This document shows positions 1 through 64,000 of a stretch of 64,000 nucleotides of DNA, one piece after another. Source of the DNA: Dactylellina haptotyla (taxonomy: Eukaryota; Ascomycota; Orbiliomycetes; Orbiliales; Orbiliaceae); contig CM062379.1 of the NCBI GenBank assembly GCA_031310005.1, forward strand, positions 6,820,001 through 6,884,000. The letters run 5' to 3'. The number at the start of each line of letters is the position of its first letter. Position 1 is the stretch's first letter. Under the pieces are notes generated by a model. That model saw nothing but the letters and a program-made list of their open reading frames with translations, was not told where the DNA came from and searched no databases. The translations under genes were made by a program, and so were the position numbers.

Positions 1-161
1 ATACTTTTTATCATTTTAAGATCGAGGGCGTTGGATCTTGCAATGCAAATTTCTTGATTTTTGGATTTTATTTTGATATACACCTGATAAACTCTACATG
101 TCTAGAATTTATTTTTTGAGATACTCTCCTTCTCATACAGTTAGTTCCACAAAATAAGCTC
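1..161. other. window edge, no gene seen
   Basis: AT-rich sequence without a supportable reading frame or RNA gene. Confidence 0.5.
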
Positions 162-359
162 TTATTTACCGGTAGTACCGTTTCCCCAGCGGATCCACGA
201 TCTCCAATCTACCGATAGATCTAAAAACCTATCCTTCCTCTCCTTTGACATTTGCTGCCAGAGCTTATATTGAATATATTGCACAGGCAGCCCCACCAGC
301 AGCGGTATCAAAACATAAGTAAAAATACCAGAAAATAGTTCTTTCGCCATCATAACCAT
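162..359 (-). CDS. possible 65-residue single-pass membrane microprotein
   Basis: An intact 65-codon frame just downstream of, and on the same strand as, the NTase-fold gene. The N-terminal third is one hydrophobic helix (about residues 7-28, GIFTYVLIPLLVGLPVQYI), followed by a basic amphipathic stretch (KLWQQMSKERKDRF) and a Trp-rich tail (WRSWIRWGN). That plan, one membrane span followed by a charged tail, is typical of genuine small membrane proteins, but I recognise no family. No intron is needed. It could also be a chance frame or a last exon of something else. Low confidence. Confidence 0.25.
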   Translation of the reverse strand: MVMMAKELFSGIFTYVLIPLLVGLPVQYIQYKLWQQMSKERKDRFLDLSVDWRSWIRWGNGTTGK

Positions 360-403
360 GTGTCTTCTGCGTGCTTTTAAAAAAACAACTCCGTCAGCCC
401 CGA

Positions 404-3400
404 TCAGGAGCTCGTGCCTGGTGCGTCAGCCATCGCATCATCATCGTCTCTAGGCACAAGTAGATCTGCAAGATCGGATGATTCTCGCGGGCGCTTAACA
501 CCCCGAGGACCATCTGTGGAACTAGTGCTTTCTTCAGCGGCGGGGGCAGATTCACCTTCTGCATCATTCGCGTCTTGATTCTCTTTAGCCGCCTCGCCTG
601 GGGCATCGTCGTCGTCACTGCCGTTCTCATCATCGTCATCCCCACCAAGTTTTGGGCGGCCCATTTTGCGGAATGTGGCGATGGGCTCGAAACCTGGTTG
701 ACCTTCTACCCATTCTTCCCACTCGCTGTTGCCGAAGTTGAGTCCCTCATGCCAGTACATGATCTCAGGCGGATGTTTCGAGTTATTATCCTCGCGATAG
801 CTATTGTGGGCTTCATACTGGTATCCACGACTGAGAGAGCTTTGTTAGAAATCTATAAAACACCAAACCATTTCTCTCTAGGAATATACATACTAAATAT
901 GTACCGGACGCTCCATCAACCATTTGGTGAATAGGTACTCATCACGCTCGTTTGGAATGGTTAAGGGGTTGATATCTTCTGGTACTTGGGCTTCTATAAA
1001 CTCGCTAGGCGTTCTGGCTTCTTCTTCTTCTGCAGTCTCAGCATCCCTTGGACCTGGCTTGTTTTCCACTCTTGCTATGCCGAGTTGCTGAATCGAAAGT
1101 TTTGTGACTCTTCGGAGGAGGAGGGATGCTACGAGATCGTAATACTCGCTCGCGCCATCTTGACGAGAACCGTAACCAAGACTGTAATCTGAAACCAAGT
1201 CGTTGGTTAAGGAGAGATTCCACAATACTTCAAATATTCTGCTTAATGTTAGCTCACATTTACTACGTGACATAGCTAAAGGTAGGCAGGTAGAAATAAA
1301 CTAACTCATCGATTCGCCTATCGAGGCCTGCCCAGATCGTAGTTGAGTCAATGACCCAATATCTCAAATTTTCCTCGTCGGTCTCAGAAAGATCAGGGAT
1401 AAAGCCATCTCCCATACCAGGCTTGTGCACTGGAATCAAGATTTCATGATTGTTGCTTGGTATTCCCGCATCATCGAGAGCTTGGGCAAACGTTTCTTTG
1501 ATATATTCTTCCAGTTTGAAAGGTACAAATACCGGAAGAACGATCTGGAACCGATCGACGAGTTCGTTAATATCCTTTCCGTACATAATTCTTCGGATGC
1601 GGCGGGTAAGGTATCCTTTCACTAGGAAGTGCAATCTGGTGAGCCATCTGTTCTATTTTTAGATTATAGCCGGAAATGAAAGACTAACAATGCGATTTCC
1701 AATTATTTCCGAAGTATCTTGGGGCAGCTGTTATATCAGTGGAACTTTCTTGAACCTGTGGGTCCATCCCTATGGCGTCGCAGAGTTTGTGGAATAGATT
1801 ATCATTGTAATGATCAATGGTTTGGAGGAAGCTTTTGTGCTTAAACTCTTCGTTCCAGTTGTACATTGGCAGCATATCATAACTTTCCGTATCATAACTT
1901 GTTTCCGCAAGGCTATCGTAGTCGACAAGCATTTTCTTTTCGTGATCGAACCGAAACAATGCGCAGTGTCGAGCATGCATTTCGAGTGATCCCAAGCCAC
2001 GTTTACCATGCGGCACACCAACTCCCGACCGATAAGTGTCTGTGCCAAAAATTTACAGGTCAATTTCCCAACTTGCCTTCCGTAATGCGGCAGAGTAGCT
2101 TACCAAGAGCGTCAAACTTTCCTTTCGGCAGCTTCTTCGTCTCCCCAGTATCTGGATCTGTGTAATCGAAAAAGTAATAGGAAGAATAATTGTTCTCATC
2201 ATCACTATAGAAGTCTTCATCACCCTCGTCCTCTTCTGGCTGAGAAATTTCTGTTCTCCCCAAATAAAATCTATACACCATATCTTCACCAGCAGCGAAA
2301 ATTCTTCTTACTGCCGCGACTCCAGAAACTACATCCGTCGTTGGTTCCTCTGGTTCTGATCCGTACCAATAACGGGTGCGTTTGCCCATATCACCAACCG
2401 CTTGGTTTACGAATGGACGGACGACATGACGTTTGCCGAAATCTATTTCAACCATTGAACAAAACTCTGGGAGAATCCTAACACCAAAGCCTTTGTGTGC
2501 GTATTTCAGCAGACGGCTCTCCTGTGTTTCGCGTCGCTCGTTCAGGTGATGACCATGGATCATGTCGAGCGTGAAGATTGCATAGCCAGTCTCAAGGGCC
2601 CTTGCGCAACGTGGGAGGAATAGAACGGATTCTCCTGTATATCCGATCGCAACTTGATCAAGATCGAAGTTCAGTAAAACGCCAGCAGGAGTTTTGATCT
2701 TCTTCATGATAATTTGTACTCGCCGATGAGGGTAAGTTCCGAGAAGAGTAATTGTTCGGCCGTTTTTGATCAAAGTATACTCCTCGCCACTCTTGAGATT
2801 ACGTTTCCATACTTCAGCAATGTGTTTGATCTTTTCGTTGGCTTGGTCAGGAGAGAGCCCGTAGATGTACATATCAATGTCATTTTTCTCGTACTCTTTA
2901 TCCATGCTCTCATCCACACATAGCATGGTACTTAAGGCCATTCCACCTGCAACCAGTATGTTGTTCCAATCAAGACCTTCCAAAGCGCCGCCCATAAGTC
3001 TGTCGAAAGTTTTCTTGAATGCTTCGGTAGAAGGTTGGATTTTGATTGTTCTCTGACGCTTTTGATCAAGGTATTGAACACCTGCCTTGGGCGCAATTTT
3101 CCTGGTGATTTCACGATAAATAGGCTCCCCGGCGTCATTGGTAACCAATTTCGAACAGTGGCCGAATACGATATCCGAATCATCGAGATTCAGCAGACCC
3201 CAATCAGTTCCATCCGCGCGAATAAAGTACTCGTTCTAGAACCCGACTCGAGTCGTTAGACATTTATCATCAATGCAGCAACTCCAAGGAACTAGTAGCG
3301 ATGGGAAACTGTTCATACCTGGAGAATCCAAATATCCCTTTTGCTATCATCCTTCAATTTATCCCACCCCTTCTGCTCCGAGAACCTTAGCATAGAAGTA

Positions 3401-3744
3401 TAATGCAGCTTTGGGCTCTGAATGATCGAGTTGAGGAGCGATTCCGGAGCATGCTTGACCACCGTTTCGAAATTAGAAGGCGAGGGGTCTTCGCGCAGCG
3501 AATTGATCATGCTATTAATGGCAATGGTGGTCAGAGCTGGAACACCATCTGCCCGCGAGGTGTTCAACAGTTCCGCCAATTTAGCTTGATACACCTCGGC
3601 GGACTTGACATGAGTCTGGATATGCTTTATGCAGAGATCAGACAAATCGGAATTATTGGCATTGAAGTCCTCACGCGCGTATTGCGCAGTGGGGACATAG
3701 TCCATCATGACAGCCCTGGTGGAGCGTTTCACTTGTCGCGGCAT
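404..3744 (-). CDS. pol-beta-like nucleotidyltransferase-fold protein, six exons, about 984 residues
   Basis: Exons by hand: 3319-3744, 2104-3235, 1689-2039, 1267-1621, 905-1181, 404-817 (2955 bases, 985 codons including stop). The first three joins are firm; the 1182-1266 and 818-904 introns are the best phase-compatible choices. The start at 3744 (MPRQVKRSTRAV) is preferred over an upstream in-frame Met at 3885, whose leader looks like untranslated sequence. The core in exon 2 has the nucleotidyltransferase signature: a Gly-Gly turn (AGGMALSTML, residues about 238-247), a D-x-D pair (NDIDMYIYG, Asp about 261 and 263) and a later acidic strand (LLNFDLDQVAIGY, about 330-342), followed by a conserved ESRLLKYAHKGFGV block. 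From memory, similar cores occur in scattered fungal, oomycete and giant-virus proteins of unknown function. The C-terminus is acidic and disordered, with Asp runs and a KRPRES-type nuclear signal. Substrate and role are unknown. Confidence 0.75.
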
Positions 3745-5615
3745 TGCAATTGGAGCTTGCGGTTCCTGAACCGTATATCTGCGAAATGTGTTGAAATGTA
3801 GATGATGATGAGGTTGTTGGATGGTGAGCAGCTTCGCAAGCTGGAAGAGGGGAATACGCTTTTCTCTCGGTCGACTGGATACCACGAAGAGCCGAGCTCC
3901 GAATGAGGGGTGACGCGACTTTAAAACAGCTACTACGAGTTAAGCGTCAGGTCGAACTCTCGTCAGTACAGGCCTGTCCGTCACAACTTGCACCTAAGAT
4001 GCTCGCTGGACCAAAGCGCACTTTCTGGTGTTCCAAGGAACAATCCCAGTTCGGTCAGCAAAGCCGCATTTGGTTCGCATTTGGGAGAAAAACAAGCGAG
4101 AGGACGTGCCAAGCTGAAACCGCGCCGTCGAGTGGACCGCGGTTTGAATTGCAACAATGTTACCCAATCTGGACGGAAACTCGACAATATCTCTCTGGAT
4201 GCTGCTTACTGCTAAGTAATATTGACTTTGTTTAGCTTTTAGAGCGCAAGCTTTGTCATCTTTGTCTCCCTGCTCGTCTAAAAAGGGTGGAGAAACTGAG
4301 TTTCTCGCTCCTCGTATACTTGAAGTCGTGGTAAGCGGTCTATATGTTTGCACGATTGGTAATGCATAAATTAATTCCGGGAACCTAAGTCAGTATGTAT
4401 ATAAAGAAAATGAATACCATTGCCTCTTGGTACGGATTTTTCTTTTATCGTAGCACGTGAGATTGGTAAATTTGTTGACATCGATATATTCAATAAACGG
4501 CTATTCCTGCAGACTTCCTAATCTTCCAGATTAGATGTAAGTTGTCTAGTTGAGAGAGCTCGACTGCAACCTGAAAAATTAAAGACTACCGATACGCTAA
4601 TTTACAGTAAGCATGAAAGTAAAGTTGCTATTAATATTGCCCAGGATACACCCAGCGTGATCCAAAACTCCAATTTATCTGCCATTGCAATGCAAATGCG
4701 CTTATGTACCAACTTTCGACTCATAAAGCCATGGTGTCGTATCGTTCGCCCCCCATTCCCCGTCGGTGTCAGTAGCTCGTGAACAAATTCTCTCCAGCTC
4801 GGCGCAGTATTTTCTAGAGATGATCCCTCGAGTTCCGTCCTACTCAGCGGCCGAAGTTCGTATATTAATTATTCCTTGCATAAATCTGGGTTTTTCGCAT
4901 CTATTGCAGATACACATTGCGCTACATAAGCAAAACACTAACTATAAACACGTACTACGAAGCATATATATACGGTTCTGGCTTTACATCCCATAGTCGT
5001 GCCTATGACTCCGTGCCACGTATGTGTATCCATTACAATATCTTCCGACCAAGTTTGACGTGTTATCGTTCTCAAACAGTGCATATATGCATAACTCCAT
5101 TTTGTACTATTACCATCTTAGGCATTCTCAGCAGATGGTCTGAGTATCCATTTAACCAATGATATTTTTTAATGCCTGATAACTTGGCTACATGACATAA
5201 AGAAGTTCGCTGGCCTCGCATATATATGCAGGTTGCATCAACTCCTCAATTTCGTTGAGCCTCGCATGCCAGACGAGCCCGGAAAGAATCGAGGACAAAG
5301 AACGTATTTGAAAATGCGTAGTGATAACCCTACCTCGAGAAAGCCACAAAATCATTCAGAATACTAAAGATATTTCTTAATAGCCACACGTACCTAGTCC
5401 ATATATATCCTACTAAGCCCGACCCTCCTCGTAGCACGACTTTATTGTATTTAAGAAGTTGCAAACAGACTAGGGGTTTTGGTTTCCAATTGCTGCTTTT
5501 CAACAGTCTCAAGAAATATGGTAGCTCCTCCTCGTTCTTTAGACACAAGATGATACACAAGATGATCTAGAAATTCATCAATGGCACTAAAAACTGTTAA
5601 AATACACAAAAATAG
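3745..5615. other. intergenic, no supportable gene
   Basis: Frames here up to about 119 codons overlap on several strands and lack domain-like composition. Bases 4066-4142 share several short words in the same order with 9916-9986 (inside the ECM15 gene), a possible old dispersed repeat. The minus-strand promoter of the NTase-fold gene must lie just above 3744. Confidence 0.4.
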
Positions 5616-6092
5616 TATGTCTCGCCAACTGGTCCCACCAGCGGTCTATGGAGCGCGCCAGACGCCAATGGCATCGTCTGGAAAAATCTAAAGAGCAAAG
5701 ATGGAAAAGATTTCCAGTACGGCTGCAAAATCGCGGATCTTCGTAATTCGAACATCGAAACTCCCCCAACGGGCCAAAATGAAATGCGAGTTCAGAGCGA
5801 CACCGTCAATGATCTCGTAAGGCATACTTGGGCTGATGTCAAATGGGAGGTCGATGACACCCTGTATACAGCTCCTACAGAAGTATATAAAAGAGGCATA
5901 TCGAGCTACATGCTGTCACACTCTCCTCGTCCCTCCCTTTATCGCTACACCTTATTTATTCGAAATAGAAAGGGGTGGGTTTTTAGTTTTCGAGACGAGA
6001 CTGGTGATGTCTACCGTATAAGCACTGTACGAAATGGGGAACATTACTTGCAATACAATTCTAAGAAGCCGACAATTATTCAGATGCGATAG
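5616..6092 (+). CDS. orphan exon of an unknown beta-rich protein (5' end not found; possibly pseudogene)
   Basis: After a TAG that can serve as a splice acceptor (5613-5615), 158 codons stay open to a stop at 6090-6092. The peptide looks coding: it is rich in Trp, Tyr and alternating beta-strand patterns (SGLWSAPDANGIVWKNL, RYTLFIRNRKGWVFSF, VYRISTVRNGEHYLQYN). The first in-frame Met is at 5784, which would give 102 residues but would drop the equally coding-like first 56. I could not find an upstream exon with a matching donor; candidates between 5270 and 5610 fail on phase or on intron length. It may be a multi-exon gene with a distant first exon, or a decayed copy. No family recognised. 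Confidence 0.4.
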   Translation, partial: YVSPTGPTSGLWSAPDANGIVWKNLKSKDGKDFQYGCKIADLRNSNIETPPTGQNEMRVQSDTVNDLVRHTWADVKWEVDDTLYTAPTEVYKRGISSYMLSHSPRPSLYRYTLFIRNRKGWVFSFRDETGDVYRISTVRNGEHYLQYNSKKPTIIQMR

Positions 6093-7260
6093 TGGGGCTA
6101 TTATGAATATACAGAAAGGATAAGGTAAATTTATCCTTCAATCCATAGTTAATACCAGCATCGGCGAGAAATTGAACTCAATAAGCTGACGGACATCAAA
6201 TTAAAAAGGATTACTCAATACATATGCCATGACTTGAATTCGTGAAGAGGACAATAGCTCATATAGGTAGTTCATGAACTCGGTTATCAAGATGTCTAGA
6301 TTTATAAACGGAGACTATGTTACGGTAATTAGGACGATTGCGATAAATATCATGATGGAGGTGTTCTCACTCATTCAACAACCATAAATGCTGGGTACGA
6401 ATAGTACTATCATCAAGTCAACTTTTGTCATCAAAATCATTAGCATTCAGCTGCTTGTCGAGCTCCCATAATATTAGTAGTTCAAGCATAACCGCCCTGT
6501 AGCTGCCGGTAAGGTAGTGCTAGCTAGTGCTGGACAGAGGTGCAAGTTTTTGGGTTTACTCAATTTCATATTCTACTTGTATTTATATATATAGACTTTG
6601 CACCCGAAAACACGTTTTGTATAAACAGTTGAGTCGAACAAACAGCCCGTTCGTTTGTTTGAATTTCGACAATCCATTCCAACACGCCTATTGATCTTCA
6701 ATACTATCATCTCATTACTCCACTTTTCAAGCAGGGGTATATCAAATTTGGCAACTCATCGCAAAAGATGGGACGAAAAAACCAAACACGGAGCTTCACA
6801 GATTTTTGCATGTGCACGTATGTAGGGATCTACTCATATAAGCTCATTCAACAGAATTATATCATGGCAAGGAAATGGCTTATAAGACCACACTCATCGA
6901 GAATTCTCAAATAACATAATCGGAGAATTGAAGGAGACCCTCCCCTTTTTTTTGGATTTTGATCATTTTAACAGGCTATATGTACAAAAATTGAAGCAAC
7001 TGCCCGAAAACCACAGCGATGTCGATTTCCTTGCGCCTCGGGTATAATCTGGGCTTCGGTTTCCCAACATCTCGCTCTATCTCTCTGTCTGTCTGTCCTT
7101 GCTCCAGGACGTCATTATACTGAAACCCTGATATCTCTCGAACGGATTCCAATCTCAAAGACTTTTTAAAACAATTGTCGCCACTAAAAAACAAAAGCAC
7201 TTATTGATCTCTTCCACCACGGAATTTCCTTGACCGAATCGAAGAAGTCGGATAGGAAAT
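6093..7260. other. intergenic, AT-rich, no gene seen
   Basis: No supportable frame or RNA gene. The right end is the 3' flank of the minus-strand CBM1 gene. Confidence 0.45.
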
Positions 7261-7588
7261 TTAAGGCTTTGGGTAGCACTGTATGAAATAATTAGCACAT
7301 ACTCGGAATGATTGTATGAATGCGGGGATATCTACCTGAGAGTAGTAGGCGTTGATGTAGGTGCAGGTAGCAGTGGAGACGCAAGACTTAGCACCAGTCC
7401 AGTTGATACCGCCACTGTTTGTTTACGAGTTAGTAAGAGCGATGCAAATTTAGAACAGAAAATATGTTCCGTTAACACAGAAGGTGAGTGAAGGGCTAAG
7501 CGTACCATTGTCCGTAAACGTTGGCTGGGTTAGTGGCGCTGACAACAGCGGCCAAGGTAACGACGACGGCGATGACAGAGAATTGCAT
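7261..7588 (-). CDS. secreted CBM1-only small protein (59 residues)
   Basis: Three exons, 7506-7588, 7336-7414 and 7261-7278, joined by introns of 91 and 57 bases with GTACGC and GTAGAT donors and CAG acceptors; the first has a CTTACTAAC branch site. The protein has a signal peptide (residues 1 to about 18, MQFSVIAVVVTLAAVVSA), a six-residue spacer, and one complete fungal cellulose-binding module. The CBM1 is diagnosed by VYGQCGGINWTG, four cysteines at 28, 39, 45 and 55, and aromatics at Tyr25, Tyr51 and Tyr52 (NAYYSQC) in the cellulose-contact positions. It ends four residues after the last Cys, so there is no linker and no catalytic domain. Known CBM1s bind crystalline cellulose or chitin; a free module could mask or loosen polymer or act at the hyphal surface (inference). 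A TATA box lies upstream. Confidence 0.9.
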
Positions 7589-7753
7589 TTTGATATATAT
7601 TTAAATTGATCAAAGATCTTTTTGAAAAAGGTTGTTTGGGTATTCGAAGCTTTGAATAGGACTTGGCCTTAGAAAACAAAGATCGGAGCGAATGAGGTAT
7701 TTGATATTGCGAACGAGTGTTTGTAGAACCTGGCTACTGGGGCTTGTTCGTTG

Positions 7754-7761
7754 GTTTTATA
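7754..7761 (-). promoter_or_regulatory. TATA box of the CBM1 gene
   Basis: Minus-strand TATAAAAC about 166 bases upstream of the start codon, a usual distance for a fungal gene with a leader of about 100-130 bases. A CTGGGG word at 7738-7743 fits the SYGGRG consensus of the carbon repressor CreA/Cre1, which often controls cellulose-related genes; a single site is weak evidence. Confidence 0.5.
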
Positions 7762-9771
7762 GATGGAAGCTGTTGATGATGATCGAGTGATAGTGGAGAA
7801 AGATCGACTAGAACGAGATATCCGCGGCCTTCTTATATCCCTTCGTCCATCTAAAGAATCTAAACCATAATCTATTTTCGGTCATGAGGTCCTCCCTGAA
7901 AGGAGCATCTGCGTTTTTCCCCAGAGACGGATGCGTTACAAGCAAAAAGCGGTTTCTACCGCTCCTGCTACTAGCCATGCCGTGTCGATAAAGCTATACC
8001 CGACATGGGACCTGGCAGGTGTAGCTGGGGTCGCTCTGTACGGGTAAATGTGAAGAAATTGCGGTCTGAGCAAAAAACAAAAGGCCACTATCTACATCAT
8101 CTTCCCTGCTTAGGATAGTGGTGTTGATCAGGGCTCACCTCCATGCGGTGTTCTGCGCTTTTTTGTGTGTTGGGCTGGTGGTTGAAAGAGTTAGCGGACA
8201 AGGTATGAAACACAGCCGTTCGCTTGTGCCAGCGCAATGACCTTTTGGACAAGTCCCTCTGCAGGTTAGTTTTGGGTGCTGGGACCCAGTTCCTTGCAGG
8301 TGCAGCGAATTTATCCATCTGGCAAATTTATGCGGGCCAAGTCCCTCAGTTAGATTGGGGTCGAAACACTCTCTCGCGGCCCCTCAAAATCCAGGAACAC
8401 CAGCAAGGGCCTCGTATTGATAGCATCGTATTACGATTAAATGCAGATGGGATTCGTGAAACAATCTGTTTTGAGATCTTTGCGGAGGCGTTGGCTTGCG
8501 TATGAATCGATCCTCGCTGGTCGTTGCTGTTTCAAATCCGTCTAGAACAATGCGCATTTAATAAGAGTAAAAATCAAAAAAATGCCTGGGCGGCTGAGGT
8601 TAGAGGTGTCTCGTCACCGTTCGCCACTTCTGCTAGCCCGGTCACGATACAGCAGCAATTGGCTGGCTATTTGCGACGATCTACACTTTGCGATTCCGGA
8701 TGTGAGGAGAAATTTTCAAAACATATACTTCGCAGTTCATGTGAGCAGCGCTCAGACCTGAACGGACAGTCATGTCATGTCTTTGTAAGAATAATCTAAA
8801 TAGCATTGATAATAGCTTGTTATTTTTCTGTTCCTGATGATCCGGTAGTGGAACCGAGTTAATATTCCTGCCATCATGGTTCTGGGCTCGGGATAGATTA
8901 AACGTGTAATAGCGTGTAATAGGAATATGTATATTGTACCGTCTTTTAAGGTCTCGTATGCTAATACACGTTTTGAGCTTGCAGCTTACCGTTATGGTGG
9001 GTCCTCGAAGCGCTTCGCAGTTGCAGATGAGCTCGTATGTGCGACCGGCAACCTGACATGTCATAAACTCGCATTCGCATCGTAGACGCTCGCGCATACA
9101 GACAAATGCCTCTGCCGATACAGGCTGTGCGAGCGCACGGTTCGGAGTTCGGCTTATGAGTGGATGCTGTGAGCTAAACCAAAGATACCAGGGCTGGATC
9201 TATAGTTCTCAGATATAATTACCCCATTCGAGGACGCCACTACGTGTGGATACAGAGCTTAAACTGAGCACATGCGCCGCCATTGAGAAAAAATCCTGAA
9301 AGTCAAAACATTTGTGGAGGTTTGCTTTCTGTTGGGTGCGCATACGGAATGGTTCCGGAACGACCGGGTTGGTGTTCCTACTTCCAAGTCGCCAATGTGG
9401 GCGGGATGCAGGAGACGAGACCTTAGCACACCTATAGTGCGCTCCAGACAACCACAGTTGAGTCCATTTACCTCAAGGCTGCCAACCTCGAGTCCAAATT
9501 TTCTCACCTCGCAGAGCGCGTGTTCCGAAATCTGACCCTATCCGTAAACAGCCTGTTTGGTCTCTCAAACGGCCATTTCCTTCCATTTCTGAGATCACAA
9601 ACGAAATTAGGACTGTATTCCTGAAATTCTACGTTCACACCCCCCACCAAATTTGCAATATTTGAAAATATCAAGTATACTATCACGTCTCACATCTTCA
9701 ATACAAGTCGAATAAATCTAATTGGCAGAGCAAAAGGATACAAGGAAGATCCCCATTCTCAAGCAGCGACC
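7762..9771. other. intergenic, no supportable gene
   Basis: Upstream region of the CBM1 gene (minus) and of the ECM15 gene (plus). It holds a Cys-rich 138-codon minus frame (8681-9097) and other frames that resemble no family and show no splice logic. Confidence 0.4.
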
Positions 9772-12215
9772 ATGGCAGAACAGGCCCCAGAATCATCGCA
9801 CATCGAGAATCCAAATGTTACATTCAGACAGGTCGCCCACCTTGCGACACCGGCTCATGTCACCGCAGATTTTTGCTTGATACCAGTGCGTCCGACCCAG
9901 CTTGCTTCCCCGCAAAAAGCCGCATTTGTATTTGGGGGCCGAAGGAGGACTTTCTTCCTGCCAAGCTCCTGAAACTGGACCGCGGTCTGGAGAGCGCACA
10001 GACCAAGCACTGCCCCCTTCACAACCTTCCAACACAGATCTCTGATCTGACAAGCTGCTGCCCTCCACCATTGATTAATCAAGACAAATGCGGGCTCGGA
10101 ACAACTCCCTTGCCATTGTATTACATTGAGGTCATGCAATCTGACCTCAGGATAATATGAAAATCAAAGGCGATGCATTAACACATTGAACCTATATGTT
10201 CTCTTTTACCTGATAGATTGGAACTCCAACCGCGTCCGTATCCCGTCATATCGCCAATGTTCAAAAATTGCTCGCGGTGAGCGGAGTCAAGTACTCCATG
10301 CATTCGGCAGGGACTACGCTCGAAGGTAACTGGGACGAAGGTAGGTGATATCACACCCTGCACCGTCGCGTTCCGCCGAAAACCCACTCTTCCCCATCTT
10401 ACCCCATTGAAATAATTGTTTTTATCTCCAGTATTAAAGCTTCAAATTCTATTTGAGTTAAATGATAATCCTTACTCTCATCTCGGAGAATTCTCCGTAT
10501 AATATCAACTGCCTGTGAAACTCACAACTCAAAGGCGAACCAGGTTCAGTCCCTTCTGTTTCCCTGGGTTCTACTTCCCTCTCTCTTGCAATCCTTGATT
10601 TGCTATTATCACCCTGCATATACTTCTCTCTAGCCATTACCAAATATGCAAAGGATCTGTCAACCATCTATCTGTCCCAAGATTTCCCTAGCTGCAAAAC
10701 TCAAAACTTTTACCGGGTTTTATCCGTAGGCTAGTGGCCTGACTCCCTATCCAAGGATACCTCAATCAAACTCACCAAAAAGATCATGGTCACCTTTTCC
10801 AATTCCAACCTAACCAGCTTTTATTTTCCGTAGTTACCAAGGTCATTGGTCAAGCACATACCCTACTGCACAACCAGGGAGTCGTTCGAATGTAAGCTCC
10901 CCCCATCCCCTCCTAGCTCCCTCATCTTGGTTAGGGTCGCTGCCCAGCCTTTTATTCCCTGGTTCTCTGTACGTGCCTCAAAACGGAAGCCTGTCCAGAT
11001 CGAACTTACAAGCTTCAAACCCCTGATCGATGAGATATTACCTCAAATATCTCGATCCTCATTCATAACCTCAACGATCGGAACGTTCCGTAACCCTGAA
11101 CTATCAATGCGACGCAATGCGCAATTGTGCCTTCTAGAAGTTTGAGAGGAAAAATTTTATTCTCTCCGAACAGGCTCCCTTGCTAACTAGACCCTTTCAT
11201 CCGCTTTCCACTCTCGCCAATAGTCAAACCGATATTCGCATTGGATCAAGGTAAATAACAGAAAGAAAAAACAAAACAGAATTCTCTCACTCGGCTTCGG
11301 AAACCTGGCCTTAATTCAAAAAGGGCTTTCTATATTTGTCTTCGCCGCGTTCCCGCCTGCAGCTCACTTTTGCCAGTATTGCTCTTCCCGTATCCCGCGA
11401 TGCATCACGGACAGGCATCATATATGCCTACGTTACCTGATACGAAATAGTTCCACTATAGGCCGAAGGCTGGATATGCGTGCTACAATTGAGTGGTTCA
11501 GATGTCGTAACACCTAGCGAACCTGGTTATAGTCCTATCTCCCGCGCCTTCTGTGCCGTACTATAGTACTATCGATATCGTGCCCATCGGCAGATATCGC
11601 ATGCCGAACTCCGCGTCACGTCGTCCAAGTGCTTCTTTGCTTTGACTTTTTCGAGTTCATCGCGCAGCACCAAGACTTACATCGAAATATAGTTTTTTTT
11701 TTTTTTTTTTTTTTCGGGCTCCACTTTTTTCTTTCTTTTAAACTGTTTATGTTTGAAACACCAAATGCATACTGCGCAAGTTTACGTTTACCACGGCTGA
11801 TACTGACCAATCACCCGTCGCTGTGAATAACCTTTTAGAACGGATAAAGTCCAAACGATGGAGGATAAGGTACGTGCGTTTTAAAAATCGTTGTTGTTGT
11901 CTTTTTTAATGCAGCTCCCTTCCCGCTCTGGCATGGCTTGGCTTCAACAAGCAGGTGCTCTAAGCTTTGACATTTTAATATCTCTGTCTCAATTTTCATT
12001 CAACCTTGCACATGAGTCCTTTACATTATGGTCTTTTGATCTTGGAGAACCTGGATTGCAAACTGCTCCTGCCAAGTCGGGTCGTATATAGCCGGGTAGG
12101 AGCGAATCTGTGCGCTGACAGGTGTTCTCGTTTATTCTGATGATAGGTTTCCGTTGTGGAGAAGCTGTTAAAGGCCGATTCTGAAACGCCAACACCAGCT
12201 GGTGACGACGTATGA
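9772..12215 (+). CDS. ECM15: ECM15/MTH1187-family (thiamine-binding-fold) protein, six exons, 140 residues
   Basis: Exons 9772-9885, 10217-10340, 10834-10891, 11224-11250, 11839-11869 and 12147-12215 (423 bases). All five joins are in phase with GT-AG ends and give a continuous match to the small MTH1187/YKOF-like family (Ecm15 in yeast). Landmarks are ADFCLIPIGTPTASVS near residue 32, KYSMHSAGTTLEGNWDEV near 63-80, VIGQAHTLLHNQGVVRIQTD, then RIGSRTDK and a C-terminal helix VSVVEKLLK. Bacterial and archaeal members form oligomers with a ferredoxin-like fold that bind thiamine-like ligands; the yeast gene is linked to cell-wall phenotypes, and its biochemical role is not settled. The introns are 331, 493, 332, 588 and 277 bases, unusually long for an ascomycete, so coding sequence is only 17 percent of the gene. 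It faces the ArgRS gene tail to tail. Confidence 0.9.
11693..11714 (+). repeat. 22-base poly-T tract in ECM15 intron 4
   Basis: An uninterrupted run of T about 125 bases upstream of the intron 4 acceptor (11838), too far to be the usual polypyrimidine tract. It is a likely slippage site. Confidence 0.8.
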
Positions 12216-12574
12216 TTATTGATCTTTGCTTGACTGGGACTAATGTTATCAGTCGGCTGAAATTTAGGTGGAAATTTTGTGTAGAGATTGATGTTACATT
12301 GTGGAAAAGGAATATTTGAGAATCTCCGCTTTAGAGACACAGGCTAGCATAGAGAGTATCAATGCGCCTGGCCCATGAATGCATGCTTCTTTCTATTCTA
12401 CTACATTGCAAAATGCACACATAAGGTTACTTTTGGTATTACATGTGCGTACTGGGAAACAAAACGAAATTGAAAAAGATCAACTAAGAAACAAAAAACA
12501 TAGTCAACCTGTGAACGCCATCGTAAGCTTCTTCATCCTTCCGAGTATAATTTTTCTCTTTTGAGCTTTGTGAA
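12216..12574. other. convergent 3' flanks of ECM15 and ArgRS
   Basis: 359 bases between the two stop codons; no reading frame of interest. Both genes must terminate here. Confidence 0.6.
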
Positions 12575-14894
12575 TTACATCCTACATAGAAATGAAAATT
12601 AGGATACCATCACCAAGTAAAAATATCTCATCCACAACGAACAATGATTTTACTTACCTCTCCACAGGTGTCAAACCCAACAGCCTCATACCATTCGAAA
12701 GCACCGTCCTGGCACTCTCAAAGAGCGCCATCCTAGCCCTAGCGACATTCTCCTCACTGCCAACAACCTTCACAACTTCATAACTGGAGCTGAGAAGTTG
12801 TGTCATCTTGAATAAATAGTTAACGATAGTCGTTGGCTCATTAGTCTTTAATGTGTTCGTGATGACATCTGGGAACTGCGCCAGCGTCCTGAGCAGCAAG
12901 ACAGCTTGTGGTTCAGTGATGAGCGTGAGGTCGGCGGTGTGGATGAGTGGCATTGGGATGTTAGCCTTCCTGAGGATGGAGCATAACCTGGCGTGAGCGT
13001 ATTGTAAATAGGGACCGGTATCACCTTCGAAGGATGTCATCCTAGTGATGTCGAAGGGGTAGTTGTTGATCCTCTTGCCCGACATGTCCTGAATCATGAT
13101 GGCGGACTTGCCAACGGTATCGGCGACTTCTTCGGGATTCTCCACTTGCTTGTATTTATCTTCGTTCTTCTTCATAACAGCGTGCATGGCCTCAGCGACT
13201 TCGTCGAGAATGCTGTCCAAGAAGACGACCTCGCCAGACCTAGTCTTCATGCCGGCTACGAGACCGAAGTTGATATGGATGCACTTTTCGACAAAGTCCA
13301 TTCCCATCAGTTTGAGAATCGTGAAAAGTTGTTGGAGATGTAGATCCTGTTGGCTGGAGACAACGTAGATCATCTTGTCGAATTTGTATTTTTCGTACCT
13401 CTCCATGGCCGCGCCGATATCCCTGGTTAGGTAGAGAGTAGTGCCGTCCTTCTTCTGGATGATAGCCTTGCCGAGCTTCTTGTGCCCATGCTTCACGAAG
13501 TCGACAATCTTAGCTCCCTCCGAGTTCTCAGAGATACCCTTATCCTCCATGATCTGGGAGGCTTTAGCCATGGTGTCGCCGCCGACCTGGGATTCTCCCG
13601 AGTAAATGTCGAACTTGATGTTCAGCCTCGCGTAGACTTTCTCGCACTTGACGATAGAGAGGTCCCTGAACCTCTTCCAGAGAGTCAGTGCCTGTTCTTC
13701 ACCATCTTCCATCTTCTTGAAGTAGGCCCTGGCCTTATCGTTCATGCTTTCGCCTTCGAGAGTTTCACCAGCCTTAATCCTCTCCTCTTCTGCCTTCGCT
13801 TTGCTGTTGGCTTCTACGTAGAGCTCAAAGAGATGCTGGATAGGATCCTCGTTCAACTTCTCTTCGCTGCCTGTGTCTTCATACTGAACCGCCAACAGAC
13901 CAAACTGCTTTCCCCAGTCACCGAGGTAATTCATTTTGATAACCTCCCAGTCGCAGTACTCGTACAAGTTTGATAGGAAGGCACCGATGATGGTTGATCT
14001 GAGATGGCCGGCGTGGAATGGCTTAGCGATGTTTACAGACGAGAACTCGATCAATGCCTTCTTCCCCGCGCCAGAGTGGTTGGCGCCATACTTGAGACCC
14101 TTCGACAGGATGCTCGGAATGGTGATCTGAGCGAGGAGAGTAGGATTGAAAAAGAATTGAACAAATGTTCCGGCCGAGCTGGGAGGCAGAATGTACTTGT
14201 TCTCCGGGAACTAATAGAACCGGTGTTAGCTCTTAAAACAGATATATATAATTATGCTGCTGCAAGTGCTGTGTCTAACCTTAGCAGCCCAATCAGCTGC
14301 AAGAGCTTTAGCGTCGCCCTTGACCCTCAACCTAGGGACGGCCATGATCAAATCTCCCTTATCTGGTGTCTGCGTCCACTCGAGGGCGGGGTAGACGAGA
14401 TCCCTGCTGACGCCGGTGATCTTTGTCATCTCTTCAGCGATATATGACCTGAAAATATCAATTGGATTGGTGGTGACGCTTGCCGCTTCGAAGGCGGGCA
14501 AGGGCTCGCTGATTCCTAGCTCGGAGAGCATGGCTTGGACGTCCTCGAGGGAGCCTATCGATGGGGGCATTGTTGCTGCCATTGTAGAGAGGTTTCTGTG
14601 GCTCAATGCGTTTTGCGGCTGTTTGGATAGTAGTTCGGTTTGTATCTTCGAATTTGCGCTTATGGCCTTTGATTTCGAAGTTAGGTAAGGAAGGTTCGTC
14701 GTCGATGTTGGAGTTGAGGTTGAAAGTGATTGGCGAGCGCAGGAGGTGTTGTCGTGGGACGCTTTATAGCGAAGGGCGTGACTCAGAAGACCGCCGTTTA
14801 CTGCGGCAACTGCTAGACTTTTGTTTCGCCGGCTTTGACTAGCACGGTGAGTAAGACTAAGCGCTTGAACTAAGGGACCGGCTCGTAAAGGCAT
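12575..14894 (-). CDS. RRS1: arginyl-tRNA synthetase, probably dual mitochondrial/cytosolic
   Basis: Exons 14280-14894, 12658-14210 and 12575-12581 give 724 residues. Class I synthetase charging tRNA-Arg. Exon 2 has the HIGH-box variant (AKPFHAGHLRSTIIGAF), the catalytic-domain blocks YLGDWGKQFG and YLTRDIGAAMERYEKYKF, the ArgRS-type MSGKRINNYPFD in place of a canonical KMSKS, and the DALR anticodon-binding domain (EGDTGPYLQYAHARLCSI onward). The last exon is only seven bases and supplies the final Arg base, Met and stop, giving the usual VERM end. The first about 104 residues are Arg/Ser/Ala-rich with few acids, a plausible mitochondrial presequence. A second in-frame Met at residue 105 (base 14582) starts a normal-length cytosolic form. 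One gene probably makes both enzymes, as known for several fungal synthetases (inference). Confidence 0.95.
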
Positions 14895-15371
14895 GCACCG
14901 GAACGCTCGTAGAAGTTTTCGGGATTCTCTTTGAAGGTATCGTCTATTCGTCGGTTGGAGTTTGAAATTTGGGCTTGAAAATTTTGGTGCCCCGCCTTAG
15001 CTTAAGCGTCATACGGAGCCCCGCCATGGCACACGACGCAGGGATCCTTGGACATCCAAGATCCATCTGCGAGAGATTATGAGACAAAGCAGATAACAAA
15101 TTTACAAGTTTGGATTTATTGCTTTTTGATGTTTAGGTACACGAAGAGAAAGCTTTGGGTTTTTATTATTTTTAGTGCCTTGAGTGTCCGCCATCGTCAA
15201 CTCGGAATCACAATGATAGACGTAAACCACCGCTGCGAAAACTCCCATTCTCAAACCATCATTTAAATATCAAAAACATCCACGGGATATATGCATAACT
15301 TTTTAAAGGCTTCCTTTTTCATTTTAATTCGCTTTAAATGCTGCCCTCAATAGATCAAGCATGCGTTGCCT
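14895..15371. other. intergenic between CCDC47 and ArgRS
   Basis: ArgRS promoter and 3' flank of the CCDC47 gene; no supportable gene. Confidence 0.5.
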
Positions 15372-16920
15372 CTAAACCCTTTTGACTTGCTTCTTCGCTG
15401 CCTTCTTCAATTCCTTGTCCTTCTCTTTTTCCAAGAACTTCCTCTGCTCTTCAGCAGTGAGTCCTCGCAATTTAGCGTCACGTTCCTGTTTCTTCTTCTC
15501 ATCCTTGGAAGCTTGACGTTCTTCGGCCTTCTTTTCTTCCTCGACTTTCTCGAGCTTTCGTCGTTCCTCCTCACGCATAGAGCGGACTTTCCTCAGGACT
15601 TCCGGTCGGAAATGAGCGTTAGTGGCAAGGAGGTCGGGGAGCCGGAGAAAATATTCCATGAGAGGGCCAGAGTTACTCTTGGAATCGAGGTTCAGGTGGA
15701 GGACAAGCCGCTTCTTGGCCTTGTCAAATTCAGAGGTACTATAGTAGCAATATCAGTTTCTGTTGATTTTCGAAAGCTGTGGGACAAATGACCCAAACTT
15801 ACGTGGTTGGCTTATCGACTGGCTGGTCAGTCACTAAAATATATTGGAATTCTGGGCCATAAGCTTCGATAGCAGCGATAAGTTCCTTGGTTAGGAGCAT
15901 CTCCGTGATTTCAGCGCTCTCAGTCATAACGGTAAGCCATGCTGGGAGCTTGGTCGTGTCCACAGTCTTTGTCAAGCTGAGATCGTAACGGGCTTCCCTG
16001 TGCTTGGACATGACCTTCTTGTTTACAATACCCCAAACGAAACTGTCATATCTAGAGTTGTGTCCACCGGTCTTGGAAGCATCAGATCCGTCGGCGGTAT
16101 AGGTCGTGACCGTGACCGTATCCGTTGGTGCCGGAAAACTATCCATGAAGAAAGAAGAAATAACTTCGAACATCCACATGAACGGATTTCCACGGCCTGC
16201 CAATTTGATCTCGAAAACAGTAGAAAGAACGTTCATTCTTCCAGAATCATAATGGACAAATTCCTGCCCGCTCTCCTCGCGGATCAAGGTGGACAAATCA
16301 CCCACCAAGTTTCCGGCGGCAACATCATCCTTGGCCTCTTCGGTGGTGGTAAGAGTCTTCTGAAAGCCGACACGCGCATATTCTCGTTGTAGAACGGGGA
16401 TATGCTTCAGAACAAAGTTCTTTGCGATCTTGCGGTTGATATTAACCCCCACAAAATGCCAGGCGATCATGAATGTCAAGAACGTAAGAATGAAGTACTC
16501 GGTGATGAAATCACGAGGCCCGACTCTCTCCCAGAAGGCGTACCACGGGTGCTCATCGCCAAAAATGCCAGGGCGGACGGGTAGACCGGTGGGTAGCGAG
16601 CCGGCGAGGGTAGTAGCAGCCTTAGCGGCAGCCTGCGTTGCTGCATTGGCAAGTGTTTCCACGGTGCTGGCTGCGAAATCCGCGAAGTCTACAACGACCG
16701 AGAATTGTGAATGTTAGTCTTGCCAATGGACGGTAATATCGGTGTGATGTCAGGCGACAGCAGAGCCTCCGATTGCTGCTCCTGATCGTTGGACTTCGCC
16801 TATTTTGTACGGAGTGGAAGTGTGAGTGTGAGTGCGGGACCACGACATACCAGCATCACCAGCGTCGCCGCTGATCGCGGAGGACGAAGAAGACTCGTCT
16901 TTCCCTCCGAAAAGACCCAT
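15372..16920 (-). CDS. CCDC47/DUF1682-family ER membrane protein
   Basis: Exons 16851-16920, 15803-16688 and 15372-15738 encode 440 residues. The order is a Ser-rich N-terminus, one membrane span (about residues 84-104, FITEYFILTFLTFMIAWHFV), a cytosolic DUF1682 domain (blocks REYARVGFQ, GRMNVLSTVFEIKLAGRGNP, SRYDSFVWGIVNKKVM, LPAWLTVMTESAEITEMLL, and PLMEYFLRLPDLLAT) and a long Lys/Glu coiled-coil tail (about 350-440) ending in a basic KKAAKKQVKRV. In animals CCDC47 with Asterix forms the PAT complex, which shields transmembrane segments during insertion at the translocon, and it binds ribosomes through the basic tail; the yeast relative is YNR021W. Length and layout are normal for fungi. 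The first intron (162 bases) sits right after a short start exon. Confidence 0.9.
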
Positions 16921-18355
16921 TGTGAAAGCAATGACACGGGAAAGAACCAACAGACGGCGGAAGAACTACACAAGTGAAGGGAGACGAAGGATGATGTGGA
17001 AAGGGAGGATGTGGGGGCGAGTTCCTGGGTGAGGAAATACGAGGCCAATTCAAACTAGCACGTTAACGTACGTTAGCAACGGTGCAATTTCGTCAGTTTG
17101 CCTGCCCGGCAGAGGGCCAAGACCGCCGTCGAATAGCCGGCCAATGACCTCAGATCGGATCCGGCTAAACTGCAACGTCAACACAACCGCGCCTTGCTTT
17201 GCTCTCGACAGTGCATATATAAATACGTATACGGCCTGTCTTTCTAATCGGTGGGGGGCGTAGACGTGGGAGGCGCCTTCCAGCCCGTATTGTTCGGGGA
17301 GCCGCACTCAAACCGTGCCTAATCGTTGCGGGTTCTGTCGTAGCTACTTGCGGGCTGGGGAACGACGGCCGGTCCGTAAATATCGATCGATATGCATTAT
17401 ATGTGTATGTACCTGATATATCTTCGTAAAGATGACAAAAGGCATATACGGGTTTCCTTTCGGATTCGGGACCGTAGAGACCGAGTCCTGATATCTTTCT
17501 CTCTTGAGGGCAATCCGAGATGGAGTCTCCATTTCTGATTGATCCTGTCGGGGTGGCCGGCGGAGAAAACGCACAAACGCACATGCGCTCGTTGACAAAT
17601 ACGCCGTCCACTAAACATATTATTATCTCATATCGCCAACATGACTTTCGCAAAATTACCCATTACGTTATCTTGATAAATTTAAGTCGCGAGAAAATAT
17701 TAGCAAGATTTATCAGAATATATAAGCTTAGGCAGGAACATAAGGTACTCTAAGAATGCATATTAATTACGATTTTCTTTCTTTTTTACGATATCATACG
17801 ATTGACAAAACTCCAATGGAGCAGTTTTACGATTAAGAGAGCTCTAGATAGCTTCCAAAACCGGCCTATGCATATTCCGCCTGCGAAAGGATCGCTATCG
17901 CAATAACCGGCGAGTCCGACCCTAGAAACCCACGTGTCTCGTACATACGAGTGACCCGATTCTGGGAACGCTCGAACCTATCGGTATATCGGTGCATCCA
18001 CAATTCGTAAGCTAACTTATACATTACTCGTATACCTTAATCCATATCGTCTCGCCTAACCCTGTCGCGCGCAGGAGCCCATCTTGAGTTAATATGATCA
18101 TGCTCGAGACACTCGCCGCACATGGACTGGCCGAGCTAATCCAACAGCGACAAGTCATAGTCTGGAAAAAGAATATTCTTGAATCATATTTTTATTTATC
18201 TACACCAATAGCATCTTATCTGCAGCTCGTCGTATAGTGCAAGCCATCATCAGGCTATAAAAGACGCAAAAAGCAATAACGATTTATATCGGAATGTTTT
18301 ATAGACAACTGCTTCAATTGATATGTACTAGCTCATTCAACCCGGGGCTCGGAGA
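16921..18355. other. intergenic, no supportable gene
   Basis: Promoter of the CCDC47 gene and 3' flank of the 33-residue microprotein. The largest frame (17165-17653, minus) has Arg/Pro-rich, non-domain composition and overlaps several equal frames on the same DNA. Confidence 0.4.
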
Positions 18356-18584
18356 TCACCACCATGTCTTCTTGCCAAAGATCGCCCTTCCCATTCCGTA
18401 CATAGAACCTGTAGAGAATCCCAGAGTCTCGTCAGCAAAAAAACGTAGCCCTTCCCAAGTGCCAACTGCTGCAAGCCGTCATCTTGACATGGGAAAAATA
18501 TGATTATCCTGCATCTCATGCAGGGGATAACAACATACCGGCAAAGCCAGCTCCGAGGATAACGAAGTATGGATAGATCATCAT
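18356..18584 (-). CDS. 33-residue single-span membrane microprotein, possibly mitochondrial
   Basis: Two exons, 18539-18584 and 18356-18408, joined by a 130-base intron with a perfect GTATGT donor, a GCTGAC branch and a CTACAG acceptor. The peptide opens MMIYPYFVILGAGFAGSMYG, a hydrophobic Gly-rich span, and ends with a short basic, aromatic tail (GRAIFGKKTWW). That plan (tiny, N-terminal span, small-residue packing, KK-WW end) is like small accessory subunits of respiratory-chain or ATP-synthase complexes, but I cannot name the subunit. Its promoter would be the 642 bases shared with the divergent TRAPPC2 gene. The clean splice signals and uniform character of both exons argue it is real. 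It could instead be the last part of a longer gene whose first exon I did not see. Confidence 0.6.
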
Positions 18585-19226
18585 CTTCGATCGAGGGCCC
18601 TAATTGTCGTGCGAAAGAGTCATTGTTAGACGGGATTTCCGGAACCGCGATAAGGTCACGGGGACTGTTCTATCGACTGGGATATCGTACTTTGGTCCAG
18701 GTTCGGAGGCCGTCGTGCCTCTGATGGAGTCTCTGCCATTCAATGACATTGTTCTTGCGGTAGACGAAACCACTGCGTATCGGGAGTTGTCAGCACTGCA
18801 GCCTTTAAAATCCAATTGAAACGAGACCGGTAGCAGCGGGGGAGCCCAGACGTACGCCATTGTGATATCTGTGAGGAGGCGTAACCTGTTTCGTAGGAGG
18901 GGCGACGGGAGAGGTTCGAGCGGAGAGCGGCTGTCGGTGGAGAGGATGCGTGAGGTTGTGGTTCGGAAAGAGGTGACGTCCAGCGGGAACGACAATTTCG
19001 GAGAGTCGGGAGTGCCAAGACATTTAATGCTGGTTCGGCTCAGACCACTTTTGTTTGACCCGACTCAACCTTCCCTCCCTCACGACACGACAACGACCTA
19101 TTACCGACACCTATTGCCCAGATTACGCCAGCTGGGAAGGAGGAGGTAGCTGCTCAATCTCCGATCTCGATCCACTCGCGCTCGCCGTCTCGTCATATTC
19201 ACATCCTTCTCGCAAGCTCCGGCGCC
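18585..19226. promoter_or_regulatory. probable divergent promoter, microprotein / TRAPPC2
   Basis: 642 bases between two divergent start codons. Frames of up to 131 codons on the minus strand (18600-18995) have Ser/Arg/Thr-rich, non-conserved-looking composition and are not called. Confidence 0.45.
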
Positions 19227-19999
19227 ATGGCCACCTCGACCAGCTACTATTTTGTCATCATAGGCACTAAGGACAACCCTCTTTACGAAGCTGAGTTCGG
19301 CACCTTCAAACAAGGTGGAGATGGAATCCCCAAGGTACGAGGCGGGCCAAAAATCTCCCACTTCCCTTTTTCGACCCAACAAAACATGTCGACCCCCCAA
19401 ACGCAAAGGAAGGGACGTCCGGATCACTAATCATTTAATGCGCACCTTCCCGCCATCTCCCGTGCAGTTTCGCGAAGAACAACGGCACATGAACCAGTTT
19501 ATAGCACATTCGAGTCTCGACTGCATTGAAGATCTACAATGGGCCAGCAAGGAGATGTATCTCAAGACTGTTGATAAGTTCAATAATACTTGGGTTTCCT
19601 GCTTTCTAACAGGTGGAAGTATGTATAATATCATTTTCTTAAGAACAGACCCCCCAAAACTCCACTCTTAACACACCCCCATGCTCTTTTTGGTGTTTTT
19701 CGGATTTGCTTTCCATGGTTTTGAATGTGGTGAACCCCAGAAGTGACTCCACATACATAATTATAGCGCAAAAGAAATTAAGGAAATAAACGGCTTATAC
19801 ATTTCTTTTTTCTCCAACAGATATCAAATTTCTACTCGTACATGATACGCGATCAGACGAACCAATACGAACATTCTTCGCCGACGTATATGACTTATAT
19901 TGCAAAACTTTAATGAACCCGTTCTATGAGGTTAATATGGCAATCCGAAGCCAGTCTTTCGACCAAAAGATAAAAGCCGCTGCGAAAAAGTACCTTTGA
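19227..19999 (+). CDS. TRS20: TRAPP complex subunit TRAPPC2/Trs20 (sedlin)
   Basis: Exons 19227-19334, 19468-19618 and 19821-19999 give 145 residues, the normal size for sedlin (about 140-175). It is a longin-fold core subunit shared by the TRAPP tethering complexes that activate Rab GTPases in ER-to-Golgi and endosomal traffic. Landmarks: SYYFVIIGTKDNPLYEAEFG at the start, EEQRHMNQFIAHSSLDCIED and TWVSCFLTGGN in exon 2, IKFLLVHDTR and LMNPFYEVNMAIRSQSFDQK near the end. Both introns are in phase (0 and 1). Confidence 0.95.
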
Positions 20000-20409
20000 A
20001 GAAACACAAAAAAGAAAAAGAGGAGGAGAGGAGAAAAAGACCCAAACGTTGGTCGACCGTAGTAAACAAAAAAGGATATTGGTGTCGTTATATGCAAAAA
20101 TATTATGCAAGATTCGTGGCTGCAGCGAAGAGACGAGGAACAGAAATAGAGAGCCAATGGGCCACCCTAGGTGTCAACCGGGGGCTTTTTCAAGAGAGGA
20201 GAGCAATGGCGAGGGAAATTGAGGGGCAGACGTTGTGCAACACATGTGATGTTGGTTTGGCGAATACGATGAAATGCGATATGCGTAATGAGTATCCCGT
20301 GCAGATGTGTGTACCAGATCAGATTTAGCGAGTTTTCTTCGCGGTGAGTTTATGTATCCAGGCCGCTGTTGCATTTTTCCCACAAAGGTTTCATTAGCTA
20401 AGACACACA
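20000..20409. other. convergent 3' flanks of TRAPPC2 and F-box gene
   Basis: A Lys/Arg-rich 110-codon plus frame (19996-20328) starts inside the TRAPPC2 stop codon and shows no family resemblance; treated as 3' untranslated sequence. Confidence 0.5.
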
Positions 20410-21423
20410 TCACATGGTAGGACGGGATTTTTGCTTCTTATGCTCGCTTTTTCTTCGGATGATTGAACTCACAATCCCGTCCATAGAGGGTGTCCACCTG
20501 TGTCCCTGATCGAGCCATAGTCGGAGTTTACCAGGGCCGAATATATGGATTTCGCTATCGACCTGCATACGCATCGATCCCCCCATGTCAGCAAACCGCG
20601 CACCTAGCCAATCAATGAATTCGAAGGAAGGAATTCGAAGGAAAGAATGAAGGAAAACGTACAATTTTGTCGCACCGAATATGACGAACGGATAGCCTTG
20701 TCGCTCTTGCCATAGTCCATCTATTCCGTGGAGGAGCATGAAGTCGTTCAGCCGGGTTCGACATAGCATCGTGAAGCGTCCAGTTTCGTTCCACATGTGG
20801 CAACATAATACTCCAACAATGAATGTCGACAGGTTCTCCATGATGTTGAGAACCTCTTGTTCCTTCCCTTCGATGTCGCCTAGGGATAGGTGGCCGGACA
20901 TGAACATCGAAATCCAGTTCCGTCCCAGGTCCCGCAATAAATCTTTTTGCACTTCAGTCAGCTGGGTCGACATGTTACCGGAAAAGCAAGAATCACCAAG
21001 CATTGATGGGTCTCCTTTGTTGAGAATGATCTCTTGAAAGCCTTGAAGATGCGGCGATCCGGAGGGGAGGTTTTTATATGATCTCTTCCCATCCGATTGG
21101 TCAAGGACACCAATGACTATGGACATTCTACCTGGCATGACCGCTGACTCGTCTAACCGCCGGCTCCGCCGAAAGACCCTTTCGAACTCTGTCTTAAACG
21201 CCTGTAGGAACTCGCCCCCATCTCGTTCGCGGTAGAAGATGTCGCGGAATCGACGGCAGCTTCGTATTAGGTTGAATGCGTCTCGTGGATCAGTGGACAG
21301 CGCAGTGTAAGCGGGCTGCAATTCTGTGGATGACAATTCTTCGTCTTTTGCTACGAATTCTGGCTCCCACAGGAAATATATGATGCGGTGCAGCACACTT
21401 TCAGGTAGCAACAAAATCGACAT
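20410..21423 (-). CDS. F-box-like protein of unknown target
   Basis: A single-exon 337-residue frame. The N-terminus (LLLPESVLHRIIYFLWEPEF, then DAFNLIRSCRRFRDIFY at about residues 48-64) has the Leu-Pro-x-x-hydrophobic and Cys/Arg-x-F spacing of a fungal F-box, which would dock on Skp1 in an SCF ubiquitin ligase. The rest has no repeat or domain I recognise, and the C-terminus is basic. An imperfect GAAGGAATTC duplication at about 20624-20655 sits inside the frame and translates as SFLRIPSFEF. I tested whether this is an intron starting at a GTACGT; the joins give an early stop, so the frame is left whole. Confidence 0.6.
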   Translation of the reverse strand: MSILLLPESVLHRIIYFLWEPEFVAKDEELSSTELQPAYTALSTDPRDAFNLIRSCRRFRDIFYRERDGGEFLQAFKTEFERVFRRSRRLDESAVMPGRMSIVIGVLDQSDGKRSYKNLPSGSPHLQGFQEIILNKGDPSMLGDSCFSGNMSTQLTEVQKDLLRDLGRNWISMFMSGHLSLGDIEGKEQEVLNIMENLSTFIVGVLCCHMWNETGRFTMLCRTRLNDFMLLHGIDGLWQERQGYPFVIFGATKLYVFLHSFLRIPSFEFIDWLGARFADMGGSMRMQVDSEIHIFGPGKLRLWLDQGHRWTPSMDGIVSSIIRRKSEHKKQKSRPTM

Positions 21424-24400
21424 TGCTGCGGTTATTCAAATATGTTTTCTTTTTTGGTGTGGTCGTTTGTGGCCTGCTGCTGTACCGTGGTGGTAGCCTG
21501 GTGTACCGGAGCTAAAAGCTCACGTTGACAACCCAGTCTTATTCCTACACGGTAGTTGTTGGTTGGGAAAACACGGGTCTTATGTTCCTCGCAGTTTATA
21601 AAGTTTCTTACGGTGAGAAAAAAGAACAATTATATTTTCTGATCAAAAGAAAAATGGATTCAAAGGAATTGCGAATGCTTGAATATATGATATATTATCG
21701 GTCCATGCAACCTCAAAAAAGAGCCCTATTACCACATGTGTAGTAATAGAATTACGGCGATACGCCCTGGAGGGATGGTCGATAAGACCCGCAATTAGAA
21801 CCCTCGTCGGTCCATTACCCTGGGCTAGCCCTGCGGCTTTAAGGTGCGCTTGGCTGTTTAGGTAACGGAATTGGGTTATTGCTTTTGCTTCAAATTTTCT
21901 TTCTTTTGCTTTTATCGCACGAAAGGTAGTTTTTCAAAATCAAAAAAGCCGACAATCGAGCTGAACAGGAAACCAAGATGTCCAGTCGGTAGAACTGGAG
22001 CGTCAAGGTGGTCCCCGGGAACTGGGAGCTATCAGCTAGCTTGAGCTTGGGGGTGGCCCATGGCGACCTGCAATGGGAAATTCCCATAATCGATCATCCC
22101 AAACCCACACCCCTTCTGCAGCTTAGCGGGAACGCCTTCGAGATTGGATTGCGCCATATGCGTAATTAACTTATCTGAAAATAACTGCGCACTGTTCCGC
22201 TGTTGCAGTTTCATTCGGGGGGTACGAGACAATACAGGTCGCTAGACAAAGAGCACAAATCACCACCGGAGTGAGAAACACGAGCTGGATAACTCCGTCC
22301 CGAAACGCTTGGAAAAGGGCACATGGATCTGATCTCATGTTGGGTCCAGCCGTTGAACGCGGGCTGTCTCTTGAATATTGTTCCCCAAGAGCATGGTGCA
22401 TGGTGCATGTGCACCTCCTTCATTAGGTACTGCTGTGTTCCGTTTCTAGATGCGCATCTGTGACATATCGAGCTATATCACCTGCATATTACTATCAAGA
22501 CAGGACCGCGGTCTTATATCTCGTTGTAAACTGTTTTATTTCTGTAGATCTTGTATCGGGCTTTTGTCGAATTTCTAAACTTTCCCTCAAGCAAATGCAC
22601 GGATGTCTTGATGCCCTTCTTATTTAGGGGTGGTTTTTCATCGCATTTCGCACAAGCATCTTGTAAAATCCCAGCCATTTTGCCAAAACAAAAAGCAAAG
22701 GGGTATTATATTTGCCCTGCGCCAAATGCACAGTAAATGTCCACGCCAGCTTCAAAGGACTCAAAATCAAAGCATGTTCCATAAACTGCAACTTCCAATG
22801 CTGCTTCTGGGACCTACGAATCTTTTTTCTTTTCTTTGGGCCCTTTTGTCTTGTCAATTGCTGACTGCATAAGCTCAAAAGTGTCTGGGATTACCACATT
22901 CGGTGTGCGTCAGCACTAGCGCTTTGAACCACCAGCTTTCTTGCTGTTTGAATGGTAAGCGAAGCTCTCGTCACACTTCACCTGAGGCCATTCAAACCCC
23001 CCAGCGCTATGGCATGGTCTGCATGCTCCATGTCCCCATGCCGAAACTGCCCTGGCTCTGCCCCGCAAAACTGACCCTAAGGCTGTTGGGGGATGCAGAA
23101 GTGCAATAAAACTCGTCGCAGTTCTATCTGTACTCCCCCCAATGCTTCCCTTGGAGTAAGGCGAGCATTTTCGCATTCCGGGGACACACGAACGGTTGAC
23201 AGGAATGCAATGACGGGAACATGCTCTTGAGATTTAGTGGCTTGCTCGCTTGAAGTTTGACAAGCTGCAGGACGACTGAATATCCTCAGCCTAGTCGTCT
23301 TTTGGGAATGCACTCCGTCTTTTTTTGGATCCGTTCGCGTTCGAATTTGGGGGTAAACCCGGCAGCGAGAAAGTTCGAGATTGAAGTCTCAGTCTGGGCA
23401 ATCCCCAAAAGACCTCGGCGTCTCTTTTCGATCAGCCACTGCTGAACGAGTGCCACCGAAAGCCTCGGCACTTGCTTTGACCATCGTCATTTGATAGTGA
23501 CGTGCTGTTGCGAACGCGACTGGATTCCATTCAATGTCTCAATCTGAACACAGAGGTCCAAAGCACTCCCCAAATGGGAATAGGCCATATTCTGATCTCA
23601 TTAGGTCCATTTATCTCATCTTAGATATGAAATTGAGGCTCTTACGACAGCGAGGGTTTATGTTCGCTCCCCGCGCGCGCGGCTAAATCTCAGGTAATAT
23701 ACAGCGCCCCCGGGTTCCTTTATTCTTCCTTCCAGAGTGGGACATGTCATCATGCTCCTCGAAGTCCCGCCGCATAGCCGGGGTGTGATCATGATCCTCA
23801 TGTACTTCTAGGTACCGATAGGATGCGGTCGACGTGTCTAAATTAATATTGAGCTCCACTCCTTGTTTCCATGTCGCCCCTCTTTTTGTCTTATAAATCA
23901 AAAAAATCTAGGTCTACGGAGAACACAATGAATATACCCATTCCGTGGTTTGTACAAGCGAACGGAACGTTTTTTTCTGGGTTTTAATCCCGCCGAACCC
24001 CGAACCGTATCATGAAACGTTATAGCCCATGGGCTTATACCATACTAGCATAGCAAAGACAGCTGCATTGCAGGCCGAACGAAATTATCAGACCTGGTCA
24101 TGCGAACGCCGAAGATCCTTGACGAAAAAAGAATTTGCTGAAAAGACGGGGATAGAGAGTGATAAAAAAAAAGAAAATCGAGTGTGCTGCTCCACCTAGG
24201 TCGAGAACCTTGGAGACCTTCGATATAAAAACGGGCAGTTCTCTGTGGCCGAAACGCACAGACTGACCATGCATATGGGTCGCTTGATTATACGAAAACA
24301 CCCTAAAGTCCAAGCCTTTATATTACTAGGAGAATTATCTTATGACGCCTCACACACCCCGAGCAAAAATGTGATTTGAATCTCGGTACATTTTCCTGTG

Positions 24401-27400
24401 AACATCAGCAATCCTTGCATAGATACGATCAAAGCAAAGGAATAGAGAAAAAGCTTATATTCAGGAACCTGGGTACCGCCCCAGTGGCACTAGACCGAGG
24501 AACTCTGCATTGCATATTTCGAATGCGGTTCCCTCGGTTCTGCAGGCATTTGGAAAGAGAGAAAAAAAGTTCACTCTCCTGCCTGCTTCGTGCAAGCTTC
24601 TACCAGCCGCCGGGGATTCCGAAAGGGCGGTAGTAATCTAATGGGCGGAGACGGGACGAAAAAATGGACGGCCTGAAACAGGATTCAGTTGTGGGTCCTG
24701 CCACAGAAGTAAATTTCAGTTGTAATCAACATACATGTACATACATTGGAAGATATATTTCGGGGCAGGCTTGGGTATACATCAGTATCAGCACAGGAGA
24801 CCATTTCATACCAACTCTGTGGGGTGAAATAGATCGGCGAGATGCTGCATGTGGTTCTATTACCCGCAGTGAGAGATTCAGAGCTCATAAGGTCACAAGA
24901 GCTTCAATGTCATTATTCAGCATTTCTGCACATATATATTTAGGTCCAATGGTTTCATTTAACTAAGGAAGATTTGAAGATATGCGGTAAATGTGGATTC
25001 GAGCGGGAACTTTCAATGGAAAGCACCCTGGAGGTCAATTCACGAATCTGCTGTCAAATTGCAGGCATAAGCAATACTCTCGTTCTAATTATCATCAATT
25101 TCTAAATTTCAGCAAATTTCACATGACTCGTTTATACTAGGGACGTCTGTTAGTAATCAGAGGTGAAATCCGGGATTGTATTAATTTAGGCTATGATCAC
25201 CCTTTTGCTTCTAGGATGCTGCGATCGATTGTCATTGAAACAATACGTATATTAGAGAAATATGAATGTGAGTACATATAATCGTAGGATTGTGCGCAAT
25301 AACGCATCGAAGACCCAACTACCGTTATATTGCCCATCTGGGGATAATATTGTCGGTGTGCCCGAAATACGAGTTAATTTACCGATGAGCAAAGGATCAA
25401 AACTCGTATCTATCAATTAGCAAGACCCAGGTACGTTCGCACTGACCCAGGACGGGACCAGCATCAGCTAGACTCTTGTTTCAAGAAGTGTGTTGAGAAC
25501 TGTTGCGCAAGCTTAAGCTCTCAGCTACAAGTACATACCGCAGGGTCGTATAGTTATAGCAAGAATCCTCGTTCGATAGTGACCAGTACCATGATACCGT
25601 TTCCCCACGGCTGCTCTGGAACCTTGTTATCACGGTAAATAATATCCGAAATGCCGACGGTAAATAGCGATAATATTTGATACGAGGGACGGTTTGGGAA
25701 GGTCGACGTCGACATTCCGTCCGATGAACGTGCATATTGTATTGATATCAGATCTGCTTTATGCAGCATTGCATTAAACTAATCTGCTCGCTAGTTCCCG
25801 GGGCATCTTAACCGAGCTCTTCTCTCACACTAGGGCGCCGGCGCTTATCTGCACCTTGACGGCTATAATTAGGGATGAGGGGTCGATCGAATGTATGTAC
25901 GGGGTGTTGCATGCCCTACATAACGTACCCCGAGGTATCTCAGAGACGGCAGACGCGTATCAATCGATGAAATTAATTAATTCGACCATCTTCGCTTAAT
26001 TTCAATGCCGGCGACCATCTCGTGCAATTACCGGGGGGAAATGGCTGGCCGGCTCGCTCATCAGTCCGAGCCATCGTGTACCTGTTGGGTACAATAGTAT
26101 TGAAAACGACTACCTGGTAACACATCGATATGGATAGGCTATTATGTAAAAAGCAAGTTGGATTTGGTGTAACATGGAAATATGTACGGCTAGGACGAAT
26201 TCTCGCTTGATAAAACGTATTTGAAGTTTCGAAATTTCAAAGAAACGCAAGGTGAAGATAAGACGTTGGCATTTTGTATCAAGAAATGGTGCATTATTAA
26301 TGCCATAGTCTACATAACGTCATATTCATGATATCAAAGACTGTGATAAACGATCTCTCCTACATCCAATCTGCGGCATTTCAACTTATAATATACTTAT
26401 TTTCAAAAATATGTCGATTTCGACACTTGAAAACTTCGACAAATTACCTACAACTAACTCTCCAATTGAGAATTTGAGCGAACAGCATGCAGAATATTCC
26501 ATTATCCCCAAGCCGCTCAAGCATGGTATACATGCATCTCCAATAGATTCAGGGGCCACTGACGGATGATTCCGACACTAGAGCGGACCTGACTTACCCG
26601 CTCGTCCAGGTACTCCCTGGACACGAGAGAACTTCGAGAAGTGGACACCTATGCAAGGAAGAAGGAGGAAGGAAAAAGAAATATCACCAGAGAGAGTGGG
26701 TACTACCGGCATGGTTATCACAGTTCTTGGGGATACCGAAGAATCGTGTGATTTCGGGCGTATATCATATTCCATATCGGATGGACAATCGTATTGTTCC
26801 CAGGCCGTGTTCAATATTCGGCTCGTCTATAGCATCTTAAGCGACAACACAGTCGCACGTTGCGTTCGTGCATGCGCACTGTCCGCCGTTGGCCAATTTT
26901 GACCAGGCTCCTGCCGGTTCAGGAGTCTGAGGTGCAGGCTCATGTGACCGCCGGCTAACCTCAGAAAGCTTGTCCAATAGCAGACGCATCTTAAGGCCGT
27001 CGCCCGTTTCTGAATCCGCAATGCAATGGCTTTTCTTAAATTTGACGTTTAATCCCCCAAATGTTGCATGACGTGCATATTTGGTACGTTAATTATACAG
27101 TATGCAGAATGCGCATGGCTCGTGGGGTAGAGATAAATTTAACTATCGATGCTTCTAGATATATATTTTTGGTTCAAATTTTACGTATGTTATGGTAAGC
27201 AAAAGTATGGGGGTACCATCTTTCTCCATGCGAAATGCCACCAGGGTCGAGAACCTTGGTGGATGGACATGAAAACTAACGGTTGCAATTTGGTAACGCA
27301 AATTTTTAGATCGGATGTTACTATCGAGCCCTTTAGCCACTAAGAAGGGAAGTTAGGCCATTTTGGGGTTAGAGGGGACCAATCGACGAGTTTTAACAGG

Positions 27401-29657
27401 CTCGCCTGTACCATTGAACAACGTTTCATGCATAAGGTTATTGGTTCGTATGCAAGGTTTGTTCGCACCGGATTTCTTGCAGAGTGAGGCGCTCGTGGTT
27501 GGGAGAACAGCATTGGATGCATGAGCTCGTGATGTGGCAATGGTAAGTCGGAAAGTCAGTCTTCCAGCATTAATTGTGTTGCTTTTGAAATGTATATCAG
27601 ACGCTGCTCTGTGTATGGAGGGTACTTGTATCCACCAGCGTTTAGGATCTCAATTGAGCTTGTTGGGTCTTTAGATAATGTTAGATAACAGGCGCTGGGG
27701 ATCCAGACCTCAACAAACGTCGTGGGGGAATCCCGCTCTCGACCCTGGAGAGGGATAGGAGCTCACCGGCTCTGAATCGGAAAAGATTCATTTTCAGGGA
27801 CCTGCTCAGAGGGCTTGCTTGTGCAACCGACGGGTCCAAACAGGGCTGTTGACCTTCTTTCCTCTCGAAAGGATCCTAGGAAAATAGAAGGCCGTCATTT
27901 GCCCCGACTTTTCGTAACTGCAAGCCGGCTAACAATGGGCTGGGCAGGTCAACTCCGCAAAGACCAGTTGACAGACATGGACCAGGTGAGCCCTTCGTCA
28001 CTCGTGTCCAATGGGCGTTCGCGAATGTTCTGTTGTGAAGGCACCCCACCCTCTTGAGCCCAGGTTCCGAACATTTGTGTGTGTGTATGCCATGTAACAA
28101 ACGGCCTCCACCACATGTGCGCACCACCACTACCACCAGCAGAAGGCGAATTGATATTGCTTTCACGTTCCCGTGTTTGTGCAGTCTAGATGTGCTTCTC
28201 CCCTCACTGACATGGTAAATACCTTGCCTGATTGTCCTTCGAGGGAAGGTCTAAATTGTGTGGGCCTGGTTCTTCCATTCGCCGTTTGGGTACGCACTTG
28301 AGGTTAAAGCGATTGATAGTGCCTGTTTGACCCAATCGCAATCTATCAGTTAGTCTGGGGCTGGCTCGTCCTGGCGTCCTCGAACTGAATTGTGAAGCCG
28401 AAAAGCAAAGAAGGGAAAAAACCAGCTTTTCGAATTGATTTTTTTTTTTTTTTAGCTCGAACATCGACTTAACTTTCTCCGCCACCCGCCGGGGTTACTT
28501 ACTCTTCCTCGCTCTCCACCTTTTCCCCTTCAACTCTCTCATCACACGACACGAACTGAATCGTCTTCTCGGAGGAGTCTCGTCGGGACTGCCATTTCAT
28601 CGCACTGTCCGGCCCTGCATCAAACTCAACCGGCCTCCGACAACCGGCCAATCAAACGGCGTTTCACCGTAACCTTGTCCGAGCGCCACGTCCCGTGGTA
28701 CCGCCGTTTGCTGCTGGCCATCGAACTCAGTCAGAGTAGCTGCATTTCGTAGGGAGCCTTCTCAGCAGCCTGCTTCCAGCTTTGTACACGTAGTTGGGAA
28801 TCCGTTCCTGCTTGCTCCGATGACACGTCGATTGGCCTACCCGGACTCGAAGTTTTCATTACCGTAAGAAGGGGACTAGTTTTAAAAATAAAAATAATAC
28901 AATAAAAGAATAATAATAGCGTGGAGCTGGGCGAAACATACAGTTCGAGTCGGGCCAACGGGGCCAACGAGCTAACGAAGGAAACGGAGAACGAACGCCA
29001 ACAAGCACGACCGCAACCAACATAGGTTGACAAGGACGACGACGAAGAGGAGAGAATTCGGTGCACAGCTCGTCCGGACCCCGTCTCAGAAGCTCGAGGG
29101 AGTCGAAAGCAAGGAAGCCATCTGCTCGTGAACCTGTTGCCCACCCGGGATACCCCCAATTGAGGGCCCAGAGCCGGGTTTCGTGGAGGCCTTCTTTGGA
29201 CGTTATCGGTTTCGCGCCCGCCTGGTGGACCGAATGAGAGACGGCGTCGAGACCCGACCTGCAATCCACGTCAATCGCTACCTCTTCCTCGCTTCAACAT
29301 CGCAGCAACAACACCTCCCTTCCACAACCACTCCCACCGCCTCGACCTCAACCTCGACCACCCCCCCCCTTCCCTCTGACTACAGTTAGCAGTACCACTG
29401 GTAGTCATATTATCCGTAATAGTATCATCCACGCAGCCACCGTCTGCAAGAGCAACGTCATCGCCCTCTCTGCTGTTTAATTCCAGATAACGAGACGAAT
29501 TGGTCACCTGTTCGCCTACCTCTCTCGTCCTAATTCGCTACCATACTTTTCATTACCAACTTCCTCTTTCGCCTGGTCCAATTGGGGATATCGCGACTGA
29601 TCAACCCACTGTTCGTTCTTATTTTTGGGAGGGCCGACGGAGGGCCCATGTGATACG
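21424..29657. other. 8.2-kb gene-poor region
   Basis: No frame longer than 177 codons, no recognisable domain in any of six frames, no tRNA or 5S-like boxes, no inverted or long direct repeats seen by eye. Short frames at 22171-22401, 23683-23901, 24664-24966, 26651-26902 and 28731-29264 were examined and not accepted. A 15-T run lies at 28439-28453. The last about 1 kb is CT-rich and probably holds the promoter and leader of the next gene. Genes made of short exons and long introns, as in ECM15, could be missed here. Confidence 0.4.
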
Positions 29658-32600
29658 ATGATGCATCCACCGGTCTCACCAGGCAATAACGTGTTTGTAA
29701 ACGGTGGGAAGTCGGCTGCTGGTACTGCTGGTGTTGGTTCACAGCCTGCGTCAATTGATGCCATCCCACCTCAGTCAGTCAGCGACAAAAATTCTAGTAG
29801 GCCTGCCGAGACTGTGGGGAACTGCCTGGATGAAAGGAACCACGGTGCTGGCAAGATGCAGAGCAAAGATGTCGGGGTGCAGGATAGCGATACCCCCAAT
29901 GGGCGGCCGCCCCCACGGAACTCCAGTAATATATCAGATCTAACATTGCCGCCAACTGGGTTAAAAGGAGTTCCTTCCACCGGTGGCTTCGTTCCCCTAC
30001 AGCTCACTTCGCCAACAGCACCACCCGATCACGAGGATAAATTAGATATTAACGTCATAGACATGGCTGCGAAGTCGCCAACTGAGCCGCCAGCACCAGC
30101 TGGGACCAAGAAGACCGAACCTAAGAAGCTAGAATCTGAGAATGGTATATATATACACACGCCCAGAACTCCACCCATGATAGACCTCTGCTCTAACAAT
30201 CTCCTCAACAATACGATATAGGCGCGAAAACTGAGATAACTCCACCCGCACAGCCCGTTAAGAATGAAAAAGAACAGGTTCAAGACTCGCCCTCAAAGAT
30301 GCCAGCTGCAAAACAAACTTCTCCTTCCGTACCCAATGGCGAAGCCTCACCACCTGCGCATAATTCGAACAGCGGCGCACCATATATTGAAGATAGTGAT
30401 TCAGAAGATGAGGAGCTTCAGGACCTATTGACTCAAAAGCGAGACCAGATACGCCGAGATATTGCCCACTATCAAAGAGCCAAAGAGATGGAACTCTTGG
30501 TTTACGAGAAGCGCCTACGTGATGATCATATGCGAAGGAAGCGTAGAAAACAGGCTATGGCTAATGGGCATAATGCTGCTAGCGGCTCCCCACGGACATA
30601 TTACAGCCTTAGCACCAAGAATGTCATTGGCAATATCCCCGGTTATCTGCCTCTTACATCTGCACCGGGAAGCACTGCTCCTACACGGCCATCCGGGTTG
30701 AGGAAGATGGTTGACAACAAGCCTGACGAGAGCCTTATAACGCCCGAAGCTACAGAACAAAAGTCCCCAAAATTAGGGACAGCTAAGAAATCTCCTAAAC
30801 TTGATGCGAAACCGGATGCCAAACCTGATATTGTTGTCAAATCGCCACCTGAGAAGGCTGGCAAGGATGACAAACAAGGGAAGAAGACTTCGGCTGTTTC
30901 GCCAACAGTTCCTTCGCCAAACCTTCAACCGCCAGCTACACAGCCGCTTACAACATCGAAGCTATCCGCATCCGCTCTCAAGGCCCTCGAAGCCAATGAG
31001 AAGCCTACCCCGATGCTTCCAAGTAGTTTGAAGAGTACTTCAAGTTGGACGAGCGGGAGCGGAAAGGACAGCAGAAGAAGCAGCGTGAATGATAACAAAA
31101 CCAAGAAGAATAAGCGTGTCGTGTTCCAGCTAGAGGTTGAAGGTGATTGGTTCCGAGTAAAGCCGGATGGAGAAGAAATTCCGATTGAACCGGAAGAGAT
31201 GGAACGCCTCAAAGCCGAAGCAGCCGCTCTTGATGATGATTACGATTCTGACTCAGAATCAGACTTTCTTGAGTTCAAGGTTCCTTCGGGTAAACAGCTA
31301 CCAAAGACAGGGGACCAGGATACAGGATACCACGCAATCGAAAATATTGAAGGTATAGGAGCACCTGCAGTGCCGAAGCCGAACAGAGGACCGGAAGACC
31401 CAGATTGGGTTTCCACCAAACCTGCAGTGGAACCACCACCAATCAGCAGCGCGAAATCCACAATATCAGACGACAGCCTCGAAGATGATGTCTTTGACCT
31501 CGATGAAGAGCTACCTTACAATACTCCAGCCGCCCAACCTGAATTTACGAGTGGCTCATTGGAGGACTCGGTAATGAGTCTTGGTCTCCCATTGGCCCCG
31601 CCGCCTCCACCGCCACCTAGTGGCTCGGGCTTAGCTTTACCACCATCCTTTGGAGTTGGCAGAGCAGGTTCATCATTTGCTGATACTCTAGCGTATATCC
31701 AAGCCTACCAGCAAGCCGGTATCTCTAGGGGCTCTTCGACATCTGGATCTTATTTATCATCGTCTTTCCCACGAAATAGCTTTGGGGGGACAAGCAGTTC
31801 ATGGCGTGACGCTCCCGCACCCCCTCGGCCGTCATCTTCACATGGATCTTTGGTGACCCCGTCGGCTCCAGTTACAATAGGAAGACGTGCGTCTGGTGGC
31901 TTGGACCTCGTAACAGCTCCTACTCTGGAAATGTTATCATCCTCTACAACTGGCAGTGTTGGACAGAGTGGGGCCACTTTAAGTGGTAGTCTCCCTCTCG
32001 GGTCTGGTTTTAGAAGAAGAAGTGTAACGAAGTACGAAATACCAGACGAAGATGTTAAGGACAGCTCCGCCTCGTCGTCAGTTACTTCTAAGAGCGATAT
32101 ATTATCTGAAACCGAAGTTAGACCGAAAATTACCATTGCGCCTCAGCCGCCTGCACCTACACCTGTACGGAAGGCATCATCTGCGCGAACATCAGCCGAA
32201 ATGCTAAATAAATCATCGCCTTATGGGACAAGCGCTCCGATATCCATCCCTCTTCGAAGCGCCTTAGCCCCGCCAACAGTCGAGGAGCCAATAGTTGCTC
32301 CGGAGCAAGTCAAGGACGATGTTCCAAAAGAGGTAGTAAGCGGCAGACCTAGTCCTACATCATCTTCAACGACCGAGAAATCTAACCAACCAACGACGGC
32401 GAAAGCCCGAACTGAAGCTCAAAAGAAATCTGTCCTTTCGCCAACTTCTGTTGAAAAAGTTCTGGAAGCAACCACGGAAGCTCTAAGCAAAAACACTCTA
32501 CCATCTTCTATAAGTAGTAAACCGAAAAGAGAACACAAGAGCGGTAGCCGAAGCGGGTCCTCTACACCCAAGTACGGCAGTTATGGCAAAAAGTCGCCAA

Positions 32601-33181
32601 GCTCCCGTTCGAAAAAACCAGAAAATAATGTTAAGCCAGAGCCCTGGCATGGAACCATCATCCAATCTTTCCCGTCCGACATTGGAAAACAGAGTTTAGC
32701 TCATGACCAAGCCCAAGCTGTCTCATCACCAGGTTGGAACAGCTACAATTCTCCTTCTCTCCTCTCTTCATCATTACCAAAGTATGCGTCTGGATCCAGC
32801 ACATCCTCATTTGCTACGAACCCTATCACAGCTCTTCCGGGTGTCAAGAGCTACTCCCCAACGGCCCCAACCTTACCGAATGCATCGAACTCCCCACGAA
32901 AGGGCCCAATAACGTTGAGCCCTGGTCCTAGGTACTCCTCCGTGGTTGCCGCGGAAGCAGCAGCAAATGTTGAAGCCAATGGATTATCGAACGCGAGTGT
33001 CGTCGGACGACCGGATCTCCGTACGGATACAAAATCGGCAAACAGGAATAGTCTTCTGTTTGCAGAAACTGGCCCCGAGAGTCTTCAGGAGACTTTATTG
33101 ATGCAAGGACCGAGCTCCCTTAGTGAACGTCTATTCCTAGAAGGAATAGGTGGCTCGATATCTAACCTAGGGAAGAAGTGA
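29658..33181 (+). CDS. large disordered protein with a basic coiled coil, unknown function
   Basis: Exons 29658-30144 and 30222-33181 encode 1148 residues; the 77-base intron is in phase (GTATAT donor, ATATAG acceptor). The start is the first Met of MMHPPVSPG. After a Pro/Thr/Ser-rich 190 residues there is an acidic patch (EDSDSEDEELQDLL) running into a helical segment of about 60 residues (KRDQIRRDIAHYQRAKEMEL) with a basic end (RRKRRKQAM). A short conserved-looking block (KNKRVVFQLEVEGDWFRVKP) precedes another acidic stretch, a Pro run (APPPPPPPSGS), and long Ser/Pro-rich sequence to the end (LGKK). No enzyme domain. It may be a scaffold or transcription-linked protein (inference). Transcript downstream is AT-rich 3' UTR. 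Confidence 0.8.
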
Positions 33182-33880
33182 AGCTTTGCAATGGCACCTA
33201 TTTCCCCGGGCCTTTATGTCCTCTAATCTCTAACGGAGCCTGTATGATGTCATTCTTACAGTAGGCTGTTGTTCACAATATCCTTCAGTTTATTTTTACA
33301 TTTTTTTGTTTTTCCTCTTTATCACTTTCTATTGTCTTACCTGAATATAACCAGCATTGCACGGTACGGTCTTCTTCTGCTCCCTCCGTTTAGACTTTTT
33401 ATTTTATTGTTAGCTCGGTTTAGCATTGGGTAGACGTCTTTTGTATTCCTGAAAACCCTATATATTGTTCCTCTATTTATTTATCTTGTAAAACCTATTC
33501 CGTCCATTCTTGGTGGGTTACGGCGTTATACCGTTTTTATGTTTCTCTTCTTTCTTTCCTCATGACTCTCTCCTTTTCCTTGGCTTCATGAGATGCCTCT
33601 CCAATGGTTCAAACGGCAAAAGAAAAAAACAAAAAGTATTTCTATGGAAAAGAAAGAAAATTTCAAGAATTGCTTCAAAGAAGCAAATTATTGCAGAAAA
33701 AGGTGCGGATCAAGAATCGAGCTAAGTCTGTGGAAGGTATATGTACGTTACTATTATGAATTGGTAGAAATGAAAGACGAGGATGAGAATCAAGTTTTTG
33801 TTATAAATTGAGAACTTTATTGAATAATCAAAAGGTCTTTGCTACCTCTTGTCCAATGCTAAACTCGCCCAATCTTTCAA
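33182..33880. other. convergent 3' flanks
   Basis: AT-rich sequence between the stop codons of the disordered-protein gene and the THADA gene; the frames here are Lys-rich and low-complexity. Confidence 0.55.
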
Positions 33881-36800
33881 TCATACAGCGCACATGCACA
33901 GTCCTTCCTTAAACCTACCGAGCCACATACTATTCACCGCCACATCCTCCCTCTCCCCATATTCTACGAACCTTGCGACCATCCGCCTAACCTCTACGAA
34001 TTCAGGCTTGCTAGAATACCATTTACTCAGCACCTTAAACATATTTGCTACCCTAAGCCCGAACATGAAAATCTCTTCTGTAGCCGTCGTCCAGCCCATT
34101 ATCCCATCCGAAGTTCTCAACTTCCCAATCGCAATAGACACACCACCTTCGTCGTTTGGAATTAATTGATGTTCATGTGCTATCTCCCAGAGTGTTTCCA
34201 TTCCCACTGCCACATAACGAACAAGTTGATCCTTAGTCTCCCCTTCTGGAACAACTATGGATGGATTTGAAAGCAGATCAATATAGTATTCCATACACCT
34301 CACGTCATCTCTGTATAAATTCTGTTTCTCAATTTTGAAAAGCAGAGTATTCGGTGTGTTGGCTGTTATCAGCTGTTGCTTGATATCTTCCACATTTTGC
34401 AGCTGTAGACCCAAAATGCCTTCTAGTAGAAGCTGTTGGGTAGCAGGATCACTGGTACCCATTTTAGGGTACTGTTCAAAAATCATCTTTTCTGCCTGAA
34501 GCGGTGTGACCAGTTTATAATCACCTCTTTCGCCCCGTGACAGGAGCCGTGCTGTAATCTCTGCAGCAAGAGCTCTAATATCATCGTCATCGTCATTAAG
34601 GAGCTTTTGAATAATAATCCAGACTGGCAGTGGGAGGCGCTTCGTGGTATCTCGCGAGGCGGTGTTGCTAGATACGCCAAAATATGCTTCAATAGATCGC
34701 AGCGCCGCCATCCGTGACGAATAAGGCATTTCGTCTTGAATATTTTTTAACAATTCTTTAATCCAAGACTGGATAGAAGCTACATTTAGTTCTACCAGCT
34801 TATCATCCGTTATTGAAGCCAAGCTCTTTCCAGCTAATATTAACGCCGACTCCCGAAGTGGCTCTGTGGGACCCATTGAGGCTATCAACATGAGTGGTTC
34901 TGACTCAAGCTTTTCTTGACGAGACGACAGTAGAAGAATATTAGCTGCTGCTACTCTGTACGGCTCCCAATCGTGGTGGTTTAGGATATGGTGCAAAACT
35001 GCAAACGAGGTATCTGCTCCAACCTCTATCGTGTCAAGCTCTAGCTTACGATGGAGATCTACAGGTTTCTCAGTGTTGAACAGGGTTTCTGACAGAGATA
35101 CACCGTATTCTGGGTCGTTGAATGAGAGGAATCCCACGGAAATATCTGGACAAGCTGCAGCCATAACCCTTGCTATCTCTTTCTGAAGTAAGGAACGCGC
35201 GAAGCCTTTTGAAGGGGATCCTTGGGCTTCAAGAAGAGTTCTTCTACAGAATGGCACTGCTGCGGTATGTAATAGTTCGACTTCGTTCCCGAAGACTATG
35301 CCACTTAGCTGAAGGAAGAAGGCTTGATTGACGGGCGACACTTTGGCATCTTCTGCTAAATATAATTCTGAAGTTTTCAAAATTAAATTTACAGCAGACT
35401 TTTGTATTTCGTCTAGATTGAGTTTGGACGGCTATTAGTAGATTATAAAACAATGATATCAGGAGGTAGCTTACCGTTTACACCAACCAAGCGCTGTTCA
35501 TAAATCTCACGAGCCGCGCAAAGTCCTCCGTGGATTAAATTATTTTCACGCTGTTCGCTTTCGTTATTCCACGAGAGGAAATCTTCCATTAACGCTAAGG
35601 CCTCAGCCTCAGATGTGGTAAATGCAAGGATAGATTTTGCCGCGGCTTCTCTGATTTTCCAGATCTTACAACCAAGGTAACGCAGGACAATATTTTTGAA
35701 TTCTTCTGATGGCGTAATTGCTTCGCTTTGTGATTTTGTATCATTCATAAACGACAGTCTCGATATGACGTCTAAAGCGGGATATACTGCCTCGACAAGC
35801 CGGTGCTACAAGTTTGCTTGTGGTGTTAGTTTCTAGACTTACAAGAGGATTTTGATGTGCTTACGTCGCTGAGGTCTTGAAATCCGTTGGAGAGGGTTTT
35901 CAAAAAGACAGCATCTATACCAGAGTATCTTTGAAAAAATCTCCTGCTGTTAAAGTTTCGACTCGACCCATCTCTTGGGAATATCCGGCTAACTATAGCG
36001 GTATATAGCATTATACCACAGTTTCTCACGGCCCATCTGTGATTGTTCTAGTTTTAGTATCACCGTATATATTCTACGTTGGATCTCTTACAACTCACAT
36101 GTCAGATCTAAAGCAGGCGAATGCCATAAGGAGAGAGCTAGCGACATAAGCATCGATCTCGAAAGCAAGTTGGGAATCCATAAAGAGAAACCTCATGCAG
36201 TTGAGCGCATGAACTTGCGGAAGTTCGAGGTGATCATTTCCTGTATCTGTGACTTTTGATTGCGCATCCACCGTATCCTGAAGGGACTGGAAGACATATT
36301 TTATGAACCCACTCTGTTTACTCTTTGCTTGAATTTCACTGATAAGGATCGCCCCAATTGCCATTGGTAGGCCGGCAGAACGTCGCGTGATGAGTTTACC
36401 AGAACTCGAAACCACACTCAAAAGTTTGTTGATCCATACTTTTGGGAGCTCCTGGGCATCCTTTGATGTTGATATCAAGCATTGGAAACAGATAGAAGTT
36501 AGAGCGGGGAATATTGAAGATAGAGAACCTCTGTGTCTGATTGATGTTAATTGCTCTATCAGAAGACCCCCGCTGTCCCGGAGGAATCCGTCCCTTTTGG
36601 TGGTTTCAGTATAGGCACTTGGAGCGTACTTGACGATAGCACCAAGGAGGGAGCTATAAGAAAGATGTTAACGAATAATTACGGGAAACTGCAGTAGAGA
36701 AATCGAACCTTGCTTCTGATACAACTCGCCAGCTATGGCTTAGGAACCCTTGGCTGTTAAGCTGATCTTCTTCCTCATCGTCCGAGTCTTCTCCAGATAC

Positions 36801-39047
36801 AAGACCACGGCCTTCAGGACTCTCGTTGCAAAGAATTTCTCGTTCTTGGGACCATATCTTCCGGGTCAGCCGCAATACCACGTCAAGAGTATTTTGGTTT
36901 TCTTGGTGGCTATCAAATAACCCGGTCGCATCATTTCTCTTGTATATTAGGGCAAGCGCACCGAGAACGCTATTGTCGATTTGCGATCTAGGATTATTCT
37001 CGCATTGAGAATTCGGTTCCCGATCTAAGAGCATGAATGCTAAGTCGACGATACTTTGGTCTGCTGCACTTGAGTCATATGACTCCCAGACTTCTCTGGC
37101 CACATTGGGATCCTTCAAGCTCAAATCGTGGAGTACTTCCAGGATACGGCTGAGCCCATTACCCTGTCCTGGTCTCCCACTGTGCTCTATTAATTTCTGC
37201 GCCCTCTGTAAGATATGCGGCCAGGGCAAGGCGGTACTTTGTGGTAGCTCTTTGATCAAACCGGCGGCTAATGCCCTTATATCGTCGTAAGGGTCGATGA
37301 TTCTTTCCACAAGAAGTCTTAGCAGAATAGAATAGTCGATCTCTGGGTCGAACGGAAGAACAATGTGCTCTCTGTCAACTTGTTTCTTCTTTGACTTCCT
37401 GACGTCAGATGTAAGATCACTACCAGCCCGTGGGCCGCTGGTATCTCGATCGAGCTGGGGAAGCCAAAACGAGTAAACTTTTAAGGCCAGAATTACCCTT
37501 TGGTAGGACGCATTTGGATGCAGTTGCGAAGGTAACAAAATTCTGAGAAACCATATTATGAAAGACTTCTGCTCTGAAAGTTGTAATTGTATGGATTGGT
37601 TCTCATTTTCGGTGGCCGCATCCGTGCCCAGCGTCTTTGGTCTTCCTTCCAATGACTGAAGACGCTTATTTAAAGCATATGAACTTGCCACCAGTCTCTC
37701 AAGGAGGACTCTGAACGCCGAATATATTTCGTTTCTAACCTGTGGCTCCGACTCCGCAAAGAAATAGTCTAAGTTTCCCCTCAGAATTTCGATGTATGTG
37801 GATGATAAGGGCGCAGCAGTTGACGATGATATTAGCATGAGCCTTAGGGCTTGGGAGCGTATCAACCCATGCGAGTTTCTTAGGAGGGCGTGGTAACCTC
37901 CGAAGAAACTTGCATATTCATCTGTGTTCTAATAATTAAACAACCTGCTATATATTAGAGCTAGTTAAGGGAAGGCACTTACCGACTTGACTCTCGGTCA
38001 ACCATCCGGATTCCTTTCCCGTTCTAAGGCAGCCGATAATGGCCAGAGAGCTGTGAGAATCCTTAGAATCCTTACTCGCCTCAAAGAGATACTGCATGAA
38101 TAGGCTGAGGCCTTCTCTTTCGATGTGGAATAGACTGGGAATGACATAGAGTTGTGTGTTCACGCCAAGTTGCTCGTCAGTCGAGAACAGGGCCTTTGCG
38201 AGATCCTCTTGAAAGTACTCCAGCCAAGTCTTCTTTAGCACTTCTGGTTCTACTTCCTCAGCAAGTTCATCTTGAAGACGACGAAGGAGCGATCCAAGAA
38301 GGCGTCCAATCCCTGGTGCTAGTGTCCGATTGCTCATACTTCGAAGAGTGGATTCTAGGTTCACCACTGGAAGCACGCCTTCCTTCGCGAATAACAACTT
38401 TGAGGGAAGCCATCTCTTTTTGATAAGGAATTCCAGTAGATATAGGTCTCCTTTACGGAAAGCACCGTGGTTGTAGCTTCCAAATACTTCCCGGGCAATG
38501 GAAACCGAAATATTCCGTTGCTGTTCCGCCCCCCATGTTTCCTTACCCACAGCTACGAAGGCAGTGAGGCAATCTTTAAGACTTTTTAGAAGAGGTGGTG
38601 GTGCTTGGTCGAAATAGTCGCGAAATATAGAAACACATCTATATCCCTCTCCCTCATCAATCGACTGCAGTTTCTCAACTTCGGACGATGCCGTTTTAAT
38701 TATACCTCCAAGACGACCAAATACAATAGAAAGTGCATCTATAGCACACACTCGGTGGTCGCTCTCGATCTTGGGATTTGAGCCAGTTATCAACAGCGGC
38801 TCAACCCAACTTGCGAGGTGTCTGGTCGCCTCGATTGGTGTGTCAGTCTTATCAACTAACGGGTATGATAAATTTTGCAAAGAATTCAGGTGAGATGATT
38901 TCTTACTTGAATACGATCAATAACTGGATTTTTTATGTCGAACTTTATAAGCTTGTCTCGAATAGACAACAATTCATTTGAGGGGATGATGCTAGAAAGC
39001 GCCTGATGTTGGGCGAGAATGGATTCTATGAGTTCCAAAGACTCCAT
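33881..39047 (-). CDS. TRM732: THADA/Trm732-family HEAT-repeat protein (tRNA 2'-O-methylation cofactor)
   Basis: Seven exons: 38907-39047, 37983-38847, 36709-37921, 36099-36653, 35865-36036, 35475-35805, 33881-35412 (1602 residues). All joins keep frame; the first acceptor (after GATAAG, 38848) is the least certain. The protein is helical-repeat throughout. The DUF2428 signature spans exons 4 and 5: SLLGAIVKYAPSAY, LTSIRHRGSLSSIFPAL, TRRSAGLPMAIGAI and WAVRNCGIMLYTAIVSRIF. HEAT-like repeats with DIRALAAG/DIRALAAEI flank it. Yeast Trm732 partners the Trm7 methyltransferase to modify position 32 of the tRNA anticodon loop; human THADA is the orthologue. Length fits (1420 in yeast, about 1950 in man). 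It is divergent from TIM23. Confidence 0.9.
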
Positions 39048-39646
39048 TTTCACAATCGACAACTGCTGCTGTGGTATCCTTCTGTATAATTATTTTATAT
39101 ATGCACTTAGGATAGCAAATAGATCGATTTCGGTAACTTCCGGTTGAAAAGCCTGGTAGTTGAGATGGCAGAATGGATACACGCGACGGATGGCTCCCAT
39201 AAACCGATACGCACACCCTAAGTACTGGAGCCGACCTATTAGCCCTGAAAAATTCTGTCCCAAGCTCTCAATGCCCAAAAGCGTTAAATAGTCGACTCTG
39301 CGTCCGATAGACTTACTGTTACAGGGTAGCGTGGAACGTGGGGTGTTTGGTGGGACGGCGGCCGAAAGTCGAGACGAGGAGCCGCTCAATTTTTTTGGCA
39401 GGGAAAACGTAACAAACGAAAATTTTATTTCTGCCGACCTCTTCCCGCACATCATCCCACTTCACCTCAGCAAGGCGCTACCTCCCTCACGCCTCCACGG
39501 CATCGACAAAGCTACCGACATCCCAGTAACGGTCACCGATAGCATAGCATCAGGTTCGCAGTTAGTTGGAATACGGGCCTCTGCTACGTTTTCTCGCTCT
39601 TCTTCCTGCCTATACCGTCGGCCTCAATACCATCACGACAATCACG
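39048..39646. promoter_or_regulatory. divergent promoter, THADA / TIM23
   Basis: 599 bases separate the two start codons. Two tRNA-modification and mitochondrial-import genes fired from one region is plausible for co-regulated housekeeping genes. Frames inside it (39090-39455 minus, 39331-39759 plus) are shadows. Confidence 0.6.
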
Positions 39647-40359
39647 ATGTCCTGGTGGGATACGATAACTGGTCGCAAGACCAAGTCTACGGTTACTCCC
39701 CTCGTGGAGCCTCACGACGTATTCGTTCCGACACCGTTCGACCCTTCCACTGCTGTTGATGTTTCTTCGTTTTTAAATACACCCACTTTCGACCCCACGT
39801 CCTTACATCCGCTAGCTGGTCTCGATGAAGGCTTGGAATACCTTAAACTCGAAGACGAGGCCCTTTCAGACTTACCCGGATCACACTCCGTACTGCCCTC
39901 GAGAGGGTGGAGTGACGATCTTTGCTACGGTACAGGTACAACATACCTAGCCGCCTTATCGATAGGTGGCGCTTGGGGTTTTGTTGAGGGTGTGAACCGG
40001 AGCCCCGCCGGCGCGCCACCAAAGCTGAAGCTCAACAGTATTCTTAACGGAATGACGAGGAGGGGACCTTTCCTTGGAAATAGTGCTGGTGTGATAGCGT
40101 TAGTTTACAATGGTATCAACAGCACCATTGGACATTTCCGAGGGAAGCACGATACAGCAAACAGCGTTGTTGCTGGTGCTTTGAGCGGGGCTCTCTTCAA
40201 GAGGTAAGAGTAATACGAAAACGACTATATACATGAGCGAAACTAATATTATTTGTTCCTTCCAATAGTACCAGGGGCGTGCGACCAATGCTTATTGCCT
40301 CTGGAATTACCGGTAGCGTGGCCGGTGTCTGGGCAGTTTCTCGAAAAGCGTTCCTGTGA
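39647..40359 (+). CDS. TIM23: TIM23, inner-membrane presequence translocase channel subunit
   Basis: Exons 39647-40203 and 40269-40359 (65-base intron, phase 2) encode 215 residues, like yeast Tim23 (222). It carries an N-terminal intermembrane-space part (residues 1 to about 95, with DPTSLHPLAGLDEGLEYLKL as the Tim50/presequence-binding region) and a C-terminal Tim17/22/23 domain of four spans with Gly-x3-Gly packing (SIGGAWGFVEGV, LGNSAGVIALVYNGINSTIG, DTANSVVAGALSGALFK, ASGITGSVAGVW). The protein forms the TIM23 complex that takes presequence proteins into the matrix and inner membrane. The start MSWWDTITGRK is preferred to an upstream Met, whose extension is not Tim23-like. Confidence 0.95.
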
Positions 40360-41185
40360 AGCAACTATCCCGTAACACCAAATCCACACCTAATTAGACG
40401 AAATATCCATATCCGCTCCTACAAGTGACGAAAATCTCAAATCCACGCGCCCTTTCTCTGTACATATCCCTCCATCCGACACTGTACCATACGACTTTTT
40501 CTTCAATCGGCTCTTTTTCTTCGCTTTTTGCTGTCCAGCGGCGTAACGCACACATTGACGACCCCATTCTTCCGAATTTCCTCCTGCTATAGATACGATA
40601 CAAAATCTCAACTCCGATTAGATCCTGTCCTATTCCGACGGCATTTTCTTATATATATATATTTCCTTTTTCTCTCTTTTTTATTTATTTATTGTCAGGG
40701 AATTTTTTGGATAGTCGAGAACGGGGATGTATATAGGCGCTAGGTGCGGTTTGTAGCGGCTCACGGGCCGCTTATAATGGAATTTCATATTTCTCTACAG
40801 TCCGATACGAAGCTACCGTAAACGAATCGAGGAGTCAGTAGACGGGACTATCCGATTCTAAAATCGTAAAGCCCTCATGCTGACGCACGAACATTCTCTT
40901 TAGTGATCTCGTGGCCCGGCATGGGCGGTGGGTTCTGCTCAAACTACTAGCGACTTGCTATTGGTTATGTAGCATCTTAATATTAACATTCTCCCTCAAA
41001 ATAAGCTTTCAGACTCAGAACGCATGTACCAATTAACTTGACCAAGTCCGAATCTAAACTATGGGCGCACATGCGCACCAAGCACGGTAGATATCTCACG
41101 AGGCGGGACGTCGAGCTAAGCAATCAGAACCACGTTATCTTCTCATTTCCTACGGTCCGAACATTCCTAAATCAATATACCCAAG
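40360..41185. other. intergenic, no supportable gene
   Basis: TIM23 3' flank and promoter of the first secreted-protein gene; T/A-rich tracts around 40650-40700. Confidence 0.45.
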
Positions 41186-42250
41186 ATGCGAAATATCGTA
41201 GTCTATGCGCTGCTAGCCACATATGGTTGCAATGCAGCCGAGATCCGACGGCGCCAGCAAGCTATCAGCATTGCACCACCAAGGGTTATTATACCTGGGG
41301 GTGGTACCGGAACGGCCCCGAATGCAAGTCCTGTTCAAAACTACTATGCAAAGCCGGGCTCTTCCCCAATCCCTGCGAATACGGGAAATCAAAATATCGC
41401 CATTCCGAATTCAATGCCACCGGTAGGAGGGCCTACTGTATGGCCATCTCCGGGTCCTGGAAATATGGTCCCTCCTCTAGGGCAAGGCCCGATGGGTGGA
41501 CCGGGTCAGTCAGCACCTCAGAGCGAGCCAGGCCAATCAGCACCTCAGAACGGACCACCAGACCAATCAGTATCGCAGAATGGGCAAGATCAGAATTCGC
41601 CTCACGGAGATTTCGGTCCCGCACCACTAAACTCGGACGGTTTACAATTGCCACCAGACGACAGTGGAGTACCCCCTCCAGCTGTTGATCAGAATACAGT
41701 TGAAGCGGTAGCAGCCCTTTCGGACCCACAAAGAGATGACCTCTTAGCCTCAACAGACGCCGCAGAATTCGGCGACGGGTCCGAACAATTCCAAGAATTG
41801 ATGCTCCAAGCTACGAAGGACAAACTCATCACTATCAGCTCAGAAGTGCAAGCCCAAGGTCTCGACTTGACTGAAGATATAGAAGACCCGGAGACCGTAC
41901 CGCCAGTTGAAATATACTCAGATATTCAAGATTTAGGTACTAACGTTACTGAGAAATCGCAAATGCTGAGCGAAACCATGCAACAGCTCTTAGACGTCGC
42001 GCTTGATGAAGTACGAAATAATGAAACCTTAGATGCGACGGAAGTTCAGCCTGATGGCACGGTTGTCAAGTACAGGAAAGATAAACGATGGCTATTCGCT
42101 ATTATCAGTACGTTAAGTTTGATATACGAGGGTGCAAAGCTCGCAGCGGATATCTACGACACGGGTGCCAAGATGTATAAGACGTTCAAGGAGACCAGAA
42201 ATGGCGCTAATACAGGACCAGTATCCCTGGGAAAGGGCGCAAAAGCGTAG
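41186..42250 (+). CDS. secreted precursor A with C-terminal Lys-Arg-released hydrophobic peptide
   Basis: Uninterrupted 354-codon frame. It starts with a signal peptide (residues 1 to about 18, MRNIVVYALLATYGCNAAEI) followed at once by a tribasic RRRQ. Then comes a Pro/Gly/Gln-rich disordered region (about 30-165, with SAPQ/SVSQNG near-repeats) and a helical acidic domain (about 170-290). A KDKR site at 298-301 precedes a 53-residue tail that begins with a strongly hydrophobic helix (WLFAIISTLSLIYEGAKLAA) and ends basic. Several N-x-T/S sites fit passage through the secretory path. Layout and motifs (RRRQ...IIPGGGT) parallel the next gene, so the two look like tandem paralogues. No known enzyme domain. 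Kex2 cleavage at KR and the function of the tail are inferred; it might instead be a membrane anchor. Confidence 0.8.
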   Translation: MRNIVVYALLATYGCNAAEIRRRQQAISIAPPRVIIPGGGTGTAPNASPVQNYYAKPGSSPIPANTGNQNIAIPNSMPPVGGPTVWPSPGPGNMVPPLGQGPMGGPGQSAPQSEPGQSAPQNGPPDQSVSQNGQDQNSPHGDFGPAPLNSDGLQLPPDDSGVPPPAVDQNTVEAVAALSDPQRDDLLASTDAAEFGDGSEQFQELMLQATKDKLITISSEVQAQGLDLTEDIEDPETVPPVEIYSDIQDLGTNVTEKSQMLSETMQQLLDVALDEVRNNETLDATEVQPDGTVVKYRKDKRWLFAIISTLSLIYEGAKLAADIYDTGAKMYKTFKETRNGANTGPVSLGKGAKA

Positions 42251-42883
42251 ATTATAAGTATCTTGAACTTGGTTTACAGCCATGAAAACAACCTATTCGA
42301 CCTTGTTTCCTAGCTATTTTCATTGATATAACAATTGTCCAGTAGTTACTAGTAGTTATTAAGTCTCATTTTGTCCACTGTCTTAGCTAGACCGGTATCA
42401 AACAACCCCATAATAGAACGATCTCTTTGGTGATTCCAGAGTTCGCCGAAAGTGCTCATGCGAGGTAAATATTTCATTTCGTACCTCCATCCCCTGTAAC
42501 AGGTACAAGGGACAAGTCGAATCTTAAATCCACGATATCTAGCTCAACTGGTCGCACTACGTCCCACGCACGACCACAGCTAAATTATAAGCACGCACTG
42601 GAAAAGAACATAAAAATGCTTATACAAAGCCCTCAAAATCATAGAACTCACTCAAAAATCATTTGTATTCCTTATAGAATATAAAATCTCGCTTGCCCCC
42701 GTGAATGCCACGTTTCAAGGCGTGCACGATTTTGAGGATATACACGACACTTGTCAAGCGTAGCGCCAGACTAGACTTGCCTTATAGGAAATACCACACG
42801 TTCCAACACAGACCACGGACGTAAAAGAGCAGCAGTTTCGAATATTTCTTTTGAGGCAGTAAGAGAGTTCAAGAATAAGGAAA
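42251..42883. other. intergenic between the tandem secreted genes
   Basis: 633 bases; promoter of secreted precursor B. A minus frame at 42754-42957 is not supported. Confidence 0.5.
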
Positions 42884-43963
42884 ATGCCACAAAGAAGTCG
42901 ATTTTTAGCTGTGGCCGTGAGCGCGCTCCTCGTGAGCTGCTCATGGGCTACACACATTAATCTTGGAGGTACAGAGAGTGACCCTTCGGGATTATCATCT
43001 CACCTAGAATCTGGCAGGTTACCAAAGTTACAGTCCAAGCTATTCAAACGACAAACGGAGATTCCTCTCGATCAGGGCCAAGAGATCGTTCCGGGTGGCG
43101 ATACTTCCCAGGTGCAAGATAATGCCCAAGCGGTAAATAACGATACACAACAAGGCGCAAACGACGCCCAGGCCACCCAGGACGCCGGACAAGCAGCCCA
43201 AGATGCCGATAAAATGCCCCAGGACGCCAACAGCCAGCAGCAAACCGACGAAGGAGCTCAATTGGGAGATATGACAGCTACTGCGGATGACATAAAGAAC
43301 CAAAAAGATGGCAATACTCTGGTCGAGACAACGCAGAGTGTTATCGAGCAAGCGAGGGATGCAGCAGTTAACAGCACCGGCGTCACCCAGGTCGAGCTGG
43401 ACAATGCTGCCGAGGACTTGCAGGTGATTTCGGCCATGCTGTCCGAGATGCCCGACCCGGCTACAGTCGACGTCTCTGGTAAAGTGAACGGGCAAATCGA
43501 GGATCTTAGGGGTAAACCCCATGAGGAATGTCTGGAGCTTGCCAGAACTCTCCTCTATGAGAACGAAGCGAAGGACTTGCAAATGCAGACTGTAGTTGAG
43601 AGCTTGGTTCCGGTCCTTGCGGGCGTTGTCAACGGTACCATTACCAGCCCGGCGACATCAGATTTAGACCACCCAGATATGGCCATCGTCAATGCTTCAG
43701 ATGCGGCAGATGCAAATTCTGATCTCGCGCAACGTCTCCGCAAGCGAGGAGAGCTAGACAAGAGATTTCTAGGTCTAGCTGCTGCGGGGCTTTTCGGCTG
43801 GTTGGGAGTCGGGCTCCAGTTCAAGGCTGAAGTGAACACCCCGCTTGGTAACATTGGTGTCGGTCTCGCCCTGGGTGCTTCAAAGCTCACGGATTCTCCG
43901 CCGAGCACTGCCAAAGAACCAACAGTAGTAATAATAGAAAAGCACCAGCGCCTGTTACAGTGA
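42884..43963 (+). CDS. secreted precursor B with C-terminal Lys-Arg-released Gly-rich hydrophobic peptide
   Basis: A 359-codon frame. Signal peptide about 1-22 (MPQRSRFLAVAVSALLVSCS), a short propeptide ending in LFKRQ, a Gln/Asp/Ala-rich disordered stretch, and a helical acidic domain (about 120-285). Two closely spaced dibasic sites (RLRKR and ELDKR, ending at residues 288 and 294) precede a hydrophobic Gly/Leu/Ala segment (FLGLAAAGLFGWLGVGLQFK). The shared plan with the upstream neighbour (KRQ then IVPGGDT against RRRQ then IIPGGGT, acidic helical middle, KR, hydrophobic end) suggests tandem duplication and strong divergence. The 3' end may be spliced: a GTAACA donor at 43848 and a TTACAG acceptor at 43960 would swap the last 37 residues for a Gln/Asn-rich tail ending at 44232 (411 residues in total). 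Confidence 0.75.
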   Translation: MPQRSRFLAVAVSALLVSCSWATHINLGGTESDPSGLSSHLESGRLPKLQSKLFKRQTEIPLDQGQEIVPGGDTSQVQDNAQAVNNDTQQGANDAQATQDAGQAAQDADKMPQDANSQQQTDEGAQLGDMTATADDIKNQKDGNTLVETTQSVIEQARDAAVNSTGVTQVELDNAAEDLQVISAMLSEMPDPATVDVSGKVNGQIEDLRGKPHEECLELARTLLYENEAKDLQMQTVVESLVPVLAGVVNGTITSPATSDLDHPDMAIVNASDAADANSDLAQRLRKRGELDKRFLGLAAAGLFGWLGVGLQFKAEVNTPLGNIGVGLALGASKLTDSPPSTAKEPTVVIIEKHQRLLQ

Positions 43964-44232
43964 ATGTTATCAATAGCCAGCCACAGCAGCCTCAGCAGCC
44001 TCAGCAGCAACCGCAGCAGATCGATCAACAAGGCTGGAATCAGAATCAAGGCTTCCCCCAGCAAATTGAATATTCCAGTCAGCAGCCGAACCCTACAGTC
44101 CCTGGTTGGAACCAGAACAATTACGGCAAGAACCAAGATTTCCCCTACAATGGCAATAACGCCTTTAATACCGGTAAAGGCACGAAACAATCGAATAATA
44201 GGAACTACAAGATACGCAAGTTTAAGTTTTAG
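43961..44232 (+). other. possible alternative Gln/Asn-rich last exon of secreted precursor B
   Basis: An open frame overlapping the unspliced stop of precursor B and reading NSQPQQPQQPQQQPQQID, then Asn/Trp/Gly-rich repeats (GWNQNQG, GWNQNNYG) to a basic end (RNYKIRKFKF). Joined to 43847 by a 113-base GT-AG intron it stays in frame. The composition is prion-like or adhesive. Either form could be the main one. Confidence 0.5.
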
Positions 44233-44534
44233 AGATAGTATAGACTGCTCCACTTATTTATAGATTCGAACCCAAGTATATGTAGTAATATTTTTATATT
44301 TTTATTTTCGGTTTTCATGGAACTACCGATAAAATCTGAACCCAATCGATCGATACAAGCGTAATATATTCATTATTTGAATTCCACGTGCTCATCGTCA
44401 AACGTTAAGAAACCAAAAAAACGGACCGAAAGGTATGAAAAGAAACGAAAAGACTAGCATGAAAAGATTAAAAATTCCAGAGAGCCTCCAGCAGACCCAG
44501 CTTTTGATCAAACTTCCCAAAAGTCTTTTCCAGC
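44233..44534. other. convergent 3' flanks, AT-rich
   Basis: 302 bases between the secreted gene B extension and the annexin stop codon; nothing else seen. Confidence 0.6.
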
Positions 44535-46165
44535 CTACTTGTTCAAAATCGCAACCAAAAGCCTCTCAAAGTCGCCGCTAGTCTCGTCCCTAACTCTAGC
44601 CACCAAGTCCTTCCCGTACAGTTTCTGATAAGCCGCTTTGATCGCTGGGATGGCGCCAGGAACCCAGTGGGCGGTGATGAGTCTGAACGCCAACTCTTCG
44701 TCTCTGGTTCCCATTCCCTTCATGGTGCCCTCGATCAATTCTGCGTCTCTCTTCGCCTTATCTCTCACGCCTCTCACAATGTACAATAGAGATTCTTCTT
44801 GATGTCCGCTGAATTCCTTCTTAATCAACGACTCAACCGGGATATGGTAAGTCTTCTCGTATTCAGTAGCGATAGCGGCGATGGTAGCATCGTTATTCTT
44901 GATGAATATTCTAGAAACCTCCTTCTCAGCTGTACCGGCTCTTCCTTCCGTGGCGTTAAACAGCGCCTTCACTTCGGCGGTGACATGCATGGGGTTCACA
45001 CCGACAGAATCCTCAGTTCGAGTCGCGGACATCACCATGGTGTACATGTCCTTTTCGGAACCGCTGAGGTCATCTTTGACAGTGGATTCCATGGTCTTGC
45101 CGAATTTCGCCTTGAACGAGGTTTTAATTGCGTTCATGTCCGCATTACTCCTGCCGAGAAGTGCGAGGTCGAGAAGTTCCTCCTTGGTGCCGATGCGATC
45201 GGTGGCGTGGTTGACTAGCCAGACGAAGAAGTTCAGCGGACCTCTGCAGAGGGCCATCAAGCCGTCCTCGAGGTTTCCGCGGGTCTTGTCTTCGATTAAG
45301 GATAGCAAGGGCTTCTTGACATCCGCGATGTATTTTTGGTTCAAAGATTCTATCTGCAGGGGGGAGAGTTTTACAAAGGTGGCGATTAATGCCTTCTCAT
45401 CAGTGTTGAAGCCCTTGCAAGCCTTCCTAATGGTTTCAACGTCATGGGTGGCGTTGTAGGTGGGGTCGGTTTGGTGAGCGAGGAAGCCTACGGACAGAGG
45501 ACCCAGAGGTGCAGATGGGCCAGCCATCGAATGTTGGGTAGGTGCTTGCTGGTAGCCTGCTTGAGGAGGACCGGTGGGAGGACCGGTGGGAGGTGGTGCG
45601 CCACCCCACTGCTGCTGCGGTGGGTAGCCCTGCGGCTGCTGTTGATAACCGCCAGGCTGTTGTTGATAGCCTTGCGGTGGAGGAGCACCCCATTGCTGTT
45701 GAGGCGGGTACCCTTGAGGGGGAGGCGCACCCCACTGTTGCTGCTGCTGAGGATAGCCCTGAGGAGGAGGAGGACCCCACTGCTGCTGCGGTTGACCCCA
45801 CTGCTGTTGAGGCTGGCCCCATTGCTGCTGCGGTGGCTGTTGGTATCCGCGGTTTTGGTCACCCTCTGAGAAACGATATTTTGTTAGAACCGAAACCATA
45901 TCTATATCTTTTACTTGAAATTCAGAATATTTTACATACGAGGTGCGCCTTGTGGAGGTCCTTGGGGGGCTCCTTGAGGAGGAGGAGGACCTTGAGGAGG
46001 ACCCTGGGGAGGATATTGCTGATATTGTCCCTGAGGTGGACCCCACTGCTGCTGAGGTTGTCCCCATTGAGCTTGACCCCACTGCTGCTGCTGACCCCAC
46101 TGCTGTTGCTGGTCACCAGTCGGTGGTGGCCCTTGAGGAGGAGGTTGTTGTTGATGGTCCGCCAT
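44535..46165 (-). CDS. fungal annexin with Gln/Gly/Pro-rich N-terminal extension
   Basis: Exons 45940-46165 and 44535-45865, joined by a 74-base intron, give 518 residues. The first about 200 residues are low-complexity near-repeats of QQQWGxPPPQGY type (prion-like, possibly phase-separating). The rest holds four annexin repeats: first from FLAHQTDPTYNATHDV (GFNTDEKALIATFV), second from ELLDLALLGRS, third from NPMHVTAEVKALFNA, fourth KGMGTRDEELAFRLI with the intact type II calcium loop GMGTRDE. The first and fourth repeats look best conserved; the second and third are diverged, as usual in fungal annexins. Annexins bind acidic phospholipids in a calcium-dependent way. The long Q/P/G head is typical of Pezizomycotina annexin C-like proteins. 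Confidence 0.95.
45580..46135 (-). repeat. degenerate tandem repeats encoding the annexin head
   Basis: Imperfect units of about 21-33 bases rich in CAGCAGCAATGGGG and CCTCCTCAAGG, interrupted by the intron. They encode the QQQWG/PPQGYP repeats and are a likely site of length variation. Confidence 0.7.
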
Positions 46166-47783
46166 AATGTTTATATCTCAAGCTGACGCTGATATATATT
46201 ATTATTATTATTATTTATAACGTTATGATATATAATCAGTGGAAACCACAGCAAGCCGGCCCGTATCGTGAACTCGAAAGGCTGTGATATGTGTTGCGCG
46301 TGATGTTGGATAACCCGAAACCGTCGACGCGAGATCCTGTGGCTATCTTCAAGAGATAGAGAGAGATGAGAAGCAGAAGAAGAAGATGCTGATGATGACA
46401 GACTAGCAGGATGATGACCTAGCGACTTCCCCTCTTATATATACAACAACATCCCTCCAGCTTCTTCGCCCAGGCGCGGCTCACTCACCCCTCTTTCTCG
46501 AATTAATCAGAATGGCAAGCTTGCAAGCTTGCAAGTATAATCCGTGCGATAGAACCCTGTTTGTTGCGCGACCAAGACCCGATGCACACCATTCCATTTG
46601 CGACGTCAGATCAAGGGCCCCACCACTCGCTCTTCGTATTGGCTGGAGGGCCCGCCCACGTACCGAAGCTACCGAGGGGTCATGAGTTTTCCCTTCTTGG
46701 CTGGATTATTCGGCCTTGGTCCGTTCGAACTTCGAAATTCAGCCCTGGGACTAGCGATCTCATTCGAGTAAAACTGCAAAAAAACCACAATGCGCCGCTA
46801 TCCGTTTCCAATTTAGACTCGCCTTGGCAGGCGCGAGCTGAAGATGAACAGCGTATCTTTTTGATCATCGACTTGAATATTTTTTGCAATTTGGTTGTTT
46901 GGTTATCTGAAATGGGCAAAGGGACCCTTGTAACGCAGGTCTTGGCCACGATATGTGCGGCGACTCCAGCAATCCCAGCGTCTGTGGCTGAGGAGGCCAA
47001 TCAAGATTCCGCAAGTCATGCGGCGGAGATTAAAGAAAACACAAATCGATTGATCCTCCACGAGAGCAGATCATAAAGAGTGTCATTTTGCGGCGAGAAC
47101 GTGGAATGACGATTGCAGAGGGAAAAGCGCCTTGCAGTCCGTCTTAAGCGCAGCACCTTCGATGTACCGGTGGGTGGGGTGTGTAAATGAACCTTGCATG
47201 CCTTGGTGACCAGTAAATGCACACAGCCTCCTCAGACCAACCTTAAAGCTTACCGAACTACGCCAAATCCATTGATCGATGAAACTGCCGCCAAGATATA
47301 TTCTGTAATCAACGGTCGTCAACAGCGATCGCGGGCGAAATGTGTATACGCAGCGCCAAGCAGACAATATATGATATGAAACGAACGCGCAGGTGAACTT
47401 GAGAGCGCCATCAAGGCATTATTGGTCGACAGTTTATCACCCAACAACGCCGCATGCATTTACCTACTTGTCTTATGAATGCATGCCACATGTGGCGGGA
47501 TACCACACCGGCAACACATGCTGGTGGCGCTATACGTGATCCTGTGCGAGTCATAAATCAACCAGCCATGCCCTCAGTCCACGATCAGCCAGCGTGACCC
47601 ACCCGATGCACATTCGAGGGAAAATCAGCAATTCGAAATCGAAATTACCATAAACAGCTCCCGTTCGGCCAAAAAGACGAATTTGACGTAGGCTTTCAGC
47701 GTGTATCTAACCAGTCGAACCTGCGCTCCCGGAAGCAATAAATTACAGCCATAATAATAATAGTGGTGATAAAAGAAAATATT
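46166..47783. other. annexin promoter region and intergenic, no supportable gene
   Basis: An ATT microsatellite lies at about 46199-46215, directly upstream of the annexin start. A 171-codon plus frame (46561-47076) and shorter frames show no domain and were not called. GCAAGCTT is repeated twice at 46515-46530. Confidence 0.45.
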
Positions 47784-47897
47784 AAAAAAAGTCGAGCTCT
47801 CCGCGAGGAGATGGTCATCCTTGTGCAGGGGCCATGCTAATCTTCTCTGTATTGTAATGGTATACGACCTGACCCACTGGGCCAACCAGCCAGGCTG
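47784..47897 (-). ncRNA. U6 spliceosomal snRNA
   Basis: The minus strand carries the invariant U6 core: ACAGAGAAGATTAGCATGG (from 47850) followed by CCCCTGCACAAGGATGAC, then a short 3' stem region and a T7 terminator (47784-47790), as expected for RNA polymerase III. ACAGAG pairs with the 5' splice site, and the AGC/ISL region pairs with U2 and binds the catalytic metals. The 5' end is inferred at about 47897 from the distance to a TATA element (47922-47927) and from the usual about 45 bases before ACAGAG. The 5' stem is not conserved and was not used. The gene begins about 46 bases after the stop codon of the TTL gene on the same strand. Confidence 0.9.
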
Positions 47898-47921
47898 GTA
47901 CTCGTATCGTAATCGATAGGT

Positions 47922-47927
47922 CTTATA
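47922..47927 (-). promoter_or_regulatory. TATA element of the U6 gene
   Basis: TATAAG on the minus strand, about 25-30 bases upstream of the inferred U6 5' end, the placement expected for a pol III type 3-like U6 promoter. It lies inside the probable 3' UTR of the TTL gene. Confidence 0.6.
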
Positions 47928-47943
47928 TTCTTACCCACCGCAT

Positions 47944-49359
47944 CTAAAATCGCCCAACATCCATATCCAATACCCTTACCATCCTACCCTCTCCGCTCTC
48001 CTCCTCCACGTCTTTCTCTCCAAAGAATGGCTTGATCCCAACCCTCACAACTTCCTCGAAAAGCCCACCCACTAGACTCTTCTCCTCCTCCCCTGTCTGT
48101 CTGAAATCCGGGAACGCATTCACCTCGAGCACCCGAACCCCTCCGTCTTCCCCTACCAAAAAGTCCAACCCAAAAATCTCAAACGCATTCGGCAGCGGCT
48201 GGAAGTGAATCCTCCCGCTCCCCACAGCCGCCTTGAATAACTCCCCAGTGATCTCACACACCTGCCCGAACCACCCTTCCACTTTCTCCTTCTCCACATC
48301 AAACTCCTCGGTAAGCCTCCAAAACGGCACAACGCTCCCATCGTGATCGCCGGTTTGTAAACACGTATTCGTCAAATGCGCTGATAAATCCGCACTTGTC
48401 GGATCGATCACACTATCCTCTGGCGCAATGTACTCTTTCGCCGCGAACAACGCCAGCATTTCCTTATACACAAACACCTTTAGTGCGCCCACCGCGAGAA
48501 CGTAGGTTCTTATATGGAACTTGCACGGCAGCGGTATTGCCCCTCCTTCATTCTTCTTCCGCGATGTGAGCAGTACAGGCGGGATATACATCTGCGCAAC
48601 AAAGTGTCTGAGCCGCGACGTCACGATGCCGCCTGTATCCTTGAACGATTTGATCTTTAATTCCGTAGTATTGGCATTCGTGATCCCACCGGTGATATCG
48701 TCCTCTCCATCGTCGGATTTAGCCATATCCTCGTCCTCGTAGGCGTCTTCGTCGTCCTCTTCATCCTCGTCGTCTTCGTCTTCCTCGAAGGCGTCAAAGA
48801 TCTCCTGTAGCTGCTCCATACTGCTGAACAATCTGATCCCCACACCGCGATCACTCATACCCGGTTTCAAGATCCACCACTGCCGTTCGCTGACGCTCTT
48901 TGTTTCATTCTCCGTCATGCTTTCCGAGAGTTCGTACGCTTCGAGGAGCGCCTCGTCCAGGAATTCGGCATAGTCGACTTCGAAGGAGACGGAAACGGGA
49001 GCGGCGGAATTCAGAAGGCAAGTTGGGTTCTTTTTTGTGTAGTTTTCAATGGTGTTCAGGAGGTAGTGTTTTCGGATTAGCGCCTTGCGGATGACATAGG
49101 CGTTGAAGAGTTGAGTTGACGGGTGGGTTAGCAGGGTGGGGAAGTCGAGGGATTCGTAGGCAGCCCATGTTATGATGTTCGCTGTCGGCGGGGGTAAGTC
49201 GGAGGCGCTGTGGATGAGGTTTAGAGACGGGATGTGCTTTTTGAGCGCGGACTCGATGAGAGGTTGGACGTAGTCCTTGTCGTCCGTGTAGTCTACGAAT
49301 GCGCAAAGTGGCTTCTTCTCGCCTTGCACGCTGGATACTTCTTTGGACGGTGGTTCCAT
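47944..49359 (-). CDS. tubulin-tyrosine-ligase-domain (ATP-grasp) protein, Pby1 C-terminal-half type
   Basis: Single-exon, 471 residues. The TTL/ATP-grasp fold is shown by WWILKPGMSDRGVGIR (Lys165 and Gly-rich loop), KFHIRTYVLAVG (Arg about 284), HLTNTCLQ (328-335) and the metal-binding DFLVGEDGGVRVLEVNAFPD with Asp399, Glu412 and Asn414. An acidic insert (about 190-222) interrupts the fold. These enzymes ligate amino acids to protein C-termini; in yeast the same domain is the C-terminal half of the P-body-associated protein Pby1, with a SurE domain in front. Here a separate SurE gene sits upstream on the same strand, 322 bases away, with its own stop. The target is unknown; tubulin is not certain. 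Confidence 0.9.
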   Translation of the reverse strand: MEPPSKEVSSVQGEKKPLCAFVDYTDDKDYVQPLIESALKKHIPSLNLIHSASDLPPPTANIITWAAYESLDFPTLLTHPSTQLFNAYVIRKALIRKHYLLNTIENYTKKNPTCLLNSAAPVSVSFEVDYAEFLDEALLEAYELSESMTENETKSVSERQWWILKPGMSDRGVGIRLFSSMEQLQEIFDAFEEDEDDEDEEDDEDAYEDEDMAKSDDGEDDITGGITNANTTELKIKSFKDTGGIVTSRLRHFVAQMYIPPVLLTSRKKNEGGAIPLPCKFHIRTYVLAVGALKVFVYKEMLALFAAKEYIAPEDSVIDPTSADLSAHLTNTCLQTGDHDGSVVPFWRLTEEFDVEKEKVEGWFGQVCEITGELFKAAVGSGRIHFQPLPNAFEIFGLDFLVGEDGGVRVLEVNAFPDFRQTGEEEKSLVGGLFEEVVRVGIKPFFGEKDVEEESGEGRMVRVLDMDVGRF

Positions 49360-49681
49360 AGTTTATCTTTTTGTGTGATTTTGATATCTATCCGGATATG
49401 TGTACAGGATGTGTTCAGAGGCTATCTTGGGAAGGAAATGTATTCATTTATAGACTTTGGTTAGAAAAAAAGAAAGAAAGGAGAGAAAATGGGAAATCCG
49501 GTCGCATGACGTCTATTTGCAAGCGCAAGTCTACATAATATCGCCCCGGTCTTTTTTTTGCTCTCTAGCTGGTCTCAAGGAATGTAAACGGAAAATCCAA
49601 CAAATCGCAACGCTTTCGCTTGTTCTAAGTAGATGTTCGCACTCGAAGATATCTCTGAAGAAAGCGCAGACATGCATTTTT
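49360..49681. other. spacer between SurE and TTL genes
   Basis: 322 bases with no in-frame continuation from the SurE stop into the TTL start; probably SurE 3' UTR and TTL promoter. Confidence 0.6.
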
Positions 49682-50916
49682 TTACAACATAAGCTCCTCG
49701 CCAACTCCCGGCCCGTGGAGGTAATTCGCTTTAAGAGGGGTCACGCTACATCACCTAGTTAGCTTACGAGATCAAAAATGCAAACTTCCCAGATGGCACA
49801 TAACCACCGCTGCAACCCGATATTCACATACCTGACAAACCCTTGCTGTAAAGCCCAAGCGTCACTGCCCCTCGCGCTCTCCTCCTTCGACGCCTTCTCG
49901 ACGTCTCCGAATCTCGGCGCCCATTTGAACTTGTACTTATCCATCAATTTGTTCGCTATCGACTCATCCGTCGGTGGAGATGAGGTTCCCTCTCTCGTAG
50001 CCTTCTCTACTTTACTGGGGTCCTCGTCGTCTTCCTCCGTCTGAATGGCTTTATAGCACCCGCCCCAAGTGTTCTGCAGGATATGCGTGCAGATCACCCG
50101 CGCGTGGTCGACGCCCGGGTTCAGGGGTATGTTGACAGAGTAGAGATCTACGGATTTATCCGCCGGCCAGTTATCGTACAGATGGTGGATGGTTTTAATG
50201 GCGATTCTGGTCGCTGCTTCGACGGTCTCCTGCGGGTTGTCTTTGGATTTATAAGCGTAAGAGACAGAGATCGATTTTGCGCCGCTCTGTTCAGTTTTCA
50301 TATTAGCACAACCGCCTCAATGATCTTACCCACAATATACCCGGTATCGATTAAAATGTAGGAAAGGGTGAAGGATGTATATCGTACCAATGCGGCTTCG
50401 AAACTGCCTCCCAAAGTTCCGCTGGAAAGCGCATACACCGCCGACGAGTTCTTTCCGAAATTCGGCCCGGAAACAACGAGGTCGATCGGCCCCCGCTCTT
50501 TAAACAAATGGAACAAGCCAATCTGCGTGCATGACGCCGGGGTGCCGTTTATCAGGACCCATTCTTCGCGGCCGTCGGTGCTGGGTGTTTCGTGCGTTTC
50601 GTCGGTGTCCGGGTGGTAGAACGTCGGGTGCGGGTGGTGGCCGATGATGTGGGCTTTTCCGATCCAGGACTTTTGGTCGGCGGGGATGCACACGGAGACG
50701 GTGTGGCCGGCGGATTTGAGTGCTGCGACGAAGGTTTTCACAAACGGGGAGGAAGAAGACGGAGGGCCGTCGTCGTTTGTTAGCTATTTATAAAGTTTTC
50801 CTCTCGAAGGAGGGAGCTAGCTGTCAGCGGTGCTGCATGCTGGGGATTGGTAGATTGGGAGTGGATGGATGGGCATTTGGGAATGCCGCGGGTGGTTTAG
50901 GTACAAGGATATGCAT
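49682..50916 (-). CDS. SurE-family acid phosphatase/nucleotidase
   Basis: Exons 50905-50916 (12 bases, only MHIL), 50388-50783, 49832-50286 and 49682-49745 give 308 residues. The first join creates the diagnostic MHILLTNDDGPP metal-binding N-terminus, and the third restores FVSVTPLKANYL. Other motifs are EEWVLINGTPASCTQIGL, DLVVSGPNFGKNSS, SGTLGGSFEAALSGAKSISV and the conserved strand DLYSVNIPLNPG. SurE proteins are metal-dependent phosphatases acting on nucleoside monophosphates and related phosphoesters. The last intron has a textbook GCTAAC branch site. The protein ends normally, so it is a stand-alone SurE, not truncated. In yeast the homologous domain is fused to a TTL domain (Pby1), which here is the next gene downstream. 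Confidence 0.93.
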
Positions 50917-51408
50917 GGCTGCGGTATATTATCGTTTTATAGGACGAACGATTGTAACTCGACGAGGCTGATATATTTCGAATGTGTAGTATACAGAGAG
51001 TCTTTTGGAATTTCTGTCGAGCGGATGCTGAAGGTAAAGAAAGTCTGCAAGTGAGGAAGTATGATAGCATCATCCGCATCCGGTCCAATTACGTGCCTCG
51101 GAACCCGAACCGTGCAGCTGGCGAGTCCAAGCGGGCATTCCGCAACACATGCGCTGGACCAGGGAGTATTTTGGGGGCCATATATCATTTCATTTCATTT
51201 CGTTACTATACAGAAAGAGCGCGACCATCAAAAGATCCTAATATCCGTCACAAGAGACGCCGGTGTCAATTGACCGAATAGTTGTATCCAGAGTTCCAAA
51301 GAAAAAGCACATCAAAACTTCCAAGCAACCAAGTAGAAGAAAAACATAAATCATAAAAAAGGAAGCTCGTTAAACCAAAGAAACTTTTAATACACGAGTA
51401 TATAATAG
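50917..51408. other. SurE promoter and 3' flank of the Hva1 gene
   Basis: 492 bases; small frames only. Confidence 0.5.
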
Positions 51409-52850
51409 CTAGACGGAGATGTCATCTGCAGGAGCTTTCGATCTTGTCCGGGACGCGATGCTGGCTCTACGCTCAGGCGGCACAGCCGGGGCCTCTTTCT
51501 TTGTCTTTGTCTTCTTCTTGGGTGTTGTTGTAGCTTGCTCGACTGGTTTCTCAGCTACTGGTTCCTGTGGGTTGGCTTCTGGTTTAGCATCAGTTGGGTG
51601 AGCTTCGGGTGCTGCCGGATCCTGATCTTGTTCCTCTGCAGGTGGCGCTGGTTCCTCTTCTTCGACTCTTGGCTTCTTGGGTTCCGGCTCTGGTACTGCT
51701 GCAGGAACTTCCTTTGCAGGCTCCTCTTTTTCAGTGGCAGAAGGCTCTTCTTCTGATGCCGTAGCCTGGACTGGGGGCTCCTCGGACCTTTCCCGTTTGT
51801 CTCCAACTGACGCCTCTAGGGTTGGTTGTTTCTCCGGGGTTGGCGCTTTGTTATCTTCGCGGGTATCCATTTTATCTTCGTAGACCATAGTCGGCTGCGC
51901 AGCTGGGTGAAGTTCTTCGTTTTCTTTGGTGTTGCGATCAGGGGAATCATGGCCGTTCATTTTATCATTCGCATCTCGCTCTTCCGCGAGCTGCTTTTGC
52001 TCTTCATAGGATAGATTCGCTTCTTCTTTCTCTTGAGCGGTATCTGGCGGCCTGGTTATTGGCGCCGATTGGCGCGGGGTTGGGAACGGCTTGTGCAAAG
52101 CACCCTCCGGCTGAGAATTTTGCTGCGGTTCTTCTTGTTCTTCCGGAGCCGGAGCATGCGATTGCAATTCTTGATTTTGCTGTGGTTGCTGGGGTTGCTT
52201 CTCTGCAGCAGCGGCCTGCTCTTCCTGCTCGCGCTGAACAGCATGATGGGCATCAAATATCTTCTCGAGCTCGCTGGCCCGTTTGACGACATCCGTTCCG
52301 TCTTGTTCGAGGTGGACGGCAGGGTTTGAAGGTTCGGCGTTTCTGGTAATCGTGTTGCCGTTGGCGGACTGGATCGAGATGGAGCCGTGGTCCTTGACTT
52401 CCGTGACGGTACCGGTTGGGTGGCCTTGGCCCCAGTTCCATTGCGCTAAGAGACGTTCACAGGTCAATACGGCATTCACCCAGTTGAAGTTATAGTCCAA
52501 TATTCTACATCATATTTTATATTGGTGAACAAAGAACCAGACAACGCAAAATAGCCAACAATGTACTCAGGCTCACTCTTTCTGCCACGGATCAAAGCCA
52601 CATGCTTGGAAGAGCTCATATCTTGTGATAAAAGTCTCCTCTACGGATTTGCATCTCGATAAGAGCTGCTATATAGCAGAATTCGAGAGGCTGGCTGCAA
52701 ACCAGTCGTGGATGATGCTCCGCAATTGGTGGGAGCTGAGAGAGTGACGGCATGCACACCAGAGCTCGCCCAATCATGTTGCGGATAGCCAACCGAGGCT
52801 AGCCAATAGGAAGTCGACTTACCTTGATCGCCGGGTTTAAAGTCTGTCAT
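51409..52850 (-). CDS. Hva1-type TUDOR-domain protein with long acidic tail
   Basis: Exons 52823-52850 and 51409-52445 (354 residues). A 377-base intron splits the domain after residue 9; joining gives MTDFKPGDQAQWNWGQGHPT, then GTVTEVKDHG, ITRNAEPSNPAVHLEQDGTD and VVKRASEL, the full signature of the small TUDOR-like fold named for hypervirulence-associated proteins (about residues 1-65). The rest is low-complexity: Gln-rich, then Glu/Pro/Ala-rich, ending in a Lys-rich run (PKKKTKTKKE) and SIASRTRSKAP, suggesting nuclear or chromatin-like binding. The family name comes from association in pathogens; the fold is also common in saprobes and in bacteria, so the name does not imply virulence here. 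Confidence 0.9.
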
Positions 52851-53819
52851 TGTGAATATACAGCGTCTCGAAAGTCCGATATCGAATAAAATGGTCTGAA
52901 TAGCGAGCTTTCGGAGGTTTGGTTACTACGACGAGATGGGGAGAAATTGGCTTCGTGGGAGGTTGGTGTTGCGCAAGGAAAGAGGGAGAGAAATTTAAAA
53001 GGTTATACAGTATGGAAACAAGGTGGACAAAAGAGAAGAGGAAGGGGAGCTGGGCGGAAGCACGATTGAGTTTATGTTCGATTTAATAGTATTACTAACG
53101 TGCACGGTTCTGCAGAGAGAGAGAGAGAGAACGAGCGAGAGATTTAATTACACAGATGCCTCTTCTTAGTGCGCATCGATCTGAACAGCCGGGATCACCA
53201 CTGAATTCAAACGGGGAGGGGTGTTATGGAGAACCACGGGCGAAATAGAGAGAGCATGACCGACGTGATGATGCAATCATAATGCAAAATCGAAAGAGGG
53301 CAGGCAGCTTGCGGGTTTTAGCAACAAAGGAGCGCAACCTCAAGACCAAAACGACTAAACCACCCCCCCTGCAGCGTACTGGTGGTGCGCATTCTTGCAA
53401 ATGGCGGGTGTGCAGTGCGGTGCAGCGATGCAGTGAGGCTGGCAGCTGGCAGGCTGGCTGGCGGCGGCGCTGGGAGGGAAGTCTACATACCATCTCCCTT
53501 TGTTCCGTTCACAGGCTTCCGCTCGCTTTCTTTCTCTTTGTTTCCATATGGCGGGCTAAAAAGCAGGATTCGGTGGAGAAAAACTGGGTCCCAGCCTGGT
53601 CGTCTAGTCTGTGTCTGGCGATGAGGTGCATCTCCCGCTGAATCCGGCATAGTGCGCCTGGCGGGAAATGTGTTGCAGGTGAGGTGTGGGGAAGCTTTGA
53701 GGGCCGGGCGGCCAGAGCTTGTTCCCCACATTGTGCCCATTGGCAGGCACTCGGGCTAGGCTTGGTCTCAACGGCGGACTATCTTATCAGGCGAGGGAAG
53801 TTGCGACAGGTTCAAGAGA

Positions 53820-53835
53820 ATATATATATATATAA
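53820..53835 (+). repeat. TA microsatellite
   Basis: Run of alternating T and A within the Def1 upstream region. Confidence 0.7.
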
Positions 53836-54973
53836 ATATCACTACTCCCCTCTCGCGTATATATATCTAAGTGTATACACATGACTAAGGATATGCTGTG
53901 TGCTATTTATACACATCGATTACATTCCATCCACGGCGGAGGACATCTGGACCGGAGAGCAAACAAACGCTGCATGTGTACGCCAGACGCAATCTTTGGA
54001 TCCTTGCGGTGAGGGTACGCACATTTGTTTATTATTCCACGGTTAAGAATGTGATAAGTTTACGATCTGGATGGGCTCACTCCGACTGCGAACTGGCTAA
54101 TGGACGAAGCCTTCCCCGGGTATATTGTTATATCAGGGCGGCCGTCATATGATCCGGCGATTGGACGCTCGACATCTCTCAACTTGGTATCTTGATCCAG
54201 ATGACGAACCAGTAAAACTGGCCGTCGACACATGGACATATGCCCACCCCTGAGGGAGAGGGCAGCACCATTTTACCCATTTGCAATATTTGCCTGCTGC
54301 AGCTGGCCACCGATCCCATATGGGCCTGTCCACCCTTTCATTGTCGAGGCTGTTCTTATTCTCCTGGGATGTGCATGAGAATGAATGTTGGGGTCCTGGA
54401 ACCAAGAATGGCTCTCTCTCTCATGCGCAGACTCGCCCGAGTGGCCAAAGCTGAGCCGACCACCTCAACAAGGTCGAATGGTACGGTACACCCAGAGTAC
54501 ACGCCTGGTAGGGGGTTGAGATCGCGACTCGGATGTTGATTCGATTCCGCCCACAACTTTTTGTGTGTGCTGCGAAGCGAGAAAAAAAAAAAAAGTGAAT
54601 GTGTTTGAGAAAAAGCTATAGCCATCTACGACCAGGAAAGATCCTTTCCAACATCGCCACATATCCGCTTCCCTTTCTTCATCCAACTGTAGCATCATCG
54701 TTTTCTACCTTTTCGTTCGTCGTTTCGTTCGGGACACACCCACCTCCCCTTCTCGCACACGTGCTTGTACAGAGAGGTATACGGTACGCATATTCGTAAT
54801 CCCACCTCGTGTAAATCGGCCGGGCTCGTCGGCGTCGTCGTCGCCTGCGGCTTTGAGTTTGTTACGCAAGGTCAGCTGACCGTCAAAATCGGAATTCTGA
54901 GTTTGCTGCACAGTGATCTATCTCTCGGATCTCGTATCACAACCACCACCGTCCACATCCACAACCATCGTCC

Positions 54974-55000
54974 TCATCACCATCACCATCACCATCATCA
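54974..55000 (+). repeat. ATCACC microsatellite
   Basis: Short tandem hexamer-like repeat in the pyrimidine-rich Def1 upstream region; it makes a run of His codons in one frame, which is not a gene. Confidence 0.6.
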
Positions 55001-55656
55001 CCGTCTTCGCTCCAACCCATCGACTTGCCATTGGCATTACCCAGGAGCTCTGTCCTTGCTCGCTCGGGTGCACGATTACTCGGTAAGCATTTCTCTTTCC
55101 ACCCTATCTGGTCACCTTGCCCTCCCCTTGCTCTCTTCCCTCACGACAAGACCCATCGTGAATCGATAACCGCATTGCAGCGATTCACTGCATTGCAGCT
55201 TCGACTCCATCCTGTTTCAGGTTCTCCCAGCCTTGAAACACTTCTTCCCCAAGCCCGTCGCTAGCGTGCCACCGTCCACGGCCTCAGGCTTCACCGTCCG
55301 ACTTTTTCGATCCTTAAAATACTTCTCCCTTGCCCCGTACATGCGTCCCCATATCAAAAACCTACCCTAACAAACCAACCGTTGGCCCTGTTTAAATATC
55401 GAGCCTGCTACGAACACCATTCATTCCTCGTGTTGTTGTAACCAAACACATACCTCTCCTCCTCCTCCAAACCCACCCACCCAAACCCACAACAGAACTA
55501 GTCAAGCATAGTTACTAACCGCACCTGATCCCTCTCTCTCTTCTTCTCTTCTCCCTCCACAGTCTCTAACCAGCCTCCACCCCCGGATTGTCACCATTGA
55601 GCATCCGAACCCATCCATCAACACCACTTACACGCACATACACACACACATAATAA

Positions 55657-58600
55657 ATGTCAGAAATCACATCTCAGAGAGCGCCCATCAGAGGGCGGGG
55701 AGTGTCGCGTGGCGGTAGAGGCGGCGGCGCGATTGGCAGAGGTGGCCGCAACGGTGCTCGATCGAACGGCGATACAATCGATGACGTCCCTCTAGAGGAC
55801 CAAGGAGAGCTCGGCCAGCTGAAGCTGAAATATTCGTCCCAATTGTCACTTCTGAAGGAAATGTTCCCAACGTGGACCGATGAGGACTTAATCAATCCCT
55901 TGGAAGAATCCTTTGGAGACGCACAAGTCGCGGCCAGTCTCATCTCAGAAGGTACCCACCCGCATTTGCCCCTCGAAAGTCGTCAGACTCGGGTTTTCCC
56001 CCAACACCATACACATGGACGCCACCGAGGCGAGGCTGACAATAATCGTTTTCATCTGAAATGTAGGACACGCTACCCAATGGAGCGATGTAAAGAAGAA
56101 GACCAAAGAAAAGCCCAAGTTGAAGGGCCCCGCTACCGCCGCCACAGATGATGGATCTCGCTCAGGTCGCGGTGGATTCAAATCCGGCAGAGGTGGCTTC
56201 GAGGGAACTAGAGGTGGACGTGGACGCGGCGCATCTGATCGTGGTTCTACTCGTGGACGTGGAGGACAAGCTCCCCGGGGAGGCAAGACCAACGGAACGG
56301 CTGAAGGAGCTGCTACCGAATCCTCGGACTGGCCTACCCCAGATGGCGCTGATGACCATGCTGACACCAAGGACCCTTTCGCCGAAGTACCTACCTGGAA
56401 ATCCGTGGCTGCTTCCGACCCTACCACCTCCCTCCTCGAAAAGGTCAGATCCGTCACCCCCGCAGCTCCCATGACCGCGTCCGAAAAACCAGCCGCGAAG
56501 AGCAGCGTCCCCGCCGAACCACCAAAGAAAACCTGGGCCAGCTTACTGCACACTCCCGCGCCACCTCCACCTCCTCCACAGCCCACTCCTGTTACCGCCC
56601 CCAAGAAGGTACAAAGCCCGGTTATACCAAAGGTCGAACCACCTGTCCCTATCTCTATCCCGGAACCGGAACTGGAATCTGGATCTGACGCCGCCCTACC
56701 CCCTCCACAGGAACAACCAACATCGTTACCACCTCCCGTCGTCGCTCCTACCGTAAAGAAATCTCCAATCATCCCCCCGGCTCTCCCCGAAATCGCTACT
56801 CCCAAACTCCCACAACCTGAACTGGCTGCTCCGACAACCACTGAATCTTCCAAGGTAACTGAGGATCCTGCTCCCGAAACTGTCGCGTCCGAAGAAACTC
56901 CTGCAACCGAGGAATCTCTCCCTCCCCCAAGTTTGGATAAATTGACTGAGGAAAACCTGGAAAAGATCGAGAATGTCGCCCCGGCCCCACCTACTTCAAC
57001 AGCTGCGAGCACGGCTGCCACAACCCCTATCCCGTCCCATGCACAGGCGAACAAAGGCCTACACCCAATGCACCGAGGTCCCGGACTCAGATCTGGATTG
57101 AGACGCATGCTGGATCAACACGAACCCGTCGTTATGCCACGTGATAATCCTATCGATAGAGCAGCCGTGCAATTCGGTAGCATGGGCTTGAACGGTGATC
57201 TCGATGATTCCGAAGAGGTCGAGCAAGTCGAGAAGCCCGAAACCGTCGCACCACCTCAGCAATCGCCAATTGGTCAGCCAAAAGCTTCGCTCCCGATGCC
57301 CGTTCCCAACGCCACATCGAATATCACTTCTCTTGGACAGGTCCCTACCGCTCAACAGCCACAGCAAATCCCGGAACCACAGCCACAAGCTGTTCCTATC
57401 CGTCACGCCCCTGGTCTGGCCGCTCCTACTCAACCGCCTTCTCACGCAAACCCTCTCTCTTCGTCTCCTAGCGCCCCCCAACATATCCCACAGCAACCTT
57501 CCCAGCCGCATAGCCAGTCTCTCCCGCGAGGATCGGGATTCGGCAGCGACCAAAGCAAGTTCGATTCCTTCGGACAGCAGCCCCACCTTTCCGGCCAACA
57601 GAACCCAGTCGGCCAATCTCCATATGGTGGATATCAAAGCCAGAACCAACAACAAGGTGGAAACTCTGCGGACCCATATGCAAACTACTATGCCTCTGGG
57701 GATCCCGCTAGGAACTCTGCTTTCAATACATTCTACAACAATGCTTATCAACAAGGTCAAAACCAGCAGCAAGGCCAACAGCAGCAACCTTCCGAACCAG
57801 CATCGTCTCAACCACGCTCGTCTAGCGCACTGGGTGGTGGCGTAACGGCCTCCGTCGAAAGCGCGCAAACTGGGGCAACCGCTGGAAGCCAACAGCAGGG
57901 CCAGCAATCTAGATTCGGAGCCTCGTTCCAAGGAAACGATAGTGCCCAGCCCGGCGCTCAAGCCAATGCACAACAGGCGCCACAACACCCATCCCAACAG
58001 TACCCCATGCATCCGTCCTATTACCCGTACTACAACTACATGTCGGTGAGTACAGATGTTCTTCTGCCCGTAGACCAAGATCCAAAGCTAATATATTCAC
58101 ACCAGCAGATGTACAATCACTATGGTGGATACCCCAAGGGAGCATTCTATGGCGCTTCTCCCCAAGGCTACATGAGCCCAGGCGGTTACGAGCATTCCTC
58201 GTCTCCAGCTGGCTACACTGGCTTTGGTGCTCCAAGCTCCCAGGGTCGTGATTCGACATTGAACGAGTATGGACGTGCTGGGTCTACTCAAGCCCAAGTT
58301 CAGCACCAAGGACAATCTCAACACTCGAACCTCGGCTACGGATCAGGTGGTGTGCCTGACTACATGTCACCTCGCCAACAATCTCAACTAGGCAGCTTTG
58401 GATCTCAGCAGCAGCTGGGACTCGGGGGTGGTCAACAAGGTGGCCACTCTGAGGATACTTTGAAGCCTTATGGTGAGAGCAAAGCGCCAACTGGGCCTTC
58501 TGGGAACACCGCCGGCGCCCCAGGACGACCACCTAGCACGTCTGGTCTTCAAGGGCAAGGCGCACAGTCCCAACTTCCTCAAAATCAATCTCATCAACAA

Positions 58601-58822
58601 CAGCAGACTCCAATGGGTGCAGCTGCTGGTTATCCTCATCACTTGCAAGGCCAGTCCCAGCAACACACCCCTCTCATGGGAGGAGGAAACGTTGCTCACC
58701 AAGGTGGCCAACACGGCAGCGGTTACGGACAGATGTATGGCGGCTTTGGAGGATCCTACCCACAGTATGGTAGCCAGGGCGGCAACCGTCAGCAGGGTGG
58801 TTGGGGCTACGGTGGACATTAG
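55657..58822 (+). CDS. DEF1: Def1-like protein: CUE domain, RGG boxes, Gln-rich tail
   Basis: Exons 55657-55951, 56067-58045 and 58106-58822 encode 996 residues. Order: RGG-rich N-terminus (RGRGVSRGGRGGGAIGRGG), a CUE-like ubiquitin-binding domain (about 58-100; LKEMFPTWTDEDL, then a di-Leu-type helix and SLISEG), the conserved HATQWSDVKKKTKEK, a second RGG block (SGRGGFKSGRGGFEG), a long Pro/Glu linker, and a Gln/Gly/Tyr-rich prion-like C-terminus. Def1 targets stalled RNA polymerase II for ubiquitylation and degradation; in yeast it is proteolytically processed and its Q-rich tail controls localisation. Only the first intron is required. The second (60 bases, GTGAGT to CACCAG) is a multiple of three without stops, so retention gives 1016 residues, and CAGCAG at the acceptor allows a one-residue shift. 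Confidence 0.9.
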
Positions 58823-61800
58823 GAAGATTCATCCAATGACTCCAAGGACCCGTTCAACTAAACCGACCGGAATCTCCAACCGAACTCCCTGGTTGATAAA
58901 AAACAATATAAGCAACCCTTCCCCATGTTTTATCGAATAAACTCTCCACCTACAAACGAAACGATGCGCGCATTTTTTTTATTTTTTATATTCTCCTTCT
59001 GAACATGCTCTGCTTTTATGTCAAATATTGGTTTTCATCGGGATATGGTCGTGGCTACTGATATTTCTCATTGTTTCATGAAACTGTTCAACAAAAAAAT
59101 TTTACTTGCTCTGCTTTTAGTCGGTGCTCTGTAAATGCCGTTGTCTCTTTTTCAAGTTTTCCTTTTTTTTTTCTCTCTTTTTTTCTATATTTTTATCTCA
59201 AAACTGGGAAAAGGGTTTTTTCTTGAATATCGGGGTGTTCTATCATTATTACTATTCTGCTGTTTTATGTTTCTCTCTTTTTTTCCATCTTAATTCTTTC
59301 CGCCTTGTTTCTGACCACGACGGTAATGTTTATATTACAGAAGCTCAGACTCTTGTTCCCCTTCCTTTTTTTTACTTCTTCTCACTCCCCTTTTTTAACA
59401 AACTTTTTACAAACTTATCCAAAGTCAAAGCTAAATAAAACGAAAAAAGTGCCTCGGGTTATATTTTTCACACCCGCAAGGCCTTTTATTTTTACTGTTC
59501 TCTGCTGCAGACAGAAACTCCTCTCACTCTTCGTCTTCCCTCACCGTATATTCTTAGCTCGTTTTCTTTAAGCTGCGCCTCATTCCGCAACCACCGTTAT
59601 CATCCCGTAGAGTCTTTCCTGTGCACATATGTGTATGCACACGTGGGAAAGATTCCCGTTCTATCGTTCAGCTTAGCTTCTGTGAAGGAGAAAGGAAGAA
59701 AGAAAAGGGTTTTTTCCCCGTTGCAATACGCTGTTCTTTGTACAATGATACTGATGCCCTGCCGTCAAAACTAAATGTAAACATAGTCTCGGAACTAACC
59801 AAATCTTCCCACGTTGTTAATTTGGTTTGATTGAGACTGGTGTAAACTAGGGATAAAAACTAAAAGTAGTTGGAGCTAGCCGGTTTTTCGAAGCGTTATT
59901 GCTATAGCTGGGTGTGTTATACTCTAGTGCTACACCAGCGCTGGCGTCTACGCCCTGCGCCGTACGTATGAGAACTTGAGTCATATGGTATATAAAACTG
60001 GTTATTTATTTATTTATTTATTTATTCATCATAGACGGACAACGTCACGTGGAGAAAGCAATTATAAGCCAAACGGCAACACTGGCCTGCTGGCGAGTAC
60101 TCGAGGTCTAACTAACTAATGCTAAGCATCCCGGAAAAACATCCGATAGCTATACCTTCTACGACCTTGACACCTCCGTATGCTACTCCTTAATATGTGC
60201 TAGATGGTGTCACATTGATGCAGTATCGGTGAATTTCAGTCGGATCTTGGTATTTGGGGTGATTGGTGATAATTTATGGGGATTTTATGAGTTAGAAGCA
60301 GCAAGTATAAAATTCTACTTCTCCTTTGGGTACTTCGTGTCGAGAGTGATAGCTTTTTGTTTGTTAAAACGGTTAACTCGATGTTCTACTTCCCCTTCCG
60401 CACTACTTCAAACTTTACATTATATGTCCGGGGCATTGCGCGGGAATTTTTCCAGGTTAAGGCAAGACAAGCCGTAGCTTCTAGGAAGTACAACAGGTAA
60501 ACGCATAAGGCGTAAAAGCCAATAATGTTTGCCTGAATGGAATGGAAAATCCCAAGGTGGTGGATTTTTTGAACAATGGCTCCATTCCTGGGCCATTGCG
60601 TATTCCCTGGGATGCTAAAATAATGTTATTTAGCTATGCAGCTATTGGGTGACAGGTAAACAGTGCACTCACAGAAGCGTTCTAGATACAATTGTTATGA
60701 ATGCACAAGATTCGGATCCGCGAACCGCATGGGTGGGTCGGTCCTATCCTAAAATTGAGTAGGTAAGTTATCGAGAGTACTGACAGAATTGGTATATTGA
60801 GGGAATATATTACTCTTTTCACGATAGAGTATTGTCCCGAAACCTGATGAGACGATAGAGAGTACTGATTGATCGATTCTTCGGCCGAAATTGTTTAAAT
60901 AGGAACCTCGATACGATACAAGTTGCACTGTTCGATTTCAGCAGATTGGTAGTTAGACAATCTCGGTCACTTTTTAGTACTTTCAGTGGCAACATGAGGG
61001 CTTAGGACTGGCATATTCAGACGCCACTCTCCAATCTTGAAGACTAGGATGTTGGAGCGTCTAACCCGATCATATGGAAACGAGATGCAAGCTGTGCGCC
61101 ATATCGAAGTCTAGGATGGTGTGAGCATCGATTTCCATGCGACCCGAGGCGCTGAGTTACAATTGGTATAGGATACGGAAATCATCTGCACGCCTGCATA
61201 CATGTACACAACATACCGGATATCACATGCAACCCAATCTGATAGCAGTAAACGCCTATAACCCAGGAGCGTGCTGGCGGCAGGTAAATAAAGATAACGC
61301 ATCCTGCAGGCTATGATTCGGTCCATTTTTGCGTGTGGGGGTCCCTAAGCGTCAAAGATAGAGGGTTGGAAAGGTGATTGAGAATGCCAAGTCTCTTGTC
61401 ATATATAGGTCGACTTTCGACGCAGAAACGCATGTTACTCAGTTTGTAACTTCGAAAGCCGGAGTACACCGAATAGTTAATTCGATTCGGACCTTTGAAA
61501 ACTTACGTGTTCAGGCAGCAACTTGTGGAGTCAGATATTTGCCTGAAACCACCAGCGAGATTACTGAATGGCTGCCGTCTTCTCCCGAACCCGCTTCCAC
61601 TTCAACTACGGGAAGCGCTAGACCTTAGACTATAGTACTAGGCTTCAGTTAGGGTGTATATCAACAAATATGGGACTTCGAAACATAGACCTTACGGCTT
61701 GCAGTAGCTGATCTTTCTACGTATCTACTGATTTTTCTAGATTTTTCCTTAACTGCCACCCTATCATTTACAGCCTTCGGGTTCAGTCACTCAATAGAGC

Positions 61801-62212
61801 GTTCCAATGCAAACTTATCGCATCCCAATAGATCGGATAGAATACTCGGAAACATTTCTTCGCCTTCCGGAGACGCGATCGATCGAAGGAACTGCTTGGT
61901 CAATCATTACATCTAATGTCAAATGTTGATATCTTTGATATAACATCTCGACTCGGACCTAATTGTCACTCTCTTAAACTCTTGCAGTCGGAGAATTTAA
62001 CACGCCCAAGTTCGACAAGGATTTGATTAGTTGAGACACAATCTCAGATATTATGACCGGATAGCCTCATAATAGCCAATTAAAGTGGAACATCGTCTGA
62101 AGATCCACAACAAGTTCGATTATCCCGGCCATCTTGAGCTCCATCTAAGTCGATACTTTCTAGTTTGTTATTATTCTGAGATTCATCATCTTTAATTCCA
62201 AGTCTACCCACC
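58823..62212. other. Def1 3' flank and gene-poor region
   Basis: 58980-59600 is T-rich 3' flank. TTTA repeats at 60002-60027. The frame 61374-61628 (84 codons) and others have no recognisable domain. The last few hundred bases hold the promoter of the Zn2Cys6 gene. Confidence 0.45.
60002..60027 (+). repeat. TTTA microsatellite
   Basis: About six tandem copies of TTTA in intergenic sequence. Confidence 0.8.
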
Positions 62213-63728
62213 ATGCTTACTATCCAGAAGAACCGACGGGCATGTGACAGATGCCATTTTCAAAAGCTGCTATGCAAACGAGATGGGACCGACGGGCCCT
62301 GTGTTAGGTGTGCTAAGGGGAAACTCGCTTGTCATATTACCCCAAGGCTGAAGAAGAAGCGGAAAACTTCAGCCTCTTCACGAGAGAAAGCAGGATCACT
62401 AGCAGAATCTTTGGTAAAGAGTATGATAGAGCCGATTGAAATGGACTCTCTGGAAGCAAAAGTGAGTTGCCAATTTCTGCAGCCCGTCCACACCAGACAC
62501 TTACATTGATCTGGTTGAAGCTAACATGTGGATAATTTAGGGAGAACTCGATATATTCTTGGTCTCCTCTACAGAAGATTCAAACTCAGGGATTCGGATT
62601 CAGGAAGATATGGATTTCGAAGGCACGCCAGGCAGTGCCACTGATATCGAACTTCCCCATCCAGGGTCTGGTACCAAGAGAGGATCTTCTGTTTCTGACG
62701 ACGATACTGTCTTCGAAGCCCTCAGAGTTGAATTTGAGAAGGCCCTCGAATCCCCTGACTTTTCGACGAATGGTCTTTTCCAATCGGGTGAGGCACCAGC
62801 TGATGACTTCCAATTCGATATAACTTCGGTCTTTCCCTCTCCTCAATACTCGCCCCGCGACGTCTTTGACCTAGAGTTCGTTCGCAGCACACTTCATGGC
62901 TATAGTATGGATGAGACCCAGGATTCAAACACATTCTTTGAAATAGGAGAGTACAGCAGCCCCGGACTAGCCGAAGAGTTTCTCCATAGTAAACCCAATC
63001 TATGGAAAGAAAAGAAATTATCGCCATCTCGCGAATGGATATCTACCGTAATGGAGCTGAACTCCCACATGTCCGAGCATTGCGAAGCCAATCGGAACGC
63101 AGATATGATTCACCAGTCTGACCCTCAAGATCCGACACAAATCGCTTGGGGCCGACTCTCCTGCTTGGACGAGACATTTATGCTCTCTGAGAAGCTGCTT
63201 GAGATATACAACCAGATCCAACCTGAATTTCCCCAAATAAAGCAACAAGAAGTACGCAAAGTTTCCCATGAGTGGGATTTATTTCCCGAGATACCAGATT
63301 TCAGCGGCTACGAACCAGCGGGTAAATCTCCATTGCCTCTTCTTCGTGATCCCGCCTCAGAATTGCTGCTTCTTTCTTGCCGAATACGGTTGCTGGAAAT
63401 CTATTTGGATCTCTTGCGCTTCTTAGAAGATGCGGTTCAAAAAATATCCCTAAATCCTTCCAACTCACCACCAGTGATCCCCAGCTTCAAAATCGGTGTG
63501 TTCCCACTCAAGTCGGCATCTTTGAATCTGCAGCTTGCTGTCATTCTTCAAATAATGGGGCATTATATCGCTCGATTGCAGAAAGAGGCATCGATTGTCA
63601 AACAACCGATGGGCAATGTACGGAGTTCGAAGGCTGCATCAATGATGGACATTGCCGACGCCACGCTTAGTTCGATAAAGAAACACGAGATAGAAGCATT
63701 GGAGATAATTAGACGGATTAAAGTATGA
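62213..63728 (+). CDS. Zn2Cys6 (Gal4-type) transcription factor, possibly AflR-like
   Basis: Exons 62213-62461 and 62541-63728, joined by a 79-base intron with a GCTAAC branch, encode 478 residues. A binuclear zinc cluster lies at the N-terminus: CDRCHFQKLLCKRD, then PCVRCAKGKLAC, giving C-x2-C-x6-C-x8-C-x2-C-x6-C (about residues 11-39), followed by a basic linker (PRLKKKRKTSASSREK). The middle is Ser/Asp/Glu-rich with Pro, likely activating. The C-terminal part (about 300-478) has helices of the kind seen in regulators of secondary-metabolite clusters (LLLSCRIRLLEIYLDLLRF; end HEIEALEIIRRIKV). No biosynthetic gene is visible in the window on this side, so the target may lie past the right edge. 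The call as AflR-like is tentative; the zinc cluster is firm. Confidence 0.88.
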
Positions 63729-64000
63729 GATATTTGGTGTTCTGGTTTACGAAACTGCAAAATAGATGGACTTATATGGATATGCGGTGTAACTATAGAT
63801 ATGACAGCAAATAACATTATTTTAGAAAAAGATTCAGCTGTGATCCCACTTTAAACTAAACACCGAGACATCGAGTTCCGTGTATCAATGGAAGGTCGGT
63901 TTTCGGGGTTAATTTTGGGTCAGAAGACATCACTTGGAGGTTCTGTATAAGGTAGTCTTTGTGAATTTTTGATTCACCGAAAGTCAATTTCCCGAATTCG
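63729..64000. other. right edge, no gene seen
   Basis: 3' flank of the Zn2Cys6 gene, AT-rich. Confidence 0.5.

Follow-up and report, generated by a model that had tools for sequence, protein, structure and literature searches.

Several described fungal systems come close to the locus reported here. Ece1 of Candida albicans is described as a precursor with seven KR motifs and eight peptides, the toxin being the third and having its C-terminal Arg trimmed by Kex1, and candidalysin as being kept from aggregating by flanking pro-peptides (PMC12153327). In Rep1 of Ustilago maydis, kexin sites separate ten conserved repeats (PMC2515848), and the Rep1 repellent peptides are reported to form fibrils on hyphae (PMC8528282). 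The published screen for KEPs (KEX2-processed repeat proteins) requires at least three repeated motifs between KEX2 sites (PMC6339444); K2PP effectors, by the account in PMC8528282, lose an N-terminal pro-domain to kexin before secretion, and the search for them covered the first half of each protein. Dactylellina haptotyla is a knob-forming, nematode-trapping fungus. Among the transcripts that it strongly induces early in infection, many are described as species-specific and as coding for small secreted proteins, of which many are orphans, "small" in that work meaning shorter than 300 aa, a length that the two proteins considered below exceed (PMC3828140).

The window, i.e., the whole 64-kb stretch of D. 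haptotyla DNA analysed, encodes two neighbouring genes on a common strand, A and B, each a single uninterrupted ORF (Table 1), as an earlier note on this DNA had stated. Codon log-odds favoured the given frame in gene A (0.13 vs. -0.34 and -0.372 in the other two) and in gene B (0.156 vs. -0.382 and -0.388). As a score restricted to synonymous codons did not tell the frames apart in either gene (A, 0.007 vs. -0.01 and -0.009; B, 0.014 vs. 0.002 and 0.029), we attribute the coding signal to amino-acid make-up and long open frames. A tRNA search across the window found none. FB_lectin, taken as a test for Arthrobotrys oligospora, matched neither this DNA nor any of 14 controls and was therefore uninformative, whereas Egh16-like had 55 matching stretches, which counted towards the assignment to D. 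haptotyla. The RIP indices, read by their generally known meaning and cut-offs, were 0.79 and 1.21 for A and 0.71 and 1.33 for B, resembling those of the whole window (0.75 and 1.2), and recent RIP was thus not seen. No Pfam or NCBIfam family scored above threshold with A or B, in keeping with the earlier failure to recognise a family. The weak matches were rejected: in A, KxYKxGKxW of Pfam was sub-threshold (E 0.63; 10.5 bits vs. a cut-off of 23.6) and RNA polymerase beta' of NCBIfam a chance match (E 0.037; 11.3 bits, cut-off 1437), as were the NCBIfam matches MotB (E 0.00022; 21.1 bits, cut-off 250) and MAP_0585 (E 0.38) to the low-complexity part of B, for which the Pfam search gave no match. 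A PDB sequence search to E 10 returned two rows for A (E 0.43 and 2.1) and none for B. No relatives were confirmed in viral, bacterial and archaeal contigs, which says little given the make-up of those collections.

Table 1. Features of the A and B genes and of the adjoining open frame (window positions; a slash within a motif marks the predicted cut).
Feature	Coordinates	Strand	Remarks
Gene A	41186..42250	+	ATG to stop, 354 aa; candidate orphan secreted precursor
A signal-peptide-like segment, residues 1-17	41186..41236	+	hydropathy and crude signal-peptide score
A RRR/Q site and IIPGGGT block, residues 21-41	41246..41308	+	RRR = 21-23; BLASTP E 0.062 with B
A acidic amphipathic segment, residues 240-278, net -6	41903..42019	+	proposed tail shield
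A D-K-R, residues 299-301	42080..42088	+	predicted kexin site, KR = 300-301
A tail, residues 302-354, net +3	42089..42247	+	amphipathic, 11-residue repeat (311-319 and 322-330)
Gene B	42884..43963	+	ATG to stop, 359 aa; candidate orphan secreted precursor
B KR/Q site and IVPGGDT block, residues 55-74	43046..43105	+	KR = 55-56
B RKR-GEL-DKR, residues 286-294	43739..43765	+	two dibasic sites close by, ahead of tail; late KR = 293-294
B tail, residues 295-359	43766..43960	+	hydrophobic Gly/Ala-rich 295-313; second hydrophobic stretch about 316-335
Gln/Asn-rich open frame	43852..44232 (open 43852-44229)	+	overlaps, then follows B; C-terminal KIRKFKF

The pair had been taken to extend to 44232, but gene B stops at 43963 and the former position is the end of another, Gln-rich frame, with codon log-odds of 0.051 over 43960-44229 and -0.253 over 43852-43959. 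Splicing of B into this frame is unsupported: when introns that could link B to it were scanned for, the best 20 pairs all had GC donors, and the four pairs left by a consensus-filtered GT-AG scan (314-398 bases, with a single donor at 43592) would excise the B KR and most of its tail. A long intron from 43592 that removes the B KR, which would tell against the precursor reading given below, is just conceivable, and an indel, natural or from the assembly, is possible; the D. haptotyla genome is described as a nanopore assembly with short-read polishing (PMC10580851).

Both proteins open with a hydrophobic N-terminal segment, which upholds that much of the signal peptide proposed earlier, the signal peptide itself being putative, on a crude hydropathy score. 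As described before, an early basic site ahead of Gln and a PGG block come next (RRR/Q with IIPGGGT in A; KR/Q with IVPGGDT in B), followed in both by hydrophilic Pro/Gly/Gln low-complexity regions. The pro-regions have a net charge of -23 (A) and -27 (B) and the tails of +3 and +1; of the acidic helical middle put forward earlier, the acidity is borne out, and a helix is predicted in A by a low-confidence single-sequence model. The segment at residues 240-278 of A has a moment of 0.402, matched by 0.0004 of shuffles (it was one among eight segments tested), and is helical in that model, which places two strands (283-287 and 293-297) and a helix (300-341) after it, with a block pLDDT of 56-60 over 251-340. 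The single-sequence models are poor (mean pLDDT 45.0 for A and 38.4 for B), and in a Foldseek search with that of A none of 157 rows reached E ≤ 0.001 (best E 0.15).

A contains one KR and B three, and the claim that a KR stands directly ahead of the hydrophobic segment was confirmed: the most hydrophobic 15-mer of the mature chain begins 1 residue past R301 in A and 0 residues past R294 in B. With a tolerance of 0-2 residues, chosen after the sequences were seen, random placement of the KR would give this arrangement with a probability of about 0.0097 for A (one KR) and 0.0285 for B (three KRs). In a survey of 264 kb of this genome (the window plus twenty 10-kb stretches, half of them in its surroundings and half on contig C2), 10 of the 101 ORFs of at least 150 aa had a crude signal-peptide score and two showed the full plan, these being A and B, after whose inspection the thresholds were fixed. 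A kexin gene (Peptidase_S8 plus P-domain) is encoded by the same genome. In a Kex2 matrix Asp at P3 scores 0.27, the second-lowest P3 residue (PMC2515848), and it is described as unfavourable in PMC8528282 also; the Kex2 statistics prefer acidic residues at P1', P2' and P4' (PMC2515848), and the late sites of A and B carry W/F at P1', L at P2' and A/L at P4'. At P4, the Leu of B is of a favoured kind in PMC8528282 yet scores 0.09 in the table of PMC2515848, where the Lys of A scores 0.72. Taken together, the P3 Asp and the aromatic P1' disfavour efficient cleavage of the late sites.

Our tentative preference is for A and B as kexin-matured single-peptide precursors, on the pattern of the candidalysin and repellent precursors though lacking their repeats, whose tails may be membrane-active or self-assembling, a reading that the sequences make quite possible, if short of probable. 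Starting from the open frames, the sites, the positions of the hydrophobic stretches and the kexin gene, all observed directly, we infer the course of events from secretion onward. A and B would be secretory pre-pro-proteins led into the secretory pathway by a signal peptide; late-Golgi kexin would remove a short N-terminal piece at RRR/Q (A) or KR/Q (B) and would cut again at DKR/W or DKR/F, respectively. On the way through the pathway the long acidic pro-region may hold the sticky C-terminal segment in solution, and in A the acidic amphipathic segment about 20 residues ahead of the site could do the shielding. Once freed, the A tail would be a membrane-binding amphipathic helix acting on lipid or surfaces, and the B tail a Gly/Ala-rich helix that might insert into membranes or self-assemble; the site of action would be the surface of the fungus or the membranes of its prey.

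The common plan could instead reflect chance and general secreted-protein make-up in two unrelated orphan neighbours, which is compatible with the other readings and which we hold to be a serious, if somewhat doubtful, possibility. It is in line with the many species-specific orphan secreted proteins reported in D. haptotyla (PMC3828140) and with most comparisons of A with B: the semi-global alignment was reached by 331/2000 regional shuffles and the score of the middles by 290/2000, and the tails have no similarity, 1949/2000 shuffles scoring as high. The N-terminal block, however, was matched by 0/2000 shuffles (it was picked after the fact, and unrestricted BLASTP gave it an E of 0.062), the full-length Smith-Waterman score was reached by 36/1000, the features stand in identical order, and both junctions read DKR-aromatic-Leu. 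The likeness, called weak beyond the plan in the earlier note, is indeed marginal and confined to the N-terminal block, and a tandem duplication is no more than suggested as the origin of the pair. Further copies, which that note had proposed to look for, were not detected: the own-genome search with A (E ≤ 0.001) matched the gene itself alone, as did searches to E 10 with B, both tails and both N-terminal blocks, each scoring 1 or 2 candidates, so that distant copies may be missed.

The hydrophobic helix of some 20 residues claimed for each tail holds loosely, with 19 uncharged residues in B (295-313) and only 13 in A (302-314), where an amphipathic part with Glu315 follows. In A, the best-placed 26-mer has a moment reached by 0.0028 of shuffles and residues 302-336 one reached by 0.0102, among several lengths and offsets computed, and the highest 26-mer moments lie at 309-337, away from the first residues past the KR; B 295-314 is not amphipathic (0.70 of shuffles equal its moment), and has Gly/Ala spacing at G297-A301-G305; the B tail as a whole has an in-frame codon log-odds of 0.096. 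Transmembrane segments are usually called at a Kyte-Doolittle mean of 1.6 over about 19 residues, and the best 19-residue means are 1.44 in A and 1.61 in B. A and B might be full-length surface proteins whose tails anchor them in the membrane or associate with it as helices, their KR uncut and due to chance or topogenic, and hyphae or knobs might then display the disordered N-terminal part at their surface. For such ordinary anchoring, named earlier as what would refute the peptide reading, the A tail is too weak, with Glu315 also intervening, whereas the B tail with its borderline mean might serve; the poor kexin context of the late sites favours this reading, a KR stands at the hydrophobic border in both proteins, which tells against it, and on balance we think both anchoring and such display unlikely. 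GPI signals have their hydrophobic stretch at the very C-terminus, from which those of A and B lie away. A further reading, to our minds distinctly improbable, places A and B as soluble proteins in the extracellular matrix or adhesive layer of the knob, with functional disordered regions and helical middles and a C-terminal helix that would oligomerise. The Pro/Gly/Gln-rich regions suit it, as would the helices and strands modelled for A and the prefoldin chains that stand high among the best 50 of 157 Foldseek matches listed, none significant; the model's confidence, however, is too low to carry weight, and no family above threshold speaks for such a role.

A bolder variant of the kexin-matured precursor reading is a two-peptide weapon, in which unlike kexin-released helices would act jointly on nematode membranes; we consider it highly improbable. 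On the anatomy, which alone speaks for it, A would be an amphipathic lipid binder with 11-residue periodicity and B a Gly/Ala-zipper membrane inserter. Two-peptide bacteriocins offer an analogue, and the pair would be a filamentous-fungal analogue of candidalysin. If the tails are freed as membrane-active or surface-coating helices, some orphan secreted proteins would gain a concrete function class, and looking for a kexin site that immediately precedes the most hydrophobic segment would, as a rule of search, find candidates that repeat-based screens miss; if they are uncut, A and B would be ordinary orphan surface proteins. We regard them as fair orphan candidates, short of a demonstrated new system, and as reasonable candidates for membrane-active or surface-coating peptides.

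Among the described systems, KEPs share with A and B the KR sites and secretion (predicted for A and B), but the single KR of A, the three of B and their unlike tails fall short of at least three repeats. A has a single listed tandem DNA repeat (41510-41570, 2.1 copies), which lacks a dibasic site; the listing shows no such repeat in B ahead of the stop. With no repeated peptides between KR sites, the two lie outside the Kex2-processed repeat class; of the precursor plan proposed earlier, the layout and a kexin gene are there and membership of that class is not. K2PP effectors resemble them in the early KR/Q or RRR/Q after a short N-terminal piece, whereas the notable site of A and B is in the last fifth of the protein. 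The likeness to Ece1, compared by description only, lies in a signal-peptide-like start, KR sites, a putatively helical peptide, first hydrophobic and then hydrophilic, straight after a KR and the shielding role proposed for the rest of the precursor (PMC12153327, PMC5784256); unlike that polyprotein, each of the two ends in a lone tail, with no dibasic site past its start. Rep1 differs in its repeats between kexin sites, and its kexin-released amphipathic hyphal-coating peptides, as described in PMC8528282 and PMC2515848, provide a precedent for a surface role of the A and B tails.

ORFs A and B, two neighbouring plus-strand candidates for orphan secreted precursors, share a plan in which a signal-peptide-like start (residues 1–17 in A, 1–22 in B) is combined with a KR site directly before the most hydrophobic segment of the mature chain. 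In A, an RRR/Q site at 21–24 and the block IIPGGGT are followed by a Pro, Gly, Gln-rich region of about 130 residues and an acidic middle containing an amphipathic segment (240–278, net charge -6); its moment was reached by 0.0004 of shuffles, the limits being taken from a low-confidence structure model and the segment being one among eight tested. After DKR at 299–301 comes a tail of 53 residues, the first 13 uncharged, after which the chain turns amphipathic and carries an 11-residue repeat (311–319 and 322–330); lipid-surface helices of apolipoproteins and synuclein typically have eleven-residue repeats. In B, KR/Q at 55–57 and IVPGGDT precede a region rich in Ala, Gln and Asp; the middle is again acidic and leads to RKR-GEL-DKR at 286–294, and the 65-residue tail opens with 19 Gly/Ala/Leu-rich residues having a small residue every four (G297, A301, G305). 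This tail start is borderline transmembrane (19-residue mean 1.61), and 295–314 is not amphipathic (moment reached by 0.70 of shuffles). Single-sequence structure models were poor for both proteins (mean pLDDT 45.0 for A and 38.4 for B).

The mature chain has one KR in A and three in B. In each protein a KR borders the most hydrophobic 15-mer, a placement with a chance of about 0.0097 (A) and 0.0285 (B). Across 264 kb of the genome the plan was found in 2 of 101 ORFs of at least 150 aa, and in 2 of the 10 with a signal-peptide-like start, namely A and B each time; these counts used thresholds picked after A and B were known, ignored introns and included antisense ORFs, and half of the extra stretches came from the window's own neighbourhood.

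Features at and around the A/B locus, in window positions
Feature	Position	Strand	Remarks
Tim17/Tim23-family ORF	39566-40207	+	
ORF A	41186-42250	+	354 aa
ORF B	42884-43963	+	359 aa
Gln/Asn-rich open frame	43852-44232	+	in another frame than B; overlaps, then follows B; ends in basic KIRKFKF
Annexin ORF	44535-46100	-	long Gln/Pro/Gly/Tyr-rich N-terminal part over several tandem DNA repeats
U6 spliceosomal RNA gene	47785-47885	-	61.9 bits, gathering score 44; between annexin ORF and tubulin-tyrosine-ligase-like ORF
Acidic, Pro/Glu-rich ORF	51409-52500	-	Hva1_TUDOR domain (59.9 bits)

A and B are adjacent, bracketed by the Tim17/Tim23-family and annexin ORFs, and their frames are the sole ones with positive codon log-odds, as trained on 4870 codons from eleven window ORFs in the ORF list, not all of them verified genes. 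A synonymous-only codon score did not separate the frames, one wrong frame of B scoring higher (0.029 vs 0.014). The earlier note had the pair ending at 44232, which needs correction: the open frame at 43852-44229 differs from that of B. Where this Gln/Asn-rich frame overlaps B its codon log-odds is -0.253, vs 0.05 in B's frame there; its later part is weakly positive (0.051). Intron scans found no intron of ordinary length joining it to B. Possible readings of this frame are a 3' untranslated region, a short gene of its own, or a former end of B that an indel has separated from it.

In the comparison of A with B, the best BLASTP match (E 0.062) spans 36 residues covering the basic-Gln site and PGG block; the score of the middles was equalled by 290 of 2000 shuffles and that of the tails, which are not alike, by 1949 of 2000. 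For the N-terminal block, itself picked post hoc, no shuffle in 2000 reached the score; full-length comparison gave 36 of 1000, and semi-global alignment 331 of 2000 regional shuffles. Searches of the own genome returned A and B themselves alone, and no relatives were found in viral and prokaryote collections. An old tandem duplication with fast divergence is a plausible origin of the pair. The same process has been proposed for the small secreted proteins that D. haptotyla, a former of adhesive knobs, expresses during infection; the size limit used there was 300 aa, which A and B exceed (PMC3828140).

The genome analysed comprises 39,806,839 bases in 11 contigs, the window's contig having 7,783,607, and the published YMF1.03409 assembly 39,557,028 bp in 10 scaffolds (PMC10580851). 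The former is 249,811 bases larger with one contig more, perhaps the mitochondrial genome. In D. haptotyla, whose older name is Monacrosporium haptotylum, 55 stretches genome-wide matched Egh16-like/DUF3129 (PF11327), exons counting apart and 8 having in-frame stops. For M. haptotylum 33 such genes were reported (PMC4237727), and the family is expanded in several nematode-trapping fungi (PMC10662756).

A kexin is encoded at one locus with a P-domain match, within which the reading frame is broken by one stop, presumably an intron; the 333-aa ORF there has Peptidase_S8 (106.8 bits) and P-domain (61.4 bits) matches. Kexin cleavage after R301 (A) or R294 (B) would free the tail. The cut site of B, LDKR, equals the four residues ending the yeast alpha-factor leader, which tempers an objection from the Asp at P3. 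This residue is unfavourable for Kex2 (PMC8528282; PMC2515848, section 7), and just downstream of the cleavage point acidic residues are preferred (PMC2515848); the aromatic and aliphatic residues after the late KR of A and B count against cleavage. Freed tails may act on prey membranes or competitors, or form a surface coat. Among the matches listed from open-access full texts, there was no description of such a precursor from a nematode-trapping fungus. The acidic pro-regions carry net charges of -23 (A) and -27 (B), vs +3 and +1 for the tails, and in A the late KR site comes soon after the acidic amphipathic segment. By analogy with the candidalysin precursor, whose flanking peptides have a shielding role (PMC12153327), the pro-region might keep the tail soluble.
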